From: Brevibacterium sp. 'Marine'
Lineage (GTDB): Bacteria; Actinomycetota; Actinomycetes; Actinomycetales; Brevibacteriaceae
Reading direction: 5' to 3'
Assembly (NCBI RefSeq): GCF_012844365.1
Contig: NZ_CP051626.1
Span: forward strand, 3,658,001-3,722,000
Length of the DNA: 64,000 bases
The notes beneath the pieces were generated by a model. The model saw only the letters and a list, made by a program, of their open reading frames with translations. It was not told the origin of the DNA and ran no database searches. Positions 1-64,000 of this stretch are shown one piece after another. The stretch's first letter is position 1, and each line of letters begins with the position of its first letter. The position numbers and the translations under genes are program-made.

Positions 1-561
1 GTCGCCGGCGTGCTTGAGGATGTTGAGCAGGACTCCGACGCCGGCCTCGTTGAGACCGATCTTGCCGAGCATTCCGAACTCGGCGATGCCCACATGCCGG
101 TGCTGCCCGGGCACGGAACCGACGTCATTGAAGTGCCACAGTGTGGAGAAGTCCGCCGCCCAATCCCAGTTCTGCGCGGCTACGGATGCCCCCGGGCCGG
201 TGTGACTCACTGTCGAGCATTCTGTCGGCGCGGCCGCCGCCTGGGTCATGATCTCGGTGCGGGCGATGATCTCCATGAGCTCGGTGACGGCGATTCCGGC
301 CCCGGCGGCGACGGCTTCGACCTCCTCGGCGCCGGTCGGCCACCACACCTGCAGCTGCCGCCAACTCGACACAGCCGCGGACTCCACGGCCGCCTCGGTG
401 ATGGACAGGTGCGAGAAGTAGCGCCGATACGCGTCCAGGGTGGACGCGATTCCCGTGCGCAGCTCCTGGCCACGGCGGTGACCGCGCTCGATATGGTCGT
501 TCGCGCGGACGGCGAAGGTCACGGGCCGCACCTCGGCGGCGGGGACGAATTCGGTGCTCAT
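1..561 (-). CDS. C45-family autoproteolytic acyltransferase/hydrolase (partial, runs off left edge)
   Basis: The first 187 residues are visible; the C-terminal part lies outside the window. The sequence resembles the acyl-CoA:6-aminopenicillanate acyltransferase-like (peptidase C45) family, whose members self-cleave before a cysteine that becomes the N-terminal nucleophile. The candidate nucleophile is Cys115 in TECSTVSH, followed by AQNWDW, a motif typical of the family. The start ATG at 561 has a strong ribosome site (GGGAGG) upstream. It lies 44 bp downstream of a metallo-hydrolase gene on the same strand, so the two probably form an operon. The substrate cannot be told from sequence; family members act on amide-linked acyl groups. 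Confidence 0.72.
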   Translation of the reverse strand, partial: MSTEFVPAAEVRPVTFAVRANDHIERGHRRGQELRTGIASTLDAYRRYFSHLSITEAAVESAAVSSWRQLQVWWPTGAEEVEAVAAGAGIAVTELMEIIARTEIMTQAAAAPTECSTVSHTGPGASVAAQNWDWAADFSTLWHFNDVGSVPGQHRHVGIAEFGMLGKIGLNEAGVGVLLNILKHAGD

Positions 562-605
562 ACTGGTTCCTCCCTGCTGTCCCTCTTCTGACGACCGAGC
601 CCGGC

Positions 606-1688
606 TCAGTCTCTGCCGACGAGCGAGCCGACGCCGATGTCGATACCGAGATAATGCATGTGCGCGGCGGTTTCGGCAAGGGCGGCGAAGAGGTTGAAGT
701 TGTGCAGACTCTCGAAGCCGCGAGACCAGTGCAGGCCCGCCGCGATCGAGTAGACGCTGTGGTCGTCGGTGGCCTCCATGCGGGCGCGGATCTCACCGAG
801 TCGTTCGTGGTGGTGCTCGACGAGTTCGACCTTGCGGTCGTGGAGACCGGTGAAACGGAAGCCGTGGGCCGGCAGCACCGCCACGTCCTCGGCGAGCCCG
901 CCGATCTTCTCCAGAGACCGCAGATAGTCGCCGAGGCTGTGCGTGATCGCTCCGGAATCGAGGCCGATGTTCGGGGTGATCGTCGGCAGCACGTGGTCGC
1001 CGGAGAAGAACAGTTTGTCCTCGTCGCGGACGAACGCTGAGTGCCCGTAGGTGTGTCCGGGCGTCCACATAGCTGTTACCCGGCCCTCGTCGAGAGGGAG
1101 TTCGGCGCAGTCGTCGAGGACGTGGATGTTCTCCGGCAGTCGACTCATGGCCTGTCTGTACAGGCTCATCGAGTCGCTCTTGCTTCCGCCCTTGCTCGAT
1201 CCGACCTGCAGGCTTTCGACTTCGGCCCACCGGTTCTCGGGGACTCCGTAGGCGCGGGCGATGTTGAGGTTGGGGTCGATGCCGGTGCCGAGGTCGACGG
1301 TGTTGGTGTAGAAGCGTTTGATCGCGCGCAGGTCCTCGCCGTGCATGGCAACCCAGGCGTCGGGGTTCTTCGCGAGCAGTGCGGGCACGAGCCCGATGTG
1401 GTCGCGGTGATAGTGAGTGATCGCGATTCCGTGGATATCGGCGACCGTGAAGCCGAGGTCGGCCAGCGCCGAGGTGAGCGCCAGGTACTGATCCTTGCCG
1501 TCCCAGCCCGGGTCGATGAGGACGACGCCGGAACCGTCGGCGATGGCGTAGCAGTAGGTGTAGACGAGTGGGTTGTTCGGAATCGGGACCGGCAGGGCCC
1601 AGACTCCCTCGGCGACCTGTTCGACAGGAGGCAGGACGCGATCCTTCCACGCCGCCGACTGCTGGGGACTGAGTGTTTCGATCGCCAT
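606..1688 (-). CDS. Metallo-beta-lactamase-fold hydrolase
   Basis: This 360-residue protein has the MBL-fold metal motif HYHRDH (His92, His94, Asp96, His97) and a later GHTYGHS block supplying another metal ligand, with FSGDHVLP further on. This arrangement is typical of glyoxalase II-like and related hydrolases with a dinuclear metal centre. The length exceeds a bare MBL domain (about 220), leaving a helical C-terminal extension seen in multi-domain MBL hydrolases. It starts 310 bp from, and divergent to, an amino-acid permease, and is followed by the C45 acyltransferase. The ribosome site (GAGAGA) is modest. The substrate is unknown; a thioester or lactone/amide role would fit the C45 neighbour but is inference. 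Confidence 0.8.
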   Translation of the reverse strand: MAIETLSPQQSAAWKDRVLPPVEQVAEGVWALPVPIPNNPLVYTYCYAIADGSGVVLIDPGWDGKDQYLALTSALADLGFTVADIHGIAITHYHRDHIGLVPALLAKNPDAWVAMHGEDLRAIKRFYTNTVDLGTGIDPNLNIARAYGVPENRWAEVESLQVGSSKGGSKSDSMSLYRQAMSRLPENIHVLDDCAELPLDEGRVTAMWTPGHTYGHSAFVRDEDKLFFSGDHVLPTITPNIGLDSGAITHSLGDYLRSLEKIGGLAEDVAVLPAHGFRFTGLHDRKVELVEHHHERLGEIRARMEATDDHSVYSIAAGLHWSRGFESLHNFNLFAALAETAAHMHYLGIDIGVGSLVGRD

Positions 1689-1824
1689 ACTTCTCTCACA
1701 TCTCTCGTGGGGGCCACATTGTCCGTTGACTGCAATCTACTCTGTTTCGCGTCGGCACTGACAGTTCGTTCGATCACCGGACATGCCGGTTTCTGTCGGG
1801 ACTACCGATATCGTCGTTGATTTG

Positions 1825-1844
1825 ACGTTTTTCATCGAAAACGT
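1825..1844. promoter_or_regulatory. Inverted repeat in the MBL/permease divergent promoter region
   Basis: The 311-bp gap 1689-1999 separates the divergent hydrolase and permease genes. Within it is an inverted repeat with arms ACGTTTT and AAAACGT around a 6-bp centre, in a locally A/T-rich patch. It looks like a regulator operator serving one or both genes. No regulator gene is adjacent, so the binding protein is unknown. I saw no small ORF or RNA in the rest of the gap. Confidence 0.4.
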
Positions 1845-1999
1845 TGCATTTTGGCACTGATACTCGGGGGAATCCTCGGCGAAGGTTTCGCTTTCAGTGC
1901 TTTGGGCGTTAAGATCATGACGCACATCACTTCCGGGCCGGTCATCGATGGCGACGTCGACGGCCCGGTGGGCGGCAAATCTCATTGGGGAGGATTGAT

Positions 2000-3436
2000 A
2001 TGGCTGCCTCTGGCTCACTGAAGCGCAACCTCGGGCTGTGGTCCATCGTCGGACTCGGGCTCGGGTATATGACGCCGACGGTCGTCTTCGACACCTTCGG
2101 AATCGTCTCGGAGCAGACGAATGGAGCTGTTCCGGCGGCGTATCTCGTTGCTCTCATCGTCATGATCTTCACGGCTTTCAGCTACGGCAAGATGGTCAAG
2201 GTCTTCCCCACCGCGGGTTCGGCCTATACCTACACGCGCGAGACGATGTCACCGGCGCTCGGCTTCCTCGTCGGGTGGACGTCGCTGATGGACTATCTGC
2301 TGCTGCCGATGGTCAACTGCCTCATCATCCGGCTCTACATGGAGTCGATGGTGCCCGATGCGCCTGCGTGGGTGTGGGTCGTCGTCTATACGATCGTCAT
2401 GACCGGCATCGTGCTGTCCTCGATGCGGGGCACCGCGAACATCAACGGCATCCTCCTCGTCTTCGCGGTCGTCCTCGTCGCCACCTTCTGCGTGCTCGCC
2501 GTTATGCAGCTCAACGCCGGCGAAGGGGCAGGAGTCGTGTTCAGTCCGGAGCCGTTCATCCATGAGGGCGTCCACCTCGGCGCGGTCCTCACCGGTGCGA
2601 CCGTCGTGTGCTTCTCGTTCATCGGCTTCGACGCCGTGACGATGTACACGAACGAAGCCAAGCACGTCAGCCTCATGCCGAAAGCGATCATGCTCACCGT
2701 TCTCGCGGGCGGCCTCATCTTCCTCGTCGCCGGCTACTTCGCACAGCTGCTCTTCCCCGACAATTCGCAGTTCACCATCGTCGACGATCCGCTGCCGGAG
2801 ATCGGCATGATCACCGGCGGCCACCTGTTCCAACTCTTCTTCGTCGCCGCGGCATTCGCTGCGACCGTCGCCTCGGGGCTGGCCTCGCACGCGTCGGTGT
2901 CACGAATGATGCTCGTCATGGGCCGCAACGGCGTGCTGCCGCGCACGGCTTTCGGATACATCAACCCGAAGACGCACACCCCGGTGTTCAATATCGTGCT
3001 CGTGGGTGCGGTGTGCCTGCTGGCGATGTCGTTCAGCCTCGAGCTCATCTCCGCGCTCATCAACTTCGGTGCGCTCATCGCCTTCACATTCGTCAACCTC
3101 ACGGTCATCGCTCACTATGCGTTCCGGACCAGGCAGGTCAAGGACTTCAAGTCGGCGTTCAGCTTCGTCGTCATGCCGGCGATCGGTGCGATCCTCACAG
3201 GAATCCTGTGGGCGAGCCTGCACGGGACCGCACTCATCGGCGGCCTGGTGTGGCTGGCGATCGGTATCGTGTACCTAGCCGTGCTGACCCGCGGGTTCAA
3301 ACGTTCGGTGCGCAGCTTCGACGACCCCGAGGCCGATGCCGAGATGTCCGAACCCGAGGTGCCCGAGGCCGGCGAAGGAGCTGGGACGCACGCTGGTTCC
3401 AGCGGTCCCGAACCGGGAGCGCCGGTCCGCGACTGA
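2000..3436 (+). CDS. APC-family amino acid permease
   Basis: This integral membrane protein of about 478 residues has the N-terminal pattern of the amino acid-polyamine-organocation superfamily (SIVGLGLGYMTPT in helix 1, then FPTAGSAYTYTRE at the end of helix 2) and about 12 hydrophobic segments. The hydrophilic C-terminal tail is Glu/Pro/Gly-rich. I place the start at the ATG at 2000 because a clear ribosome site (GGGGAGGA, 1987-1994) precedes it; a TTG at 1985 overlaps that site and is unlikely. It probably imports an amino acid or amine by proton symport; the substrate cannot be read from sequence. Divergence from the hydrolase/acyltransferase pair suggests a shared role in using an amide or amine compound (inference). 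Confidence 0.85.
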   Translation: MAASGSLKRNLGLWSIVGLGLGYMTPTVVFDTFGIVSEQTNGAVPAAYLVALIVMIFTAFSYGKMVKVFPTAGSAYTYTRETMSPALGFLVGWTSLMDYLLLPMVNCLIIRLYMESMVPDAPAWVWVVVYTIVMTGIVLSSMRGTANINGILLVFAVVLVATFCVLAVMQLNAGEGAGVVFSPEPFIHEGVHLGAVLTGATVVCFSFIGFDAVTMYTNEAKHVSLMPKAIMLTVLAGGLIFLVAGYFAQLLFPDNSQFTIVDDPLPEIGMITGGHLFQLFFVAAAFAATVASGLASHASVSRMMLVMGRNGVLPRTAFGYINPKTHTPVFNIVLVGAVCLLAMSFSLELISALINFGALIAFTFVNLTVIAHYAFRTRQVKDFKSAFSFVVMPAIGAILTGILWASLHGTALIGGLVWLAIGIVYLAVLTRGFKRSVRSFDDPEADAEMSEPEVPEAGEGAGTHAGSSGPEPGAPVRD

Positions 3437-3484
3437 CCCTTCGCTCGGCGCGCGCTACCGGCCGGATGGCGTGCAAGAGCGGCC

Positions 3485-3530
3485 TCAAAATTCATATGCG
3501 GTGATCTTGATCAGGGCGTATGAATTTCGA
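3485..3530. repeat. 46-bp imperfect palindrome downstream of the permease
   Basis: The left half (3485-3507) pairs with the right half (3508-3530) at 19 of 23 positions, counting one G-T pair. The arms carry AAATTCATA / TATGAATTT outside and TGATC / GATCA inside. It lies 48 bp after the permease stop. It has no T-tract, unlike the neighbouring terminator, so it may be a cruciform or operator-like element or a remnant rather than an intrinsic terminator. Confidence 0.6.
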
Positions 3531-3570
3531 AGCCGCGGGTGCTGGCGCGGCCGAATCGCGGGCATGTGAA

Positions 3571-3614
3571 AGCCCCCCGAACTCTTCGCTGTTGACGATG
3601 AGTTCGGGGGGGGC
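3571..3614 (-). terminator. Intrinsic terminator after tRNA-Ser
   Basis: Arms AGCCCCCCGAACTC and GAGTTCGGGGGGGGCT form a G/C-rich hairpin with a 15-nt loop. Read on the minus strand it is followed by TTTCAC and lies 12 bp downstream of the tRNA-Ser 3' end, so it most likely ends the tRNA transcript. Confidence 0.75.
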
Positions 3615-3626
3615 TCTTCACTGGGC

Positions 3627-3713
3627 GGAAGCGGTGGGATTCGAACCCACGGTGCGGGGTTGCCGCACAACGGTTTTCAAGACCGTCTCCTTCGGCCGCT
3701 CGGACACGCTTCC
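3627..3713 (-). tRNA. tRNA-Ser (anticodon UGA)
   Basis: The 87-nt minus-strand sequence folds as a class II tRNA with a long variable arm. The acceptor arms GGAAGCG and CGCTTCC pair, the T arm carries GGGTTCGAATCCC, the D loop has AGCGGCCGAAGG, and the anticodon loop CTTGAAA gives anticodon TGA, reading UCA/UCG serine codons. CCA is not encoded. The long variable arm (GTGCGGCAACCCCGCAC region) agrees with serine identity. A terminator follows directly. Confidence 0.96.
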
Positions 3714-3831
3714 CTCGGTTCTTCCATGACTGCGACAGAGATGGAGCGAACCCGGCCTGCTCGACGCGAGGTCGAGCCACCATAGTTTCTCACAACCGCA
3801 ACAGCATCTGCCAATTGGCCGTTTCGCGCAG

Positions 3832-3878
3832 GGACTTCACCGGAGCGGGCACGCACGGACTTCACCGGAGCGGGCACG
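3832..3878. repeat. Tandem direct repeat, 25-bp period, two copies
   Basis: A 22-bp unit at 3832-3853 recurs exactly at 3857-3878; its core is GGACTTCACCGGAGCGGG. It sits between the 3' end of the maltokinase-like gene (3912) and the tRNA-Ser promoter side. Its function is unknown; it may be a slippage duplication or a paired binding site. Confidence 0.7.
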
Positions 3879-3911
3879 ACCGGCATCGAGGCGACGAGTC
3901 CGCGGAGGCGG

Positions 3912-6545
3912 TCAGTCCTTCTTGCGCTTCTTCATCCGGTTCCGCTTGCGTTCGGTGCCCAAAAGGTCATCGAACACGGAACCGCTGGACGATTTCGAAT
4001 CGTCGCCGGACCGGTCTTTCGAGCCCGCGGACCGTGCCCCAGCGTCACTGAGTTTCGGCTGAGTCTCAGCGTCGCTGCGGTTCTGGTCCGATCGGTCGGA
4101 CAGCGGTTCGCCGAATGTTCCGCGGTCGCTGCCAGAGTTCTGCGAACGCTCGCTCCATGTGTGACCGAGCTTCGGTGCGTCCTTGGGCTTGGCCGGCTGC
4201 GATTCGTGTCCGGTGCTGTCGGCGTCCTCCGAGGTGGCGCCGCGCGCCGCGAACGAGGCCGGGACTCGTCGGACCGGAGCTTCCGGTTCTTCCTCGTCGA
4301 CGAACTCTTCGTCTTCAACCGGGGCTGGAGCCGCTTCGAGTGCATCGCCCTGGGACGGGACGACGGTGGAGTCCTCGACATCGTCGATGTCGGGATCCGC
4401 CACCGCGTCAACGGTGTTCTCCGCGGTATCGGCGACTTCGACTTCATCGGCTTCGGGCTCTGCCGCAGGATCTGCGTCGGCCGCGCTCTCCATGCCGGAC
4501 GACTCAGCAACTTCGGAATCTGCCGTGGCCGCTTCGTCCGCTCCCCTCGTCGCAACTGGTTTGTCAGTGCCGCTCGCTGCACCCGGCTCTTCGGAGCCCG
4601 ATTCTTCGGAGTCCGAGTCCTCAGCGTCCGAGTCCTCGGCGTCCGAGCTCGCGATCGCGGCCGCAACGGCGCCGGAGGTTCCGCGGGGTGCCGCAGCGAC
4701 CGATTCAGAATCGGCAGCGGTCGACTCGTCGGCAGGTGGAGCCACGGCGAACGAGTCGCTCGACTCAGCCTCCGTGTCCGAGCCCTCGGCGGCCGCATCC
4801 GAGTCCTCGGCACCAGCAGCACCGGCTGCGTCGCCGGATGCAGCTGAGCCCTCGGCTGCCTCGGACTCCGTCTCGCCGGATTCGGCCCAGCTGGGACGGG
4901 TCTCGGCGGCCTCCTCGGTGCGGGACGGCTTGCCCTTGAGTACGAGGGTGAGCGTCGCCAGCGGCACGGACAGCCAGTTCGGGCGGTTGCGCAGCTCGGT
5001 GACGACCTCAACGAGAAGCCGGTCGACCAGCGCTGCTCGCAGCACGGGATCGCTCAGCCCGATGCTGTCGCCGCGTGCCCGCGAATATCCGGACAGCAGC
5101 GAGTTCTGCACCTGCGAGGCCCAGAGGTATTCGGGCGAATCGAAGATCGCGCGCAACGCCCCCGGATCATTGCCGAAGCCGCTGACGACCAGCGAGCCGT
5201 CTTCGGAGTCCAGCGCGTCGGTGCGCTGGAGACGAGCGAATCCGGCGGCGTAGTCGATGCTGCGCAGCAGAGCCACGAGGTCGAAGGCGGCCGGCTTGGG
5301 ATCCGAATTCGTCGAGTCCGTGAACTTCACGACCGAATAGCCGTCGGTCGACGAGCTGACCACATGGTCGAGCGTCAGCTCGCCGTGGATCTTCTGCAGG
5401 GTGCCGATGGTCTCGAGTCCCTGCAGCTTGGCACGGTGGCCGCGCAGCTCCGGCACCAGCGAATCCAGGGCCAGAGGAGCCCGACCCAGCGCCCAATCGA
5501 TGCGTTCGACCCACTTCTGCACGAGCTGCTTCGTCGGTTCGCCGGCGCCTTCGACGACACCGAACTCAGCGGCCATGTCGGTGTGGAGTTCACCGATGCG
5601 CCGCCCCATCTCCGCGGCGTGGGCGTTGTAGGCCCCGATCGAACCGGAGTCGACGGCGCACACCGTGTTCACGGCCTCGCGCCAGGCGGGTTCGGCATCG
5701 ACATCGACGTGGGAGAGCAGCGCCATCGGCGCCTCCATCTCCTGGACTTCGAACATGTCGTACCAGCGGCCCGAGCCCCATCCGATGACCTCGGGCACGC
5801 TGCGCGACCCCGCCTCGGTGAGGAGGACGGGGATCGTCAGCGAAGACGGCATTCCGTTCTCGAGGACGCGGAAGAACGAGAGCTCCATCGGCTCGTATTC
5901 GTCGTGGATGATGACGGTCGACTTGTGCTGGCCGGAGTCCGAGACCTCGATCGGGCGGATCTCGACGGGCATGACGTCCTCCGCCCCCACCGTGAGGTCA
6001 CCGATCGACGGCTTCGGCGGGACCGCCTCGGCGGCGGTGTTCGTCGATCCATTCGCCGAGGCGGCCGCCCCGTTCGCGGTTACCGGGAACGGCATCGGCG
6101 CACGGTCCCGAGCCTCGGTCTTCTCCTGGCTGTGGCGCAGGGACTCGGTGGACAGCTGCCCGCCGTCGAAGACCTTGCGCTTCGTGATCGCGTCGGCCAT
6201 GAGGTTGACGAAGACGGGATCGGCTGCGCCGTCGTAGACGTAGACGGTGCCGAGCGCGAGGTCGTCGACGCGGCCGATGAGGGCGTGGCGCAGGTGCATG
6301 TCCTCGGCACCGCGCAGGGTCAGGGGGATGTTGAGGCGACGCAGGGTGGGGCCGTCGCCGACGGAGATGACGGTCACGAGACCCGCAAAACCACCGAGCT
6401 CCTCGGCGGTGTAAGTGAACGCACGGGCCACCGACATGGGGGTGATGTCGGGGTCGGTCCCGAAATCTGCTGCGAGCTTGGGGAACCACGGCTGTCGGGG
6501 TATCCAGCTGGCTAACAGTTGTTCGAGCTCACTGCTGATGGCCAT
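3912..6545 (-). CDS. Maltokinase-like (pseudokinase?) protein with long acidic C-terminal tail
   Basis: Residues 1-540 follow the layout of actinobacterial maltokinase (Mak/Pep2, which makes maltose 1-phosphate for glycogen synthesis): an N-terminal cap with PRQPWF, a nucleotide-binding lobe, then an APH-type C-lobe. Key residues look replaced. The catalytic HGD motif reads HGEL (387-390). The metal-binding LDFEGE block reads VVKFTD (about 405-410). The lysine-bearing strand equivalent to VLKLFRRLEPG reads ELSFFRVLENG. Residues about 541-850 are an Ala/Ser/Glu/Asp low-complexity tail, ending in the basic patch RKRNRMKKRKKD. No treS, glgE or glgB is nearby, unlike usual mak loci. Family assignment is by pattern; loss of activity is inference. 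Confidence 0.6.
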   Translation of the reverse strand: MAISSELEQLLASWIPRQPWFPKLAADFGTDPDITPMSVARAFTYTAEELGGFAGLVTVISVGDGPTLRRLNIPLTLRGAEDMHLRHALIGRVDDLALGTVYVYDGAADPVFVNLMADAITKRKVFDGGQLSTESLRHSQEKTEARDRAPMPFPVTANGAAASANGSTNTAAEAVPPKPSIGDLTVGAEDVMPVEIRPIEVSDSGQHKSTVIIHDEYEPMELSFFRVLENGMPSSLTIPVLLTEAGSRSVPEVIGWGSGRWYDMFEVQEMEAPMALLSHVDVDAEPAWREAVNTVCAVDSGSIGAYNAHAAEMGRRIGELHTDMAAEFGVVEGAGEPTKQLVQKWVERIDWALGRAPLALDSLVPELRGHRAKLQGLETIGTLQKIHGELTLDHVVSSSTDGYSVVKFTDSTNSDPKPAAFDLVALLRSIDYAAGFARLQRTDALDSEDGSLVVSGFGNDPGALRAIFDSPEYLWASQVQNSLLSGYSRARGDSIGLSDPVLRAALVDRLLVEVVTELRNRPNWLSVPLATLTLVLKGKPSRTEEAAETRPSWAESGETESEAAEGSAASGDAAGAAGAEDSDAAAEGSDTEAESSDSFAVAPPADESTAADSESVAAAPRGTSGAVAAAIASSDAEDSDAEDSDSEESGSEEPGAASGTDKPVATRGADEAATADSEVAESSGMESAADADPAAEPEADEVEVADTAENTVDAVADPDIDDVEDSTVVPSQGDALEAAPAPVEDEEFVDEEEPEAPVRRVPASFAARGATSEDADSTGHESQPAKPKDAPKLGHTWSERSQNSGSDRGTFGEPLSDRSDQNRSDAETQPKLSDAGARSAGSKDRSGDDSKSSSGSVFDDLLGTERKRNRMKKRKKD

Positions 6546-6760
6546 GACGTCTCCTAGAAGGGATTACGGGCATCCTCCATCCAATCATGATATGGGGTAT
6601 TCACGGTCCAGGGCGCACCCGAAACCCCGAAGTCGCGAGCCGAATCACGGGGCTCAGGTGGGCGCGAGGCGGGCACGGGGCGGGTTCTCAATGACCGGGC
6701 GACGGTCCTCATATCGATACGAATTGCCAAATAGCAAGACAAAGGGCGCACAATAGTCTG

Positions 6761-8047
6761 GTGGTTGAAACAGACATGACTCCCCAGAAGCTCACACTCG
6801 CCAGCGAGGTCGAGGCGGCTGCGCTGCGCATTTCCGATTCCGTCATCCTGTCGCCACTTCAGATCTGCGAGCGGTTGACGACCGCAACCGGTTCCACGGT
6901 CTACCTCAAGCGCGAGGACCTGCAGATGGTGCGGTCCTACAAGATCCGCGGCGCCTTCAACTTCATGCTCCAGCTCGATGCCGACGAACGCGCACGCGGT
7001 GTCGTCTGCGCCTCGGCGGGCAACCATGCCCAGGGCTTCGCCCGCGCCTGCAGGGAACTGGGCATCCAAGGCACGATCTTTGTGCCGAAGACGACGCCGA
7101 AGCAGAAGATCGAACGCGTCCGCCACTTCGGCGGGGAGCAGGTGACGATCGAGATCGCCGGCTCCACCTACGATGACGCCTCGGCGCTGGCGCACCGGTT
7201 CGCCGAACGCAATCAGGCACTCTTGGTCTCGGCCTTCGACGATATGCGCACGATCGCAGGTCAGGGCACCGTGGCCGCTGAGATCCACGCTCAGCTCGAG
7301 ACCGACCCGGATTACATCATCGTGCCCGTCGGCGGCGGCGGAGTGCTCGCGGGAATCGCCGCCTATGCGGCCGAACGGATGCCGAACACGAAGATCATCG
7401 GCGCCGAACCCGCCGGGGCCGCCTCGATGATCGCAGCACTCAAGGCCGGCCACCCCGTGACCTTGGAGAACATCGACCGCTTCGCCGACGGCACGGCCGT
7501 GCGTCGCGCCGGCGCCATCACCTACGACGTCATCGCCGAACTCGGCCTCGACATCCGTCCCGTCGCCGAGGGCGCAGTGGCCACCGAGATGCTCGACATG
7601 TACCAGGTCGACGGAATCATCGCCGAACCCTCCGGGGCCCTGGCCTCGGCCGGGATCGGCGGACCGGATTCGGACAAACCGATCACGATCGAACCCGGAT
7701 CGACCGTGGTGTGCCTGGTCTCCGGCGGCAACAACGACATCTCCCGCTACCCGGAGATACTCGAACGCTCACTCGTCCACGAAGGCCTCAAACACTACTT
7801 CATCGTCGACTTCCCGCAGGAGCCCGGAGCCCTGCGCCGATTCCTCAACGAGGTGCTCGGACCCGAGGACGACATCGCGATGTTCGAGTACGTCAAACGC
7901 TCCGACCGGGAGACCGGACCGGCGTTCGTCGGCATCCAGCTCGGCTATGCCGAAGACCTGCCGAATCTGCTCGAGCGGATGGAGGCCTCGAACATCGAGG
8001 TCGAGCGCGTGCACCAGAACTCGCCGATGTTCCGGCTCTTCGCCTGA
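6761..8047 (+). CDS. ilvA: Threonine ammonia-lyase (threonine deaminase)
   Basis: This PLP enzyme converts threonine to 2-oxobutanoate and ammonia, the first step of isoleucine synthesis. The PLP lysine is Lys61 in SYKIRGAFNF, and the glycine-rich phosphate loop is VGGGGVLAG. After the catalytic domain (about 1-340) comes a single ACT-like regulatory domain (YFIVDFPQEPGALRRF to the end), as in short actinobacterial IlvA. The start is either GTG 6761 or ATG 6776; neither has a good ribosome site, and CACAAT at 6749-6754 would place transcription at GTG 6761, so a leaderless message is possible. The preceding gap (6546-6760) shows nothing else clear. Confidence 0.93.
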   Translation: MVETDMTPQKLTLASEVEAAALRISDSVILSPLQICERLTTATGSTVYLKREDLQMVRSYKIRGAFNFMLQLDADERARGVVCASAGNHAQGFARACRELGIQGTIFVPKTTPKQKIERVRHFGGEQVTIEIAGSTYDDASALAHRFAERNQALLVSAFDDMRTIAGQGTVAAEIHAQLETDPDYIIVPVGGGGVLAGIAAYAAERMPNTKIIGAEPAGAASMIAALKAGHPVTLENIDRFADGTAVRRAGAITYDVIAELGLDIRPVAEGAVATEMLDMYQVDGIIAEPSGALASAGIGGPDSDKPITIEPGSTVVCLVSGGNNDISRYPEILERSLVHEGLKHYFIVDFPQEPGALRRFLNEVLGPEDDIAMFEYVKRSDRETGPAFVGIQLGYAEDLPNLLERMEASNIEVERVHQNSPMFRLFA

Positions 8048-8216
8048 GGCGGCAGGGCGGCGGGCCGACGCCGGAGGCCCTCGACGGCGATGAGGGAGTT
8101 CAGAACAGAGAACGCTTGTTAGGATTCTACTAATAACCGTCCCCTGACCGGGTCACAACTCGCCTGCAGAAGGGCGAGGACGCTGATGTCGCCCAGTCTC
8201 CGAAAGGAATTCAACG

Positions 8217-9935
8217 ATGAGTCCCGTTCTGCTTCTCCTGCTGGGAATCGCGATCTTCGCATTCGGATACCTGTTCTACTCGAAGTTCCTGTCGAAACGG
8301 ATCTACCGGCTCGACAGCCGATTCACAACGCCGGCGCATGAGCTGCGCGACAACGTCGACTACGTGCCCACCAACAGATTCGTCCTCTGGGGCCACCACT
8401 TCACCTCCGTGGCAGGAGCCGCTCCCATCGTGGGGCCCGCCATCGCAATGATCTGGGGATGGCTGCCCGCATTCCTCTGGGTCACGATCGGCACGGTCTT
8501 CTTCGCGGGAATGCACGACCTCGGCTCCCTGTGGGCCTCGACGAGGAACAGGGGACAGACCATTGCGGCACTGTCGGCTCGTTACATCGGCAGACGCGGA
8601 GCTGCGCTCTTCCTCCTGGTCATCTTCATTCTCGGGTTCATGGTCATCGCCGCGTTCTCCGTGGTCATCACCGACCTGCTCGTGGCCCTGCCCTCTGCAG
8701 TGATCCCTTCCTGGGGTGCCATCGGCGTGGCGCTGCTCGTCGGGGTTGCGATCTACAGACTGCGGTGGCCCCTCATCCCCGTCACGATCGTCGGAGTCGC
8801 CGCTCTCTATTCGCTCATCCTCCTCGGCGACCGGTTCCCGGTGTCGATGCCGGACTCTTTCCTCGGGCTCGAACCCACGGCCCTGTGGATCATCGTCCTG
8901 CTCGTCTACTGCGGAATCGCTTCCGTCCTGCCGGTCTGGGTGCTGCTGCAGCCTCGCGACTACATCAACGGCGTCCAGCTCTTCATCGCCCTCATCCTCC
9001 TCTACGGTGCCGTCATCACCTCGGCGCTCTTCGGCACAGGACACGGACTGGTCGCTCCCGCCATCAACACCGATCTGCCCGCGGGCACGCCGAGCATCCT
9101 CCCCCTTCTCTTCGTCACGATCGCCTGCGGAGCCATCTCGGGTTTCCATGGGGTCATCGCGTCCGGGACCACCGCCAAACAGCTCAACACGGAGACCGAT
9201 GCGCGATTCGTCGGATACTTCGGCGCTGTCGGAGAGGGAATGCTGGCGCTGGGAGCCATTCTCGCGATCGCCGGCGGCTACCGCACAGTCGCCGACTGGG
9301 AAGAGGTCTACAGTAAGTTCGGCGATGCCGGGGTCCAGTCGTTCGTCGAAGGGGGCGGCATGCTGCTCGAGACCGGGATCGGTCTGCCCGCAGGGTTGAG
9401 CGCCACCGTCCTGGCGACGATGGCGGTGCTGTTCGCCGCGACCACGCTCGATTCGGTGGTCCGACTGATGCGTTACGTCGTCCAAGAGATCGGCGGAAAC
9501 ATGAACGTCCGACTGCCGAAGATCCCCGCCACACTCGTGGTGCTCGTCCTCGGCGGCGGTCTGACCTTCTCGCAGGGAATGAGCGGAGAGGGCGGCATGC
9601 GCATCTGGCCGCTGTTCGGCACCACCAATCAGCTGCTGGCCGCGCTCACGCTGATCATCATCGCCGTCGTCCTCATCCGCAAGCGCCGCAATCCCTGGCC
9701 CGCTCTGATCCCGCTGGCGTTCGTCTTCGTCCTCTCGTTCTGGGCGGCGATCGAACAGCTCGTCTCGTTCGCCGACCCGGCAGGCCCGGACTGGCTGCTT
9801 CTGGCCATCGACATCGTCATCATCGGCTCGAGCGTCCTCGTCTCGATCGAAGGAATCGCGGCGATGCGTCGCGCGGCGAAAGAGCCGCCGGAGTCCGACA
9901 GCGCCGACGCAGAACTCGCCGGGCAGCAGCGATGA
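8217..9935 (+). CDS. cstA: CstA-family carbon starvation / pyruvate transporter
   Basis: The 572-residue multi-pass membrane protein carries CstA family signatures near the N-terminus (NRFVLWGHHFTSVAGAAPIVG) and FFAGMHDLGSLWAS, then SGFHGVIASGTTAKQL mid-protein. CstA and BtsT homologues import pyruvate or peptides when carbon is scarce. The start ATG has GAAAGGAA upstream. The gene stands alone between ilvA and an oxidoreductase; the 170-bp leader 8048-8216 shows no clear operator. The length is shorter than E. coli CstA (about 700) and fits the actinobacterial short form. Confidence 0.9.
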   Translation: MSPVLLLLLGIAIFAFGYLFYSKFLSKRIYRLDSRFTTPAHELRDNVDYVPTNRFVLWGHHFTSVAGAAPIVGPAIAMIWGWLPAFLWVTIGTVFFAGMHDLGSLWASTRNRGQTIAALSARYIGRRGAALFLLVIFILGFMVIAAFSVVITDLLVALPSAVIPSWGAIGVALLVGVAIYRLRWPLIPVTIVGVAALYSLILLGDRFPVSMPDSFLGLEPTALWIIVLLVYCGIASVLPVWVLLQPRDYINGVQLFIALILLYGAVITSALFGTGHGLVAPAINTDLPAGTPSILPLLFVTIACGAISGFHGVIASGTTAKQLNTETDARFVGYFGAVGEGMLALGAILAIAGGYRTVADWEEVYSKFGDAGVQSFVEGGGMLLETGIGLPAGLSATVLATMAVLFAATTLDSVVRLMRYVVQEIGGNMNVRLPKIPATLVVLVLGGGLTFSQGMSGEGGMRIWPLFGTTNQLLAALTLIIIAVVLIRKRRNPWPALIPLAFVFVLSFWAAIEQLVSFADPAGPDWLLLAIDIVIIGSSVLVSIEGIAAMRRAAKEPPESDSADAELAGQQR

Positions 9936-10000
9936 GCACGAACGGCTCCCGCGCCCCGGTGCCCCTGCCCTCTCGCGCACCCAGCTACTAGAGTGGACGC

Positions 10001-11005
10001 ATGCGCGCTATCACGATCTCCTCCCCCGGTGACCCCGAGGTCCTGCAGGTCACCGACGAACCGACTCCCGACATCGCCGCCGATGAGGTCCTCGTCCGCG
10101 TCCATGCCGCCGGGGTCAATCGGGCCGACCTGCTGCAGCGTCGCGGATTCTACGATCCCCCGCCCGGGGCCACCGAGATTCCCGGACTCGAGGTCTCCGG
10201 CACGATCGAGAGGCTCGGCGCCGACGTCACCGGCTGGTCCGTCGGCGACCGGGTGGCGGCTCTGCTCTCCGGCGGCGGCTACGCCGAATACGTGCCCGTT
10301 CCCGCAGGTCAGCTGCTTCCCGTTCCCGACGGCTTCGACCTCACCGAGGCGGCCGCCCTGCCCGAGGTGCTGTCGACCGTCTGGTCGAACATCGTCGGCC
10401 GCGGGCAGGTGCAGGCCGGCGAATGGCTGCTCGTCCACGGCGGCGGGTCCGGCATCGGCACGGCCGCCATCCAGATCGCGCGCCACCTCGGCGTGAAGAT
10501 CGTCGTGACCGTCGGCTCCGAGAAGAAGGCCGAATTCTGCCGCGAACTCGGCGCCGACGCCGTCATCAACTACCGCGACGAGGACTTCGTCGACCGTGTC
10601 CGTGAGATCTGCACCCACGACGACGGGTCGACCGGCGCCGATGTCATCCTCGACATCATCGGCGCGAAGTACCTCGAGCGCAATATCAAGGCGCTGAACA
10701 CCGACGGCCGTCTCATCATCATCGGTATGCAGGGCGGGACGAAGACCGAGATCAACCTCGGCTGGCTCATGCAGCCGCGCAAGACCGTGTCCGCCACGAC
10801 CCTGCGGGCGCGGCCGAAGGACCAGAAGATCGCCATCGTCGCCGAGGTGGCCGATCAGCTGTGGCCGGCCGTGATCTCAGGAGACATCCGCCCCATCATC
10901 CATGAAGCCATGCCGTTGACCGACGTCGTCCGTGCACATCAGACGCTCGAGGACGGGGCGAACATCGGCAAGGTTCTGCTCATCGTCGATGAGGAAGGTG
11001 CATGA
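10001..11005 (+). CDS. NAD(P)H-quinone oxidoreductase (zinc-less medium-chain reductase)
   Basis: The 334-residue protein belongs to the quinone oxidoreductase/PIG3 branch of the medium-chain dehydrogenase superfamily: an N-terminal GroES-like domain (EVLVRVHAAGVNRADLLQRRG) and a Rossmann domain with the nucleotide motif HGGGSGIGTAAIQIA. The catalytic zinc ligands of alcohol dehydrogenases are absent, as usual for this branch. It likely reduces quinones or enones with NADPH. It begins a four-gene run: bpa starts 3 bp after its stop, and the following two genes overlap. No ribosome site is obvious before ATG 10001. Confidence 0.9.
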   Translation: MRAITISSPGDPEVLQVTDEPTPDIAADEVLVRVHAAGVNRADLLQRRGFYDPPPGATEIPGLEVSGTIERLGADVTGWSVGDRVAALLSGGGYAEYVPVPAGQLLPVPDGFDLTEAAALPEVLSTVWSNIVGRGQVQAGEWLLVHGGGSGIGTAAIQIARHLGVKIVVTVGSEKKAEFCRELGADAVINYRDEDFVDRVREICTHDDGSTGADVILDIIGAKYLERNIKALNTDGRLIIIGMQGGTKTEINLGWLMQPRKTVSATTLRARPKDQKIAIVAEVADQLWPAVISGDIRPIIHEAMPLTDVVRAHQTLEDGANIGKVLLIVDEEGA

Positions 11006-11008
11006 CCG

Positions 11009-11596
11009 ATGAGTGAGACTCCCGACTCCGCCGACGGCGTCCGGAACTCCGCGGGTGAGATGCGCACCGAGGATGCTGCGAACACAGACGGTGCGGCGAG
11101 CGCCGACAGTGTGCAGTCCGGTCTGGCGCGGGCGCAACAGGATCAGGCGGATGTCTCGTCGCCGGCGAAAGTGATGCGCATCGGCACCATGGTCAAGCAG
11201 CTGCTCGACGAGGTCCGCGGCACCGAGCTCGATGAGAAGGGACGCGAACGTCTCGCCGAGATCCACCGTCGGTCCATCGACGAACTCGAACAGGGCCTGT
11301 CGAAGGATCTCATCGAGGAGCTCGAACGCCTCGACCTGCCCTTCGACTCGGCCAACGGTCCCCCGACGACGTCGGAGCTGCGGATCGCCCAGGCCCAACT
11401 CGTCGGCTGGCTCGAGGGTCTCTTCCACGGCATCCAGACGGCGATCGCGGCACAGCAGGCCATGGCCCAGCAGATGGCCGGTCGCGGTCAGCTGCCTCCG
11501 GGAATGGTTCCCCCGGGGATGACACCGGCCGACGGGCAGCCGGGTGAGAAGAAGGAGTCGGATCGCGACGACCCCGGCACCGGCAACTATCTGTGA
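11009..11596 (+). CDS. bpa: Bacterial proteasome activator
   Basis: The 195-residue protein matches the Bpa/PafE family (DUF2587), an ATP-independent ring that opens the 20S proteasome for unfolded substrates. The helical core spans about residues 50-150 (KVMRIGTMVKQLLDEVRG to QAMAQQM). The flanks are disordered, and the C-terminus ends GTGNYL, close to the GQYL tail that docks into the proteasome alpha ring in Mycobacterium. Its presence implies 20S proteasome genes elsewhere. It sits between a quinone oxidoreductase and a hypothetical protein with translational overlap. Confidence 0.88.
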   Translation: MSETPDSADGVRNSAGEMRTEDAANTDGAASADSVQSGLARAQQDQADVSSPAKVMRIGTMVKQLLDEVRGTELDEKGRERLAEIHRRSIDELEQGLSKDLIEELERLDLPFDSANGPPTTSELRIAQAQLVGWLEGLFHGIQTAIAAQQAMAQQMAGRGQLPPGMVPPGMTPADGQPGEKKESDRDDPGTGNYL

Positions 11597-12162
11597 AGCG
11601 CTTCTTCTCCGGTCTGCGCAGGAAAGCGCCGACCGCGGTCAAGGACGATGACCGGTTCGGCACCGGTCTGTGGCGGCACAACCGTGATCGCTTCATCCGC
11701 GCCGTCGACCGGTACTACACCACCGCGGTGGCCCTCCACGAAGCACGGGGCACCGATGACAGCACCACCTCGTCAGCCGCCTCGGCGGACACATCCGACG
11801 GCGGGGACACGGCCGCCTCGGCGAAAGATCCGATCGACGTCATCGTCGACGGCACCCACCGGCTCAACGCACTCGTCGATGTCGTCGACGACCTGACGGC
11901 GACCCTCCACGCCCGCTGTCCCGTCACCGGTCAGGTGGTGCCCGGGCCCACTCGGCAGGTCGTCGGCGACGTGCCGGAGCTGCTGACGAAGGCCTCGTCG
12001 AAGGTCGGTGAGGCGGTGCTTGCGGCGTCGATGGCACGGTCGAACGGGCCGGCGGGCCGGTCGATCGGCTCGAGCGCCGAGGCCACGGCTCGATTCATCT
12101 CGGATGCCGAGGAGCTGCTGGGGCGGGCGCAGGAGATTCTCGCTAGGGTGGAGTCATCATGA
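11593..12162 (+). CDS. Conserved hypothetical protein downstream of bpa
   Basis: The function is not recognised. The 189-residue soluble protein begins with a basic stretch (MKRFFSGLRRK), has a helical region with RHNRDRFIRAVDRYYTTAVALHE, a short Ser/Thr/Asp-rich linker near residue 60, and a helical C-terminal half. The GTG start overlaps the bpa stop by 4 bp, and its own stop overlaps the next ATG by 4 bp, so all three are translationally coupled. The coupling suggests a role linked to Bpa or the proteasome, but this is inference. Confidence 0.7.
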   Translation: MKRFFSGLRRKAPTAVKDDDRFGTGLWRHNRDRFIRAVDRYYTTAVALHEARGTDDSTTSSAASADTSDGGDTAASAKDPIDVIVDGTHRLNALVDVVDDLTATLHARCPVTGQVVPGPTRQVVGDVPELLTKASSKVGEAVLAASMARSNGPAGRSIGSSAEATARFISDAEELLGRAQEILARVESS

Positions 12163-13001
12163 GACCTCCGATCAGCCCCGACATCCTGCCGCCCGACGAC
12201 TTCGAGCTCGGCCTCGTCGCCAGCGATATCGACGGGACTCTGCTGCTGAACTGGAAGCCGATCTCGACGGCCACGATCGATGCGATCCACCGCTGCCAGG
12301 ACGCGGGAATCCCCTTCGTCCTCGTCACCGGGCGGCCCATGCGGTGGTTGGCGCCGATCGCCGAGCAGATCCCCGACCTCGGACGCGTCGTGTGCGTCAA
12401 CGGAGCGGTCGTCTATGACATCGCCTCTCAGTCCGTCGTCGACGCCCACACCATCGACGCACAGTCGCTGACGGAGATCATCGCGGCTGTCCGCGTCGAC
12501 CATCCCGAGGCCCGGTTCGCCTACGAGACCCTCAACGGCGGTTTCATCGACCGGGAATTCGTCACCGGGCGGCCGCGAGAGGCCCGGATCATCGATGATG
12601 TCTCCGAACTCGCCGGTGAAGACGTCGTCAAGGTGCTCGTGCGTCTGGCCACGAGCGATTCGCAGGCGATGCACGACCTCATCGATCCGCTCGTCGACGG
12701 CACCTGCCATGCCTCGTTCTCCGAGCCGGACAACGGGCTCGTCGAACTCGCCCCGTTCGGGATCACGAAGGCGAAGACGCTTGAGGACCTGTGCGACCAC
12801 CTCGGCGTGGGGCGGTCGCAGGTGATGGCGTTCGGGGACATGCCCAACGACATCGAGATGCTGTCGTGGGCCGGGCACGGAGTCGCGATGGGCAATGCAC
12901 TGGGTTCGGTCAAGGCGATCGCCGCGGCCGTCACCGACGAAGTCGACGACGATGGCGTCGCCCGCTACCTCGACGCCGTCTTAGACACCCGCCCCAACTA
13001 G
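12159..13001 (+). CDS. HAD-superfamily Cof-type phosphatase
   Basis: The 280-residue protein has the HAD nucleophile motif DIDGTLL (Asp23, Asp25), the phosphate-binding VTGRP, and motif IV GDMPNDIEM. A C2-type cap lies between about 90 and 200, as in Cof/YbiV sugar-phosphate phosphatases. It ends the quinone oxidoreductase-bpa-hypothetical run with a 4-bp ATGA overlap. A second Cof-type protein lies convergently at 14612-15484 across the insertion sequence. The substrate is unknown. Confidence 0.88.
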   Translation: MRPPISPDILPPDDFELGLVASDIDGTLLLNWKPISTATIDAIHRCQDAGIPFVLVTGRPMRWLAPIAEQIPDLGRVVCVNGAVVYDIASQSVVDAHTIDAQSLTEIIAAVRVDHPEARFAYETLNGGFIDREFVTGRPREARIIDDVSELAGEDVVKVLVRLATSDSQAMHDLIDPLVDGTCHASFSEPDNGLVELAPFGITKAKTLEDLCDHLGVGRSQVMAFGDMPNDIEMLSWAGHGVAMGNALGSVKAIAAAVTDEVDDDGVARYLDAVLDTRPN

Positions 13002-13010
13002 TCCCAATTG

Positions 13011-13040
13011 CTACGTGACGGCGGCCCAGCAACCTCGCGC
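13011..13040. repeat. Left half of palindromic intergenic repeat, copy A (split by the IS)
   Basis: This arm (CTACGTGACGG, then CGGCCCAGCAACCTCGCGC) matches the left arm of intact palindromes at 37471 and 41475. Its partner arm resumes at 14580 after the insertion sequence. The last three bases, CGC, form the target duplication with 14580-14582. Confidence 0.9.
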
Positions 13041-13074
13041 TGGAGTGGTCCCCAATAGTTGGACTGCTGTGAGG

Positions 13075-13989
13075 TCAGCATAAAGCAGTTGCCGGCTGTC
13101 CGGCTGTGGCGGTCTTGGTCCGATACTCCATCGGGGCAAGACCGCCGAGTCGCATCGAGATCCTCTCAAAGTTATACCAATGAATGTACTCATCGATCGC
13201 TTTCTCGAGGTCCTCGACCGTGTTGAATTTCTGCAGATAGAACATCTCGGTTTTCAACTGCCCGAAGAAGTTCTCCGCCATCGCGTTATCCCAGCAGTTT
13301 CCCTTCCGCGACATCGACGGTGTGGCACCGTGTTTGGTCAGGATCGCCGCCCACGACACGTGCTGGTACTGAAACCCCTGGTCCGTGTGCACCAATGGTT
13401 TCTGACCGGGCCGAAGCCCCTGACACGCATTCGTCAGTGACTTGTTCGTCAACGCCGTGTTCGGTGACGTCGACATCGAGTACGACACCACACTGGTATC
13501 GAAGAGATCGATGACCGGTGACAGATACAGTTTCTGATCCGCCACAGCGAATTCGGTGACGTCAGAGACCCATTTCTCATTTGGTTCCTCAGCGGTGAAC
13601 TCCCGGTTGAGGACGTTGCCGGCAACACGGCCGATCGTGCCACGGTGGGAGTTATACCGCTTCCTGCGCACCTTGGTCTTGATGTTCATGTCCTGCATCA
13701 ACCGCAGCACTGTCTTCTTCGCGATCGTGATGCCTTCTTTGACCAAGACTGCCCAGATCTTGCGGTGCCCGTAGCATTCGCGGCTGTCGGTGAAGATCTC
13801 CCGGATCCGGGGCCTGACCTGCTCGTATGGGTCAGGTTTCTGATCGAAGCGTTTCTGGTGATAGAAAAACGTCGACCGTGCCAGGCCCGCAATGCTCAGC
13901 AGCAGTGACAGTGGGTAGTTCGCCTTGAGACTGGCAACTATGCGTGCTTTTACAGCTGCCCGTTCTGCCTCAAGGCCTTCAGTTTTTTT
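13075..13989 (-). CDS. IS3-family transposase OrfB (DDE catalytic part, made by frameshift)
   Basis: This is the catalytic rve/DDE domain. The acidic triad is visible in WVSDVTEF, HTDQGFQY and NAMAENFF, followed by the IS3-type end (MRLGGLAPMEYR). No convincing independent start exists. The frame is open upstream to the A7 run at 13983-13989, where OrfA would slip back one base (TTA AAA AAA to AAA AAA ACT), so it is most likely expressed as an OrfAB fusion. The coordinates give the open frame from the slip site. Confidence 0.9.
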   Translation of the reverse strand, partial: KKTEGLEAERAAVKARIVASLKANYPLSLLLSIAGLARSTFFYHQKRFDQKPDPYEQVRPRIREIFTDSRECYGHRKIWAVLVKEGITIAKKTVLRLMQDMNIKTKVRRKRYNSHRGTIGRVAGNVLNREFTAEEPNEKWVSDVTEFAVADQKLYLSPVIDLFDTSVVSYSMSTSPNTALTNKSLTNACQGLRPGQKPLVHTDQGFQYQHVSWAAILTKHGATPSMSRKGNCWDNAMAENFFGQLKTEMFYLQKFNTVEDLEKAIDEYIHWYNFERISMRLGGLAPMEYRTKTATAGQPATALC

Positions 13990-14519
13990 AAGTACGCGTT
14001 CTCCGCTTCCGCCCGCAACAGCCGGTCTTGCAGCTGCCGATACTCCGCCAGACTAATGTCCTCGGCACGGGTCTTCTTCGCCATCAGGTCCGGCTTAGAC
14101 GGGGCCGGATCAGCATCCGGGTCCTGACCGCTGTCAATGGCGCGCATCCGGGCTGTTGTGCCCTTGCCTGATGCCGGGGGCGAGGTGAATGCCTGATCGC
14201 CCTTGTCCCGGTATTCCTTGACCCAGTCGAGGATCGGACGCGACGATGCCAGGCCGAGTTCCTTGGCGAGTTCGACTTTGTGTTCGCCGTCGAGGTATCG
14301 CTTCGCAGTCGCGATCTTCTGCTCTGCTGGTATACGGCGGCGCTGGTGCGGTTCCATGACCGACATTGTTCCACGCACCAGCCACCGGTCGTGGAGAAGT
14401 TTGAGTGTGGGTTTGTGGACATCGAGCTTCGTGGCTGCCGCGGCGTAGCCGTGCCCTTGGTCGAAGAGTTCGATCGCGGCCTTGGCTTGGTCGTTGGTGA
14501 TCAGACAGTCCTGACGCAT
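13950..14519 (-). CDS. IS3-family transposase OrfA (helix-turn-helix subunit)
   Basis: The 189-residue protein starts MRQDCLITNDQAKAAIELF and carries two helix-turn-helix-like segments and a C-terminal leucine-zipper-like helix (EDISLAEYRQLQDRLLRAEAENAY) ending shortly after the A7 slip site. This long form with duplicated HTH resembles the IS150 branch. It binds the element ends; continuation into OrfB by -1 frameshifting yields the full transposase. Confidence 0.9.
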   Translation of the reverse strand: MRQDCLITNDQAKAAIELFDQGHGYAAAATKLDVHKPTLKLLHDRWLVRGTMSVMEPHQRRRIPAEQKIATAKRYLDGEHKVELAKELGLASSRPILDWVKEYRDKGDQAFTSPPASGKGTTARMRAIDSGQDPDADPAPSKPDLMAKKTRAEDISLAEYRQLQDRLLRAEAENAYLKKLKALRQNGQL

Positions 14520-14579
14520 GGAATGGTCCCTTCAAGTTGGTTTGTGTTGATCACAGTCCAACTTTCGGGGACCACTCCA

Positions 14580-14606
14580 CGCGAGGTTGCTGGGCCGCCG
14601 TCAGGT
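14580..14606. repeat. Right half of palindromic intergenic repeat, copy A
   Basis: CGCGAGGTTGCTGGG followed by CCGCCGTCAGGTAG is the reverse complement of the arm at 13011-13040 apart from one base. It abuts the stop codon of the following minus-strand gene (TAA at 14612-14614), the same placement as in the other two copies. Confidence 0.9.
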
Positions 14607-14611
14607 AGTAA

Positions 14612-15484
14612 TTAGGGGCGGGTGCTCGTGGTGCCCTCTGCTTCGAGGAGTGCAGTGTCCATGCCGAAGTAGTCGACCAACGCCACTGCCAGGCCGTCGT
14701 CGGCGACCGAATCGGTGACCACGCTCGCGAGCACCTTGAGCTCGTCCTTCGACTGGCCCATGACGATTCCGTGCTCGACCCATTCGATCATCTCGAGGTC
14801 GTTGAGCCCGTCTCCGGCGCCCACAGTGTGGGCGTGCTCGATCCCAAGCTCGTCGGCCACGATCTCCAGCCCGCTGGCCTTCGAGACCCCGTCCGGCGCG
14901 ATGTCGAGCCAGTTGCTCCAGCCCACCGAGTAGCTGACCTCATGCAGTCCGAGCGAGTCCACGGCGGCCGCGAACTCCTCGGCGGTGCCATTGACCTCGC
15001 GCATGACGATGCGGGTGGCCCGCTTGGTCAGCAGCTCGTCGAAGTCGACGATGTCGAGCGTGTCGGATTCGGCGAGCTCACCGACCGGGAACGCTCCGGA
15101 CGCCCACCGGTGCAGGTCCGGATCCTCGACGAGGAACAGCGCCGTCGGCAGTGCCGCGTGCATCTGTTCGAGTGCATCCTTCGGGTCGAAGGACACGACA
15201 TGGTGCAGCTCCCACCCCAGCGGCAGCTCCGGGTCGAGGCGGACGACGACGGATCCGTTCGAGCACACGACGAAACCGTGCTTGAGGTCGAGCGCATGGA
15301 CGACCTCGAGCGCGCCCGGCAGGGCACGGCCGGTGGAGATCACAAGGTGGTGGCCCTCCTCGGCGAGCCGATCGAGCACCTGCCTCACCGACTCCGACAG
15401 AGATCCGTCGTAACCGACGATCGTGCCGTCGACATCGAGTGCGATGAGGTGCGGGGTCAAGGTGTCTCCCAACGTATGCGTCAA
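14612..15484 (-). CDS. HAD-superfamily Cof-type phosphatase
   Basis: The 290-residue HAD phosphatase has LIALDVDGTI (nucleophile Asp17, acid/base Asp19), ISTGRALPG and the metal motif GAGDGLNDLEM. The C2 cap lies at about 85-200. It is convergent with a related HAD gene at 12159-13001; before the insertion sequence arrived, only the palindromic repeat separated the two. It ends next to that repeat and lies about 100 bp downstream of serS on the same strand. The substrate is unknown, probably a sugar or nucleotide phosphate. Confidence 0.88.
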   Translation of the reverse strand: MTHTLGDTLTPHLIALDVDGTIVGYDGSLSESVRQVLDRLAEEGHHLVISTGRALPGALEVVHALDLKHGFVVCSNGSVVVRLDPELPLGWELHHVVSFDPKDALEQMHAALPTALFLVEDPDLHRWASGAFPVGELAESDTLDIVDFDELLTKRATRIVMREVNGTAEEFAAAVDSLGLHEVSYSVGWSNWLDIAPDGVSKASGLEIVADELGIEHAHTVGAGDGLNDLEMIEWVEHGIVMGQSKDELKVLASVVTDSVADDGLAVALVDYFGMDTALLEAEGTTSTRP

Positions 15485-15583
15485 TCTTCTTGTCGTCGTT
15501 CTTCCCGGCGCCGAGGCGGCCGAACCCGACCGAATTCCGCCGAGTCCCCCGAAACGGTCAGTGCCCCGTGACCGGGTCCGGCC

Positions 15584-16864
15584 TCAGTAGCGCGGTCCCT
15601 CCGGTCCCTGCGCGGTCATCCCGCCGAGGTAGGGCCGCAGTGCCTCGGGCACCGTGACCGAGCCGTCTGCCTGCTGATGGTTCTCGAGGATCGGCACCAG
15701 CCAGCGCGTGTTGGCCATGGTTCCGTTGAGGGTGGCGACCGGGCGGGTCGAACCCTCGCGGCGTTCGCGGATCTGCAGGCGGCGAGCCTGGAAGGTCGTG
15801 CAGTTCGACGTCGATGTCAGTTCTCGGTAGGTGCCCTGAGTCGGCACCCAGGCCTCGCAGTCGAACTTGCGGGCGGCGGAATCGCCGAGGTCGCCGGCAG
15901 CGGTGTCGATGACCCGGTAGGGCAGTTCGCACAGTCCGAGCATCTTCTCCTGCAGCGACAGCATGCGCTCGTGTTCGGCTTCGGCGTCCTCGACCGGGAC
16001 GTAGGCGAACATCTCCACCTTTTGGAACTGGTGGACCCGGATGATTCCGCGGGTGTCCTTCCCGTACGAGCCGGCCTCGCGGCGGTAGCAGGAGGAGATA
16101 CCGGCGTAGCGCAGCGGACCGTCGGTCAGGTCGATGATCTCGTCCATGTGGTAGCCGGCCAGCGGCACCTCGGAGGTGCCGACGAGGAACAGATCGTCGG
16201 CTTCGAGACGGTAGACCTCGTCGGCGTGCTCGCCGAGGAACCCGGTGCCGCGCATGACTTCGGGGCGGACCAGGGTCGGAGTGATGGTCGGGTTGAACCC
16301 GGCTGCCTCGGCGACATCGCGCGCGAGATTGAGCAGAGCCATCTCCAGCTTCGCTCCGAAGCCGGTGAGGTAGTGGAAACGCGAACCGGAGACCTTCGTT
16401 CCCCGCTGAGTGTCGATGGCCCCCAGCTTCTCACCGATCTCGAGGTGGTCGAGCGGTTCGAAGCCGTCCGGGGTGAAATCGCGGGGAACGCCCACGGTCT
16501 TGAGCGTCACGAAGTTCTCTTCCCCGCCGGCGGGGACGCCGTCGATGATGAGGTTCGGGACCTTCGACACGAGCTGGTCGAAGGCGAACGTGGCTTCTTC
16601 CGACTCGGCCGACAGCGACTTCACGGTCTCGGACTTCGACTTGCCTTCGGCGATGAGTGCCGGTTTGTCCTCCTTCGACGCCTTCGCGATCTGGGAGGAG
16701 AAGGACTTCTGATCCGCACGTGCGTCTTCGAACGCGGTGATGGCCGCACGACGAGCGGAATCGGCGGCGATGACCTCGTCGATGAGCTCGACGGATGCCC
16801 CGCGAGCCTCCTGCGATGCCTTGAACAGGGCCGGGTTGTCTCTGAGAAGCGCTAGATCGATCAC
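15584..16864 (-). CDS. serS: Seryl-tRNA synthetase
   Basis: The 426-residue class II synthetase charges tRNA-Ser. It has the N-terminal long coiled coil (about 30-100), then motif 1 ([19 protein letters not shown]), motif 2 ([10 protein letters not shown]) and motif 3 near [11 protein letters not shown]. The length is standard. The GTG start at 16864 is preceded by TAAGCT (16871-16876) with a 6-nt gap, suggesting a leaderless transcript. It is divergent from a lipid kinase with only about 80 bp between start codons. Confidence 0.97.
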
Positions 16865-16870
16865 CCTCTC

Positions 16871-16945
16871 AGCTTAACGGGCCGGGCGTGTTTTCGATAT
16901 TCGACCCTCAGCTCGCATTTGAGTTCCGCACTGTACATTTGGGCC
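16871..16945. promoter_or_regulatory. Divergent leaderless promoters of serS and the lipid kinase
   Basis: On the minus strand TAAGCT ends 6 nt before the serS GTG. On the plus strand TACATT (16934-16939) ends 6 nt before the kinase ATG at 16946. Both fit a TANNNT -10 box driving transcription from the start codon itself. No ribosome site is visible for the kinase. Confidence 0.5.
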
Positions 16946-18061
16946 ATGATCATCGAGTTGGATCCCCTGATGACCTGGGTCATCATCGTCGGCGCACTCG
17001 CTGTGCTCGCGGCCGTGTTCCTCATCGGCCGTCGCACCGGCGTGCGACGCACGCTCAGCACGATGAGACGCTACGCCCACCCGGCGAACCTCTCCGACGA
17101 GGTGGTCGATGACGCCGCCCGGTACCGTGCCGCGCTCATCGTCAACCCCACAAAGACCGACGTGCACAACCTGGCCTCCACCGCCGAGGCGATCTGCCGT
17201 TTCGAGGGATGGAACCCTCCGCTCGTGCTCGAGACCACCCCTGAGGACACCGGCGAAGGTGCCGCGGTCCGCGCCCTCGACGACGGGGTCGACGTCGTCA
17301 TCGCCGCCGGCGGGGACGGCACCATCCGCGCTGTCGCCTCGGCGCTGGCGGGGACCTCGACCCCGATGGGGATCGTGCCGTTGGGGACCGGGAATCTGCT
17401 CGCCCGCAATATCGACCTCGTCCTCGACAAGACCGAGTGGGCGCTGCGGATCGCCCTTTGGGGACGCAATCGCGAGATCGACGTGGGGACGGCGAAGACC
17501 GATCCGGACGGCGATACCCATATCTTCACCGTGATGACCGGGCTCGGCTTCGACGCCGCGGTCATGGCCGACACCAGCGACGACCTCAAGGCTCGCCTCG
17601 GCTGGCTCGCCTACGTCGAAGCCGGATCACGGAAACTCACCGGCAAACCCAGTCATGTCAAGGTCACGTTCGACGACGAATATCGGGTCTCGGCGAGGGT
17701 CCGTTCGGTGCTCGGCGGCAATTGCGGCCGCCTGCAGGGAGGCATCCAGCTGCTGCCGCAGGCAGTCATCGACGACGGCATGCTCGATGTGCTCATCGTC
17801 AGCCCCAAGAACCTCGGCCAATGGGTCGGCGTGCTCGCATCGATCGCCGGCCGTCGGGCCTCACGCGGGCTTCACACGAACATTCGGAAGTGCCGCAAGG
17901 TCGTCATCGAAGCCGGTGACGACGTTGATATCCAGCTCGACGGGGATCCGCTGGGTCAGTCGTCGTACCTCGAGATGGAGGTCGCCCCCGCGGCTCTGAC
18001 CGTCCGTGTGCCGACCGTCGAACAGCGCAAGCAGATCCGCGCCGAGGCATGGCCGGTCTAG
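16946..18061 (+). CDS. Diacylglycerol kinase-family lipid kinase
   Basis: The 371-residue protein (from ATG 16946) has one N-terminal membrane helix (WVIIVGALAVLAAVFLIG), then a DAGK catalytic domain starting RAALIVNPTK with the nucleotide motif GGDGTIRAVASAL and VPLGTGNLLARN, and the C-terminal beta domain to the end. Homologues phosphorylate diacylglycerol or related lipids using ATP. I prefer ATG 16946 over TTG 16919 because a -10 box lies 6 nt upstream. Divergent from serS. Confidence 0.88.
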   Translation: MIIELDPLMTWVIIVGALAVLAAVFLIGRRTGVRRTLSTMRRYAHPANLSDEVVDDAARYRAALIVNPTKTDVHNLASTAEAICRFEGWNPPLVLETTPEDTGEGAAVRALDDGVDVVIAAGGDGTIRAVASALAGTSTPMGIVPLGTGNLLARNIDLVLDKTEWALRIALWGRNREIDVGTAKTDPDGDTHIFTVMTGLGFDAAVMADTSDDLKARLGWLAYVEAGSRKLTGKPSHVKVTFDDEYRVSARVRSVLGGNCGRLQGGIQLLPQAVIDDGMLDVLIVSPKNLGQWVGVLASIAGRRASRGLHTNIRKCRKVVIEAGDDVDIQLDGDPLGQSSYLEMEVAPAALTVRVPTVEQRKQIRAEAWPV

Positions 18062-18121
18062 CCCGGAACCGCTGAGTTGGCGCGGGCGCCGATTCCTCTC
18101 GCCGAGGCGGCCCCGACAGTC

Positions 18122-18163
18122 ATTCCTTTACCGACCAGTAGGTCACGAAACGGTAAAAGGAAT
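18122..18163 (+). terminator. Inverted repeat after the lipid kinase, possible terminator
   Basis: ATTCCTTTACCG (18122-18133) pairs with CGGTAAAAGGAAT (18151-18163) across a 17-nt loop, with one bulged base, about 60 bp after the kinase stop. The stem lacks a T-tract, so a protein-binding role upstream of the LPRTG gene is an alternative. Between it and the next start, TTAC motifs (around 18174-18188) recall spaced repeats bound by MtrA, but this is only a resemblance. Confidence 0.4.
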
Positions 18164-18283
18164 TCACCTAAGCGTTACAGCAATTACACCTGAACAAAAC
18201 GTACAGAAATAGTTTGGAAAACCCTCAGAACCTAGGATGAGTGCCGTATCACACCCCTCGCCACAGAGATTGAAGGCACACCC

Positions 18284-20404
18284 ATGAAGAAGATCATCCT
18301 CGCGCCGGCAGTCGCGCTCGCGTTCACCGGGCTTGTCGCGAGCCCGGTCGCCGCCGCGGAATCGACGTCCGCTCAGTCGGCATCGACGCAGACTGCCGAG
18401 CAGAAGAAGGCCGAAGCCGACAAGGCCAAGAAGGAAGAGGCCGAGAAGGCCGCAGCTGAGAAGGCCGAAGCCGAGAAGAAGGCAGCGGCAGAGAAAGCGG
18501 CTGCCGAAAAGAAGGCCAAGGAGAAAGCCGAGGCCGCCAAGAAGGCCGCTGACAAGAAGAAGGCGGACGAGAAGAAGGCCGCCGAGGACAAGGCGGATGA
18601 GAAGGACGAGGCGAAGGCGCCTCCGAAGAAGGTCGATCCGAAGCCCGCTCCTGCACCCAAGGACGAGGACAAGGGTGCCGAGGACGATGACCAGTCCGAG
18701 GACAAGGCCAACCCGATCAACGCCTCCGTGCAGGTCACCTCGGGTGAGGTCACCGCGGAAGAACTCGCCGAGGACGGCGTAACCGTCAAGGTCTCCGGCC
18801 TCGAGAAGGGCGACAAGGTCTCAGCCAAGTCCGGCCTGACCGGCCCTGCCACGACCGCTCAGGGTTCGTCCGCGACTCTGAAGCTGCGCTCTGCCAAAGA
18901 CGCAGAGTCGCTCACATCCGGCAAGCAGAGCCTCGCCGTCCAGGTGCAACGCACGAACGCTCCGACAGCAACGGAATCGACCTCATTCTCGTACACGCCG
19001 TACGCTGCTCCTGATGTCAATCCGACAGTCTCGCTCAACGCCGATGAGTTCACACAGAGCGAGTTCGACAAGAACGGCGTCGAGGTCACAGGCGAGGGCT
19101 TCACCCCCGGCGGCAAGGTCACCGTCGTCGGCGGCAACGAAACGTCGCCGTTTGCGACCCAGGAAGTCGAAGCCGACGACGAAGGAAAGGTCTCCGCAAC
19201 CCTGAAGTTCGAGGGCGACGGCGAACTCCCGGCCGGCGACTACTCGGTCTGGGGTGTCGACCAGGAGTCCGAGACCAACTCCCCGGCTCAGGACTTCACC
19301 ATCACCGAAGACTCGGAGATCGACCCGACCGTCAAGGTCGACTCGAAGGAGATCTCCCTCGAGGACTTCAAGAAGGATGGACTGAAGTTCAGCGGAACCG
19401 GGTTCACCCCGAACGGGACCGTCAGCGTCAAGGGCGAAGCCGTCTCGGCCCAGCGTGCCGCAGCCCCTCAGGCCGATGAACTTCGTGCCGACGAGGACGG
19501 CAATGTCGAGGGCGCCGTGATCGCACCCGAGTCAATCGAAGCAGGCAAGTACTCGCTGACCTTCGTCGACGACGAGTCCGGCGAAGAGTCCGATGCCGTC
19601 GAAATCACTGTGACCGAAGACGACGCCGTCGATCCGATCGACGCCTCGCTCAAGGTCGATCCCAAGGAGATCACTGCCGAGGATCTCGCCAACAAGGACA
19701 AGGGCGTGACCGTCACCGTCTCCGGCGTGAAGAAGGGCGACACGATCACCGACTCGCTCACCGGCAAGAGCGAGACCGCTGATGCCGATGGCGACTACAA
19801 GCTCCACCTCTGGTACGAGGGCAACCCCGACAACCTCGAGGTCGGCAAGGTTCCGTTCACCGTCACCATCGACCGCGAAGGCACCGAGTCGGAGACTCTC
19901 AATGGCAACATCAACGTTGTCGGCGACGACGATGGTGAGACCGAGGCTCCCGCCGAGGCAACCTTCACAGTCTCGCCGAAGACAATCGAGGCCGCGGACT
20001 TCGCCAACGACAAGAAGGGCGTCACCCTCGCCGTCGAGAACTGCGAACCGGGCGCAGATGTCCACTTCGAGGTCAATCCGAAGGGCATCAACGTCACGGC
20101 TTACGAGAACACCGTCAAGGCTGATGACGAAGGCAATGCCTCCGTCAACGTCTTCGGCACCTCCTCGAACGCCTCGGCCTACGTCGGCGCTTACACCGCG
20201 ACTGCAACCTGCGGCGATGACACCATGAAGGACTCCTTCAAGGTCACCGAAGGCGCCAACGGCGGCGGCTCGGACGGCGGCGACAACGGGAACGCCGGAA
20301 ACGGCGGAGACGACGGCAGCCAGCTGCCGCGCACCGGTGCCGACCTCGGCGGACTGACGACGGGCGCCCTGCTCCTCCTCGTCGGGGTGCCGCGATCGCA
20401 CTGA
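18284..20404 (+). CDS. LPXTG wall-anchored surface protein 1 (sorting signal frameshifted)
   Basis: This secreted protein has a signal peptide (1-25, AlaXAla-type end), then a Lys/Ala/Glu-rich coiled-coil-like segment (about 40-115) likely spanning the wall, five Ig-like modules of roughly 100 residues starting near 143, 243, 345, 447 and 555, a Gly/Asn/Asp linker and LPRTG at 681-685. A sortase should cleave at that motif. The hydrophobic helix breaks off as LLLLVGVPRSH and stops at 20404. Adding one base at GGGG (20384-20387) restores a basic tail (TGRKNKF) ending at 20448, as in its paralogue. The frameshift is either real or a homopolymer error. Function is probably adhesion or surface structure (inference). 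Confidence 0.85.
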   Translation: MKKIILAPAVALAFTGLVASPVAAAESTSAQSASTQTAEQKKAEADKAKKEEAEKAAAEKAEAEKKAAAEKAAAEKKAKEKAEAAKKAADKKKADEKKAAEDKADEKDEAKAPPKKVDPKPAPAPKDEDKGAEDDDQSEDKANPINASVQVTSGEVTAEELAEDGVTVKVSGLEKGDKVSAKSGLTGPATTAQGSSATLKLRSAKDAESLTSGKQSLAVQVQRTNAPTATESTSFSYTPYAAPDVNPTVSLNADEFTQSEFDKNGVEVTGEGFTPGGKVTVVGGNETSPFATQEVEADDEGKVSATLKFEGDGELPAGDYSVWGVDQESETNSPAQDFTITEDSEIDPTVKVDSKEISLEDFKKDGLKFSGTGFTPNGTVSVKGEAVSAQRAAAPQADELRADEDGNVEGAVIAPESIEAGKYSLTFVDDESGEESDAVEITVTEDDAVDPIDASLKVDPKEITAEDLANKDKGVTVTVSGVKKGDTITDSLTGKSETADADGDYKLHLWYEGNPDNLEVGKVPFTVTIDREGTESETLNGNINVVGDDDGETEAPAEATFTVSPKTIEAADFANDKKGVTLAVENCEPGADVHFEVNPKGINVTAYENTVKADDEGNASVNVFGTSSNASAYVGAYTATATCGDDTMKDSFKVTEGANGGGSDGGDNGNAGNGGDDGSQLPRTGADLGGLTTGALLLLVGVPRSH
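19121..19312 (+). repeat. 192-bp segment nearly identical to 21300-21491
   Basis: The second Ig-like module of the first LPRTG gene matches the second gene over 192 bp with a single mismatch (T versus C in the codon for Phe of SPFATQ). Flanking module sequence is much more diverged, which suggests recent gene conversion or a duplicated module. Confidence 0.9.
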
Positions 20405-20473
20405 CCGGCCGCAAGAACAAATTCGGACAGACTCCGACGAGCTTCTGATCCGAGACAGGCAGTCAGCCTAGAA

Positions 20474-20525
20474 CGACAGGCAGAGGGGCGGCTCAGCGTG
20501 TGCTGAGCCGCCCCTCTGCCTGTCG
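20474..20525. terminator. Perfect 24-bp-arm hairpin between the two LPRTG genes
   Basis: Arms beginning CGACAGGCAGAGGGG pair perfectly with the reverse complement around a GTGT loop. It follows the restored stop of the first LPRTG gene (20448) by 25 bp and precedes the promoter of the second. It lacks a T-run but is very stable. The two genes are therefore probably separate transcripts. Confidence 0.7.
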
Positions 20526-20690
20526 CGCAGCCCGTGAGATATCGGCGGCTCGGATGAATGCAGAATGAACTCTGCGCCAGAACCGGACTCAGAGCTGAAC
20601 AAAACGACCACAACTATGCGTGTGGTGAATGTTGCATTACTGTTACATTCGTAATACTTCACACCCAGCTGTAATTTTCTAAGGAAATAC

Positions 20691-22031
20691 ATGAAGAAGC
20701 TCGCCCTCGCACCCGCGGTGGCCATCGCCATCACCGGCCTGGCCGCATCCCCAGTCATCGCTGCCCCCGAGGTTCCCGCCTCGGCTCCGTCGGCCGATAC
20801 TCAGCCCGCCAAGTCTCCCGTTCAGCTCCAGAAGGGCGCTGCACAGGATGTCACCGCGCAGGCCGGCGAAATCGGAGTGTCTGCTGACAGCGTCACCGTT
20901 GCCGAATTCGCTGAGAACGGCATCGGCATCGCTGGCGCTGGCCTCGAGGCCGACACCGAGTACAAGCTGACCGTTGAACCTGCCAGCGGACAGAACGTCA
21001 ACGCGTACGAAACCTCTGTCACGACTGATGCGGAGGGCGCTTTCGAAAACGGTGTCGAAGCCGTCGGCGAAGCAAACCCAGCATTCGTCGGTGACTACAA
21101 GGTCACAGTCACAAACGATTCTGACGAGAACGCCCCGTACAGCACGAGCTTCAAGGTCACCGAGGGCGACGCAGACGAGCCCGAGGCTCCCGAGGTCGAC
21201 CCGACGGTCTCGCTCAACGCTGATGAGTTCACGGAGAGCGAGTTCGCGGACAACGGCATCAAGGTCACCGGCGAGGGCTTCACCCCGAACGGCACGGTCA
21301 CCGTCGTCGGCGGCAACGAAACGTCGCCGTTCGCGACCCAGGAAGTCGAAGCCGACGACGAAGGAAAGGTCTCCGCAACCCTGAAGTTCGAGGGCGACGG
21401 CGAACTCCCGGCCGGCGACTACTCGGTCTGGGGTGTCGACCAGGAGTCCGAGACCAACTCCCCGGCTCAGGACTTCACCATCACCGAAGACGAGACCGAA
21501 GCCCCCTCCACCCCTGCTGAAGAAGCCAAGCTGACCGTCTCCCCCGAGTCGATCACTCCTGCTGACTTCGTCAAGGACGACAAGGGCGTCACCCTCGCCG
21601 TCGAGAACTGCGAGCCCGGTGAAGACGTCCGCTTCCTCGTCAACCCGAAGGGCGAGTCGAGCGTCACCGCTTTCGACAAGACCGTCCAGGCTGACGACGA
21701 AGGCAAGGCCAACGTCAACGTCTACGGCACCAGCGCCTCCAACGCCTCGGCCTACATCGGCGATTACGACGTCACCGTCACCTGCGGCGATGACGAACTG
21801 ACCGGTGACTTCTCGGTCGAGGACGACCCGAACGCCGGTGGCGGCGACGGCGATGAAGACGGCAACGACGATGGCGACAACGGAGATGCCGGCAACGGCG
21901 GGGACCTGCCTCGCACCGGTACCGAGCTGACCGGTCTCGTCGGCGGCGCCGGCCTCCTCCTCATCGGTGGAGTCGCAGTCGCCATGACCATGCGCCGCAA
22001 GAAGGTCGCCCAGGATCCCGCTGAGATCTGA
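20691..22031 (+). CDS. LPXTG wall-anchored surface protein 2
   Basis: The 446-residue secreted protein is paralogous to its upstream neighbour: signal peptide (1-25), three Ig-like modules starting near 53, 168 and 279, a Gly/Asp/Asn linker, LPRTG at 406-410, a membrane helix (GGAGLLLIGGVAVAMTM) and the basic tail RRKKVAQDPAEI. This complete sorting signal shows what the first protein lost. It lacks the Lys/Ala/Glu-rich segment. The start ATG has AAGGAAA upstream. The leader (20600-20690) is A/T-rich with TTAC motifs. The sortase gene is not in this window. Confidence 0.9.
   Translation: MKKLALAPAVAIAITGLAASPVIAAPEVPASAPSADTQPAKSPVQLQKGAAQDVTAQAGEIGVSADSVTVAEFAENGIGIAGAGLEADTEYKLTVEPASGQNVNAYETSVTTDAEGAFENGVEAVGEANPAFVGDYKVTVTNDSDENAPYSTSFKVTEGDADEPEAPEVDPTVSLNADEFTESEFADNGIKVTGEGFTPNGTVTVVGGNETSPFATQEVEADDEGKVSATLKFEGDGELPAGDYSVWGVDQESETNSPAQDFTITEDETEAPSTPAEEAKLTVSPESITPADFVKDDKGVTLAVENCEPGEDVRFLVNPKGESSVTAFDKTVQADDEGKANVNVYGTSASNASAYIGDYDVTVTCGDDELTGDFSVEDDPNAGGGDGDEDGNDDGDNGDAGNGGDLPRTGTELTGLVGGAGLLLIGGVAVAMTMRRKKVAQDPAEI
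21300..21491 (+). repeat. 192-bp segment nearly identical to 19121-19312
   Basis: This is the partner of the repeat in the first LPRTG gene; the offset is 2179 bp in direct orientation, so recombination between the copies would delete most of both genes and make a fused LPRTG protein. Confidence 0.9.
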
Positions 22032-22074
22032 TAACGACCGACCTGAGCTCGCCCGGGCTCGATTGAGCTGGGCG

Positions 22075-22126
22075 TGAGACGACGAAGGGCGCGAACCCGA
22101 TCGGGTTCGCGCCCTTCGTCGTCTCA
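22075..22126. terminator. Perfect 52-bp palindrome between convergent genes
   Basis: A perfect inverted repeat (outer TGAGACGACGAAGGGCG, centre GATC) lies between the plus-strand LPRTG gene and the minus-strand DUF1206 gene. Its position suits a bidirectional terminator. Confidence 0.8.
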
Positions 22127-22148
22127 GCGATGCCGGGCAGAAGACAGC

Positions 22149-23024
22149 TCATTCCATGCGGTCGTACCTCGAGCGCAGGGCGAGGAAGACTCCGTAGAGG
22201 ACCAGGCCGAGACCCACAGCCAACAGCAGATACGGCCCGAACGGCTGATCGCGCATGCCCTTGAGCGCACCGTCGATTCCGGTGAACTCCTCCGGATCAC
22301 CGGTCGCCGCGGACACCACGATGAGGATGCCCACCGACAGCAGCGTCGCGCCCTTGCCCAGATACCCGACGGTGCCTGTGAAGCCGACGAGGAAGCGAGT
22401 GAACACGCTGCGCGGCCGACGCAGCTCGTCTTTCCACTTCCGCCGCAGACCGTTGACACAGAATACGATGCCGATGATCGCAATCACGGCGCCGACGGCC
22501 ATGAGGATATACAGTCCACCCGGCGCCTTCGCCACCGTCGTCGAGGCCTGTGAACTCGACTTACCCGAATCCGCTCCTCCGCCGAAGACGAATTGGGAGA
22601 AGGTTGCCGCCACGACTACATAGGCGATGGCAGAACCGACCACCGTGAAGAAGTCGGTCCACTGTTTCCTCCCCTGTTTCTCCTGCGGATCCCGAGTACC
22701 AGCGCCACGCAGCGATGCTGAGCCGAAGAACGCGTTGACCAGGCACCACAAAGCCATCAACGCACAGCCGAGGAAGCAGACGATGATGAGCACCATGCCG
22801 AAGGGCTGCGCAGCGATCTGGCCGACAGCTCCTGCCTGGTCGGCGTCGCCGCCGCCTTGCCCCAGCCCGATCGTCACAGCGGTCGCGCCGAGGATGGCGT
22901 GGACCAATCCGTTGGCGATGAATCCCGCTCGGGCCACCCGCTCGAACCAGCGGCTGTCTGCGGCTTCCTGAGCCGCCGAATCAGCGCTGTCGGCGACCTG
23001 TCGAACCTTCTCTTTCTCGTTCAC
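22149..23024 (-). CDS. DUF1206-domain membrane protein
   Basis: The protein of about 290 residues has six predicted membrane helices arranged as repeated two-helix DUF1206 units (e.g. VARAGFIANGLVHAILGATAVTIG and FLVGFTGTVGYLGKGATLLSVGILIV). The family is common in Actinobacteria and of unknown function. The start is uncertain: GTG 23024 (VNEKEKVRQ) is taken here; GTG 23045 or TTG 23066 remain possible because no ribosome site is convincing. It stands alone between two terminators. Confidence 0.8.
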   Translation of the reverse strand: MNEKEKVRQVADSADSAAQEAADSRWFERVARAGFIANGLVHAILGATAVTIGLGQGGGDADQAGAVGQIAAQPFGMVLIIVCFLGCALMALWCLVNAFFGSASLRGAGTRDPQEKQGRKQWTDFFTVVGSAIAYVVVAATFSQFVFGGGADSGKSSSQASTTVAKAPGGLYILMAVGAVIAIIGIVFCVNGLRRKWKDELRRPRSVFTRFLVGFTGTVGYLGKGATLLSVGILIVVSAATGDPEEFTGIDGALKGMRDQPFGPYLLLAVGLGLVLYGVFLALRSRYDRME

Positions 23025-23094
23025 AGAGTCAGTGTCGCACAGCACCTGTCCTCTTCTGCGCCGCAAACAGGCAGAATCCTCGGACAGATGCGAA

Positions 23095-23136
23095 GAGGCG
23101 GAGCGCGAATACCCAGATGGGTTCGCACTCCGCCTC
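23095..23136 (-). terminator. Terminator of the dnaK operon
   Basis: Arms GAGGCGGAG and CTCCGCCTC with an inner GCGAA/TTCGC stem form a strong hairpin 39 bp downstream of hspR. It also faces the start of the DUF1206 gene. Confidence 0.65.
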
Positions 23137-23174
23137 AGATCCGATCACTCTGACTCTGACCGGCGACTGCCGAC

Positions 23175-23615
23175 TCAGCCGCGCCGGTACCGGTTGTACA
23201 GCACCAGGGCTCCAGGCTCCGGACGACCCTGCGGGCGACGTCCCCTCGAGATCGAGACGACATCCCCGCCCGCGGTGCCGGCCGCGAAGACACGTGCATC
23301 GCGCTCCTGCGCCGACCGGCGTGCTCGAACCTCGTCCTCGAGCTCCTCGTTGCGGCTCTTGAGCGCATCGACCTGATTCTGCAGATCGATGATCTTCTTG
23401 ATCCCGACGAGGTTGACTCCCTCGTCCTGCGACAGCTGCTGGATCAGTCGCAGCTTGGCGATGTCCTTCCCTGAGTAACGCCGGCCTCGGCCCGCAGTGC
23501 GTTCCGGAATGACGAGACCCAGGCGGTCATACTGCCGCAGCGTCTGCGGGTGCATGCCCGCCAGATCCGCGGCCACCGAGATGACATACACCGCCGCACT
23601 CGATGAAATGTGCAT
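23175..23615 (-). CDS. hspR: HspR heat-shock repressor (MerR family)
   Basis: The 146-residue protein has an N-terminal MerR-type winged helix (VYVISVAADLAGMHPQTLRQYDRLGLV, then RRYSGKDI) and a coiled-coil dimer helix (about 70-100). HspR binds HAIR operators with DnaK as co-repressor. It is the last gene of the operon, 14 bp after dnaJ, so it controls its own synthesis through the two HAIR-like sites upstream of dnaK. The C-terminal tail is Arg/Gly-rich. Confidence 0.93.
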   Translation of the reverse strand: MHISSSAAVYVISVAADLAGMHPQTLRQYDRLGLVIPERTAGRGRRYSGKDIAKLRLIQQLSQDEGVNLVGIKKIIDLQNQVDALKSRNEELEDEVRARRSAQERDARVFAAGTAGGDVVSISRGRRPQGRPEPGALVLYNRYRRG

Positions 23616-23629
23616 TGTGATTCACCACC

Positions 23630-24646
23630 TCAACTGGCCTTGGCTTTGTCCAGCAAGCCGGCGCGTGGATCCTCACCTTCGGTGGCGGCCCTGAACGATT
23701 CGACCGCCTGCTTGGCTTCCTTGGACAGGTTCTGCGGCGCCACGATCTCGACTGTCGCCAGCAGGTCGCCGGTGCCCTTCTTCGTCTTCACACCTTTGCC
23801 CCGCACGCGCAGGGTCCGTCCCGACGGCGTCCCCGGTGCAACCTTGACCTTGACGGGCATTCCGCCCAGGGTCGGCACCTTGACCTCGGCGCCGAGGGCC
23901 GCCTCGTCGAAGCTGATGGGCAGGTCCATCCGCAGGTTGTCACCGTCGCGGGTGAAGACCGGGTGCGGGCTCACGTGCACGGTGAGGATGACGTCACCGG
24001 GCTCACCGCCGTTGGGGCTGGTCTTGCCCTTGCCTGCCAGGCGGATCTTCTGTCCGTCCTTGACCCCGATCGGGGTGCGCACGGTCAGCGGCTTCCCGCC
24101 GGGCATGTTCAGCTTCACCGAGGCACCGTCGATGGCTTCGGTGAACGACAGCGTCGTGCTCGACTTGATATCGCCGCCCTTGACCGGAGGCTGGTAGCCG
24201 CCGTATCCGCCGCCACCGCCGAAACCTCCGCCGAATCCGCCGAGCAGATCCGCCAGGTCCGGGGGAACGTCTCCCCCACCGCCGTAGGTCGTGCGGGTTC
24301 GCGTCCGTCCGCCGCCTCCGAAGAGGTCGGAGAACACGTCGTCGAATCCGCCGCCGGCAGCCCCTCCGGGTCCGCCGGAACCGGCGCTGAACCGGGCACC
24401 GCCGCCCATGGCGCGGACCTGATCGTACTGGGCCCGGGACTCCTTGTCGGAGAGCACCTGGTGGGCCTGGCCGATCTCCTTGAACTTCTCCTCGGCCTTC
24501 TCGTCCCCGGGATTGGCGTCCGGGTGATACTTGCGCGCAAGTTTGCGATAGGCCTTCTTGATCTCGGCATCGGAAGCATCCTTGGAGACGCCGAGGGTTT
24601 TGTAGAAGTCCTTGTCGAACCAATCATTCTGAGGTCCGGTATTCAC
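23630..24646 (-). CDS. dnaJ: DnaJ co-chaperone, type lacking the zinc-finger domain
   Basis: The 338-residue Hsp40 has a J domain (about 10-75, HPD at 41-43), a Gly-rich region and the two C-terminal beta domains, but no CxxCxGxG repeats, so it is a type II (CbpA-like) DnaJ despite being in the dnaK operon. It stimulates DnaK ATPase. The start is GTG 24646, chosen because GGAGGTG lies 5 nt upstream and the J domain begins just after; the longer open frame upstream is spurious. A 178-bp gap containing a large hairpin separates it from grpE. Confidence 0.93.
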
Positions 24647-24746
24647 CTGGCACCTCCTTTCCTTCCAATCAATCCTGTCATCACGGTATTCACTTGTCCT
24701 CTCACAATCCGCATCCCCGGGGCACTGCCCCGAAGATCCGGACCGC

Positions 24747-24813
24747 CGCCGAGGCGGTTCCCCGGCCCCGTACGTCGGTGAACCGGCGTACGGGGCGGGC
24801 GGCCGCCTCGGCG
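24747..24813 (-). other. Nested hairpin in the grpE-dnaJ intercistronic gap
   Basis: Outer arms CGCCGAGGCGG (24747-24757) and CCGCCTCGGCG (24803-24813) enclose inner arms GCCCCGTACG (24765-24774) and CGTACGGGGC (24787-24796). Such a stable structure inside an operon may act as a processing site, partial terminator or mRNA stabiliser that sets dnaJ/hspR levels apart from dnaK/grpE. Confidence 0.65.
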
Positions 24814-24824
24814 ATCGTCGTCGT

Positions 24825-25493
24825 TCAGTCCTCCGGCTGCTGGACACCGACGCGGGCGGCGCGGATGATGCGCTCCCCGATTCGGTAGCCCGGCTGCATG
24901 ACCAGGAAGAGCGTCGGATTCTCGACCTCATCCGACGGCTGCTGCATGAGCGCTTCGTGGATGTTCGGGTCGAACTCGTCGCCGACCTCCCCGTACTGTT
25001 CGACGCCGATCTTGTTCAGCGATTCGACGAGCTTGTTCACGTGGGTCTCGAAAGGCCCGCTGACATCGCCGTTCTCGCGGGCGAGCTTGACCTCGTCGAG
25101 CACGGGGATCAGGGCCTCGACGGCCTTGATCGTGCCGCCGAGCGCCGCACGCTCACGTTCGCGGTCGGCGCGCATCCGGTAGGCCGCATACTCGGCGTTG
25201 ATGCGCTTGAGGTCGGCCAGGTAGCCCGCCGCGTCCGAGCCCGGTTCGGGCTCGGCCTCCGGCTCGATGTCCTCAAGCCCCGAGGCGTCGGCGGGGATGT
25301 CCACACCGAGGTCGCTGGCGTCAGCTGCCTGTTCGGCGTTCGGATCCGCGGTCGGCTCCTCGCCGGCCCCGGCCGAGGCCGACTCAGCGTCGGCCTCGGG
25401 ACGGACCTCACCGGTGTTCGGATCGACCCGGCGCTTGTCACTGAAGGTGAAGCCTGGCTCCTCGGACGACTTGTCGTTGCCCTCGGCAGTCAT
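24825..25493 (-). CDS. grpE: GrpE nucleotide exchange factor
   Basis: The 222-residue protein has an acidic disordered N-terminus (1-75), a long coiled coil ([24 protein letters not shown]), and the C-terminal beta domain with [15 protein letters not shown] and the typical [16 protein letters not shown]. GrpE releases ADP from DnaK. Its ATG overlaps the dnaK stop by one base (TAATG), so the two are translationally coupled. Confidence 0.96.
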
Positions 25494-27355
25494 TACTTCT
25501 TCTCCTCATCCTCTTCGTCGACGACTTCGGCGTCGACGACATCGTCGTCTGCGCCTGCATCGGCGGTACCTTCACCGGCAGCTTCGGCACCTTCGGCACC
25601 GCCCTGCTGGCTGTAGATGGCTTCGCCGATCTTCTGCTGGTTCTCCACGAGCTTGTCGTAGGCGGACTTCACGGCGTCGTCGTCTTCACCCTTGAGGGCT
25701 TCCTTGACGGCGTCGACATCGCCCTGCATCTCGGTCTTGAGCTCCTCGGGCAGCTTGTCCGCGTTGTCGGTCAGCAGCTTCTCGGTCTGGTAGGCGAGGT
25801 TCTCCGCGTTGTTGCGGACGTCGGCGGCCTCACGGCGCTTCTTGTCCTCTTCTGCGTGCTCCTCGGCCTCGCGGACCATGCGGTCGATGTCTTCCTTCGG
25901 CAGTGCGGAACCGCCGGTGATCGTCATCGACTGTTCGGTGCCGGTGCCCTTGTCGGTGGCCGACACGTGGACGATGCCGTTGGCGTCGATGTCGAAGGCG
26001 ACCTCGATCTGCGGCACGCCGCGCGGAGCCGGAGCGATACCGGTCAGCTCGAAGGTGCCGAGGTTCTTGTTGTCGCGAGTGAACTCACGCTCACCCTGGA
26101 AGACCTGGATCGACACGGAGGGCTGGTTGTCCTCAGCGGTGGTGAAGGTCTCCGAACGCTTGGTCGGGATCGGGGTGTTGCGCTCGATGAGCTTGGTCAT
26201 CACGCCGCCCTTGGTCTCGAGTCCGAGCGAGAGCGGGGTGACGTCGATGAGCAGGACGTCCTTGCGCTCACCCACGAGGACACCGGCCTGCACGGCGGCG
26301 CCGATGGCGACGACCTCATCGGGGTTGACGCCCTTGTTGGGCTCCTTGCCTCCGGTGAGTTCGGTGACGACCTGGGTCACGCCGGGCATACGGGTCGAAC
26401 CGCCGACGAGGACGACGTGGTCGATGTCGGACACGGAGACGCCGGCGTCCTTCATGACTGCGTGGAAGGGAGCCTTGGTGCGCTCGAGGAGGTCCTTGGT
26501 CAGGTCCTCGAACTTCGCACGGGTGAGGGTCTCATCCAGGTGGATGGGGCCGTTCTCGCTCATCGACAGGTACTGCAGCGAGATGTTCGTGCTGGTGGCC
26601 GAGGACAGTTCCTTCTTGGCCTGCTCAGCGGCTTCCTTGAGGCGCTGCAGAGCGGTGGCGTCCTTGGTCAGGTCCACGCCGTAGTTGTTCTTGACCTGCT
26701 CGACCAGCCAGTCGACGATGCGCTGATCCCAGTCGTCACCGCCGAGGCGGTTGTCACCGGAGGTCGCACGGACCTGAATGGTGGAGAAGTCGTCTTCGTC
26801 CTTGGCAACCTCGAGCAGGGACACGTCGAAGGTACCGCCACCGAGGTCGAAGACGAGGATGAGCTCGTCTTCCTTGCCGCGCTCGAGGCCGTAGGCCAGA
26901 GCGGCAGCGGTGGGCTCGTTGATGATGCGCGAGACGTTGAGGCCGGCGATCTCACCGGCGTCCTTCGTCGCCTGGCGCTCAGCATCGTTGAAGTATGCGG
27001 GAACGGTGATCACCGCGTCGGTGACCTTCTCCTGCAGGTACTCCTCGGCGTCGTGCTTGAGCTTCTGGAGGATGCGGGCCGAGACTTCGGGAGCCGTCAT
27101 CTTCTTGCCGCCGATCTCGGTGGACCAGTCGGTGCCCATGTGGCGCTTGACCGATGCGACGGTGTTCTTGATGTTCGTGACGGCCTGGCGCTTGGCGATC
27201 TCACCGACGAGGGAGTCGCCGTTCTTGTTGACCGCGACGACGGACGGGGTCGTGCGACCGCCCTCGGCGTTTGCGATGACCTTCGGCTCGCCGCCCTCGA
27301 GGACGGCGACGACGGAGTTCGTGGTTCCGAGGTCGATTCCGACTGCACGTGCCAT
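25493..27355 (-). CDS. dnaK: Hsp70 chaperone DnaK
   Basis: The 620-residue chaperone starts [18 protein letters not shown] (phosphate 1 motif), has [13 protein letters not shown], an [11 protein letters not shown] segment and [12 protein letters not shown], a substrate-binding domain and an acidic C-terminal tail ([11 protein letters not shown]). The start ATG 27355 has GGAGAG upstream; longer open reading upstream is not coding. It is first in the dnaK-grpE-dnaJ-hspR operon with HAIR operators in its promoter. Confidence 0.98.
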
Positions 27356-27419
27356 AGTGTTCTCTCCTTTGTTCGTGAGTTCCTGCGACTCGAATGTGTG
27401 CGATCGGGCGGCTCCGGTT

Positions 27420-27468
27420 CTTGAGTCAGAACCACTCGACCGCACACATTGAGCCAACTGGACTCAAG
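27420..27468 (-). promoter_or_regulatory. Two HAIR-like HspR operators upstream of dnaK
   Basis: The established HAIR consensus is CTTGAGT-N7-ACTCAAG. Site 1 at 27420-27440 reads CTTGAGT-N7-ACTCGAC; site 2 at 27448-27468 reads ATTGAGC-N7-ACTCAAG. They lie 65-113 bp before the dnaK start and fit autoregulation by HspR from the same operon. Confidence 0.85.
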
Positions 27469-27500
27469 TATTCTCTTCGAGGTTTCGACCGTCAAGTCGA

Positions 27501-27541
27501 CCTCATCAAAGTTGCGTACACCAGACTCAACTTTGATGAGG
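27501..27541. promoter_or_regulatory. 14-bp-arm inverted repeat upstream of the dnaK promoter
   Basis: CCTCATCAAAGTTG (27501-27514) pairs perfectly with CAACTTTGATGAGG (27528-27541). On the plus strand it is followed by ACGGTTTTATT, terminator-like, but no plus-strand gene precedes it. It may belong to a lost gene or be an operator. Confidence 0.5.
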
Positions 27542-28191
27542 ACGGTTTTATTCCGTTAGGAGTGAAAATCTTTGCACAGCCAATTGCAGGTTCTCGGTCA
27601 AGAGGTTGCGCGGATTGGGAGTCATCTCCAGTCATAGCGCTTGACGGGGCTGGCAGCCCACCGACAGTGAGTCCATGACATCTGCAGCAGTCACTTGTCA
27701 GAGCCAGGCCGATGACTTGGTCGAAAGCCTCGAACACGATCTGTTCGAGGCGGCGAACACTGCGTGGGCGATCCATTCATCGCGATGGCATCGCAATGTT
27801 GTGGCTGAGACCAGGCCATCGGCATGTTTGGTGCAGGCACCGCCGAGGACGAGTCAGGTGAGGATCTTGTCGAAGACGATCCGATCAGCAACTCGCCGTC
27901 GGTGGCATCCGAGGGGGTGGTCGTCGTTGATCGTGGGCAGAAATGTCTTGAATTGGCGCTAGATAGGGGCGATGACTGAAGATGGAAAGGCTGGCACGGG
28001 GAAGCTGTCCTTATGTCTTCGACTGTGATGGTTGCACTTCCATCGAAGCTGACGCTTCTCCGTGTCAGCCTGCTACGACACGCCGGGTGCAGGATACGCA
28101 CACTCCGCACCTATCCGCGCAACCTCTTAGAATCACGATTCGTCTTAGCGTCCCCTCTTCGAAGGTGGCCGCTCACCTCGCGCACTGGCCT
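27542..28191. other. Gene-poor, lower-GC stretch without a convincing intact gene
   Basis: No intact gene is supported here. One short plus-strand frame (27824-27979, 51 codons) has protein-like acidic composition (MFGAGTAEDESGEDL onward), but it has no ribosome site or recognisable domain and may be a gene remnant. Base composition is visibly less GC-rich than the neighbours, and two decayed genes follow, so the region looks like old acquired DNA. Confidence 0.5.
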
Positions 28192-28374
28192 ATGAAAGGA
28201 CGTCACATTTTCATCGTCACTGGAGCGACGGGAAACAGGCCGGCACGGATCGGCCACTTTGCGCAATCACGCCCGAAACTCGCCGAGGAACTTGGACGCG
28301 ACCACGCAGTATCGCTACGCAATGGGCGGAGGAAAACGCTCGCTGAGTATGCAGATGGAACCGAGGGTCTCTGA
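28192..28374 (+). pseudogene. Remnant of an NAD(P)-binding (NmrA/SDR-like) gene
   Basis: The 60-residue frame opens MKGRHIFIVTGATGN, a Rossmann first strand with GxTGN dinucleotide loop as in NmrA-type NAD(P)-binding proteins. The following residues (RPARIGHFAQSRPKLAEELG) do not continue the fold, and it stops at 28374, far short of the usual 250-290. It is probably an internally deleted remnant; a chance match is possible. Confidence 0.4.
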
Positions 28375-28572
28375 TCGATTCACCGGACGCGAATGGGCGA
28401 TCCGGTCCCAGCGGGGCAACCGGAATATCCAAGGGCAGGACGCACCTGGCCGCTGAGCGTTGAGGTACCGGCTGGCGAACCGCCACGTTGACGATCTGTT
28501 ACCCAGCACATCACGCCTGGGGACGATCAACTGGCATGGTTGATGACGCTCACATTCGTTTGAAAGCAGACA

Positions 28573-29069
28573 ATGGAACCACAGCATCTGATGGCCTGGG
28601 CGCTTGTGACGGTCATCGGCGCGGCCACACCTGGTGTTGATCGGATGATCGCTCTTCGTGGTGAGGATCGGCGGAGCCTGTTATCTCGTGTGGCTTGGCT
28701 ATATGGCGATCTGAAGGTCCCTTCCACGCAACCGGACGACGGACAACGGAGACTGCGACACCGTCTCCACAGAACTCTGCCGACGCTGCTCACAGCGGGC
28801 TGATCAGCACCATGATCAACCCCGAGGTCGGAGTCTTCTACATCAGCATCCTCCCCCAGTTCCTTCCCACAGAATCGCCCGCCGCCGGCTGGGGCGTATT
28901 GTTGGTGTCCATTGCGCTTGCCATCGGAATCGTGTGGCGCTCGACGATAGTACTTGCCGCTACGCGCGCTCGAGGCGTGCTCGCCCGGGAACGTGTCAAG
29001 ATCTGGCTCGATCGCACGAGTGCTGCTGTGATGATGGCTCTTGGAGCGCGGTTGGCCACCGAACACTGA
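28573..29069 (+). pseudogene. LysE/RhtB-family exporter pseudogene
   Basis: Pieces of one LysE-type transporter appear in three frames. The N-terminus MEPQHLMAWALVTVIGAATPG starts at 28573. A central piece (GGACYLVWLGYMAI, around 28670-28708) lies in a second frame. The C-terminal half (STMINPEVGVFYISILPQFLP to the stop at 29069) lies in a third. About 50 residues between the first two pieces are missing. At least one deletion and two frame changes make it non-functional. It is unrelated in position to the intact lysE at 54214. Confidence 0.8.
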
Positions 29070-29112
29070 TGAACGAACTGGAATCCGGGACTGAGGCGGA
29101 AGGCAATCGACA

Positions 29113-29793
29113 ATGAACTCGAATGTGAACAATGCGTACAGCGATGACAACTCGACAACGAGCTCGACCCGAGAGATTCTTTCCGAGATCTGTCTCAGGA
29201 CCGGTTTGGAGTATCCGGAGCTGGCGCAGGATGCTCTTCGGTTCGTCCGTGCGAGGGAGCACCCGGCCGTGTTCAACCACAGCCTCCGGACGTACCTCTA
29301 TGCTCGCCATCTGGCCGCCGTCGATGATCAAGATTTCAGCGAGGACGCTCTTTTCGCAGCATGCCTCTTTCATGACGCAGGCACCGTTGAAGACTTCAAC
29401 GGCGACCAGAGATTTGAGATCGAAGGTGCGGATGCGGCGGCACGGTTTCTCGACGTCGAAGGCTGGACGCCTGCGGAGATCGAACCTGTCTGGGAGGCGA
29501 TAGCGCTGCACACCTCTGCTGGGATCGCCGAACGCTTCGGCACTCTTCCTCGATACCTTCGTTTGGGCGTCAGAGTCGATTTCGGAGATCACGATCTCCT
29601 CGGTGCCCCGGATGTTCTCGCCGACGCGGAAGCCGCTTTCGCCCGCCTCGACATCGAGCGGATCCTCAGTGAGCTGGTCGTAGCGCAGGCGACCGTGCGC
29701 AGCCAGAAGGCTCCGCCGGCGACATGGCCCGGCGAACTCCTCCGCGCACATCTTGCCGACCCTGATTCCGACCTGCCGAACCGGGCGTTCTAG
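29113..29793 (+). CDS. HD-domain phosphohydrolase-like protein
   Basis: The 226-residue soluble protein has metal motifs of the HD superfamily: FNHSLRTYLYA (first His), LFHDAG (His-Asp pair) and IALHTSAGI (later His). The pattern resembles cyanamide hydratase-like or small HD hydrolases. GGAAGG lies upstream of ATG 29113. It follows the decayed LysE gene and shares its lower GC, so it may be part of the same acquired segment. The substrate is unknown. The gap to 30049 shows nothing clear. Confidence 0.75.
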   Translation: MNSNVNNAYSDDNSTTSSTREILSEICLRTGLEYPELAQDALRFVRAREHPAVFNHSLRTYLYARHLAAVDDQDFSEDALFAACLFHDAGTVEDFNGDQRFEIEGADAAARFLDVEGWTPAEIEPVWEAIALHTSAGIAERFGTLPRYLRLGVRVDFGDHDLLGAPDVLADAEAAFARLDIERILSELVVAQATVRSQKAPPATWPGELLRAHLADPDSDLPNRAF

Positions 29794-30049
29794 CCTCGAC
29801 AGAGGAGGGATTCAATCGATTCGATTCGGAAAGAGGCTCCAGTTCGACGTAGAAGTTCGACCGTCGGCTCCGCACTCCTCATACTTCTCAGCACTGCTCC
29901 GTCATCGGCGACTCGATCGTGAATTGCTGCTCACCGACTTCCTGGACACCTGCAGGCTCTCGGACTTCAAATCGGATAGTCGACCCCCCGCTGGTGATCA
30001 GCCGCCGGCTCTGCTGCCTGTCAGAGCCGGACAGACGGCGAACAAACCG

Positions 30050-31573
30050 CTAGTGGCCACCGCCGAGGCCGCCTGTGAGGCGAGCATGGAACGCAGTCGT
30101 GAAGTCGTTCATGCCGACGAACTCCACAGATTTCCCGTGCTGCTCGTATTTGGTCTCGATCGTATCGAGAGCGGCGACGGTCGACGCGTCCCAGATATGC
30201 GACTTCGTGAAATCGATGACTACCTGATCCGGATCGTCAGCGTATTCGAACAGTGTCGTCAGGTCGTTGCTGGAGGCGAACAGAAGCTGCCCTTCGACTG
30301 CATAGTGCGCGACCTCCTGACCACTCTGTACCTGGATCTCACGACGGACGTCGATGAGATGGGCAACGCGACGGACGAACATCACAGAGGCCACGAACAC
30401 CCCGACAACGACGCCGATGGCGAGGTTATGAGTCGCGACGACCACGGCGACGGTGATGACCATGACGGCCGTTTCGCTCTTGGGCATTCGCTTGAGCGTG
30501 GCGAGTCGGATCGAGTGCCAGTCGAAAGTGCCGACCGAGACCATGATCATCACGGCGACGAGGGCCGCCATCGGAATGACGGACACGACGTCGCCGAGCG
30601 CGACGACGAGGATCAACAGGAACAACCCGGCGAGGAAGGTCGATATGCGGGTGCGGGCGCCGGAGGCTTTGACGTTGATCATGGTCTGGCCGATCATGGC
30701 GCATCCGCCCATACCGCCGAAGAACCCCGAAAGAATGTTCGCCACTCCCTGGCCCCATCCTTCACGGGTCTTGCTCGAGTGCGTGTCTGTGACATCATCG
30801 ACGAGCTTCGCCGTCATCAGTGATTCCATGAGCCCGACGAGGGCCATCGCCAGAGAGTACGGGGCGATGATCGTCAACGTCTCCCAGGTCAGGGGGACGC
30901 CGGGGACGAACAGCTCCGGCAGACTGCGGGGCAGCTCCCCCTGATCGCCGACAGTGGGGACGTTGATCGCGAAGGCCACGACGGCGACGGTGACGATGAT
31001 GATCGATATCAGCGGAGCGGGGACGACCTTGGTGATCTTCGGCATGAAGATCATAACGACCAGACCGACCGCGACGAGCGGGTAGACCATCCAGGGGACA
31101 TCGATCAGCTGTGGGAGCTGAGCCGTGAAGATGAGAATCGCCAGAGCGTTGACGAATCCGGTCATAACGCTGCGCGGGATGAAATGCATGAGTTTCGCGG
31201 CACCGAACGCGGCCAGCACGATCTGCAGCACTCCGGCAAGCAGGACGGTGGCGATGAAGTAGTCCATGCCGTATTCACGGGCCACCGGTGCGATGACGAG
31301 CGCGACTGCGCCGGTCGCGGCGGTGATCATCGCCGGGCGCCCGCCGACGAAGGCAATGGTCACTGCCATGATGAATGAGGAGAACAGGCCGACCTTCGGG
31401 TCGACGCCGGCGATGATGGAGAACGAGATCGCCTCAGGGATCAGCGCCAGCGCAACGACCAGTCCTGCCAGAACTTCTCGCGTGAGGATACGCGGAGTCT
31501 TCAGCGCGGTCGCCACTGAGGGGTCGGGAAGGCAGCGGCTCCGATCGCCGGCGGTGGTCGTGGTCGTCGTCAT
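30050..31573 (-). CDS. SulP-family inorganic anion transporter with STAS domain
   Basis: The 507-residue SLC26/SulP membrane protein starts its transport domain with [30 protein letters not shown], has [23 protein letters not shown] in the core, and ends in a cytosolic STAS domain (about 400-490) with [11 protein letters not shown]. Likely substrates are sulfate, bicarbonate or another anion. It is divergent from a MerR regulator, with a palindromic operator between them, so it is probably the regulator's target. Confidence 0.92.
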
Positions 31574-31604
31574 GTTTGAGCCTCCAAGGCCGGGAGCACG
31601 TCAG

Positions 31605-31632
31605 GTGTGACACCATCTGTGTGACACCATCT
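31605..31632. repeat. Two tandem 14-bp repeats in the SulP leader
   Basis: GTGTGACACCATCT occurs twice in direct succession (31605-31618, 31619-31632), 32-59 bp upstream of the SulP start. They could be regulator half-sites, an RNA-level element in the SulP leader, or a slippage duplication. Confidence 0.75.
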
Positions 31633-31729
31633 GAATGAGAGATGTGCTTGAGCGCGGTCGGCATGCTCCCGCTTCACACGGAAGATGAAATCCGGGAACG
31701 CACTGAGCCGCCATACGGGCGCCGAAGTC

Positions 31730-31752
31730 AACCCTAACGTAACGTAAGGGTT
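31730..31752. promoter_or_regulatory. MerR-type operator between SulP and merR
   Basis: A 23-bp symmetric site (AACCCT..ACGTAACGT..AGGGTT) lies 24 bp before the MerR start and 157 bp before SulP. MerR regulators bind such palindromes in the stretched spacer of the promoters they control. Confidence 0.7.
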
Positions 31753-31775
31753 GCCGTGAATTGAGGAGAGTGTCG

Positions 31776-32159
31776 ATGGCCGAGACCGGAATGATGCACA
31801 TCGGAGAGTTGGCTGAACGTACGGGGCTGTCGCTGCGAACGATTCGCCATTACGACCAGATCGGCCTGCTGACCCCTTCGGGCAGGTCGGAGGGAGGTTT
31901 CCGCCTCTACACAGAAGACGATCACGACCAGCTGATGCTGATTCGCAGGATGAAGCCGCTGGGGTATTCGCTGGAGCAGATGGGTGACCTGCTCCGGGCA
32001 CTGGAGAGTGCTCGCGGAAGCGAGCCGTTCCGGGCCGATGGAGCGAATGAGCTGACGCACTTTCTCGATGATGCTCACGAACGCCGCGACAGACTTGCAC
32101 GGCAGCTCGCCGCCGCTGATGAGTTCATCGATCAGCTCAACTCACGGATCATTGCGTAG
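31776..32159 (+). CDS. MerR-family transcriptional regulator
   Basis: The protein of about 127 residues has an N-terminal MerR winged helix (MHIGELAERTGLSLRTIRHYDQIGLLTPSGR, then GGFRLYTEDD) and a dimer coiled coil (about 80-120), with no Cys-rich metal-binding loop, so it probably senses a small molecule or acts constitutively. I chose ATG 31776 because GAGGAGAG lies upstream. Divergent from and probably regulating the SulP transporter. Confidence 0.9.
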   Translation: MAETGMMHIGELAERTGLSLRTIRHYDQIGLLTPSGRSEGGFRLYTEDDHDQLMLIRRMKPLGYSLEQMGDLLRALESARGSEPFRADGANELTHFLDDAHERRDRLARQLAAADEFIDQLNSRIIA

Positions 32160-32190
32160 AGGAGCGGCTTCCGGGAGCTGAGGAGTCGGC

Positions 32191-33219
32191 TCAATCGCCG
32201 AGGTGGTCCTCCAGATCGTCAAGGATCTGACCGGCCCCGGTCGGACCGAGTCCGAGGAACCAGACATCATCATTGACGCGGATGGCCTTGCCGTCCTTGG
32301 CCGCGTCGAGGCCCTTCCATTGGCTCGACTCGAGCGCCTTCTTCTCCCCGGTCGCCTCCGGGTCGCCGTAGCTGGTGTAGAAGACATAGTCCCCGGCGGC
32401 CTGGTCGAGGTTCTCCGGGGAGATCTCGACGGCGAGTTCATCGACGTCCTGAATCTTCGGGCGCTTGAATCCCGCGTCATTCAGAATGACTCCGATGAGC
32501 GACTGGTTCGCGTAGAGGCGCAGACGCTCAGGCATGAAGCGCACAAGTGAGATCGTCGGGTCTCCATCGACAGAGTCCTTGAGCTCACCGGCCTCACGAG
32601 CGTAGTCCTCAAGCTCCTGCGTCGTCGCGTCTTCCATGCCCATCGCCTCACCGACGAGGCGGAAGTTCTCCTTCCACGGGAATCCCGGGCGGATGGAGAA
32701 CACCGTCGGAGCAATCGAGTCGAGCTCGTCGTAGAGCTTGTCGGCCCGCAGCTGGCTGCCGAGGATGAGGTCGGGCTCGAGCGAGGCGATCTTCTCGAGA
32801 TCAAGCTCTTGAATCGTGCCGACCGTCTCGACTCCCTTGACCTGGTCTTCGAGGTAGCTCGGCACCGGACTGGCGCCCTCGGTCGTCACCATGCCGACGG
32901 GCGTGATGCCCAGCGACAGGACATCGTCGAGTTCTCCGGTATCGAGAACGACGACTCGCTCGGGCTTCTTCTCGATCTCGGTCGTGCCGTTGGCATGCGT
33001 GACCGTTCGCGGGAAGACCCCGGCCTCGGCATCACTGCCGAGCTTCGCGGTCTCCTCATCAGCAGTGCCGAAGGCCTCACCTCCAGTCGCAACATCTTTG
33101 TTGCCAGCCTCCCCGTCGGCACTTTTGTCGTCCTCGGCAGCACAGCCGGTGGCGAGCAGGGCAAGAGTCAGTGCGGAGGCGGCCGCTGCGACCGCCCGAT
33201 TCTTCAACGTCAGATTCAC
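32191..33219 (-). CDS. Iron-siderophore ABC transporter substrate-binding lipoprotein
   Basis: The 342-residue protein has a lipoprotein signal (LLATGC, lipidated Cys near residue 26), a linker rich in Gly/Glu/Ala, then a type III (FecB/BtuF-like) binding domain opening with KKPERVVVLDTGELDDVLSLGITPVG. It should capture ferric siderophores outside the membrane. The permease and ATPase genes are not adjacent, so it is an orphan or partners with components elsewhere. The GTG start has no ribosome site; an IdeR-like box overlaps the likely -10 (TAGGCT) 7 nt upstream, implying a leaderless, iron-repressed transcript. Confidence 0.9.
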   Translation of the reverse strand: MNLTLKNRAVAAAASALTLALLATGCAAEDDKSADGEAGNKDVATGGEAFGTADEETAKLGSDAEAGVFPRTVTHANGTTEIEKKPERVVVLDTGELDDVLSLGITPVGMVTTEGASPVPSYLEDQVKGVETVGTIQELDLEKIASLEPDLILGSQLRADKLYDELDSIAPTVFSIRPGFPWKENFRLVGEAMGMEDATTQELEDYAREAGELKDSVDGDPTISLVRFMPERLRLYANQSLIGVILNDAGFKRPKIQDVDELAVEISPENLDQAAGDYVFYTSYGDPEATGEKKALESSQWKGLDAAKDGKAIRVNDDVWFLGLGPTGAGQILDDLEDHLGD

Positions 33220-33238
33220 ACAGATGAGCCTACCCTAA
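33220..33238 (-). promoter_or_regulatory. IdeR/DtxR-type iron box
   Basis: Read on the minus strand the 19 bp TTAGGGTAGGCTCATCTGT match the established consensus TTAGGTTAGSCTAACCTAA at 14 of 19 positions. It ends at the GTG start of the siderophore binder and covers the likely -10 box, so iron-loaded regulator would block transcription. Confidence 0.75.
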
Positions 33239-33401
33239 CCAATGCCGCTGTTGACACGCAGCGAGCAGCCAGAGGCGGACGAATGAAATCCGGCAACGGG
33301 CGTCTTCGCGGAGATGGCAGAGGCACCCGGCAGGGATCTTGGCCCTACCCGGGCGCCCCTGCACTCCGCGGATTGCGATGACGGTCAGCCGCCTCGGCGA
33401 A

Positions 33402-34670
33402 TCAGCCCTTCGCAGGTCGGGAACTGATGATCTCGGCCCGCTCATCACGATTGAACTGACGCAGCTGGGTCACATGCGAGGGGTTGAGCTCGGAGACATC
33501 GGCAACCTGGAGCAGGCGCATGGTGCGCTCGACCTGCTCGCCGAGGATCTCGATCGTCCGGTCCACGCCTTCCCGACCGCCGGCCATGAGACCGAAGAGG
33601 TAGGCGCGGCCGATGAGGGTGAAGTCCGCACCGAGCGCCAGGGAGGCGACGATGTCGGCACCGTTGCGGATTCCGGTGTCGATGATGATCTCCACGTCCT
33701 TGCCGATCTCACGAGCCACCTCGGGGAGGAGCTCGAAGGGAACGGGTGCCCGGTCGAGCTGACGTCCGCCGTGGTTGGACAGGACGATCGAGTCGACGCC
33801 GAGGTCGGCAAGCTTCTTCGCGTCCTCGAGCGTCTGCACGCCCTTGACGGAGAACTTGCCGGGCCACATGGCACGGATCTCGGCGAGGTCGTCGAAATCG
33901 ATCGAGGGATCCATTGCCGAGTCGAGCAGTTCGCCGACCGTTCCGCCGGTCTCCGACAGGGAAGCGAACTCGAGCTTCGGAGTGGTCAGGAAGTCCCACC
34001 ACCACCAAGGGCGCGGGATCGCGTTGAGGATCGTCTGCGGGGTCAGCTGCGGTGGGATGGAGAAGCCGTTGCGCGTATCGCGCAGGCGTGCACCGGCGAC
34101 GGGGGCGTCGACGGTGAAGAACAGGGTGTCGAATCCGGCGTTCTTCGCCCGCTCGACGAGACCGTAGGAGATGTCGCGCTGCTTCATCACGTAGAGCTGG
34201 AACCAGTTGCGCCCATGCGGGTTGACCTTCTTCACGTCCTCGATCGAGGTCGTCCCCAGCGTCGAGAGAGTGAACGGAATTCCTGCAGCACCGGCGGCTC
34301 CGGCGCCGGCGGTCTCGCCTTCGGTCTGCATGAGCCGAGTGAACCCGGTGGGGGCGATGCCGAAGGGCATGGCCGAGCTGCCGCCCATGATCTGGGTCGA
34401 GGTGTCGACGTTCGTGACGTCCTTGAGGATCGAGGGGTGGAATTCGATATCGCGGAAGGACTGGACCGAGCGCTCCATCGAGATCTCACCCTCGGCGGCA
34501 CCATCCGTGTAGTCGAACGCGGCGGCCGGGGTTCGACGCTTCGCGATCGTACGCAGGTCCTCGATCGTCAGTGCGCTCTCCAAGCGGCGCTTCTTCGGGT
34601 CGAGTTCGAACTTCTTGAACTTCATCAGTTCGAAGATCTCGGACGGCTGAGGAATCTGCCTCTTGACCAT
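33402..34670 (-). CDS. lldD: FMN-dependent alpha-hydroxy-acid dehydrogenase (L-lactate dehydrogenase type)
   Basis: The 422-residue protein is an FMN-dependent (S)-2-hydroxy-acid oxidase/dehydrogenase: a TIM barrel with [14 protein letters not shown] at the start, the catalytic histidine in [10 protein letters not shown], and phosphate-binding [22 protein letters not shown] with [12 protein letters not shown]. Oxidising L-lactate to pyruvate is the best fit since a lactate permease and a GntR-type regulator lie next to it. The downstream side (33239-33401) holds nothing visible besides the iron promoter region. Confidence 0.9.
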
Positions 34671-34755
34671 GTTTATCGCTCCTTCTGTTTGGCGGTGGTT
34701 GGTGGGAAATGATTAGTGCGGACGGTCCGGTCGCCGCCACGGCAGCGAGGGGGCC

Positions 34756-36444
34756 TCAGTGCGAGGGCACCATCCAGGACAGCACCGTCGACTGGAGTCC
34801 GACGAGCAGACACATGGCGACGAGCATGCCCAACGACCAGCCGATGACGCGGCGAAGGATCGAGGACTCCTTGCCGAGCAGGCCGACGGCGGTGGCTGCG
34901 ATGGTGAGGTTCTGCGGACTGACCATCTTACCGAGGACTCCACCCGAGCTGTTGGCGCCGACGAGCAGCAGCGGATTGAGTCCAGCCTCGTGCGCGGCGG
35001 TCTGCTGCAGAGTGGCGAACAGTGCATTCGCCGAGGTGTCCGAACCGGTGACAGCAGTGCCCAGCCAGCCCAGGATCGGCGAGAGGAAGGCAAAGAAGGC
35101 ACCGGTGCCGGCGATCCAGGTGCCGATGGTGATCGTCTGGCCCGAGAGGTTCATGACATAGGCCAGTGCGAGAACCGATCCGACGGTGAGGATCGAGAAC
35201 TTCATCTTCACAACGTTGACGATGAAGACATCGACGGCGTCCTTCGCCGACATCTTGTACACGATCGCGACGATGATACCGGAGATGAGCAGCAGAGTTC
35301 CGGGCGAAGACAGCCATTGGAAGTTGTAGATCGTGCTCGTCGAGACTTCGCCAGCGGCATCGAGGATGTTCCCATTCAGTCCGGGCCACGGAATCTTCAC
35401 ATCCGTGGATGCCAGCCAGTTGTTCAGCGCCGGCACGAGCTTGGCCACGGAGAAGATGACGATCACCAGCAGGTATGGGAAGAGCGCAAGGAACACCCGG
35501 GACCCGGTCAGCGGTGCGGTCTCTTTCTTCACATCGGTGGCCACAGCTGCGGAAGCGCTGCCGGCGTCAGGGGCGGCGGCGCCTTCGTGTTCGCGCTCGT
35601 CGGCCATGCGGTCGAGTGCCTCCTGTCCGCCCTTCGGCTTCCAGAACCGGAGCATGATGACGACGGCGGCGAGGCCGACCAGGGAAGCGATGATGTCGGT
35701 GAGTTCGACGGAGAGGAATGTGGCCGAAACGTACTGGGCGAGGCCGAAAGCGATGCCCACGACGAGGGCCAGCGGCCAGATCTGCTTCAGACCGCGACGC
35801 CCGTCGACGAGCAGGACGAGGAACAGCGGCACGACCGCGGCGAGGAACGGGGTCTGGTGGCCGACCATGGCACCGATGTCCTGGTAGTCGATTCCCGTGA
35901 GGGTGCCGGCGGTGATGATCGGGATGGCGATCGCACCGAAAGCCACGGGCGCGGTGTTGGCCACGAGGACAACGACCGCAGCACGCATGGCGGTGAAGCC
36001 GACGGCGACCAGCATGACACCGGTGATCGCCACAGGGGCGCCGAACCCGGCGAGCGCTTCGAGGAGACCGCCGAAGCAGAAAGCGACGATGATCGCCTGG
36101 ATGCGCGGGTCATCGGAGATGACGTTGATGACCAGCCGCAGGTCTTCGAAGTGGCCCGAGCGCACGGTGAGTTCGTAGAGCCAGATCGCGGTGATGACGA
36201 TCCACATGATCGGGAACAGTCCGAAGGCGAACCCCTGCGTCGCCGACAGCGCGGCGAGCCCGACGGGCATTCCGTAGGCGGCGATCGCGACGATGAGAGC
36301 GACGCCGACGGCGGTCAGTCCGGCCCAGTGGGCCTTCCACTTCAGCGCGCCGAGGGTAACGAAGATCGTCAGCAGCGGCAGGATCGCCAGCAGAGACGAC
36401 CACAGAAGGCTGTCGGCCACCGGCGCAATTTCGGGTGTGTACAT
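34756..36444 (-). CDS. lctP: L-lactate permease
   Basis: The 562-residue LctP-family membrane protein with about 13 helices carries GFGAPVAITGVMLVAVGF and the family block near the C-terminus (SPQNLTIAATAVG). The start is ATG 36444, preceded by GGAGAAG. A hydrophilic loop rich in Ala/Glu lies near residue 280-310. It lies 85 bp upstream of lldD on the same strand, forming a lactate uptake and oxidation operon under the adjacent GntR regulator. Confidence 0.93.
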   Translation of the reverse strand: MYTPEIAPVADSLLWSSLLAILPLLTIFVTLGALKWKAHWAGLTAVGVALIVAIAAYGMPVGLAALSATQGFAFGLFPIMWIVITAIWLYELTVRSGHFEDLRLVINVISDDPRIQAIIVAFCFGGLLEALAGFGAPVAITGVMLVAVGFTAMRAAVVVLVANTAPVAFGAIAIPIITAGTLTGIDYQDIGAMVGHQTPFLAAVVPLFLVLLVDGRRGLKQIWPLALVVGIAFGLAQYVSATFLSVELTDIIASLVGLAAVVIMLRFWKPKGGQEALDRMADEREHEGAAAPDAGSASAAVATDVKKETAPLTGSRVFLALFPYLLVIVIFSVAKLVPALNNWLASTDVKIPWPGLNGNILDAAGEVSTSTIYNFQWLSSPGTLLLISGIIVAIVYKMSAKDAVDVFIVNVVKMKFSILTVGSVLALAYVMNLSGQTITIGTWIAGTGAFFAFLSPILGWLGTAVTGSDTSANALFATLQQTAAHEAGLNPLLLVGANSSGGVLGKMVSPQNLTIAATAVGLLGKESSILRRVIGWSLGMLVAMCLLVGLQSTVLSWMVPSH

Positions 36445-36539
36445 GGCTTCTCCAACACGGCCGGGCATGCCCACGACGGGTCCGTTCCCCTGTGAACGCG
36501 CTCCGAGCTCGAATGATCACATTTTTTAGTATGGCCTTT

Positions 36540-36556
36540 ATGAGGTCAGACCATTA
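36540..36556. promoter_or_regulatory. GntR/FadR-type operator upstream of lctP
   Basis: ATGAGGTCAGACCATTA contains the palindromic core GGTCAGACC (36544-36552), close to the GGT-N3-ACC pattern bound by PdhR/LldR regulators. It lies 96 bp from lctP and 112 bp from the regulator start, in the divergent promoter region. Confidence 0.65.
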
Positions 36557-36667
36557 AAGTGAGCATAGGACGGAGGTGTGATCTGCGTCAAATGTCCTCG
36601 GGCGCTCTGGTCACGCCCGCGAGCAGCGCGAAGAATGGCATGACATGATGGCGCGGTGGAGACGACC

Positions 36668-37453
36668 ATGAGTGATGACACGAACGAATTCCGCCCGGAA
36701 CAGACCGGCAGCACCGAGGCGGCTGCGGGACCCGAGTGGAAACCGGTGACCCGCGCGAGCACCTATGAGCTCGTCATCGACGCCGTCGAAGAGCAGATCA
36801 TGGCCGGCTCGCTGAGCGTCGGAGACCCCCTTCCGGCCGAACGCGACTTGGCGACGAAGCTCGGCGTCAGTCGTGCCAGCGTCCGCGAGGCGCTGCGCGT
36901 GCTCGACAGCCTCGGCGTCGTTCGGTCTTCGGGCGGGTCCGGGCGCGGCGCCGGCACGTTCATCGCCGCGATGCCCTCGGCCGCGCTCACCCGCTTCCTC
37001 CGCCTTCATGTCGCGCTCACGAACTTCAGCATCGAGGACGTGACGGAGACGCGCATCCAGCTCGAACGCTCGAGCGCGGTCCTTGCGGCGACCCGTGCCG
37101 ACAAGGACGCGCTGGCAGAGGTGAATGCGCAGCTGGCGATGATGGACACCCCCGGGATCAGCCTCGAGGTCTTCAACGACGCGGACACCGCCTTCCACAT
37201 CGCCATCGCTCAGGCGGCGGGCAATCAGCTCTTCTCCGATCTCACCGGGGCCATCCGCACTTCCCTGCGGAGATCGATCTTCTCCTCATTCAGCCGCGTC
37301 GACGACCAGCAGGCACTGATGGCGACGCTGCAATCTCAACACCACGGAATCATGAATGCCATCGTCGCCGGTCACCCGGAGGAGGCCGCTCGCGTCACCG
37401 AGGAACACATCCGCTTCGCCGCCTCCCAACTCCCCGGCCTCTCCCCCGACTGA
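36668..37453 (+). CDS. lldR: FadR-subfamily GntR regulator of lactate use (LldR-like)
   Basis: The 261-residue protein has an N-terminal GntR winged helix (VIDAVEEQIMAGSLSVGDPLPAERDLATKLGVSRASVREALRVL) and an all-helical FCD ligand domain (about 105-250) with metal-type residues. ATG 36668 has GGAG upstream. Divergent from lctP-lldD with an operator in between, it should repress them and be released by lactate. Confidence 0.85.
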   Translation: MSDDTNEFRPEQTGSTEAAAGPEWKPVTRASTYELVIDAVEEQIMAGSLSVGDPLPAERDLATKLGVSRASVREALRVLDSLGVVRSSGGSGRGAGTFIAAMPSAALTRFLRLHVALTNFSIEDVTETRIQLERSSAVLAATRADKDALAEVNAQLAMMDTPGISLEVFNDADTAFHIAIAQAAGNQLFSDLTGAIRTSLRRSIFSSFSRVDDQQALMATLQSQHHGIMNAIVAGHPEEAARVTEEHIRFAASQLPGLSPD

Positions 37454-37470
37454 CAAATCCCCTCCCCTTG

Positions 37471-37526
37471 CTACCCGACGGCGGCCCAGCAACCTGGCAC
37501 CAGGTTGCTGGGCCGCCGTCGGGTAG
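37471..37526. repeat. Palindromic intergenic repeat, copy B
   Basis: A 56-bp palindrome with 27-bp perfect arms (CTACCCGACGGCGGCCCAGC outermost, 2-nt centre). It belongs to the same family as the copies at 13011 and 41475. It sits between the convergent lldR and RND exporter genes; the flanks CCCCTCCCCTTG and TAATTGAGG resemble copy C. It lacks a T-run, so it is not a classical intrinsic terminator. Confidence 0.95.
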
Positions 37527-37539
37527 TAATTGAGGGTGG

Positions 37540-40500
37540 TCAGTGATCGTCGGAACGCAGGGCCACCTCGGCGGTCTCCGCTTCGATCCGCGCTTGATTC
37601 TCGACCCGCTTCTTGGCGCGCTTCTCCTCCTTATGTGCCGCCCGGACCTCTTTGCGCCGTTCGACGAGGAGGTAGAGAGCGGGGACGAGGATGAGCGTGA
37701 GCACCGTCGACGAGGTGAGCCCGCCAATGACGACGATCGCCAGGGGCTGCGAGATGAACACTCCCCCACCGGTCAGCCCCAGCGACATCGGCACGAGGGC
37801 GAAGATCGTTGCGGCCGCGGTCATGAGGATCGGGCGCAGGCGCAGTCGGGTGCCGTGGACGATCGCGTCCATGAGGTCGAGTCCGTCCTCACGCAGCTTG
37901 TTGATGAGGTCGATGAGCACGATCGCGTTCGTCACGACGATGCCGATGAGCATGAGCAGACCGATGAGTGAGGGAATGCCCAATGGTGTGCCGGTCGCCA
38001 GCAGGAGCAGCACGGCTCCGGTCGCGGCGAACGGAATCGACACCAGCAGGATGAGCGGCTGGACGAAGCTGCGGAATGTCGCGATCATCACGAGGAACAC
38101 GAGCACGATCGCCACGGCCATCGCCATTCCGAGCTGACCGAAGGATTCCGCCTGCTCCTGACTGGCACCGCCGACGTCGAAGCTGACTCCGTCGGGCAGA
38201 TCCATGGTCTCGGTCAGGTCGGTGGCCGCGGCGGTGACCGTTTCTAGCTGGCCGCTGGACGGGGTTGCGAACACGGTGACCTTCCGGTCTCCGTCGGCAC
38301 GGTCGATCGTCGCCGGGGTCTCGGTCTTCTTCACCTCCGCGATCTCGTCGACGGTGATCGGCTCACCCTTGATGTCGGGGATGGCGGCCTGCTCATCGGC
38401 AAGCGCCTCTTCCTCCTCCTGGCTCTGCTCCTGTTCACGCTGGCCGTCGACGAGGTCGTCGATGGCGTCGTTGGCCTCCTTCAGCCCCTTCTCTGCCTGT
38501 TCGACCCCTTCGCGGGCCTGTTCCACCTGGTCGGCAGCCATGTCGCCCGGGCTCGGAGCCGGCGGCGGATTCTCGGCATCGCGCAGAGCCTTTCGAGCCT
38601 GTTCGAGCTGGTCGGCCGCGTTGTCACGAGCTTCACGGGCAGACTCAAGCTGCTCGGCCGATTCGTCAGCGGCCTTGCGCTTGGCCTCCTCGGCGCGGGC
38701 ATCGGTCTTCTCCTCGACCCGATCGGTCGCATCCTCCTGGGCATTCTGCGTCTGCACCTCGGTGACGGGCAGTTCGAGAGCACGGATCTCGTCCGGGGTC
38801 GCATCCGGATGAGTCGGGGCGAGGGTGATGTCGCGCTCCTGGCCGTTGAGGGTGATGGTGCCGGCCTCGACGCCGTGGAGTGCGGCGGCGATGGCCTGGC
38901 CGACCTCGGCCTGGCTGAAACCGTAGTCGGCGGCCTTCTCCCGATCGACATCGACTTCGATGACCGGCTGGTCGGCAGCGAGGTCGTTGCGGGCGGACTT
39001 GACACCGTCGGTGTCCGCCATCGTCTTCGTCACCTCATCGGCAGCCTTTCGCAGCGCACCCAGGTCGGTGCCCGAAAGGGTGACCTCGACATCCTCGCTG
39101 ACGGAGCCGCCGGCGTCCTGGACGTCGATCTCGCCCGCGTCCTTCCCGAGGTCGTCGAGTTCGGTGCGGAGGCGGTTCGTCGCGACGTCGGCCTCGGAGT
39201 CTTCGGCCAGGGTGACGTTGAACTGGTTCTCCGCTCCGGATTCCGGGCCGTTGACCGTGGTCGAGTAGGTGTCGACGTCCGGATCATCGCCGAGCACGGC
39301 TTCCACGCGCTTCGCGGCCTTGTCACCGGCTTCGAGCGAAGCGCCGGCGGGAAGGGTCTGCGTGATGTACACGGAGTTCTGCCCCGCCGATCCGAGCAGG
39401 TCCGTTTTGAGGAAGGTCGCGCACATCATCGTGACGATGAAGATGACGACGGAGAGGGCAATGGTCCTCCAGGGGTGGTGCAGGGCCGAAATGATGGCCG
39501 GCAGGCTGCGCTGCTGGAGGCGATCGACTCGGCCGGAGGCCTCACCGTCTCCGGGGGCGGGAGCGACGACGGGTTCGACGGTCGCGTCCGGCAGCGGGTC
39601 CTTGCCCTTGGCCGCGCGTTTGGCGTTCTTCTTCTCGATCGCCTTCTGGCGACGTTCGGCACGGGCCACCGAGCGGCGGTGCTGCTTGGCCGCCCACAGC
39701 TCATAGCTGCGGTCGGTGGCGGCTTGCCGTTTGGGCGAGAGCGGTTTGGGGCTGCGGCGCAGGACCCAGTAACTGAACACGGGGACGATCGTCAGCGCCA
39801 CGACGAGGGAGGCCAGCAGTGCCAGGGAGACGGTGACGGAGAAGGGGCGGAACAGCTGTCCGGCGATGCCGTCGACGAACGCAATAGGTAGGAACACGGC
39901 GACGGTGGTCAGAGTCGAGGCAGTGATGGCACCGGCGACCTGCTTGACGCTGGCGACGATGTCTTCGACCGTCAGGTCGCTTGTGCCCTGGCGTCTCCGG
40001 ATGTTCTCGATGACGACGATGGAGTCGTCGACGACGCGGCCGACGGCGATCGTCAGGGCGCCCAAAGTGAGGATGTTGAGCGTGTAGTCGCCGACCATGA
40101 GGCCGATCATCGCGATGAGCAGCGACATCGGGATCGAGATCGCGGCGACGATGGTCGAACGGAACGAGCCGAGGAAGGCGAGGATGACGAAGATCGCGAA
40201 GATCAGGCCGAGTCCGCCTTCGACTGAGAGGTCGTGGATCGACTTCTCGATCTCCGGGGCCTGATCGAAGATCGTCGAGAACTCTGTGTCGTCTCCGAGC
40301 TTCGGACCGACCTTGTCGAGGGTGTCGGCGACCTTGTGGGAGACGTCGACGACATTGGCGTCCTGGTCCTTCGTCACCGACACAGTCACGGAATCCCTGC
40401 CGTCGGCACGGGACAGGGAGGTCTTCTCGACCGAGTCGAGGTCGACGTCGGCGACCTCACCCAGCAGCACGGTGCCGTCCGCAGTGCGCAGAGGCGTCTT

Positions 40501-41217
40501 CTCGATCTGCTCGACGGCGTCGACCTCGGTGCCGACCTCGACGGCCATCGACGTGTCGCCCTGTGAGCTCTGGCCAGCGGGAACGACAGTGCCGGCGGCT
40601 TCGAGCTCATCGGGCACGGAGGATTCGACGACGTTCTTCTCCGCCACGTCCTCGGGGCGGAACGTGATGGAGACTCGCTGCTCGTCCTGGCCGGTGACCT
40701 CGACGTTCGAGACTCCGTCGAGAGCGCGGAGTTCGGGGACGAGGTCGGTCTCAAGACGGTCGCCGAGGGTGGCGGAGTCTCCGCCGGAGACGGCGAACAT
40801 CGTCACCGGGACCTCATCCATCTGATATGAAAGCACCTCGGCTTCCGCATCGGCGGGCAGGTCGGACTTCACTCCGTCGACGGCCGAGCGGACGGCGTCG
40901 GTCATCTCTTCGGAGTCCTTGCCGAACGGCCAAGTCACCTCGGCGGTCATCATCCCCGACGAGGTGGAGGTGGTCACCGATTCGAGCTCTCCGACCCCGT
41001 CGAGTGCGGTTTCGAGGGGCTTGGTCACAGTCTCCTCGATGACCTCCGGAGAAGCGCCGGGGACGGTGGCCTGCACCGAAGTGCCGGGCAGGTCGACCGA
41101 GGGCATCGTCTCCTGGTTGAGTGAGGTGGTCGCGACGATGCCGAAGACGGCGATCACGAGGGTGAGCAATCCGACGATGAGGCGGTTCTTCAGACTCATC
41201 CGGGTGATCAGGTGCAC
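37540..41217 (-). CDS. RND-family exporter (HAE1/SwrC-like) with coiled-coil insertion
   Basis: The 1225-residue protein has 12 helices in the AcrB layout. It starts LKNRLIVGLLTLVIAVFG, has the proton-relay aspartates in VGRVVDDSIVVIEN, and two large extracytoplasmic loops. The cytoplasmic linker near 500-560 is Lys/Ala/Glu-rich. Residues about 820-945 in the second loop form a Glu/Ala/Arg/Gln-rich coiled-coil insertion (EEAKRKAADESAEQLESARE onward), making it longer than the usual 1030-1060. No membrane-fusion or TetR partner is adjacent. The export substrate is unknown; Gram-positive members export lipopeptides or drugs. Confidence 0.9.
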   Translation of the reverse strand: MHLITRMSLKNRLIVGLLTLVIAVFGIVATTSLNQETMPSVDLPGTSVQATVPGASPEVIEETVTKPLETALDGVGELESVTTSTSSGMMTAEVTWPFGKDSEEMTDAVRSAVDGVKSDLPADAEAEVLSYQMDEVPVTMFAVSGGDSATLGDRLETDLVPELRALDGVSNVEVTGQDEQRVSITFRPEDVAEKNVVESSVPDELEAAGTVVPAGQSSQGDTSMAVEVGTEVDAVEQIEKTPLRTADGTVLLGEVADVDLDSVEKTSLSRADGRDSVTVSVTKDQDANVVDVSHKVADTLDKVGPKLGDDTEFSTIFDQAPEIEKSIHDLSVEGGLGLIFAIFVILAFLGSFRSTIVAAISIPMSLLIAMIGLMVGDYTLNILTLGALTIAVGRVVDDSIVVIENIRRRQGTSDLTVEDIVASVKQVAGAITASTLTTVAVFLPIAFVDGIAGQLFRPFSVTVSLALLASLVVALTIVPVFSYWVLRRSPKPLSPKRQAATDRSYELWAAKQHRRSVARAERRQKAIEKKNAKRAAKGKDPLPDATVEPVVAPAPGDGEASGRVDRLQQRSLPAIISALHHPWRTIALSVVIFIVTMMCATFLKTDLLGSAGQNSVYITQTLPAGASLEAGDKAAKRVEAVLGDDPDVDTYSTTVNGPESGAENQFNVTLAEDSEADVATNRLRTELDDLGKDAGEIDVQDAGGSVSEDVEVTLSGTDLGALRKAADEVTKTMADTDGVKSARNDLAADQPVIEVDVDREKAADYGFSQAEVGQAIAAALHGVEAGTITLNGQERDITLAPTHPDATPDEIRALELPVTEVQTQNAQEDATDRVEEKTDARAEEAKRKAADESAEQLESAREARDNAADQLEQARKALRDAENPPPAPSPGDMAADQVEQAREGVEQAEKGLKEANDAIDDLVDGQREQEQSQEEEEALADEQAAIPDIKGEPITVDEIAEVKKTETPATIDRADGDRKVTVFATPSSGQLETVTAAATDLTETMDLPDGVSFDVGGASQEQAESFGQLGMAMAVAIVLVFLVMIATFRSFVQPLILLVSIPFAATGAVLLLLATGTPLGIPSLIGLLMLIGIVVTNAIVLIDLINKLREDGLDLMDAIVHGTRLRLRPILMTAAATIFALVPMSLGLTGGGVFISQPLAIVVIGGLTSSTVLTLILVPALYLLVERRKEVRAAHKEEKRAKKRVENQARIEAETAEVALRSDDH

Positions 41218-41474
41218 AGGGGTCCTCCGGGTTCGGGGGTGTGAGCAGGGCGCTCCAGTCAGTCTTCCAAGCGGATCGCCTCAGCGGATCGCCCAAAAGT
41301 AGGCAACGGTGTCCCCCAAAAGGATGATTTCTCACTGCTGTTCCCGGCAGGTCGATCATGACCGTTCGGTGGGGCACGTTTCGACCCTAGAAGCGGTCAC
41401 GGGTGCCCGGCACGGGAGTTGACCTCCAGACCACCCTCAGGAAACACGGAGGGAAACCGGAGGATCCCCTCCCC

Positions 41475-41536
41475 TTGCTACCTGACGGCGGCCCAGCAAC
41501 CTCGCGCGAGGTTGCTGGGCCGCCGTCAGGTAGCAA
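41475..41536. repeat. Palindromic intergenic repeat, copy C
   Basis: A perfect 62-bp palindrome (TTGCTACCTGACGGCGGCCC outermost, CGCG centre). It abuts the stop codon of the COG0523 gene (TAA at 41537-41539) and lies 258 bp upstream of the RND exporter start. It has the intact centre AACCTCGCGCGAGGTT into which the IS has jumped in copy A. Confidence 0.97.
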
Positions 41537-42715
41537 TTAGGTGTGGAGGCGGACGTGGTGGAGGAAGCGTTCGGAGCGGTCACTGCCCGATGCCGCGACA
41601 TCTTGGCCCGCAGCGGCAGCGCTGTTGAGGGCGGCGGTCAGAGCGGCCTCGGCCGCCTCGGTGTCGAAGTCCTCACCGATGACGACGAGGACGCTGTCCG
41701 CGTCCGGCCGATCACCGTCCCCCGCCCTCGAGGACGGAATCTTCGGGGCGGGTCGGGCCGCCTCGGCGACGTAGACGTTCGGGCCCACCGCCTGCACATC
41801 GAAGCTGCGCCTGCGGGATCCTTCGACCGCGAGCACGGTGCCCTTCACGCGATACACCCCGGGCGGGAGGTCTTCGACGAAATCCATCACCGCATCCGGA
41901 TCGACAGGGCCGCTTCCGGTGACGGTCACCGACTGGGCATGGCGGTGGGGCATGGATCCCTCCTCGACCTCGTCGTCGCCGATCTCGTCGGCGGCCGCTT
42001 CGGCGTAGGCCTGACGGAGCAGTTCCCGGATCGGCAATTCGGGCTGGACCGGGTCCTCGCCGACGTCGGAGCCGCCTCGGCGTGAGTCCCGCTCTCCAAC
42101 GCCTGGATCGAAGATCAGGGTGGGGTCGAGGCGAGCGTGATGGGTGCCGATGACGATGACGCGCGGATTGCGTGCGTGGACGCGGGCACGCACGGCCTCG
42201 ACCGTGTTCTCGCGGTCGGCCGCCGGCACCTGGTCGAGCTTGTTGACCAGCACCAATGTCGTCGCGGCGAAGCGCAGAGGCGGCAGGCTCGAGGTATCGA
42301 CGGTGTCGAAGTACATGGTGGCGTCGACGACGTCGATGACCCCGCCGAGGTGGAATCGGTGGTGGCCCATGCGGGTGATCATGCGAGCCAGGGTCAGGGG
42401 TTCGGCGAATCCGCTGGCTTCGACGATGATCGCGTCGAGGCGCAGCTGGGGGTTCGTCATCGCCACGAGCGCGTCCTCGAGCTCGGAATCATCGGTCAGA
42501 CAGCACACGCACCCGCCCGAGATCGACAGCGGTTCGTCGACCTGGCCGACGACGAGTCCGGCGTCGATGTTGAGGTCGCCGAAATCGTTGACGATGACGC
42601 CGATGCGGGCGTCGGGGTGGCGCAGGAGGTGATTGAGCAGACTCGTCTTTCCGGCACCGAGGTAGCCGGTGAGGAGAATGACCGGGATCGCCGGTCTGCG
42701 TCGGGGTCCGCTCAT
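41537..42715 (-). CDS. COG0523 (CobW/ZNG-like) GTPase, probable zinc metallochaperone
   Basis: The 392-residue G3E GTPase has Walker A GYLGAGKTSLL, the metal motif GGCVCCL, ASGFAEP and the base-specifying VNKLDQ. An acidic/His linker (about 255-290, GSMPHRHAQ) precedes the CobW C-terminal domain. Such proteins deliver zinc to clients during zinc limitation. ATG 42715 follows a strong GAGGAGG; longer open reading upstream is not coding. It is divergent from a Fur-family gene, with a Zur-like box between them. Confidence 0.9.
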   Translation of the reverse strand: MSGPRRRPAIPVILLTGYLGAGKTSLLNHLLRHPDARIGVIVNDFGDLNIDAGLVVGQVDEPLSISGGCVCCLTDDSELEDALVAMTNPQLRLDAIIVEASGFAEPLTLARMITRMGHHRFHLGGVIDVVDATMYFDTVDTSSLPPLRFAATTLVLVNKLDQVPAADRENTVEAVRARVHARNPRVIVIGTHHARLDPTLIFDPGVGERDSRRGGSDVGEDPVQPELPIRELLRQAYAEAAADEIGDDEVEEGSMPHRHAQSVTVTGSGPVDPDAVMDFVEDLPPGVYRVKGTVLAVEGSRRRSFDVQAVGPNVYVAEAARPAPKIPSSRAGDGDRPDADSVLVVIGEDFDTEAAEAALTAALNSAAAAGQDVAASGSDRSERFLHHVRLHT

Positions 42716-42822
42716 AGTGCCTCCTCGGATGTGTGTCCGACAGTCCGACTGCGCAGGTTCCGCTGGGCGTGCGGGCCCGTTCTCAGTTCGGAGTCCATCG
42801 TCGGTGTGGTTGAACCGCCCGT

Positions 42823-42843
42823 TAATGGTAACGTGTTTCATTA
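42823..42843. promoter_or_regulatory. Zur-like box between the COG0523 gene and zur
   Basis: TAATGGTAACGTGTTTCATTA has TAATG/CATTA ends and the AAC-N-GTT-like middle seen in actinobacterial zinc-uptake-regulator sites. It lies 108 bp from the COG0523 start and 85 bp from the zur start. The match to the consensus is from memory and not scored. Confidence 0.6.
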
Positions 42844-42851
42844 TTTCTCTC

Positions 42852-42875
42852 GCATATGCGCGTTCACGCATATGC
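42852..42875. promoter_or_regulatory. Inverted repeat in the zur leader
   Basis: GCATATGCG (42852-42860) and CGCATATGC (42867-42875) form a perfect 9-bp-arm inverted repeat around 6 bp, 53 bp before the zur start. It may be a second operator or an mRNA hairpin. Confidence 0.5.
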
Positions 42876-42927
42876 CCCTGACAACAGGGACGATGAGATC
42901 GACTGCCACGACAAGGGAGGATTGGCC

Positions 42928-43338
42928 ATGGCAGCTCCGCAGAAGAAGACGCGCAGCACCGCGCAGAAGGCGCTCATCCGCTCTGCCCTGGAGACCGAGA
43001 CCCGCTTCGTCTCCGCCAAGCAGCTCCATCGCCGCCTCGAGGACGGCGGGGCCAGCGTGGGCCTGGCCACCGTGTACCGACAGCTCAATGCGCTTGCGCG
43101 CAGCGGCGACGCCGACACGATCACCATCGCCGAGACCCAGCTCTTCCGCGCCTGCGCGCAGACCGAGCATCACCACCATCTCGTCTGCGAACGCTGCGGC
43201 ACTGCCGTCGAGATCGACCCGCCGAGTGAGGACTGGATGCGCCAGATCGCGGCCTCGAACGGCTTCGAGATCACTCACCACGTCTTCGAGATCTTCGGCC
43301 TGTGCGCCGATTGCCGGGCGTCAGCCGCCGGCAGCTGA
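42928..43338 (+). CDS. zur: Fur-family regulator, probably Zur
   Basis: The 136-residue protein has an N-terminal winged helix (STAQKALIRSALETETRFVSAKQLHRRL, then GLATVYRQLNALARSG) and the Fur dimerisation domain with HHHHLVCERCG and GLCADCR, giving the structural zinc cysteine pairs. ATG 42928 is chosen since GGGAGGA precedes it. Placement between two COG0523-type genes and near a zinc-free L36 gene argues for Zur rather than Fur. Confidence 0.85.
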   Translation: MAAPQKKTRSTAQKALIRSALETETRFVSAKQLHRRLEDGGASVGLATVYRQLNALARSGDADTITIAETQLFRACAQTEHHHHLVCERCGTAVEIDPPSEDWMRQIAASNGFEITHHVFEIFGLCADCRASAAGS

Positions 43339-43345
43339 CGCTTCG

Positions 43346-43403
43346 GCTTGGTGAAACTGCAGCAGCCTGGCCCCTGCACCAAGCCGCTGCAGTTTCACCA
43401 AGC
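43346..43403. terminator. Hairpin between convergent zur and CobW-like genes
   Basis: GCTTGGTGAAACTGCAGC (43346-43363) pairs perfectly with its reverse complement at 43386-43403 around 22 nt, and the loop itself holds another GCACCAAGC. It probably terminates both genes; no T-tract is seen. Confidence 0.65.
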
Positions 43404-43424
43404 TGGCATCGGGAATTGCCGGCG

Positions 43425-44435
43425 TCAGCCTCGACGCGCGGAGTCCCACGCGGGGAACTCGTCGCGAAACCCCAGCCAGGCCATCGGACCTGCCAACAGC
43501 TCAGCATCGGTGAGAACGGCCCGGTCGAGCGCGTCGCACAGCCCCGCCTCGTCGAGGTCGACGCCGATGAACGCGAGATCCTGACCGAGCGCCAGCAGCT
43601 CCGCACCCCCGCCGGGAAGCGGATCGACGGTCAGCGGCGAGAGCGTGAGCAGAGTGCCCGTCTGATCCCAGTGCGCGGTCACATAGGGTCGGGAGGCGAG
43701 CTTTGCGAAACCAGCAGAACGGACGATGCGCCCCCAGCAGCCTTCGCCGAGCGCCGCACTCAGCACTGCCTGCAGTCGCTGCGGGTGAAAGGGTCGCACC
43801 TGCTCGAAGCGGCAGGCGCGGACACCGCCCGACCGGGCCGGGGGCCGAAACTCCGAGTTGAGTATCGCCGTCCACCCTGCGACAGGAGGCCGATGCCCGA
43901 ACTGCCAGCACACGGGCTCGTGTACCGCGCCGTCGCGCAGCAGGAATCGCCTGGCCTCGGGCGCCAGATGCGCGATCAGCCCGATCGCCGCCTCGACTAC
44001 ATCCGAATCGGAGTGCTCGGGTGCCAGCAGAGCCAGAGTCGAGGCGAATTCGATCTGCGCAACGAGGACTCCGGCGCGAACTTCCGAATCGAGATCGCTG
44101 TGCAGGCAGGCAAGGTCGAGTACACAGACGAGGTCGGTGAGCACGGCTCGCGTTTCGGGGGCGCTCAGGGCTCCGATGATCTCCGCGCAATCCGCGTCTT
44201 CGCCATATTCGAGGACGAACCCGTGCACCCCGGAGGTCATGCCGACCAGTTCGACGAGGCGGTCGATCGCCTCGATGCCCTGTTGTGTCTGCTCCGCAGG
44301 CACGAAGACATAGCCGCGATCTCTGGCCAGAGCCATCGCATAGTGCCTGCGCTCGGCCGCGCAGAGTCCGACGACGGCGATCGCTTCGATTCCGTCGACG
44401 ATGGAACTCCGATCACCTTCGGCTGGTCCCCGCAT
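43425..44435 (-). CDS. CobW C-terminal-domain protein lacking the GTPase P-loop
   Basis: The protein of about 336 residues shows the COG0523 C-terminal domain (RPFHPQRLQAVLSAALGEGCWGRIVRSAGFAKLASRP, then HWDQTG) but its N-terminal half, opening IEAIAVVGLCAAERRHYAMALA, has no GxxGxGK, no CxCC and no NKxD. It resembles diverged CobW relatives next to zinc-free ribosomal protein genes in Actinobacteria. ATG 44435 is preceded by AAGGGA; an in-frame ATG at 44459 is an alternative. Divergent from the L36 gene across a Zur-like box. The function is unknown, perhaps zinc handling without GTP. Confidence 0.7.
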   Translation of the reverse strand: MRGPAEGDRSSIVDGIEAIAVVGLCAAERRHYAMALARDRGYVFVPAEQTQQGIEAIDRLVELVGMTSGVHGFVLEYGEDADCAEIIGALSAPETRAVLTDLVCVLDLACLHSDLDSEVRAGVLVAQIEFASTLALLAPEHSDSDVVEAAIGLIAHLAPEARRFLLRDGAVHEPVCWQFGHRPPVAGWTAILNSEFRPPARSGGVRACRFEQVRPFHPQRLQAVLSAALGEGCWGRIVRSAGFAKLASRPYVTAHWDQTGTLLTLSPLTVDPLPGGGAELLALGQDLAFIGVDLDEAGLCDALDRAVLTDAELLAGPMAWLGFRDEFPAWDSARRG

Positions 44436-44471
44436 TCGCTTCCCTTCGATCGAGAACATAGTATTGATACT

Positions 44472-44484
44472 AATGATACTCATT
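44472..44484. promoter_or_regulatory. Zur-like palindrome between CobW-like gene and rpmJ2
   Basis: AATGATACTCATT is a 5-bp-arm palindrome in an A/T-rich patch (GATACTAATGATACTCATTC), 37 bp from the CobW-like start and 21 bp from the L36 start. Position and sequence suit Zur repression of both genes. Confidence 0.65.
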
Positions 44485-44504
44485 CTCACTAAGGAGTCAC
44501 GCTC

Positions 44505-44627
44505 ATGAAGGTTCGCCGTTCACTGCGATCGCTGAAGTCCCAGCCCGGTTCGCAGGTGGTCCGCCGCCGCGGCCGCGTCTACGTCATCAACAAGAAGAAT
44601 CCTCGGTTCAAGGCCCGCCAGGGCTGA
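44505..44627 (+). CDS. rpmJ: Ribosomal protein L36, zinc-independent (type B) form
   Basis: The 40-residue protein ([19 protein letters not shown] start, [12 protein letters not shown] end) matches the YkgO-type L36 that lacks the four zinc-binding residues of normal L36. Such C-minus paralogues replace the zinc form during zinc starvation and release zinc. AAGGAG lies upstream. A Zur-like box lies in its promoter, and its 3' end overlaps convergent mobA by 20 nt. Confidence 0.95.
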
Positions 44628-45231
44628 GTCGGGCGCGAATCGCTTCGAGCTCGGCTGCCGTATCGAAATCACGCACCACCTCAGGGGCGACGACGACCAC
44701 AGCCGGTTCGAGCCCCCTGAACAGCAGCTTCACCGCACCGTCCGTGGGGTCACCGAGTTCGGCCAGACGAGTACGCAGGAGCCCGGTCGGCCAGGCCGCG
44801 CAGAGAAACTGCGTCTTCCCCCGATCGTCGGTGCCCGTGGCCGGGCGTCCGGTGGCCCGGCACGTGGAGATGAGCTCACCGAGGTGGCCCGCCGTGACCA
44901 TCGGCATGTCCCCGGCCAGGACGAGGGTGACATCGGCCGTCTCGGCCGGGAAATCCGTCTCAGGCGGCATCGCCTCCGCTGCGGCCGCGATCCCGGCCAA
45001 CGGGCCCGCGAACTCGGGTTCTTCCCGAACCACGCGGACGCCTTTCTGCTCCGCCTCCGAGAGTCCGTCTGCGGGTCCGGCCACCCACACCTCGGCGTCG
45101 GCTGCCGCACCGCGGATGCTCTCCAGGATTCGGGAGATCGTCGACCGTCCTGCCACCTCGACGCCGGGTTTGTGCTCACCTCCGAAACGTCGCGAACGAC
45201 CGCCGGTGAGAATGATCGCGTTGACCGTCAT
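44608..45231 (-). CDS. mobA: Molybdenum cofactor guanylyltransferase
   Basis: The 207-residue nucleotidyltransferase starts [22 protein letters not shown], with the nucleotide loop LxGGxSxRxG and the metal-binding VLAGDMPMV. MobA attaches GMP to molybdopterin. ATG 45231 has no ribosome site at proper spacing; TACGAT 6 nt upstream suggests a leaderless transcript. No other molybdopterin genes are in the window. Its last 20 nt overlap the end of the L36 gene on the other strand. Confidence 0.85.
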
Positions 45232-45348
45232 ACCTCGATCGTACCCGCCGCGAACTCCACGTTCTGCACCCCGCGGACGACGAATTCCGCAGCCCATCAG
45301 TCTCGAATCAACGCTAGTCTGGGGACCGAGAACACCCACCTCGCGCAC

Positions 45349-45381
45349 GCACCGTCGAGTGCGCCGCGCACCGTCGAGTGC
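45349..45381. repeat. Direct repeat upstream of the amidase
   Basis: GCACCGTCGAGTGC occurs at 45349-45362 and 45368-45381 (19-bp spacing). Each copy is itself partly palindromic (GCAC..GTGC), so a pair of operator sites on the same DNA face is possible. It lies just before the amidase ribosome site. Confidence 0.65.
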
Positions 45382-45394
45382 CCGGAGGAAGATC

Positions 45395-47119
45395 ATGTCG
45401 AAGTTCGATGTCGTCGAAGCGTCCATCGCCGATCTGCGAGCCGCCCTCGCCGGCGGCCGCACCACCTCGGTGGAGCTCGTCGAGGCCTATCAGGACCGGA
45501 TCGCAGCGTTCGACGGCCCCGACACCGACACGAAGCTCAACTCCGTGATCGTGAAGAACCCGCAAGCCCTCGCCGAGGCGGCCGCCTCTGACGAACGGCG
45601 CGCAGCCGGCCAGACGCTCGGCCCCCTCGACGGGATTCCGTACACCGCGAAAGACAGTTATATGGTCGCGGGCCTCACCGTGGCCTCCGGGTCACCGGCC
45701 TTCGCCGACCTCGTGGCGCAGAAAGATGCGTTCACGATCGAACGGCTGCGTGCCGGCGGTGCCATCTGCCTAGGCCTGACGAACATGCCGCCGATGGCCA
45801 ACGGCGGCATGCAGCGCGGACTCTACGGCCGCGCCGAAAGCCCGTACAACGCCGACTGGCTGACCAGTGCCTTCGCCTCGGGGTCCTCGAACGGCTCCGG
45901 AACGGCCACCACGGCGAGCTTCGCCGCCTTCGGCCTCGGCGAAGAGACCTGGTCCTCGGGTCGCGCTCCGGCGTCGCACAATGCGCTCATCGCCTACACC
46001 CCCTCGCGCGGGGTCATCAGCGTGCGCGGGAACTGGCCGCTCGTGCCGACCATGGACGTCGTCGTCCCCCACACTCGCACGATGGCCGACCTGGCCGAGG
46101 TTCTCGACGTCATCGTCGCCGACGACGAGCAGACTCGCGGAGATTTCTGGCGCGTCCAGCCCTGGGTGGAGATCCCGAAGGTGAGCGCGGTCCGCCCTGA
46201 CTCCTATGCTGCGCTGCTGCCGGAATCGCTCGCGGCGGCACAGACGGTGTTGGCCGGTAAGCGCCTCGGCGTTCCGCGGATGTACATCAACGCCGATGAC
46301 GAGGCCGGAACGAACCCGGACGGCGGTATCGGCGGGCCCACGGGAAACCGAGTCGAGACTCGCGCCTCGGTGATGGAGGCCTGGCAGGCGGCGCGAACCG
46401 ATCTCGAATCCGCAGGCGCCGAGGTGGTCGAGACCGACTTCCCGGTCGTGAGCAATTACGAGGGCGACCGTCCCGGTGCCCCGTCGATCGCGACGCGCGG
46501 GTTCGTCACCGCCGACTACCTCGATCGGGAGATCAACGACCTCTCGTCGTGGGGGTGGGACGATTTCCTCGCCGCGAACGGCGACTCGAACCTTTCCACC
46601 CTCGCCGAGGTGGACGGAGCCATGATCTTCCCCCACCCACCCGGTGCGCTTCCCGATCGATACGTCGGCTTCGACGATGACATCGCGACCTACCCGGAGC
46701 AGGTGCGCACGAATCGCTATGCCTCGGTCACGGAGATCCCCGAGCTCGCATCCGGTGTGCGCGGGCTCGAGGAGACTCGCCGGGTCGACCTCGAGGAGTG
46801 GATGGATGAGCATGGCTTCGATGCGGTGATCTTCCCGGCGATGGCCGATGTGGGACCTGCGGACATGGACGTCAACGAAGCGTCTGCGGACCTGGGGTGG
46901 CGCAACGGCACGTGGGTGGCCAACGGCAACCTCGTACCCCGTCACCTCGGCATCCCGTCGGTGACGGTGCCGATGGGCACAATGGCCGACACCGGTATCC
47001 CCGTGGGCCTGACGATCGCCGGTCGCGGCTGGGACGATTCCGCGCTCATCGAGATCGCCGCTGCGTTCGAGGCGACAGGTGAGCGCCGGCAGGCGCCGCC
47101 GCGGACTCCGCGGCTGTAA
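45395..47119 (+). CDS. Amidase-signature family hydrolase
   Basis: The 574-residue amidase has the catalytic lysine in GIPYTAKDSYM, the Ser-rich loop GSSNGSGTATTASF with the cis-serine, and the nucleophile region GEETWSSGRAPAS, completing the Ser-Ser-Lys set in slightly diverged form (usual GGSxR replaced by SSGRAP). The length exceeds the typical 450-500, with a long C-terminal part. ATG 45395 follows CGGAGGAAG. The substrate is unknown. It stands alone behind paired direct repeats. Confidence 0.88.
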   Translation: MSKFDVVEASIADLRAALAGGRTTSVELVEAYQDRIAAFDGPDTDTKLNSVIVKNPQALAEAAASDERRAAGQTLGPLDGIPYTAKDSYMVAGLTVASGSPAFADLVAQKDAFTIERLRAGGAICLGLTNMPPMANGGMQRGLYGRAESPYNADWLTSAFASGSSNGSGTATTASFAAFGLGEETWSSGRAPASHNALIAYTPSRGVISVRGNWPLVPTMDVVVPHTRTMADLAEVLDVIVADDEQTRGDFWRVQPWVEIPKVSAVRPDSYAALLPESLAAAQTVLAGKRLGVPRMYINADDEAGTNPDGGIGGPTGNRVETRASVMEAWQAARTDLESAGAEVVETDFPVVSNYEGDRPGAPSIATRGFVTADYLDREINDLSSWGWDDFLAANGDSNLSTLAEVDGAMIFPHPPGALPDRYVGFDDDIATYPEQVRTNRYASVTEIPELASGVRGLEETRRVDLEEWMDEHGFDAVIFPAMADVGPADMDVNEASADLGWRNGTWVANGNLVPRHLGIPSVTVPMGTMADTGIPVGLTIAGRGWDDSALIEIAAAFEATGERRQAPPRTPRL

Positions 47120-47157
47120 ACACGCGGCAGCTGCGCCGGCTCACTCGCTCGCCGACT

Positions 47158-47892
47158 TCACGGTCCGGAGGCGAGCTCGCGTTTTCGCCTCGAGGCGTCG
47201 CGCAGCTGCATCCATCCGGCGAGGATGAACCAGATGAGGAACGGATAGGACGCGGCTCGCTCGACGATGCCGTCGGGCAGGTCCCAGGTCTCGGGAGCAG
47301 CCAAGAACAAGGTACCGGTGAGTCCGAATACGCCCAGTCCGAGCGTGAGCCCGCCGAATTCGGCGGGACCGATCCGGCGTTTCTCGGGCCATCGGATCAT
47401 GGCGATGCCGGCGGCAAGCACGCCGAGGTTCTGGATCACGGATCCGCCGATTCCGAAGACGGCGTGCAGTCTCGGATCGATGTCTGCCGGGACCATCCCG
47501 GTTCCGGCCAGCAGCATTCCGCCGGCGGCGAGCATAAAGGACCCGCACCGGCCCCAGCGAGTCGGAGCGATCCAGTCGTGCCAGATGAAGGCGATGATCG
47601 CGAGCATCGATCCGGCGATGATGGAGACGCCGTTGACGAAGGGATGGGCCGGTGAGCAGACCTCGATCGGGGTTTCCGCGTCTCCCCAGTCCCCGCATCC
47701 GGTCATCCCCAGATGACTGATGGGCTGCTGTGCGAACGAGTAGCCGCCTTCGGACAGCAGTGCCGCGGGGATCTCGATGAGGATCGTGGCGAGGCCGGCA
47801 AGCACGGCGAGAAGCGCCCACACCCGCTCGGGTTTGGGCGAAACGCGGATGGTGCCCGAACCGGCCACCTCTGCTCCTCCGTACGGCGACAT
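47158..47892 (-). CDS. DUF998-family membrane protein
   Basis: The 244-residue protein has about six to seven membrane helices, beginning VWALLAVLAGLATILIEIPAALL, with PISHLGMTGCGDW after helix 1 and GSMLAIIAFIWHDW later, and a basic C-terminal tail. The arrangement matches the DUF998 group of integral membrane proteins of unknown function. It is convergent with the amidase and divergent from the PEP-mutase-like gene. No ribosome site is seen before ATG 47892. Confidence 0.75.
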   Translation of the reverse strand: MSPYGGAEVAGSGTIRVSPKPERVWALLAVLAGLATILIEIPAALLSEGGYSFAQQPISHLGMTGCGDWGDAETPIEVCSPAHPFVNGVSIIAGSMLAIIAFIWHDWIAPTRWGRCGSFMLAAGGMLLAGTGMVPADIDPRLHAVFGIGGSVIQNLGVLAAGIAMIRWPEKRRIGPAEFGGLTLGLGVFGLTGTLFLAAPETWDLPDGIVERAASYPFLIWFILAGWMQLRDASRRKRELASGP

Positions 47893-47991
47893 CGGATGGT
47901 GGTCACGGTATCACCGCGCCTGCCTGAAACCTTCTGGTGAACCGGTCCGGCCCCTGGCGTGTCGAGGCACAACAGTGGAAAAGTATTGACC

Positions 47992-48765
47992 ATGGTCGAT
48001 TACACGGTTCTCGCTGAACGCGCTTTCACCCTCTTGCAGGGACATCACCAGGACGAACCCCTCGTGCTGCCGACCGTCTGGGATGCCTGGTCGGCTCGTG
48101 CGATGGTCGACGTCGGTTTCAATGCGCTGAGCATCGGATCCCATCCGCTCGCCGATTCGCTCGGCCACGGCGACGGTGAGCAGATGACGCTCGAGCAAGC
48201 GCTCGAGGGGATCTCCCGGATCACCTCGGCGGTGGATGTTCCCGTCACCGCGGATCTCGAGTCCGGGTACGACACCCCCGCTCCCGAGCTCATCGCCGGT
48301 CTCCTCGACGCCGGAGCGGTCGGTGTGAACATCGAGGACACGGTCCACAGCCGGGGCAGCATGCGCAGCCCCGAGGAGCACGCCGAATACATCTGGAGCC
48401 TGCGCCAAGCCGCCGAAGCGCAGCGGGTCCACGTCGTCATCAACGCCCGCACCGATGTGTTCAAGTATCCGGGCGACTTCGACGACCCGACCGCCGAGGT
48501 GGTCCGACGTCTGCGTCTGTGCACCGACGCGGGCGCGGACTCCGTCTACCCCGTCCGTCTGCCCGATGTGGGCACGCTCAAGTCGATCCTCGCGCAGATC
48601 ACTCTGCCGCTCAATGTCACCGCGCACCCGATCAAGGGCGCGGTGCCCGAAGAACTCGACCTCTCTCAGCTCGCTGAACTCGGGGTCGGGCGCGTGACCT
48701 TCGGTCCGCTTCTGCAGGCGGCGCTGACCGACTGCTTCGCGGATTTCACGCGCGCTTGGCAGTAG
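47992..48765 (+). CDS. Isocitrate lyase/PEP mutase-superfamily enzyme
   Basis: The 257-residue TIM-barrel protein has PTVWDAWSARAMVDVGFNALSIGS, VPVTADLESGYD (metal-binding acids), VGVNIEDTV and INARTDVF. This pattern belongs to the PEP phosphonomutase/2-methylisocitrate lyase-like group that cleaves or forms C-C or C-P bonds in small 2-oxo acids. The usual lyase KKCGH loop is absent, so it is not classic isocitrate lyase. ATG 47992 is chosen for family alignment; no strong ribosome site is present. It lies 67 bp before the VOC gene. Confidence 0.85.
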   Translation: MVDYTVLAERAFTLLQGHHQDEPLVLPTVWDAWSARAMVDVGFNALSIGSHPLADSLGHGDGEQMTLEQALEGISRITSAVDVPVTADLESGYDTPAPELIAGLLDAGAVGVNIEDTVHSRGSMRSPEEHAEYIWSLRQAAEAQRVHVVINARTDVFKYPGDFDDPTAEVVRRLRLCTDAGADSVYPVRLPDVGTLKSILAQITLPLNVTAHPIKGAVPEELDLSQLAELGVGRVTFGPLLQAALTDCFADFTRAWQ

Positions 48766-48832
48766 GGTCATCCCCCTGCCGTCGGCATCATTCACTGCAA
48801 CTCACCTCCACCCCACCACAAGAGGAGACGCA

Positions 48833-49594
48833 ATGCCTGCCAACCCCCGCGAAGGCCAGCCGATCTGGATCGACTATGTCTGCCAGGACTTCGAGGCCGC
48901 CCAGAACTTCTACACTCAGCTCTTCGGCTGGGAATTCACCGACATGGGTGAGGACTTCGGCCACTACAACATGATCACGAAGGACGGAGGCAACGTCGGC
49001 GGTGCCATGCGAGCCATGAACATGGACGGCACCCCGAGCCCGGAAATGCCCACAGCCTGGTCGACCTACCTGCACACTGGCGACATCGCCGGAACCTATC
49101 AGGCTGCGCTGGGCGCCGGAGCCGCCGAAGTCGTCGGCCCCATGCCCGTCGGCCCGCTCGGTCAGATGGCCGTCGTCGTCGACCCGACGGGATCACCCAT
49201 CGGCATGTGGCAGCCCGGCGAGTTCTCCGGCTTCGATACTCCGCTCACTCCGGGAACCCCCGTGTGGTTCGAACTCATGACGACGAACTATCAGGCGGCC
49301 AATGATTTCTATGCCAAGGTCTTCTCATTCGACATCACCCCGATGGAGGGGTTCCCGTACTCGACGCACGGCGACGGTGACGAGGCTGTAGCCGGAATCT
49401 GCGATGCCAGTCAGTGGGCACAGAACTCCTACTGGCGCACCTACATCAACGTCGAAGACGCCGATGCCGCGGCAGCAAAGGTGACAGAGCTCGGCGGCAC
49501 AGTGCTCGCCGGTCCCGAAGACTCCCCGTACGGACGCATCGTCACGGTCACCGATCCGGAGGGAGCGACGTTCCAGCTGCAGCAGAATCCGTGA
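48833..49594 (+). CDS. Tandem VOC (glyoxalase-like) domain protein
   Basis: The 253-residue protein has two VOC domains (about 10-125 and 135-253), each opening with an aromatic strand and FYxxxFxW/F (AQNFYTQLFGWEF; ANDFYAKVFSFDI) and closing with DPxGxxxxxxQ. The layout is seen in hydroxylase-type proteins linked to antibiotic clusters and in many uncharacterised actinobacterial proteins. AAGAGGAGA precedes the ATG. It follows the PEP-mutase-like gene on the same strand, and a terminator follows. Confidence 0.88.
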   Translation: MPANPREGQPIWIDYVCQDFEAAQNFYTQLFGWEFTDMGEDFGHYNMITKDGGNVGGAMRAMNMDGTPSPEMPTAWSTYLHTGDIAGTYQAALGAGAAEVVGPMPVGPLGQMAVVVDPTGSPIGMWQPGEFSGFDTPLTPGTPVWFELMTTNYQAANDFYAKVFSFDITPMEGFPYSTHGDGDEAVAGICDASQWAQNSYWRTYINVEDADAAAAKVTELGGTVLAGPEDSPYGRIVTVTDPEGATFQLQQNP

Positions 49595-49684
49595 CCGTCA
49601 CGGAGGCGGCCAGACACTGGTTCGGTCGGCTGCTCTGCGGCAGTCACTGATCCGGCCGTGACTGACACTGGTCAATTTGAACCT

Positions 49685-49731
49685 CTGCGGCGACGATTCC
49701 TCGGCCGCAAGCTGAGGAATCGTCGCCGCAG
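49685..49731. terminator. Intrinsic terminator between VOC gene and recQ
   Basis: CTGCGGCGACGATTCCTC pairs perfectly with its reverse complement across 11 nt, followed on the plus strand by CGGTTTTCG. It serves the VOC gene and possibly the convergent recQ. Confidence 0.85.
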
Positions 49732-49758
49732 CGGTTTTCGACGTCGTGCCCAACCACC

Positions 49759-51897
49759 TCAGGCCCGCAGCGCAAGGGCGAATGGCAGCACCGAGGAGGC
49801 TCCCGCCTTGCGCAGCAATCGTGCACAGACCGTCATCGTCCACCGCGAGACGACCTCGTCGTCGACGAGCAGCACTGATTTCCCGGCCACCGCCTCCTCG
49901 ACGTCGGGAGGAACAACGAAGGCTTCATAGAGGTCCTTGACGCGGAAGGCACTGTTGACATCAGGTGTGCCGTGGTCGCTTACCTGGAGCAGTTCCCCGC
50001 CGTCCACAAGTCGGCCGGCCGCGGCGAGATTCGCGGCCAGAGACCGCACCGTCACAGGACGGCGATTGCTCGGGATCGACACGACCACCTCGGGCCGTGT
50101 TTTCCAATCCCACTGTGCCAGGACTTCGAGGCACCACTTGCCGATCTGACCGGGCACCTCGGCATCGGGAGCATCGGGGGCGAGGAACGACCGGAGGGAC
50201 TGCCCCTGCCCGAGGTCGGACAGGCGGGCGATCGCACGCCCCTCCTCGGCGAGCTCTTCGGCCGGGATCCGGCCCTTGAGCGGGACACCGATATTGGCCA
50301 TACCGCTGGGCCAGGTGCTGCGCGGTTCGATGGGCAGACCGATCTTGTGCAGGTTCCCGGCCGCGGCCTGGCGCTGTTCGTCGGAGATCTCGGCAGAGAA
50401 CCACACTCCGGCGCAGTTGTCGCAGCGACCGCACGGCTGCGGGTCGGGGTCGTCGAGCTGACGGATGAGGAATTCCATCCGGCACTGCCCGGTTGCTTCG
50501 TAGTCGAGCATGGCCTGGGCCTCTTCGGCTCGGACAGCTGCGACCTTCTCATAGCGATCCCGGTCATAGGTCCACCCCAGCCCGGTCGAGACGTACCCGC
50601 CCTTGACCTTCGTCACGGCGTCTTCGACCTCGAGGGTCTTGAGCAGCAAATTCAACCGGGAGCGTTTGGTTCCGACCAAGGTCTCCAAGCGGGCCACGGA
50701 CAGGGGGCCGTCCGCCTCGGCGAGGGCTGCGAGCACGGCGTTCGCGTCGTCCTGGTTCGGCATCGACGCGGTCGCGAAGTACTCCCAGATCTGTTCGTCT
50801 TCCGCACCGGGCAGCAGGAGGACGTCGGCGGAGTCCGTGGCGCGGCCGGCACGACCGACCTGCTGGTAGTAGGCCACAGCCGAGGACGGTGCGCCGATGT
50901 GGATGACGAATCCGAGGTCGGGTTTGTCGAATCCCATGCCCAGCGCCGAAGTGGCCACCAGTGCCTTGAGGCGGTTGTCCTTGAGCTGCTGTTCGAGTTC
51001 GGCGCGCTCTTCGGCATCGGTCCGGCCCGTATAGGCGCGGACCTCGTGGCCTTGTTCGCGCAGCATTCGGGTGATGTCCTCGGCGGCGGAGACGGTGAGC
51101 GTGTAGACGATTCCGGACCCGGTGAAGTCGTTCAGGTGCGAGGCCAGCCAGGCGATGCGGGCACTGGCGTCGAGTCCGGGGAGGACGCCGAGGCGCAGGG
51201 AATCTCGGGCGAGTTCGCCGCGGACCACGGTGGTGTCGTCGCCGAGCTGTTCGGCGACGTCGGTGACCACGCGGGAGTTTGCGGTCGCCGTCGTCGCGAG
51301 TACCGGAGTGTCGCGCGGCAGTTCGGACAGTATCCGGCCGATGCGGCGGTAGTCGGGGCGGAAATCGTGGCCCCAGTCGGAGATGCAGTGGGCTTCGTCG
51401 ACGACGATGAGGCCGAGGAAGGCCAGCAGCTGCGGCAGCACTTCGTCGCGGAACTGCGGATTGTTCAGCCTCTCCGGGGAGACGAGGAGGACGTCGAGGC
51501 TGCCGGCCCTGAGATCCTCGAGCACGGAGTCCCATTCGGTGACGTTCGAGGAGTTGAGGCTGGCGGCGCGGACTCCGGCGCGTTCGGCTGCGGCGATCTG
51601 GTCGCGCATGAGCGCCAGCAGCGGGGAGATGATGAGGCTGGGTCCCGTGCCTGAGGCCCGGAGCATGCGGGTGGCGACGAAGTACACGGCCGACTTGCCC
51701 CACCCGGTGCGCTGGACGACGAGGACGCGCTTTCTTCCCTGCACGAGGTCGCGGATGGACTCGAGCTGGCCGTCGCGGAACCGCGCGGTCGGGTTCGCGG
51801 TGAGCTCGGCGAGGATGCGCTGCGCCTCGATCGCGAAGCCGTCAGTCGTGCCGGGAGAGTCGGCAACGGGTGGGGATGTCGGGGTGGATTCCGTCAT
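49759..51897 (-). CDS. recQ: RecQ-type DNA helicase with C-terminal phosphoribosyltransferase-like domain
   Basis: The 712-residue protein has superfamily 2 helicase motifs: TGWGKS (64-69), DEAHCISDWGHDFRPDYRRI, QVGRAGRA (motif VI), and the RecQ zinc cysteines (CRMEFLIRQ then CGRCDNC). After about residue 520 it carries a PRTase-like domain ending SVLLVDDEVVSRWTM, which keeps the DD of the PRPP loop but not the TGxT. This fusion is known in Actinobacteria. It unwinds recombination and repair intermediates; the extra domain's role is unknown. Confidence 0.9.
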   Translation of the reverse strand: MTESTPTSPPVADSPGTTDGFAIEAQRILAELTANPTARFRDGQLESIRDLVQGRKRVLVVQRTGWGKSAVYFVATRMLRASGTGPSLIISPLLALMRDQIAAAERAGVRAASLNSSNVTEWDSVLEDLRAGSLDVLLVSPERLNNPQFRDEVLPQLLAFLGLIVVDEAHCISDWGHDFRPDYRRIGRILSELPRDTPVLATTATANSRVVTDVAEQLGDDTTVVRGELARDSLRLGVLPGLDASARIAWLASHLNDFTGSGIVYTLTVSAAEDITRMLREQGHEVRAYTGRTDAEERAELEQQLKDNRLKALVATSALGMGFDKPDLGFVIHIGAPSSAVAYYQQVGRAGRATDSADVLLLPGAEDEQIWEYFATASMPNQDDANAVLAALAEADGPLSVARLETLVGTKRSRLNLLLKTLEVEDAVTKVKGGYVSTGLGWTYDRDRYEKVAAVRAEEAQAMLDYEATGQCRMEFLIRQLDDPDPQPCGRCDNCAGVWFSAEISDEQRQAAAGNLHKIGLPIEPRSTWPSGMANIGVPLKGRIPAEELAEEGRAIARLSDLGQGQSLRSFLAPDAPDAEVPGQIGKWCLEVLAQWDWKTRPEVVVSIPSNRRPVTVRSLAANLAAAGRLVDGGELLQVSDHGTPDVNSAFRVKDLYEAFVVPPDVEEAVAGKSVLLVDDEVVSRWTMTVCARLLRKAGASSVLPFALALRA

Positions 51898-52000
51898 GGG
51901 GCCAGTCTAGGTGGAGGCACTGACACCGCGGGCCACTCCCCGCCCGGCATCACAATGTGGTCAGCACATCGATACGAGGCTCGGTCAGAGCCACCGCGGC

Positions 52001-52474
52001 TCAGCGCAGGGCGTACTCGACGCCCAGGGTGGCGAGCACACCGAAGAGGATGCCCCAGAGGATGATCGAGATGATCTGCCAGACAGCCACGACATTGCGA
52101 TTCGCACCGAATCCGACCATTGCCGATGAGGTGATCTGCGAGGGCAGCAGTGTCTGGCCCAGCAACGAGACTCCCGGCACACCGAATCTGTCGAACATGC
52201 GCTTGAGCCGCTGCCGCTTCGGTTTCTCCTCGACCTCTTTGTTCTTCGTCGCTTTGTCCCTGATCGCGCCGGCTCCGTAGACGAAGGCGAGCATCGAGAC
52301 GACGTTGCCGATGACGGCCACCAGTATTGCGACGACGGGATGCAAGCCGATTGCCACGCCGATCACGGAGCCGAAGTACGACTCGACGAAGGGGATAGCG
52401 GAGACGAGCAGAACGCCCGCCCACTGCAGCCAGTCGGGAAAACTTCCGGCGAATTCCTGCAGACTGTCGATCAT
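52001..52474 (-). CDS. Small multidrug-export-type membrane protein (COG2426)
   Basis: The 157-residue protein has about four to five helices (WAGVLLVSAIPFVESYFGSVIGVAIG at the start) and a cytoplasmic basic loop (EVEEKPKRQRLKRMF). It fits the COG2426 small multi-drug export group, a distant relative of DedA proteins. Divergent from a TetR gene with twin operators between, it is the likely target of that repressor. The gap 51898-52000 shows nothing else. Confidence 0.8.
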   Translation of the reverse strand: MIDSLQEFAGSFPDWLQWAGVLLVSAIPFVESYFGSVIGVAIGLHPVVAILVAVIGNVVSMLAFVYGAGAIRDKATKNKEVEEKPKRQRLKRMFDRFGVPGVSLLGQTLLPSQITSSAMVGFGANRNVVAVWQIISIILWGILFGVLATLGVEYALR

Positions 52475-52550
52475 GAGGGCTCTCTCTTCTTCCGTTGGGG
52501 TCCTCTGGTCGGGTCAGCACACTGTTCCTGCCGCGTCGCTTCAACGCTTT

Positions 52551-52576
52551 AGTACACCGTACTAGTACAATGTACT
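52551..52576. promoter_or_regulatory. Twin TetR-type operator
   Basis: Two abutting 13-bp palindromes, AGTAC-ACC-GTACT and AGTAC-AAT-GTACT, lie between the small exporter (starts 52474) and the TetR gene. Abutting sites suit cooperative binding of two dimers, controlling both genes. Confidence 0.85.
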
Positions 52577-52597
52577 ATACACTGAGGCAAAGCACCG

Positions 52598-53206
52598 ATG
52601 TCAATGACGCAAGGAGCTCGGTTGTCGAAGCGAGACGACATCATCACCGCGGCCATCCGGCTGGCGGAACGGTCGGGACCCGGCGAGGCGAACCTCAGTG
52701 TGCGCGCCGTGGCCAAGGAAGCAGGGGTCGGACCGTCGACGCTGCGCCACTACTTCCCCACCCAGGCAGACCTCCACGAGGCGGTCGCACTGCGTTCCAT
52801 CGACACCGTCGTCAAGGATTTCTCCATCGCCGATGCGGCCCGCGCCCCAGCCGACCGGCTCTATGAGTGCTGTGCCCAGTTTCTGCCGACCCATGAGCAT
52901 CGGGATGTGCAGCTCGAAACCTGGTTCTCCATGCACCTGCACGCTCTCGGCGCCGAGAAGCGGGCAGTGTCCCGGCGTCTCCTCGAACACGGCCACCGAG
53001 TCACCTACGACAGTCTTTATCGCTGGCTGAATCTGCTCGCCGAGGAGGGGCACCTCAACCCCACCGAGGTGGCTCCGACTGCCATAGCGCTCTTCACCAC
53101 CGTCGACGGCATCGCCCTGCACTCGATCATCTCGCCCGAGACCATGACCGTCGACGCCGCACATGAACAGGTCAAATGGACGATCGACAAGCTCCTCAGC
53201 TCCTGA
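52598..53206 (+). CDS. TetR-family repressor
   Basis: The 202-residue protein has the TetR helix-turn-helix (IITAAIRLAERSGPGEANLSVRAVAKEAGVGPSTLRHYFPTQADL) and an all-helical ligand domain. ATG 52598 is given, but TTG 52622 is an attractive alternative since AAGGAG lies 5 nt upstream of it. The promoter overlaps the twin palindromes, so it should repress itself and the divergent small exporter. Confidence 0.88.
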   Translation: MSMTQGARLSKRDDIITAAIRLAERSGPGEANLSVRAVAKEAGVGPSTLRHYFPTQADLHEAVALRSIDTVVKDFSIADAARAPADRLYECCAQFLPTHEHRDVQLETWFSMHLHALGAEKRAVSRRLLEHGHRVTYDSLYRWLNLLAEEGHLNPTEVAPTAIALFTTVDGIALHSIISPETMTVDAAHEQVKWTIDKLLSS

Positions 53207-53243
53207 TCCGCCCAGCGGAGGGCAATTCAGCTCCGCCCCCGAA

Positions 53244-54143
53244 TCACCGCATGTCGGCGGCCGCACGGCGCAGCGCCTCGGTCAGTCGCGAGAGCTTCTC
53301 CGAAGCCAGAGTCCAGTGGTGCCAGTACAGCGGGACGTCGATATGCGGCTCGGTGCCGATCTCGACGAGGTCGGCGTCGAGGCCGTCGAGCTGCATGACC
53401 GGCACCATCCCCCAACCGAGGCCTGCCTCTACCGCGGCCGCGAACTCCGCCGATCCCGGCACGACCGACATCGGCGGCCGACCGTCGACTCCGCAGCGGC
53501 GGAGGAACTCGAATTGCAGGTCGTCATCCTGGCCGAAATTCACCATCGGCAACCTGGTCAGATCCGCCTCGGTGCCGGTGGAATGCCGATCGAATAGGGA
53601 ACGTTTGGCCACGGCGGTGTAGCGCATCGCCCCGAGCTCGGCGACCGTCGTCCCGTACCCGCCGGTCGCCGTCGAGGTGATCGTGCCGAGCACCTCCCCC
53701 GACGCCAAGAGCGGCAGCGCCTTGTCCTGGTCGACCATCTCGATGCGGAAGACGACATCGTCCCAGCCGGCCGCCTCGGCGAAGATCGGGCGGAACCACG
53801 TCGCCATCGAATCGGCATTCACCCCCACCCGGAGCACCGTGGGCTCGCTCCGCCCCGCACCGGATCCGCCCGCCCCGAGGGAGTCGGCGTCGATGCCGTG
53901 CAGCCGGTCGAGCGCCTCGGATTCGAGCAGTTCGACCTGCCGAGCGTAGCGGAGGATCGCCTGCCCCGCCTCGGTGACGGTGATCGGATTCGTTCGTCGG
54001 ATGAGGACCTGCCCGAGGCGGGACTCGAGCGTGCGGATACGTTGACTCGCCGCCGAGGCGGTGATGCCGAGGACGAAGGCCGCCCCTTCGACGGTACCTT
54101 CGTCGACAGCGGCAGCGAGCGCTTTGACGTGATCGATGTTCAT
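53244..54143 (-). CDS. lysG: LysR-type regulator LysG (ArgP-like)
   Basis: The 299-residue LysR protein has an N-terminal winged helix (NIDHVKALAAAVDEGTVEGAAFVLGITASAASQRIRTLE) and a periplasmic-binding-like effector domain. Sequence style and divergence from lysE match the Corynebacterium LysG/LysE pair, where lysine or arginine with LysG turns on export. ATG 54143 is chosen; CACAAT lies 6 nt upstream, suggesting a leaderless message. Confidence 0.9.
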   Translation of the reverse strand: MNIDHVKALAAAVDEGTVEGAAFVLGITASAASQRIRTLESRLGQVLIRRTNPITVTEAGQAILRYARQVELLESEALDRLHGIDADSLGAGGSGAGRSEPTVLRVGVNADSMATWFRPIFAEAAGWDDVVFRIEMVDQDKALPLLASGEVLGTITSTATGGYGTTVAELGAMRYTAVAKRSLFDRHSTGTEADLTRLPMVNFGQDDDLQFEFLRRCGVDGRPPMSVVPGSAEFAAAVEAGLGWGMVPVMQLDGLDADLVEIGTEPHIDVPLYWHHWTLASEKLSRLTEALRRAAADMR

Positions 54144-54213
54144 GAAGCAATTGTGCATCAGATGCATATTCTGTTGTTTTTCTTCTGATCAGCCGGTCTC
54201 TACTGTTGAGTCC

Positions 54214-54813
54214 GTGCTCACTCATCTCGTCACCGGACTCCTCACCGGCTGGTCGCTCATCATCGCCGTCGGCCCGCAGAACGCGCTCCTGCTGCGGCAG
54301 GGGATCCGGCGCGAGCACCTCGGCGTCGTCGTCACCATCTGCATCGTCGCCGACGTCCTGCTCATCGCAGCGGGCACGGTGGGGATCGGGGCGATCGTGC
54401 TGTTGGCGCCGTGGGCGCTCGAAGCCCTGCGCTGGCTGGGCGTGGCCTACCTGCTGTGGTTCGCATGGACGAGCCTGAAATCGGCGCGCGACGCCACCGG
54501 GCTGAAAGCCGATACCCACCAGCGGACCCTCAAGTCCATCATCCTCACCACTTTGGCGCTGACGTTCCTCAATCCCGGCGTCTACATCGACACCGTCGTC
54601 ATGCTCGGCAACCTCGCCAACCAGCAGGGCCGCGACGGAGTGTGGCCGTTCACTCTCGGAGCGATGCTCGGCTCGATCAGTTGGTTCCTCGTCATCGGCT
54701 ACGGCGCCCGTGGGCTCTCCCGCTACCTAGGCCGACCACGGGTCTGGCAGGTTCTCGACATCATCATCGCCGTGGTGCTCGTGGTGCTGGCCGCGCGGCT
54801 GGCGCTGGGATAG
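54214..54813 (+). CDS. lysE: LysE basic amino-acid exporter
   Basis: The 199-residue protein has six helices and the LysE-family pattern (AVGPQNALLLRQGI, YLLWFAWTSLKSA, LTFLNPGVYIDTVV). It exports lysine/arginine to prevent overload. The GTG start at 54214 is preceded by TACTGT (54201-54206) 7 nt upstream and no ribosome site, pointing to a leaderless transcript activated by the adjacent LysG. Confidence 0.93.
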   Translation: MLTHLVTGLLTGWSLIIAVGPQNALLLRQGIRREHLGVVVTICIVADVLLIAAGTVGIGAIVLLAPWALEALRWLGVAYLLWFAWTSLKSARDATGLKADTHQRTLKSIILTTLALTFLNPGVYIDTVVMLGNLANQQGRDGVWPFTLGAMLGSISWFLVIGYGARGLSRYLGRPRVWQVLDIIIAVVLVVLAARLALG

Positions 54814-54838
54814 CAGCACAGCCGCACCCGCCCCGGGC

Positions 54839-57016
54839 CTACAGGCTCAGGCTCGGATGGAGCTGGGTGAGTGTGACCATGCGCTTGCGGCTGCAGACCA
54901 CGATCGTGGCCACCAGACAGAGCGCGGTCATCAGCAGCAGGACCACGGCCGCCTGGGCCGCGATGAACATGTCACCACCGGCAACCAGTGTGCGCAGACC
55001 GCTGACCGCGTGCGTCATCGGCAGGAACGGCGAGATGACCTGGAAGATCTTCGGCGCCGTCTCGACCGGATAGGTTCCGCCTGCCGAAGCGATCTGCAGC
55101 ATGAGCAGCACCAGGGCGACGAGTCTGCCGACCCCTCCCAGCGCCGCGACACACAACTGGTGCACGGAGTGGAAACAGGCCGCCACGAGCATCGAGAACA
55201 GCAGGGTCCACACCCACGCTCCGGCCGAGAAGTCCAAGGCGAAGGTGAGGATCGCGTAGAGGACCGCGACCTGGGCGATACCGAAGAGCAGCCCGGGAAC
55301 ATAGCCTGCCCACGCGATCCGCGATGAGGGGGCCGATGAGAACAATGCCCGGTACGGGATCGCATTGAGCACCATGTAGGTGATCATTCCGCCGATCCAC
55401 AGGGCCAAGGAGACGAAGAACGCGGACAGTCCCTCGCCATAGGCATCGACGGCATTGTCCTTGACCTTGTCCGCATCGACGGGAACAGCCACGACATCCG
55501 ACCGGTTCTCCCGATCGTTCTTGTCATAGGTCGGGATCTGCTCGAGCCCCTTCTGCAGACCGTCGGCGAGTTCCCCAGAGCCGTCATCGAGCTTGCCGGC
55601 GCCTTTGTCGAGTTCGGTCGCGCCGTCGACGAGCTGTTCCGATCCGTCCTTGAGATCAGCGGCTCCGTCCTCGGCCTTCGCCGTGCCGTCCTTGAGTTGG
55701 ACGGCACCGTCATGGAGGTCACCGGCACCCTTGGCGAGCCTCCCCGCTCCTGCGTCGAGTTTGATCAGCCCGGAGTGGAGGTCATCGGCACCAGTCGCGA
55801 CCTTCTGTGCGCCGTCGTCAAGCTGACCGATCTTCTTATCGGCAGTGCGGATCTTGTCCATCACTCCGTCAACAGCGTCGGTCAGCTTGTCCTCGAGGCT
55901 CTTCGCCTCATCCGTGGCATCGGAGGCGCGCTTGTGTGCGGAATCGAGGTCCTCGCCGAGGCCGTCGGCATCCTCGGCGAGTTTCTGCACGTTCGGGTCG
56001 TCCGGATAGTCCTCCTGCAGCTGTTTGATCCGCTCGTCCATGTCCCCGCGCACTGTGGTCCGGGCATCGTCGAAGTCGCCTTCGGCGCGCTCGAGCTTCG
56101 GCCGCGCCCCGTCGACGACGTCATCGGCCTTGCGTTTGACGTCCTCGGCCTTCTTCGTCGCCTCATCGGCGGTATCGCGCAGCTCGGAGGTGCCGTCGGC
56201 GACCTGCCCGGCACCGTCGGCGAGTTTCTTCGAACCGTTCTTCGCCTCGGTGGTGCCCTTCTTCAGCTCAGAGGCACCGTCGGCAAGGTCGCCGCTGCCC
56301 TTCTTCAGCTCCCCCGCACCCTCATCGAGGTCGATGAGCCCGGAGTGCAGCGTCCCGATTCCCTTGTCGAGCTTCGTCGCCCCGTCGACGAGCTCTCCGG
56401 TCCCGTCGTGGAGCTGGCCTGCTCCGTCGTGCAGGTCGGACGCACCGTTTGCGGCCTTCTCCGTCTCCGAATGGATGTCGTTGAATCCGAGATAGACCTG
56501 GTTGACGTACTCGGCAGTCGTGGTCTCGCTCAGCCCGCCCTTGATCTCGGAGAGGATGGTCCCGGCCACCTGTCCGACGATGAAGTTGTGGGCGTCGTCG
56601 GTGCGCAGCTTGAGCCCTGCCTGCTCCGGATCGTCACCGCCTGTCGACACGAGCATCTCGGAGAAGTCCGAGGGGATCTCGAGGACCGCGAAGTACTTCC
56701 CTTCGGCCAGGCCCTCGTCGGCTTCCTCTTGGCTGGTCTCCTGCCAGTCGAATCCGCCTTCACCTTTCGGCGTGATCTCGTCGACGAGTTCCTGACCGGC
56801 GTTGAGCTTCTCTCCGTCCGAGTCGGGCTTCTCCGCGCCGGTATCCTCGTTGACGATTGCCGCCTGCAGCTTGTCGAGATGCTCGGTCGGGTTCCAGTTC
56901 GAGGCCAGGTACAGTCCGCCGTAGATCGACGGGATGACGATGATGACGATCATCGCCAGTCGGGTGATCGTGTGGCGTTTGAATCGTGAGAGTTCTAACC
57001 AGGGCAGGGAGAACAT
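54839..57016 (-). CDS. YhgE/Pip-family membrane protein
   Basis: The 725-residue protein has one N-terminal helix (HTITRLAMIVIIVIPSIYGGLYLA), a large outside domain with many DGAxxLxDG heptad-like repeats (about 200-500), and five to six C-terminal helices of the ABC-2 permease kind. This matches YhgE/Pip (phage infection protein), related to type VII secretion-associated EsaA. An ABC-type ATPase gene lies 40 bp upstream, so together they may form an exporter. Despite the family name there is no prophage here. Confidence 0.9.
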   Translation of the reverse strand: MFSLPWLELSRFKRHTITRLAMIVIIVIPSIYGGLYLASNWNPTEHLDKLQAAIVNEDTGAEKPDSDGEKLNAGQELVDEITPKGEGGFDWQETSQEEADEGLAEGKYFAVLEIPSDFSEMLVSTGGDDPEQAGLKLRTDDAHNFIVGQVAGTILSEIKGGLSETTTAEYVNQVYLGFNDIHSETEKAANGASDLHDGAGQLHDGTGELVDGATKLDKGIGTLHSGLIDLDEGAGELKKGSGDLADGASELKKGTTEAKNGSKKLADGAGQVADGTSELRDTADEATKKAEDVKRKADDVVDGARPKLERAEGDFDDARTTVRGDMDERIKQLQEDYPDDPNVQKLAEDADGLGEDLDSAHKRASDATDEAKSLEDKLTDAVDGVMDKIRTADKKIGQLDDGAQKVATGADDLHSGLIKLDAGAGRLAKGAGDLHDGAVQLKDGTAKAEDGAADLKDGSEQLVDGATELDKGAGKLDDGSGELADGLQKGLEQIPTYDKNDRENRSDVVAVPVDADKVKDNAVDAYGEGLSAFFVSLALWIGGMITYMVLNAIPYRALFSSAPSSRIAWAGYVPGLLFGIAQVAVLYAILTFALDFSAGAWVWTLLFSMLVAACFHSVHQLCVAALGGVGRLVALVLLMLQIASAGGTYPVETAPKIFQVISPFLPMTHAVSGLRTLVAGGDMFIAAQAAVVLLLMTALCLVATIVVCSRKRMVTLTQLHPSLSL

Positions 57017-57056
57017 TCGGGAATCTCCTCGGATTCGTGTACGTAGGGCAGGACGT

Positions 57057-57914
57057 TCAGTGTTTGGATCCGCGAGACGCGGGAGGGCGTGCCGGCAGCT
57101 CGAGTTCGACCAACGACGGCTCCGCGCGGGAGCCCAGCGATCTGGTGGCGATGTCGAGTTCGCTCGAGTCCTCGCAGGAGACGATGACCGTCAGCGGGTC
57201 CTCGGGATCCCTTGATCTGCGCAGCTGCTGGTAGATGAGGATTCCGGCCCAGGCTCGGGCCCGGTCCGCGGATTCTCGCAGGTAGTCGATGTTGTCGATG
57301 ACGACGACGGGAGGGCGGCTGAGGCTCGCCAGCCCGAACTCGAGGAAGAACTTCTGCAGCTCACTCAGCTCGGAGACGAACACCTGCCCGTCATCGTCGA
57401 TGAGGAAGTCCGCACGCTGGGCGTCGTCTTTCGAAAACGTCCCCGGCGGGAGTTCGTCGATGATCTCCGCAGCCATGGTGAAAGTGTCCCGGATGAGGCC
57501 GATGACCTCGCGCAATGTCGACTTCGACGCCCACGGCTTATACCAGGGCTGGAGCATGATCTGCCGTTCGGCGACGTGCTGGGCCACCGTGAAATCGTCC
57601 TCGAGGTCCGTCAGTCCACCGACATGTCCGACCGCAACCTGTCCGCGCACGGTGCGGGCCCGTTTGCGGATATCGATATCGCCGAGGCGGCCCTCCCCCG
57701 CCGAGACCCGCATCCGTCCAGCCACGGACAGGAGGAAGGAGGTCTTTCCGCTGCCCGCGGAGCCGCGGACAACGGCGATGCCGCCGATGGGCACCTCAAG
57801 GTCGATATCGGTGAACACGTCGCCTTGTTTTCCGGACAGGGACCAACCGTGCAGCGAGACCGCCGGCGCGTCGATGCCGGCGTCCTCGGCGAGAGTGTCC
57901 GTTGTGCTCTCCAT
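57057..57914 (-). CDS. ABC-type ATPase paired with the YhgE protein
   Basis: The 285-residue protein has Walker A GSAGSGKTS (51-59) and a Walker B-like PPVVVIDNID, but the expected LSGGQ signature is replaced by SELSELQKFF and the usual catalytic Glu after Walker B is Asn, so ATP hydrolysis may be weak or differ. ATG 57914 follows GGGAG. It lies 40 bp upstream of the YhgE gene on the same strand, a conserved-looking pair in which it would drive or gate the membrane protein (inference). Confidence 0.82.
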   Translation of the reverse strand: MESTTDTLAEDAGIDAPAVSLHGWSLSGKQGDVFTDIDLEVPIGGIAVVRGSAGSGKTSFLLSVAGRMRVSAGEGRLGDIDIRKRARTVRGQVAVGHVGGLTDLEDDFTVAQHVAERQIMLQPWYKPWASKSTLREVIGLIRDTFTMAAEIIDELPPGTFSKDDAQRADFLIDDDGQVFVSELSELQKFFLEFGLASLSRPPVVVIDNIDYLRESADRARAWAGILIYQQLRRSRDPEDPLTVIVSCEDSSELDIATRSLGSRAEPSLVELELPARPPASRGSKH

Positions 57915-58042
57915 AGCCTTCGCTCCCAATCGTCTGTGCCCTCGTCGATCCGGTCCGTGCCGGAGATCTCTGCACCGCGCAGGTGACTGCAGACTACGCC
58001 ACCACCGGCACGCGGGAGCGTGGAGCGGGCGACTCCACGTGA

Positions 58043-58060
58043 AGTTACCCATTGGTAACT
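58043..58060. promoter_or_regulatory. Palindromic operator in the ATPase/TDT divergent region
   Basis: AGTTACC-CATT-GGTAACT is a perfect 7-bp-arm palindrome 129 bp upstream of the ATPase start and 222 bp before the TDT transporter. It resembles TetR or GntR operators. The rest of the 367-bp gap 57915-58281 shows no gene. Confidence 0.6.
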
Positions 58061-58281
58061 CCAGTGAATTCTCTCATGAAAATGAGGGGAGAGTGAGCTC
58101 GGAATACCGAGATGTCACGAATTGCACATCGGTTTTTCGCGCAGAGGCCCTCGGGCGGCCTCTCGATGGGGACTGCGGCACGGTTCAGGAGGGCGGGGCT
58201 GCAACGCGGTTTCAGGGGGTGGGGTCGTACTATCGAAGACGTCGATATCCCTCGACACACTGCGACGAGAATGGGGAGCGA

Positions 58282-59361
58282 ATGAACACGGCCGATCGCG
58301 ACCTCACCGGCCTGCACGGACGGTGGGGACTGAGCCCGTCGACACTGGCTCCCGGGTGCTTCGCCTCGGTGATGGCGACCGGGATCGTGTCGATCGGTGC
58401 CGAGCTCGCAGGGCTGCATCTGCTGTCAGTGACTCTGTTCTGGCTTGCCGTTACCCTGTACGTGTTCTTCACCGTACTCACCGTGGTGCGGATCCTCCGA
58501 TATCCCGATGCTGTTCGCGCCGACCTGCATGATCCCTCCCGGGCCTTCGGCTTCTTCACCGCCGTGGCCGGCACGAACGTCCTGGCGACGGGCTTCGTCG
58601 GCCTGGGGATGATTCCGCCTGCGCTCACCCTCTTCGTTCTCGGCGGTCTGCTCTGGCTGGTGCTCGGGTACGGGATTCCCTTCACCGCGATCCTCGGGTC
58701 GAGCACACGGCCGGTGTCGGCAGGGGTGAATGGCACGTGGCTCGTATGGGCGGTGGCAGCTCAATCAGTGGCGGTGGTCGCCGCGAGCCTGGGGATCGAA
58801 CTTCCGCACACTCCGGACGCCGATCGCGGTCTGGTCGCATTCCTCGCGCTCGCGGCGGTGGTCATGTGGGCCGTTGGACTGGCGCTCTACGTCGTGTGCT
58901 TGATTGCGATCGGCGTGCGCATTCTCCAGCATCGGTTCGGGCCCGAGGACCTCGATGCCCCGTATTGGGTGACGATGGGCGCACTGGCGATCTCGATCGT
59001 GGCGGGTTCGCGGATCCTCGATCTCGGCGAGACTCCCCTGCTCGAGACGACACGCGTACTGGTCGGAGCATCCTCGGCGCTGTTGTGGGCGATCGCCACG
59101 TGGCTCGTCCCGGCGCTCGTCGCCGCGGGCATCTGGAGGCATGCCGTCCACCGGGCGCCGATGACCTATGCGGCCGGACTGTGGAGCATGGTGTTCCCTG
59201 TCGGCATGTACGCAGTGGCGAGCATCTACCTGGGCCGGTCGGATCATGTGCCGGCGATCGAATGGATCGGGCTCCACTGGTACTGGATCGCCCTGACGGT
59301 GTGGGCGTTCGTCTTCGTCTCGATGCTCCTGTCGTTCGTCAGGACCGTCCGCCGACCCTGA
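58282..59361 (+). CDS. TDT-family transporter (tellurite resistance/C4-dicarboxylate type)
   Basis: The 359-residue membrane protein with ten helices opens LSPSTLAPGCFASVMATGIVSIG, a typical TehA/SLAC1-like helix 1, and has NVLATGFVG in helix 3. Members move malate, sulfite, tellurite or other anions. ATG 58282 follows GGGGAGCGA; the long open frame upstream is not coding. No regulator is attached. Confidence 0.88.
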   Translation: MNTADRDLTGLHGRWGLSPSTLAPGCFASVMATGIVSIGAELAGLHLLSVTLFWLAVTLYVFFTVLTVVRILRYPDAVRADLHDPSRAFGFFTAVAGTNVLATGFVGLGMIPPALTLFVLGGLLWLVLGYGIPFTAILGSSTRPVSAGVNGTWLVWAVAAQSVAVVAASLGIELPHTPDADRGLVAFLALAAVVMWAVGLALYVVCLIAIGVRILQHRFGPEDLDAPYWVTMGALAISIVAGSRILDLGETPLLETTRVLVGASSALLWAIATWLVPALVAAGIWRHAVHRAPMTYAAGLWSMVFPVGMYAVASIYLGRSDHVPAIEWIGLHWYWIALTVWAFVFVSMLLSFVRTVRRP

Positions 59362-59476
59362 TTGCCCGGGCCGCCTCGGCGAGGAATCCGGACGCGCATC
59401 GCGCACCGCTGAGCGCATTTCTCACCGCCCGCCGCGGTTCGGCTCGGCCCTCGCGATACGTCCTCGTGGCAGCACA

Positions 59477-59536
59477 ACGCCCCGTCGGCGGCGTCTTGCA
59501 CCTGTGCAATGGTGCGAGATGCCACTGACGGGGCGT
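59477..59536. terminator. Hairpin between convergent TDT and DUF805 genes
   Basis: Outer arms ACGCCCCGTC and GACGGGGCGT and inner arms TTGCACC/GGTGCGA form a long interrupted hairpin, suited to bidirectional termination. Confidence 0.7.
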
Positions 59537-59616
59537 GATGGCCGCGCAGCTGTAGGACGTGTCAGCAGCTGAGCGTGATGCTCACACAGATATCTGCGCC
59601 GAGACCGGTGCCGAAC

Positions 59617-60198
59617 TCAGCGGTCGAAGCGCTGCCCTTCGGGCTTCGATTCCATCACCAGCAGCACGATCACGATGATCCACCCGACGAATGGGATGAA
59701 GTTGAGGAAGTAGAAAGGGCCCGCAAAGTTGGCGTCGTGCAGACGTCGCCAGGTGATTGCAAGAGTTGGAACTATTGTGGCCAAAAAGGCAACCAGCAAC
59801 AGGATTCCGGCAGTCGCCATAAGCGCCGTAGCGCCGGCCGGCGGTGTTGCGTTGTAGGAGTCTGCCGGCGCCGAGAGCGAGCTGATCGTGCCCCCAGCAA
59901 TTCCCAGAATGTAGGGAATGATTCCGATAATGATCGTGAACAGGTATGCGAACCAGTACTCACTGCGCGAAGCCCGCCCAGAGAACTTCGCATAGTTCTT
60001 GAAGAAGCGTTTGACGGCCTGGCCGAAGGTCGCGCCATAGAGCGGAAGCGAGAGGTCGTCGGGGCTGGCAGCACTGCGGGGTGCTCCACCATATCCGAGC
60101 CCGTCGTAGCCGTGTCCGCCAGACGTTCCGGGGTCCGGCATTCCTGGGCCCGGAACGTCGGAGTCGGAGTTGTATGCTGCGTTCGCGTCGTAGGACAT
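59617..60198 (-). CDS. DUF805-family membrane protein 1
   Basis: The 193-residue protein starts MSYDANAAYNS with a Gly/Pro-rich cytoplasmic N-terminus (1-60), then SLPLYGATFGQAVKRFFKNY and the DUF805 core: four helices with SRSEYWFAYLF and WRRLHDANFAGPFYF. ATG 60198 is chosen over an upstream extension because the paralogue at 60313 begins with the same residues. Tandem paralogues suggest duplication. Function is unknown. Confidence 0.88.
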   Translation of the reverse strand: MSYDANAAYNSDSDVPGPGMPDPGTSGGHGYDGLGYGGAPRSAASPDDLSLPLYGATFGQAVKRFFKNYAKFSGRASRSEYWFAYLFTIIIGIIPYILGIAGGTISSLSAPADSYNATPPAGATALMATAGILLLVAFLATIVPTLAITWRRLHDANFAGPFYFLNFIPFVGWIIVIVLLVMESKPEGQRFDR

Positions 60199-60312
60199 AG
60201 TGACTCTCAAATAGTGATCGCGTACAAGAATGGTCGGCCAGCCGATCATCTCATCGGTGTCGATGTTGATGAAAATGCCGGCCGACCATCAGCGAGTCAC
60301 AGGCCGTGAGAG

Positions 60313-60891
60313 TCAGACGTCGAAGCGCTGCCCCTCGGGCTTGGACTCCATGATCATCAGGATGAGCACGATGATTGCTCCGACTCCCGGAATGAGCCAG
60401 AGGAAGAACATCGGTCCCGGGTAGTTGGCATCGTGGAGTCGGCGCACTCCGACGCTGATGAACGGAAGGATCGTGGCGAGCATGATGATGGCGCCCAGGA
60501 CGCCGCCGATTCCGAGCATCGCGAACGCTCCGGTCGGCGGGGTCGACATGCCGTAGGGATCGGAGGCGGCGGCTGCGGCAACCATTCCTGTGCCGATTCC
60601 ATAGATGATTCCGGGGATGATTCCCAAAAGAATCACTAACAGGTAGGCGTACCAGAATTCGCTGCGCGAGGCGCGTCCCTTGAAGTTGACATAGTTCTTG
60701 AAGAAGCGCTTGACGGCCTGGCCGAAGGATGCGCCGTAGAGCGGGAGCGAGAGGTCATCGGGGCTGGCGGCACCGCGTGGCGCTCCGCCGAAGCCCTGCC
60801 CTCCATAGCCCTGGCCGGCCGGCACTCCGGCTCCTGGTGCCCCTTGACCGGGGGTGCCGGAGTTGTATGCTGCATTCGCGTCGTAGGACAT
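60313..60891 (-). CDS. DUF805-family membrane protein 2
   Basis: The 192-residue paralogue of its downstream neighbour has the same MSYDANAAYNS start, a Gly-rich N-terminus, SLPLYGASFGQAVKRFFKNYVNF, SRSEFWYAYLL and VRRLHDANYPGPMFF. The C-termini (MESKPEGQRFD) are also shared. The intergenic 114 bp shows no strong terminator, so both may be cotranscribed. AAGG precedes ATG 60891. Function is unknown. Confidence 0.88.
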   Translation of the reverse strand: MSYDANAAYNSGTPGQGAPGAGVPAGQGYGGQGFGGAPRGAASPDDLSLPLYGASFGQAVKRFFKNYVNFKGRASRSEFWYAYLLVILLGIIPGIIYGIGTGMVAAAAASDPYGMSTPPTGAFAMLGIGGVLGAIIMLATILPFISVGVRRLHDANYPGPMFFLWLIPGVGAIIVLILMIMESKPEGQRFDV

Positions 60892-61079
60892 GATGACCTT
60901 CGCTTGTAGGTGACGATTCTGATCGCGTTCCGCCGTCGAAGAGTCGCGATTTCTCAGCCGATCTTCAGGAAGCGCAGAATCTATTCTGCACCAGGCTTTC
61001 CATCGATCATGTGTCGAACCGGTTTCAGATCTGCAACACAGCTCATGATTCACCCATTTGTCATGGTCCGGACACGGAA

Positions 61080-61112
61080 ACGGCGCCCGAGGATTGCCTC
61101 CTCGGGCGCCGT
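61080..61112 (-). terminator. Intrinsic terminator of the MFS gene
   Basis: ACGGCGCCCGAGGA and TCCTCGGGCGCCGT (14-bp perfect arms, 5-nt loop) followed on the minus strand by TTTCC lie 21 bp after the MFS stop. Confidence 0.85.
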
Positions 61113-61133
61113 CATCAGCGATTCGCTGCCACC

Positions 61134-62447
61134 TCAGGCGTCGCCGCCGGTAAGTGCATAGGCCTCGTCGACCGGCGTCTCATCGATATGCCCATCGACG
61201 CGACGCAGTGCCTTCCACCCGAGCGAGATGACGACGACCGACAGCAGCACGGCCCCGGCACCGAAGAGGTACGGAGATCCCGCACTGATGGATTCCGATA
61301 CCGCACCGGCGACGATCGGCGCCACGGCACCGCCGATGAAACGCACACCCGAATAGGTGCCCGAGGCGACCGGACGAGGCAGGTCGCTGACCTCCATCGC
61401 CGATTCGGTGAACACCGTGTTGAGCACACCCAGAAGCATGCCGGCCACGATGATGCAGACGACGATCCCGACCAGCGATTCGACGAGAAAGGACATGACA
61501 CCCAGCAGCACGGCGAGCGCGACGAGAGTGACGATGAGGCTGCGACGGCGCCCCATCCGCTTGGTCAGCACGGGAGCGCCGAACACCGAGGTGATCGCCA
61601 CGCAGATGCCCCAACCGAAGAAGACGTAGCCGAGGCCCATGGCACCGAAGTCCTCCATGCCCAGCTTCGCGGCGGCCGCCTCGACGGGGAACGGACTGTA
61701 GGCCAGCAGAATGAAGAAGCCGAAGTTGTACAGCAGAGCGGAGACGCCGAGGATGGCCACCCCCGGACGAGCGAGCGCTCGGAACGTGGCGCTGAGCCTG
61801 ATCGGCTCCGCCGAAGCCCCGGTCGAGCTCGTGCCGCCCGGCAGCAGCACGATGATCGCGATGAAGCCGATGGCCATGAGGACTGCGGTGCCGAAGAACG
61901 GTCCGCGCCAGGAGATGCCCCCGAGGAGTCCGCCGAGCAGCGGGCCGGTGGCGATGCCGACGCCGAGAGCCGCCTCGTAGAGGATGATCGCTTTCTCCGC
62001 ACCGCCGGACGCGGCGCCGACGATCGTCGACAGCGCCGTGGAGATGAACAGTGCGTTGCCCAGACCCCAACCGGCACGGAAGCCGATGATCTGGTCGACG
62101 GAACCGGAGAATCCGGCCAGAGCCGCGAACGCGACGATGAGCACGAGACCGATGAGCAGCGTGGTCTTCGCGCCGATGCGGGAAGACAGGAAGCTCGTGA
62201 AGAACATCATTCCGCCGGTGATGAACAGGTAGCTGGTGAACAGCAGCATCGATTGGGCGGGGCTGGCGTCGAGCTCGGCCGAGATGGCCGGCAGGATCGG
62301 ATCGACCAAGCCGATGCCCATGAAGGCGATGACCGCGGCGAACGCGACCGCCCACACGGCACGTGGCTGGCGAAGGATCGACGTTCCCGCCCCGGGATCG
62401 CCGGGCGTTTCGTCCCCTGTTGTTTCGTTGTCTGCTGACGCTCTCAT
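61134..62447 (-). CDS. MFS drug-type exporter
   Basis: The 437-residue transporter has 12 helices and MFS motifs: PAISAELDASPAQ after helix 1, GGMMFFTSFLSSRIGAKTTLL (motif A position), and GPLLGGLLGGISWRGPFF (motif C, typical of drug:proton antiporters). A MarR-family regulator lies 88 bp upstream on the same strand, so the pair probably forms an efflux operon induced by an aromatic ligand. The substrate is unknown. Confidence 0.9.
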   Translation of the reverse strand: MRASADNETTGDETPGDPGAGTSILRQPRAVWAVAFAAVIAFMGIGLVDPILPAISAELDASPAQSMLLFTSYLFITGGMMFFTSFLSSRIGAKTTLLIGLVLIVAFAALAGFSGSVDQIIGFRAGWGLGNALFISTALSTIVGAASGGAEKAIILYEAALGVGIATGPLLGGLLGGISWRGPFFGTAVLMAIGFIAIIVLLPGGTSSTGASAEPIRLSATFRALARPGVAILGVSALLYNFGFFILLAYSPFPVEAAAAKLGMEDFGAMGLGYVFFGWGICVAITSVFGAPVLTKRMGRRRSLIVTLVALAVLLGVMSFLVESLVGIVVCIIVAGMLLGVLNTVFTESAMEVSDLPRPVASGTYSGVRFIGGAVAPIVAGAVSESISAGSPYLFGAGAVLLSVVVISLGWKALRRVDGHIDETPVDEAYALTGGDA

Positions 62448-62534
62448 CTGCTGGTCGCGTCCCCTTTCCTGTGGTGCGTCCGCTTCGAAATCAGTTCCGG
62501 AAGCGTGGTTGAAAAACTGCGATGTGTTCGGCGG

Positions 62535-63032
62535 CTAGCCCGCGTCCGAGTCCGAATCCGGGCCCTCGATCTGCTCGATCTGCTCGTCGACGCCGTCGAC
62601 CGGGTGGCGGTCCTTGAGAAAGTCCGATACCAGTCCCAGCGCACGATCGACGCTCTGCCGCTCCTCGACGCTCAGCGACTCGAAGTACGGCTGCATCTGC
62701 TCGATCATGATCGCCCGGTTCTCCGCCAGCCGCGCCCGACCGGCATCGGTGAGCGAGAACTGCGAAGCGCGACCATCCGTGGGGCTGGGCTCGCGCACGA
62801 CGAGCCCGGCTTCCTCGAGTTTGGCGAGGAGCTTCGTCGCCGCGGGCTGAGAACTGAGATACCCTTGCGCAAAATGACCGACGCGGACAGGTTGATACTG
62901 CTCGACGACGGCGAGCGCACGCAGCGCCGCCAGTGAGTTCTCGTTGCCGATCACTCGTCGAAACGCTCTGGTCAGGCGCGACGAGACGACAACGAGCCGA
63001 GATACGAGTTCGGCCGAATCCACATCATCCAT
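62535..63032 (-). CDS. MarR-family regulator
   Basis: The 165-residue winged-helix protein has SLAALRALAVVEQYQPVRVGHFAQGYLSSQPAATKLLAKLEEAGLVVREPSPTDGRASQFSLT-like MarR layout (residues about 33-95) and an acidic C-terminus. It leads the marR-MFS pair. The start lacks a ribosome site; TATAAA 6 nt upstream suggests a leaderless transcript. Confidence 0.9.
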   Translation of the reverse strand: MDDVDSAELVSRLVVVSSRLTRAFRRVIGNENSLAALRALAVVEQYQPVRVGHFAQGYLSSQPAATKLLAKLEEAGLVVREPSPTDGRASQFSLTDAGRARLAENRAIMIEQMQPYFESLSVEERQSVDRALGLVSDFLKDRHPVDGVDEQIEQIEGPDSDSDAG

Positions 63033-63056
63033 AACTTATTTATATACCCAGGTTAT
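63031..63056 (-). promoter_or_regulatory. marR promoter and possible autoregulatory site
   Basis: On the minus strand ATAACC..TATATAAATAAGTTAT overlaps TATAAA (63039-63044), 6 nt before the ATG. Outer ATAAC/GTTAT arms make a weak palindrome over the -10, suiting MarR autorepression. Confidence 0.5.
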
Positions 63057-63143
63057 GCATTTCGGCAAATCAGCCCCACCCGAATGTCACCATGTGACGG
63101 ACCTCACGGCCGCCTCGGTGACGGTCGTGCTAACCTGGCCTCA

Positions 63144-63268
63144 CATGTTCCGGGGACGGTGAAATTCCGTACCGGCGGTCACAGTCCGCGACCCGCTCGC
63201 ATTCGTGCAGGCGGTTGATTCGGTGAAATTCCGAAACCGACAGTCAGAGTCTGGATGGGAGGAGCATG
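63144..63268 (+). ncRNA. FMN riboswitch (RFN element) upstream of ribD
   Basis: The conserved RFN blocks are visible in order: GGGGACGGTGAAATTCCG, ACCGGCGGT, an AGTCCGCGACCCG-type block, TTCGGTGAAATTCCG, ACCGACAGTCAGAGTCTGGATG. Helix P1 pairs CATGTTCC (63144-63151) with GGAGCATG (63261-63268). A -10-like TAACCT at 63131 would start transcription at about 63143. It should switch off ribD when FMN is bound. Confidence 0.95.
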
Positions 63269-63322
63269 GTGGCCTCGGCCGCTGTGTTCGGTGCATTCGA
63301 CCGCACCGTCGCACGCGACTGA
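63266..63322 (+). CDS. Candidate 18-codon upstream ORF in the riboswitch leader
   Basis: ATG 63266 with GGGAGGAGC directly upstream opens an 18-residue frame (MVASAAVFGAFDRTVARD) ending at 63322. Its ribosome site lies in the 3' strand of riboswitch helix P1, so FMN binding would hide it. Whether it is translated is unknown; it is too short for codon statistics. Confidence 0.4.
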   Translation: MVASAAVFGAFDRTVARD

Positions 63323-63349
63323 GACGCCCTGATGGTTGCACCCGCAATA

Positions 63350-63383
63350 TCCTCCCTCCCGGCGAAGGCTCGGGAGGTTTTTT
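63350..63383 (+). terminator. ribD: Riboswitch expression platform: terminator that also covers the ribD ribosome site
   Basis: CCTCCCG (63355-63361) and CGGGAGG (63371-63377) form a hairpin followed by T6 (63378-63383). The GGGAGG of the 3' arm is also the ribD ribosome site, 7 nt before ATG 63385. TCCTCCC (63350-63356) can instead pair perfectly with GGGAGGA (63257-63263) at the edge of the aptamer. Confidence 0.85.
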
Positions 63384-63384
63384 C

Positions 63385-64000
63385 ATGGGCACGCAGCCAG
63401 ACGAGGCCGCGGAATTCACGGACCTCGAATCCGCGGCGATGGCCGCCGCTCTCAATGCGGCCCGCGAAGGAGTTCGCGGAGCGAATCCGCTGGTGGGCGC
63501 GGCAATCCTGACAGCCGACGGCCAGATCGTCACCGGTCACCACGGAGGTGCCGGAACGCCCCACGCCGAGGTGGACGCGATCACCACCGCCCACGATCTC
63601 GACATCGATCTGACCACCTCGACGCTGTTCGTCACGCTCGAGCCCTGCGCCCACCACGGCCGGACCGACCCCTGCACCGAGGCGATCATCAACGCTCAAA
63701 TCCCCTCCGTCGTCTTCGCCTCCCCCGACCCGAACCCCCTGGCCGCGGGCGGTGGAAAGACCCTCGCCGAGGCGGGGCTGACGGTCCGTTCGGGACTGCA
63801 CGAAGCCGACTCCCGCGCTCTCAATGCCCGCTGGGTTCGGTCGACGACCGAGGCCCGCCCCTTCGTCACAGTGAAGATCGCACAGAGCCTCGACGGGGCC
63901 GTCGCCGCCGCCGACGGAACCAGCCAATGGATCACCTCGGCGGAGTCTCGCGCACACGCTCACGAAGTCCGATCCCGAGTCGACGCCATCCTCGTCGGCA
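63385..64000 (+). CDS. ribD: Bifunctional riboflavin deaminase/reductase RibD (partial, runs off right edge)
   Basis: The first 205 residues are visible. Residues 15-140 form the deaminase domain with zinc motifs PHAEVDA (His60, Glu62) and PCAHHGRTDPC (Cys88, Cys97), acting on diaminohydroxyphosphoribosylaminopyrimidine. From about 155 the reductase domain begins (RPFVTVKIAQSLDGAVAAADGTSQWITS). It catalyses steps two and three of riboflavin synthesis. It is probably first of a rib operon continuing outside the window, controlled by the FMN riboswitch. Confidence 0.97.
   Translation, partial: MGTQPDEAAEFTDLESAAMAAALNAAREGVRGANPLVGAAILTADGQIVTGHHGGAGTPHAEVDAITTAHDLDIDLTTSTLFVTLEPCAHHGRTDPCTEAIINAQIPSVVFASPDPNPLAAGGGKTLAEAGLTVRSGLHEADSRALNARWVRSTTEARPFVTVKIAQSLDGAVAAADGTSQWITSAESRAHAHEVRSRVDAILVG

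What the first reader, a model, noticed from the sequence alone, without database searches (positions are those of the whole stretch)
13011..14606. IS3-family element inserted at the exact centre of a palindromic repeat
The IS splits the palindrome at its CGCG centre with a 3-bp CGC duplication; intact copies at 37471 and 41475 show the empty site. IS1397, also IS3 family, is known to target REP palindrome loops in enterobacteria. This could be an independent actinobacterial case of hairpin-targeted insertion.
Basis: partly seen in the sequence, partly recalled or inferred. Interest (0 to 1): 0.65.

Follow-up and report, generated by a model that had tools for sequence, protein, structure and literature searches.

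The report
Jumping gene aims at palindrome centre
A small jumping gene in Brevibacterium always lands in the exact middle of one repeated palindrome, its more distant relatives often land in the middle of unrelated hairpin sequences, and a second, RNA-guided family of jumping genes hits the same palindrome at three fixed points.

Summary
Confirmed and extended. The element is a 1,539-bp IS3-family (IS150-like) insertion sequence at 13041-14579. It splits a ~58-bp near-perfect extragenic palindrome at its centre with a 3-bp CGC duplication. The host is a Brevibacterium. Intact orthologous palindromes exist in other species for all four copies of this genome. The palindrome is confined to Brevibacterium and occurs in many species without the IS. 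More distant relatives (38-60% OrfB identity) use other targets, yet 21 of 33 tested sites lie at the centre of inverted repeats, many of them terminator-like and of unrelated sequence. This suggests recognition of inverted-repeat geometry. IS110-family elements hit the same palindrome at three subgroup-specific positions, with matching bridge-RNA-like guide segments. Palindrome-axis targeting by IS3 elements is known (IS1397, ISKpn1, ISPsy8), so this is a new variant of a known kind. "Independent" origin is not shown; hairpin targeting may be older than the Brevibacterium clade.

The parts
13010..13040 (.). left half of the target palindrome (GCTACGTGACGGCGGCCCAGCAACCTCGCGC), including one copy of the CGC duplication
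   Evidence: orthologous intact palindrome in G019
13038..13040 (.). target-site duplication CGC, left copy
13041..14579 (-). IS3-family (IS150-like) insertion sequence, 1,539 bp, genes on the minus strand; 4 identical copies in the genome
13041..13064 (.). terminal inverted repeat (22 of 24 bases match the other end)
   Evidence: L001: IR 22, TSD 3
14556..14579 (.). terminal inverted repeat, other end (OrfA side)
13950..14519 (-). OrfA, 189 aa, two helix-turn-helix regions (HTH_23 at 14-46; HTH_28/HTH_Tnp_1 at 59-111)
13075..13990 (-). OrfB, IS3 transposase with DD(35)E core, in the -1 frame relative to OrfA (frame open upstream to at least 14019)
13983..13989 (-). A7 slippery run (frame A AAA AAA C) at the OrfA/OrfB overlap, the expected programmed -1 frameshift site
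14580..14582 (.). target-site duplication CGC, right copy
14580..14608 (.). right half of the target palindrome (CGCGAGGTTGCTGGGCCGCCGTCAGGTAG), beginning with the second CGC
37470..37527 (.). intact member of the palindrome family, centre GGCACC, between convergent genes
41477..41534 (.). intact member of the palindrome family, centre CGCGCG; RNA fold -65.7 kcal/mol

Best explanation
An IS150-like IS3 element whose transposase selects the symmetry centre of inverted repeats. In Brevibacterium the abundant ~58-bp extragenic palindrome is its regular landing site. SHOWN: every copy of this IS clade in seven species lies at the centre of the palindrome with a 3-4 bp duplication; palindromes are intact at orthologous positions in species without the insertion; relatives often sit at the centre of unrelated inverted repeats. 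INFERRED: OrfA/OrfAB (made by -1 frameshift) forms the double-stranded circle usual for IS3 elements, and the complex captures target DNA by inverted-repeat geometry (two symmetric arms, or an extruded cruciform), cutting 3-4 bp apart across the axis. The Brevibacterium clade has added a sequence preference for this repeat, or simply finds in it the best example of that geometry. Because the palindromes lie just behind stop codons, insertion there usually spares genes.
For: 79/79 ends at the axis; duplications always within the central four bases, in different registers (CGC, GCG, GCGC; TCG at a palindrome with a changed centre), so the events are separate transpositions. Orthologous intact palindromes for all four own copies. 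Relatives at other hairpins: in G316 four copies sit in four unrelated hairpins; also G079, G408, G378, G234, G304, Agromyces, an Arthrobacter plasmid, Brevibacterium G008, Moraxella and Enterobacter plasmids; 21 of 33 sites score >=10 against a background of 1,423 positions with 99.9th percentile 10 and maximum 11 (the site score is the best of five neighbouring centres, the background of one; with the same best-of-five rule one search gives a 99th percentile of 9.5). A small further sample gave 1 clear and 2 weak hairpins of 6. Family hallmarks present.
Against: In Brevibacterium the IS was found only in this one repeat family, never in ordinary terminator hairpins, which points to some sequence preference. 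Roughly a third of relatives' sites show no hairpin, including two relatives with the same TGGAGTGGTCCCC ends (G415, G323; 4-bp duplications), ISKpn8 and IS150 of K-12. The relatives were not sampled at random and some share a repeat (CCCCGGCCTCGTC in G378/G234). No experiment shows structure recognition or frameshifting.
Confidence: 0.6

Rival explanations
1. Sequence-specific duplex recognition: the two helix-turn-helix regions of OrfA read conserved arm bases (AGCAACCTSGCG and its mirror), as reported for the distinct palindromic-unit specificities of IS1397 and ISKpn1. The palindrome matters only because it presents the site twice.
For: All Brevibacterium copies use one repeat family with strongly conserved inner arms. 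OrfA has two HTH regions. IS1397 and ISKpn1 specificity was assigned to their transposases (as cited in PMC1525189).
Against: Relatives hit many unrelated hairpins, four different ones by identical copies in one genome (G316). In Brevibacterium targets the arms and centre vary (for example GGGCCCCC, TTTCGC, centre TCGC) while the axis position does not.
Confidence: 0.32
2. The palindrome halves belong to the element (long ends or a MITE) and intact palindromes are derivatives of it, so there is no targeting.
For: The halves accompany every copy.
Against: IS interiors of the four own copies are identical while their flanking arms differ. Many palindrome-bearing species lack the IS. Orthologous palindromes are intact and carry the locus's own arm variants. 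Duplications differ in register.
Confidence: 0.02
3. The IS spreads between palindromes by homologous recombination rather than repeated transposition.
For: Palindromes are ~58 bp of near-identical sequence.
Against: Duplication register and length differ between copies (CGC, GCGC, GCG), and arm variants next to the copies match the locus rather than a common donor.
Confidence: 0.03
4. Insertion is random but only palindromic intergenic insertions survive selection.
For: Palindromes sit behind stop codons, where insertion is mild.
Against: Selection cannot place 79 of 79 ends within one or two bases of the axis of one repeat family.
Confidence: 0.02

Closest known systems
ISPsy8 (IS3 family, Pseudomonas syringae DC3000; PMC1525189)
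   Same: IS3 element; all 5 copies at the symmetry axis of a palindromic extragenic repeat; 3-bp direct repeats
   Different: Different host phylum and repeat; direct sequence comparison not made here
IS1397 and ISKpn1 (IS3 family, enterobacteria)
   Same: IS3 elements inserting specifically into palindromic units; specificity assigned to the transposase (cited in PMC1525189)
   Different: Their target repeats differ from this palindrome; no RAYT (PF01797) found in Brevibacterium; relation of the transposases not tested
IS150 / ISKpn8 (IS3 family)
   Same: OrfB 48% identical; similar size and ends
   Different: The copies examined gave no significant axis score (K-12 IS150, ISKpn8) or a weak one (IS150 plasmid copy, p about 0.02)
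IS621 and other REP-targeting IS110 elements (bridge RNA; PMC11208160)
   Same: IS110 elements hit the same class of repeat; here three IS110 subgroups hit the Brevibacterium palindrome with guide-like left-end segments matching their sites
   Different: RNA-guided recombinase, not a DDE transposase; unrelated mechanism
IS1272 (Staphylococcus aureus; PMC5678879)
   Same: Targets inverted-repeat structures
   Different: Replaces the inverted repeat and makes no target duplication; this IS leaves both arms and duplicates 3-4 bp

Membership tests
IS3 family | OrfB with DD(35)E catalytic core | tested here: met
   D153, D213, E249, spacing 35; NCBIfam transpos_IS3 332 bits vs cut-off 160
IS3 family | two overlapping ORFs joined by programmed -1 frameshift | tested here: met
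   OrfB in the -1 frame of OrfA with an A7 slippery run at the overlap; actual frameshifting not shown
IS3 family | terminal inverted repeats ending TG...CA and short (3-5 bp) duplications | tested here: met
   TGGAGTGG...CCACTCCA; duplications 3 bp (18) or 4 bp (3) in 21 two-ended elements
IS3 family | circular copy-out/paste-in intermediate | not testable with these tools
   needs PCR of the circle junction
IS150-like subgroup | nearest relatives IS150/ISKpn8 | tested here: inconclusive
   48.5% OrfB identity; the tree joins them within a wider, mostly actinobacterial group; other IS3 subgroups were not included
palindrome-axis-targeting IS3 elements (IS1397, ISKpn1, ISPsy8 kind) | all copies inserted at one position of a palindromic extragenic repeat | tested here: met
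   79/79 ends
palindrome-axis-targeting IS3 elements (IS1397, ISKpn1, ISPsy8 kind) | common descent with those elements | not tested
REP repeats with RAYT transposase (the target) | repeated extragenic palindromes | tested here: met
   39 strict copies here, 23 of 57 Brevibacterium genomes, none in other genera of the order; next to stop codons
REP repeats with RAYT transposase (the target) | RAYT (Y1 transposase) in the genome | tested here: not met
   PF01797: 0 of 57 genomes; control genomes ring
IS110 family with bridge RNA (the second element) | left-end guide segments matching the target | tested here: met
   exact 9-base left-guide matches in groups I and III, one mismatch in II; right guides found in only part

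The most novel reading that the evidence does not exclude
A large branch of IS150-like IS3 transposases finds targets by inverted-repeat geometry rather than sequence, with intrinsic-terminator hairpins as the general substrate. Palindrome-specific elements such as the Brevibacterium clade, and perhaps IS1397 and ISPsy8, would be specialisations of that habit onto abundant repeats.
Probability: 0.45. Interest if true: 0.72.

Novelty: new variant of a known kind. Interest (0 to 1): 0.56.

Why it matters
It gives a clean natural system for how a DDE transposase picks a target. One repeat family has hundreds of copies across sequenced species, 21 two-ended insertions and matched empty sites, and relatives use unrelated hairpins, so the old question of whether palindrome-loving IS3 elements read sequence or structure becomes directly testable. 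The same palindrome is also hit by three IS110 subgroups at three positions, with left-end guide segments that fit, which offers a natural example of guide change on one target. It also shows how intergenic palindromes can serve as safe landing sites for two unrelated kinds of mobile element in one genus.

Tried and rejected
Palindrome arms as part of the IS, spread by recombination, and selection-only were considered and rejected (see rivals). RAYT as the source of the palindromes: no PF01797 match in 57 genomes. Rfam: no family at the palindromes; only an FMN riboswitch and a tRNA in the window. IS1397 comparison: the E. coli CFT073 record could be read but not searched by handle, and the original IS1397 papers are not held. 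First gene-context scripts failed on a wrong pattern or gave few sites; the corrected one is rough: 27 palindromes, 10 convergent, 13 co-directional, 4 divergent, with a stop codon within 36 nt of the centre on 17 sides. The first genus count of IS copies was limited to six scored candidates per genome and was redone. Literature searches for IS3 elements aimed at terminators found nothing relevant. A compensatory-change count on palindrome arms was too small to lean on (10 seen, 3.2 expected). A first comparison of true with mismatched flank pairs had a contaminated null, because some sites share repeats and the automatic end finder gave false ends in some relatives (for example L242); the curated set with a positional background replaced it.

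Full report
WHAT IS THERE. The window is 3658001-3722000 of a 4.17-Mb single-contig genome. The genus is Brevibacterium: a close relative of the IS lies on contigs of B. iodinum ATCC 49514 whose lengths (223911, 155518, 99172) equal those of G014, a genome of the same genus. At 13041-14579 there is a 1,539-bp element with ends TGGAGTGGTCCCC...GGGGACCACTCCA. Its minus strand codes for OrfA (189 aa, two helix-turn-helix regions) and OrfB (rve core; NCBIfam transpos_IS3 332 bits against a cut-off of 160). The DD(35)E residues are D153, D213 and E249, and the overlap has an A7 run in frame A AAA AAA C for a -1 shift. It is an IS3-family element; OrfB is 48.5% identical to ISKpn8 and IS150.

THE SITE. 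Left flank ...GCTACGTGACGGCGGCCCAGCAACCTCGCGC, right flank CGCGAGGTTGCTGGGCCGCCGTCAGGTAG...: a ~58-bp palindrome cut at its axis, with CGC doubled. Intact sister copies are at 37470-37527 and 41477-41534; the latter folds as a 29-bp stem with a 4-base loop, -65.7 kcal/mol, z -13.5. The orthologous site in the nearest relative G019 (flanking gene 98% identical) is an intact palindrome with the same arm mismatch. The same position is intact in many further species, is occupied by this IS in G036, and carries an IS110 element in G042.

THE REFUTATION TEST. This genome has four identical copies, all at palindrome centres. Within 57 Brevibacterium genomes six more carry this clade. I read the flanks of every copy or contig-edge fragment with an end: 41 of 41 left ends and 38 of 38 right ends fit the palindrome half with at most 5 mismatches. 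These are 21 two-ended elements (4 own, 8 in G039, 9 in G053, four of the latter split by a ~2.9-kb insert; the one read is IS21-type) and 37 single ends in draft assemblies. Duplications are 3 bp in 18 and 4 bp in 3, always within the four central bases. For own copies 2-4 the orthologous loci in other species hold intact palindromes.

THE PALINDROME. A strict pattern finds 39 copies here and copies in 23 of 57 Brevibacterium genomes; the reversed control pattern finds none. Among 396 genomes of the order it occurs only in this genus. Its members lie just behind stop codons and rarely between divergent genes (a rough ORF method). No RAYT transposase is present in the genus and no Rfam family matches. 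Its own function, perhaps a bidirectional terminator or a protein site, is unknown; it lacks a T-run.

RELATIVES OUTSIDE THE CLADE. Elements with 38-60% OrfB identity use other targets. In G316 four identical copies sit in four unrelated hairpins (for example AAAAGGGTGCCCCTGCC ^ GGCAGGGGCACCCTTTT). Similar sites occur in G079, G408, G378, G234, G304, Agromyces, an Arthrobacter plasmid, Brevibacterium G008, and Moraxella and Enterobacter plasmids. With ends fixed by inverted repeats plus duplications or by multi-copy boundaries, 21 of 33 sites score 10 or more for symmetric pairing about the axis; in 1,423 random positions the 99.9th percentile is 10 and the maximum 11 (the sites had the benefit of five neighbouring centres; with that benefit a second background has a 99th percentile of 9.5). 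Six further elements gave one clear hairpin, two weak ones and three none. Non-hairpin cases include G415 and G323 (same end sequence as the Brevibacterium IS), ISKpn8 and K-12 IS150. On the OrfB tree the Brevibacterium clade is one branch (100/100) and the hairpin label is clustered but needs 3 changes. So inverted-repeat targeting is probably older than this clade, and 'independent' is not shown.

A SECOND ELEMENT ON THE SAME TARGET. In G042 the palindrome orthologous to the window site is split by a different element. This led to a family of IS110-like elements (355-358 aa; assigned to IS110 from the recombinase sequence and end structure by knowledge of the family, not by a profile search) that use the same palindrome at three positions: group I at the centre (CCTCGCGC|GAGG), group II at CTACCTGACGGC|GGCCC, group III at CTAC|CTGACGG. 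At the same offset (77-79) of their left ends lie segments equal or nearly equal to the left target: ACCTCGCGC in I, AATTGCTAC or AATTACTAC in III (one member with two mismatches), ACCCGGCGG (one mismatch, read by eye) in II; candidate right guides follow (CGTCGGG in III, GACCTCG in some of I, GGGCCG in II by eye). This fits bridge-RNA guidance as described for IS621 (PMC11208160), whose guides pair with the target in that arrangement. Own IS3 copy 4 lies in a palindrome that also carries an IS110 of group III. E. coli REP repeats are likewise hit by both an IS3 (IS1397) and an IS110 (IS621) element (PMC1525189).

MECHANISM AND JUDGEMENT. Shown: strict axis targeting. Inferred: the transposase complex recognises inverted-repeat geometry. 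The main rival is sequence reading by OrfA; the single repeat family used in Brevibacterium favours it, while the variety of relatives' hairpins and the tolerance of changed arms and centres speak against it. Palindrome-axis insertion by IS3 elements is already known (ISPsy8, IS1397, ISKpn1; PMC1525189), and inverted-repeat targeting of another kind is known for IS1272 (PMC5678879). What is new here is the actinobacterial system, its scale, the spread to unrelated hairpins, and the shared target with three IS110 subgroups. Literature coverage was limited to open-licence papers, so an earlier description of IS150-like elements at terminators cannot be excluded.

Noticed in passing
own genome 885041, 1347800, 3385996, 3454179; loci L176-L205, L206-L225: IS110-family elements insert into the same palindrome at three subgroup-specific positions, and segments at offset 77-79 of their left ends match the respective targets, as expected of bridge-RNA guides.
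   Followed up: partly
own genome near 3385996-3388972 (L004, L207): One palindrome holds two elements: IS110 at CTAC^CTGACGG and the IS3 element at the centre.
   Followed up: yes
G003:C1:2372827-2372874 and G009:C13:65084-65136: Shortened palindromes reading CCTCGCGCTGTG... look like footprints left after loss of an IS110 element with a TGTGAG end.
   Followed up: no
G053:C1 879165-883641, 1550592-1555068, 1628207-1632683, 3051408-3055884: Four IS3 copies are each split at a different place by a ~2.9-kb insert; the one read (L327) has IstA- and IstB-like genes of 518 and 276 aa, i.e. an IS21-type element.
   Followed up: partly
L301, L303-L307 (G378, G234): Sites of the related IS3 elements share CCCCGGCCTCGTC...GACGAGGCCGGGG, so those genomes may have their own repeated palindrome used as a target.
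   Followed up: no
L234, L235: Relatives in G415 and G323 with the same TGGAGTGGTCCCC ends have 4-bp duplications and lie in non-palindromic sequence that reads like an IS30-type transposase gene.
   Followed up: no
L166, L169 (G044, G028): At the locus orthologous to the window site these species have a different palindrome (for example GACGTCACTAATATCGGGCGGCGCCGCCCGATATTAGTGACGTC) instead.
   Followed up: no
window 63142-63270: FMN riboswitch (Rfam RF00050, 104.7 bits).
   Followed up: no
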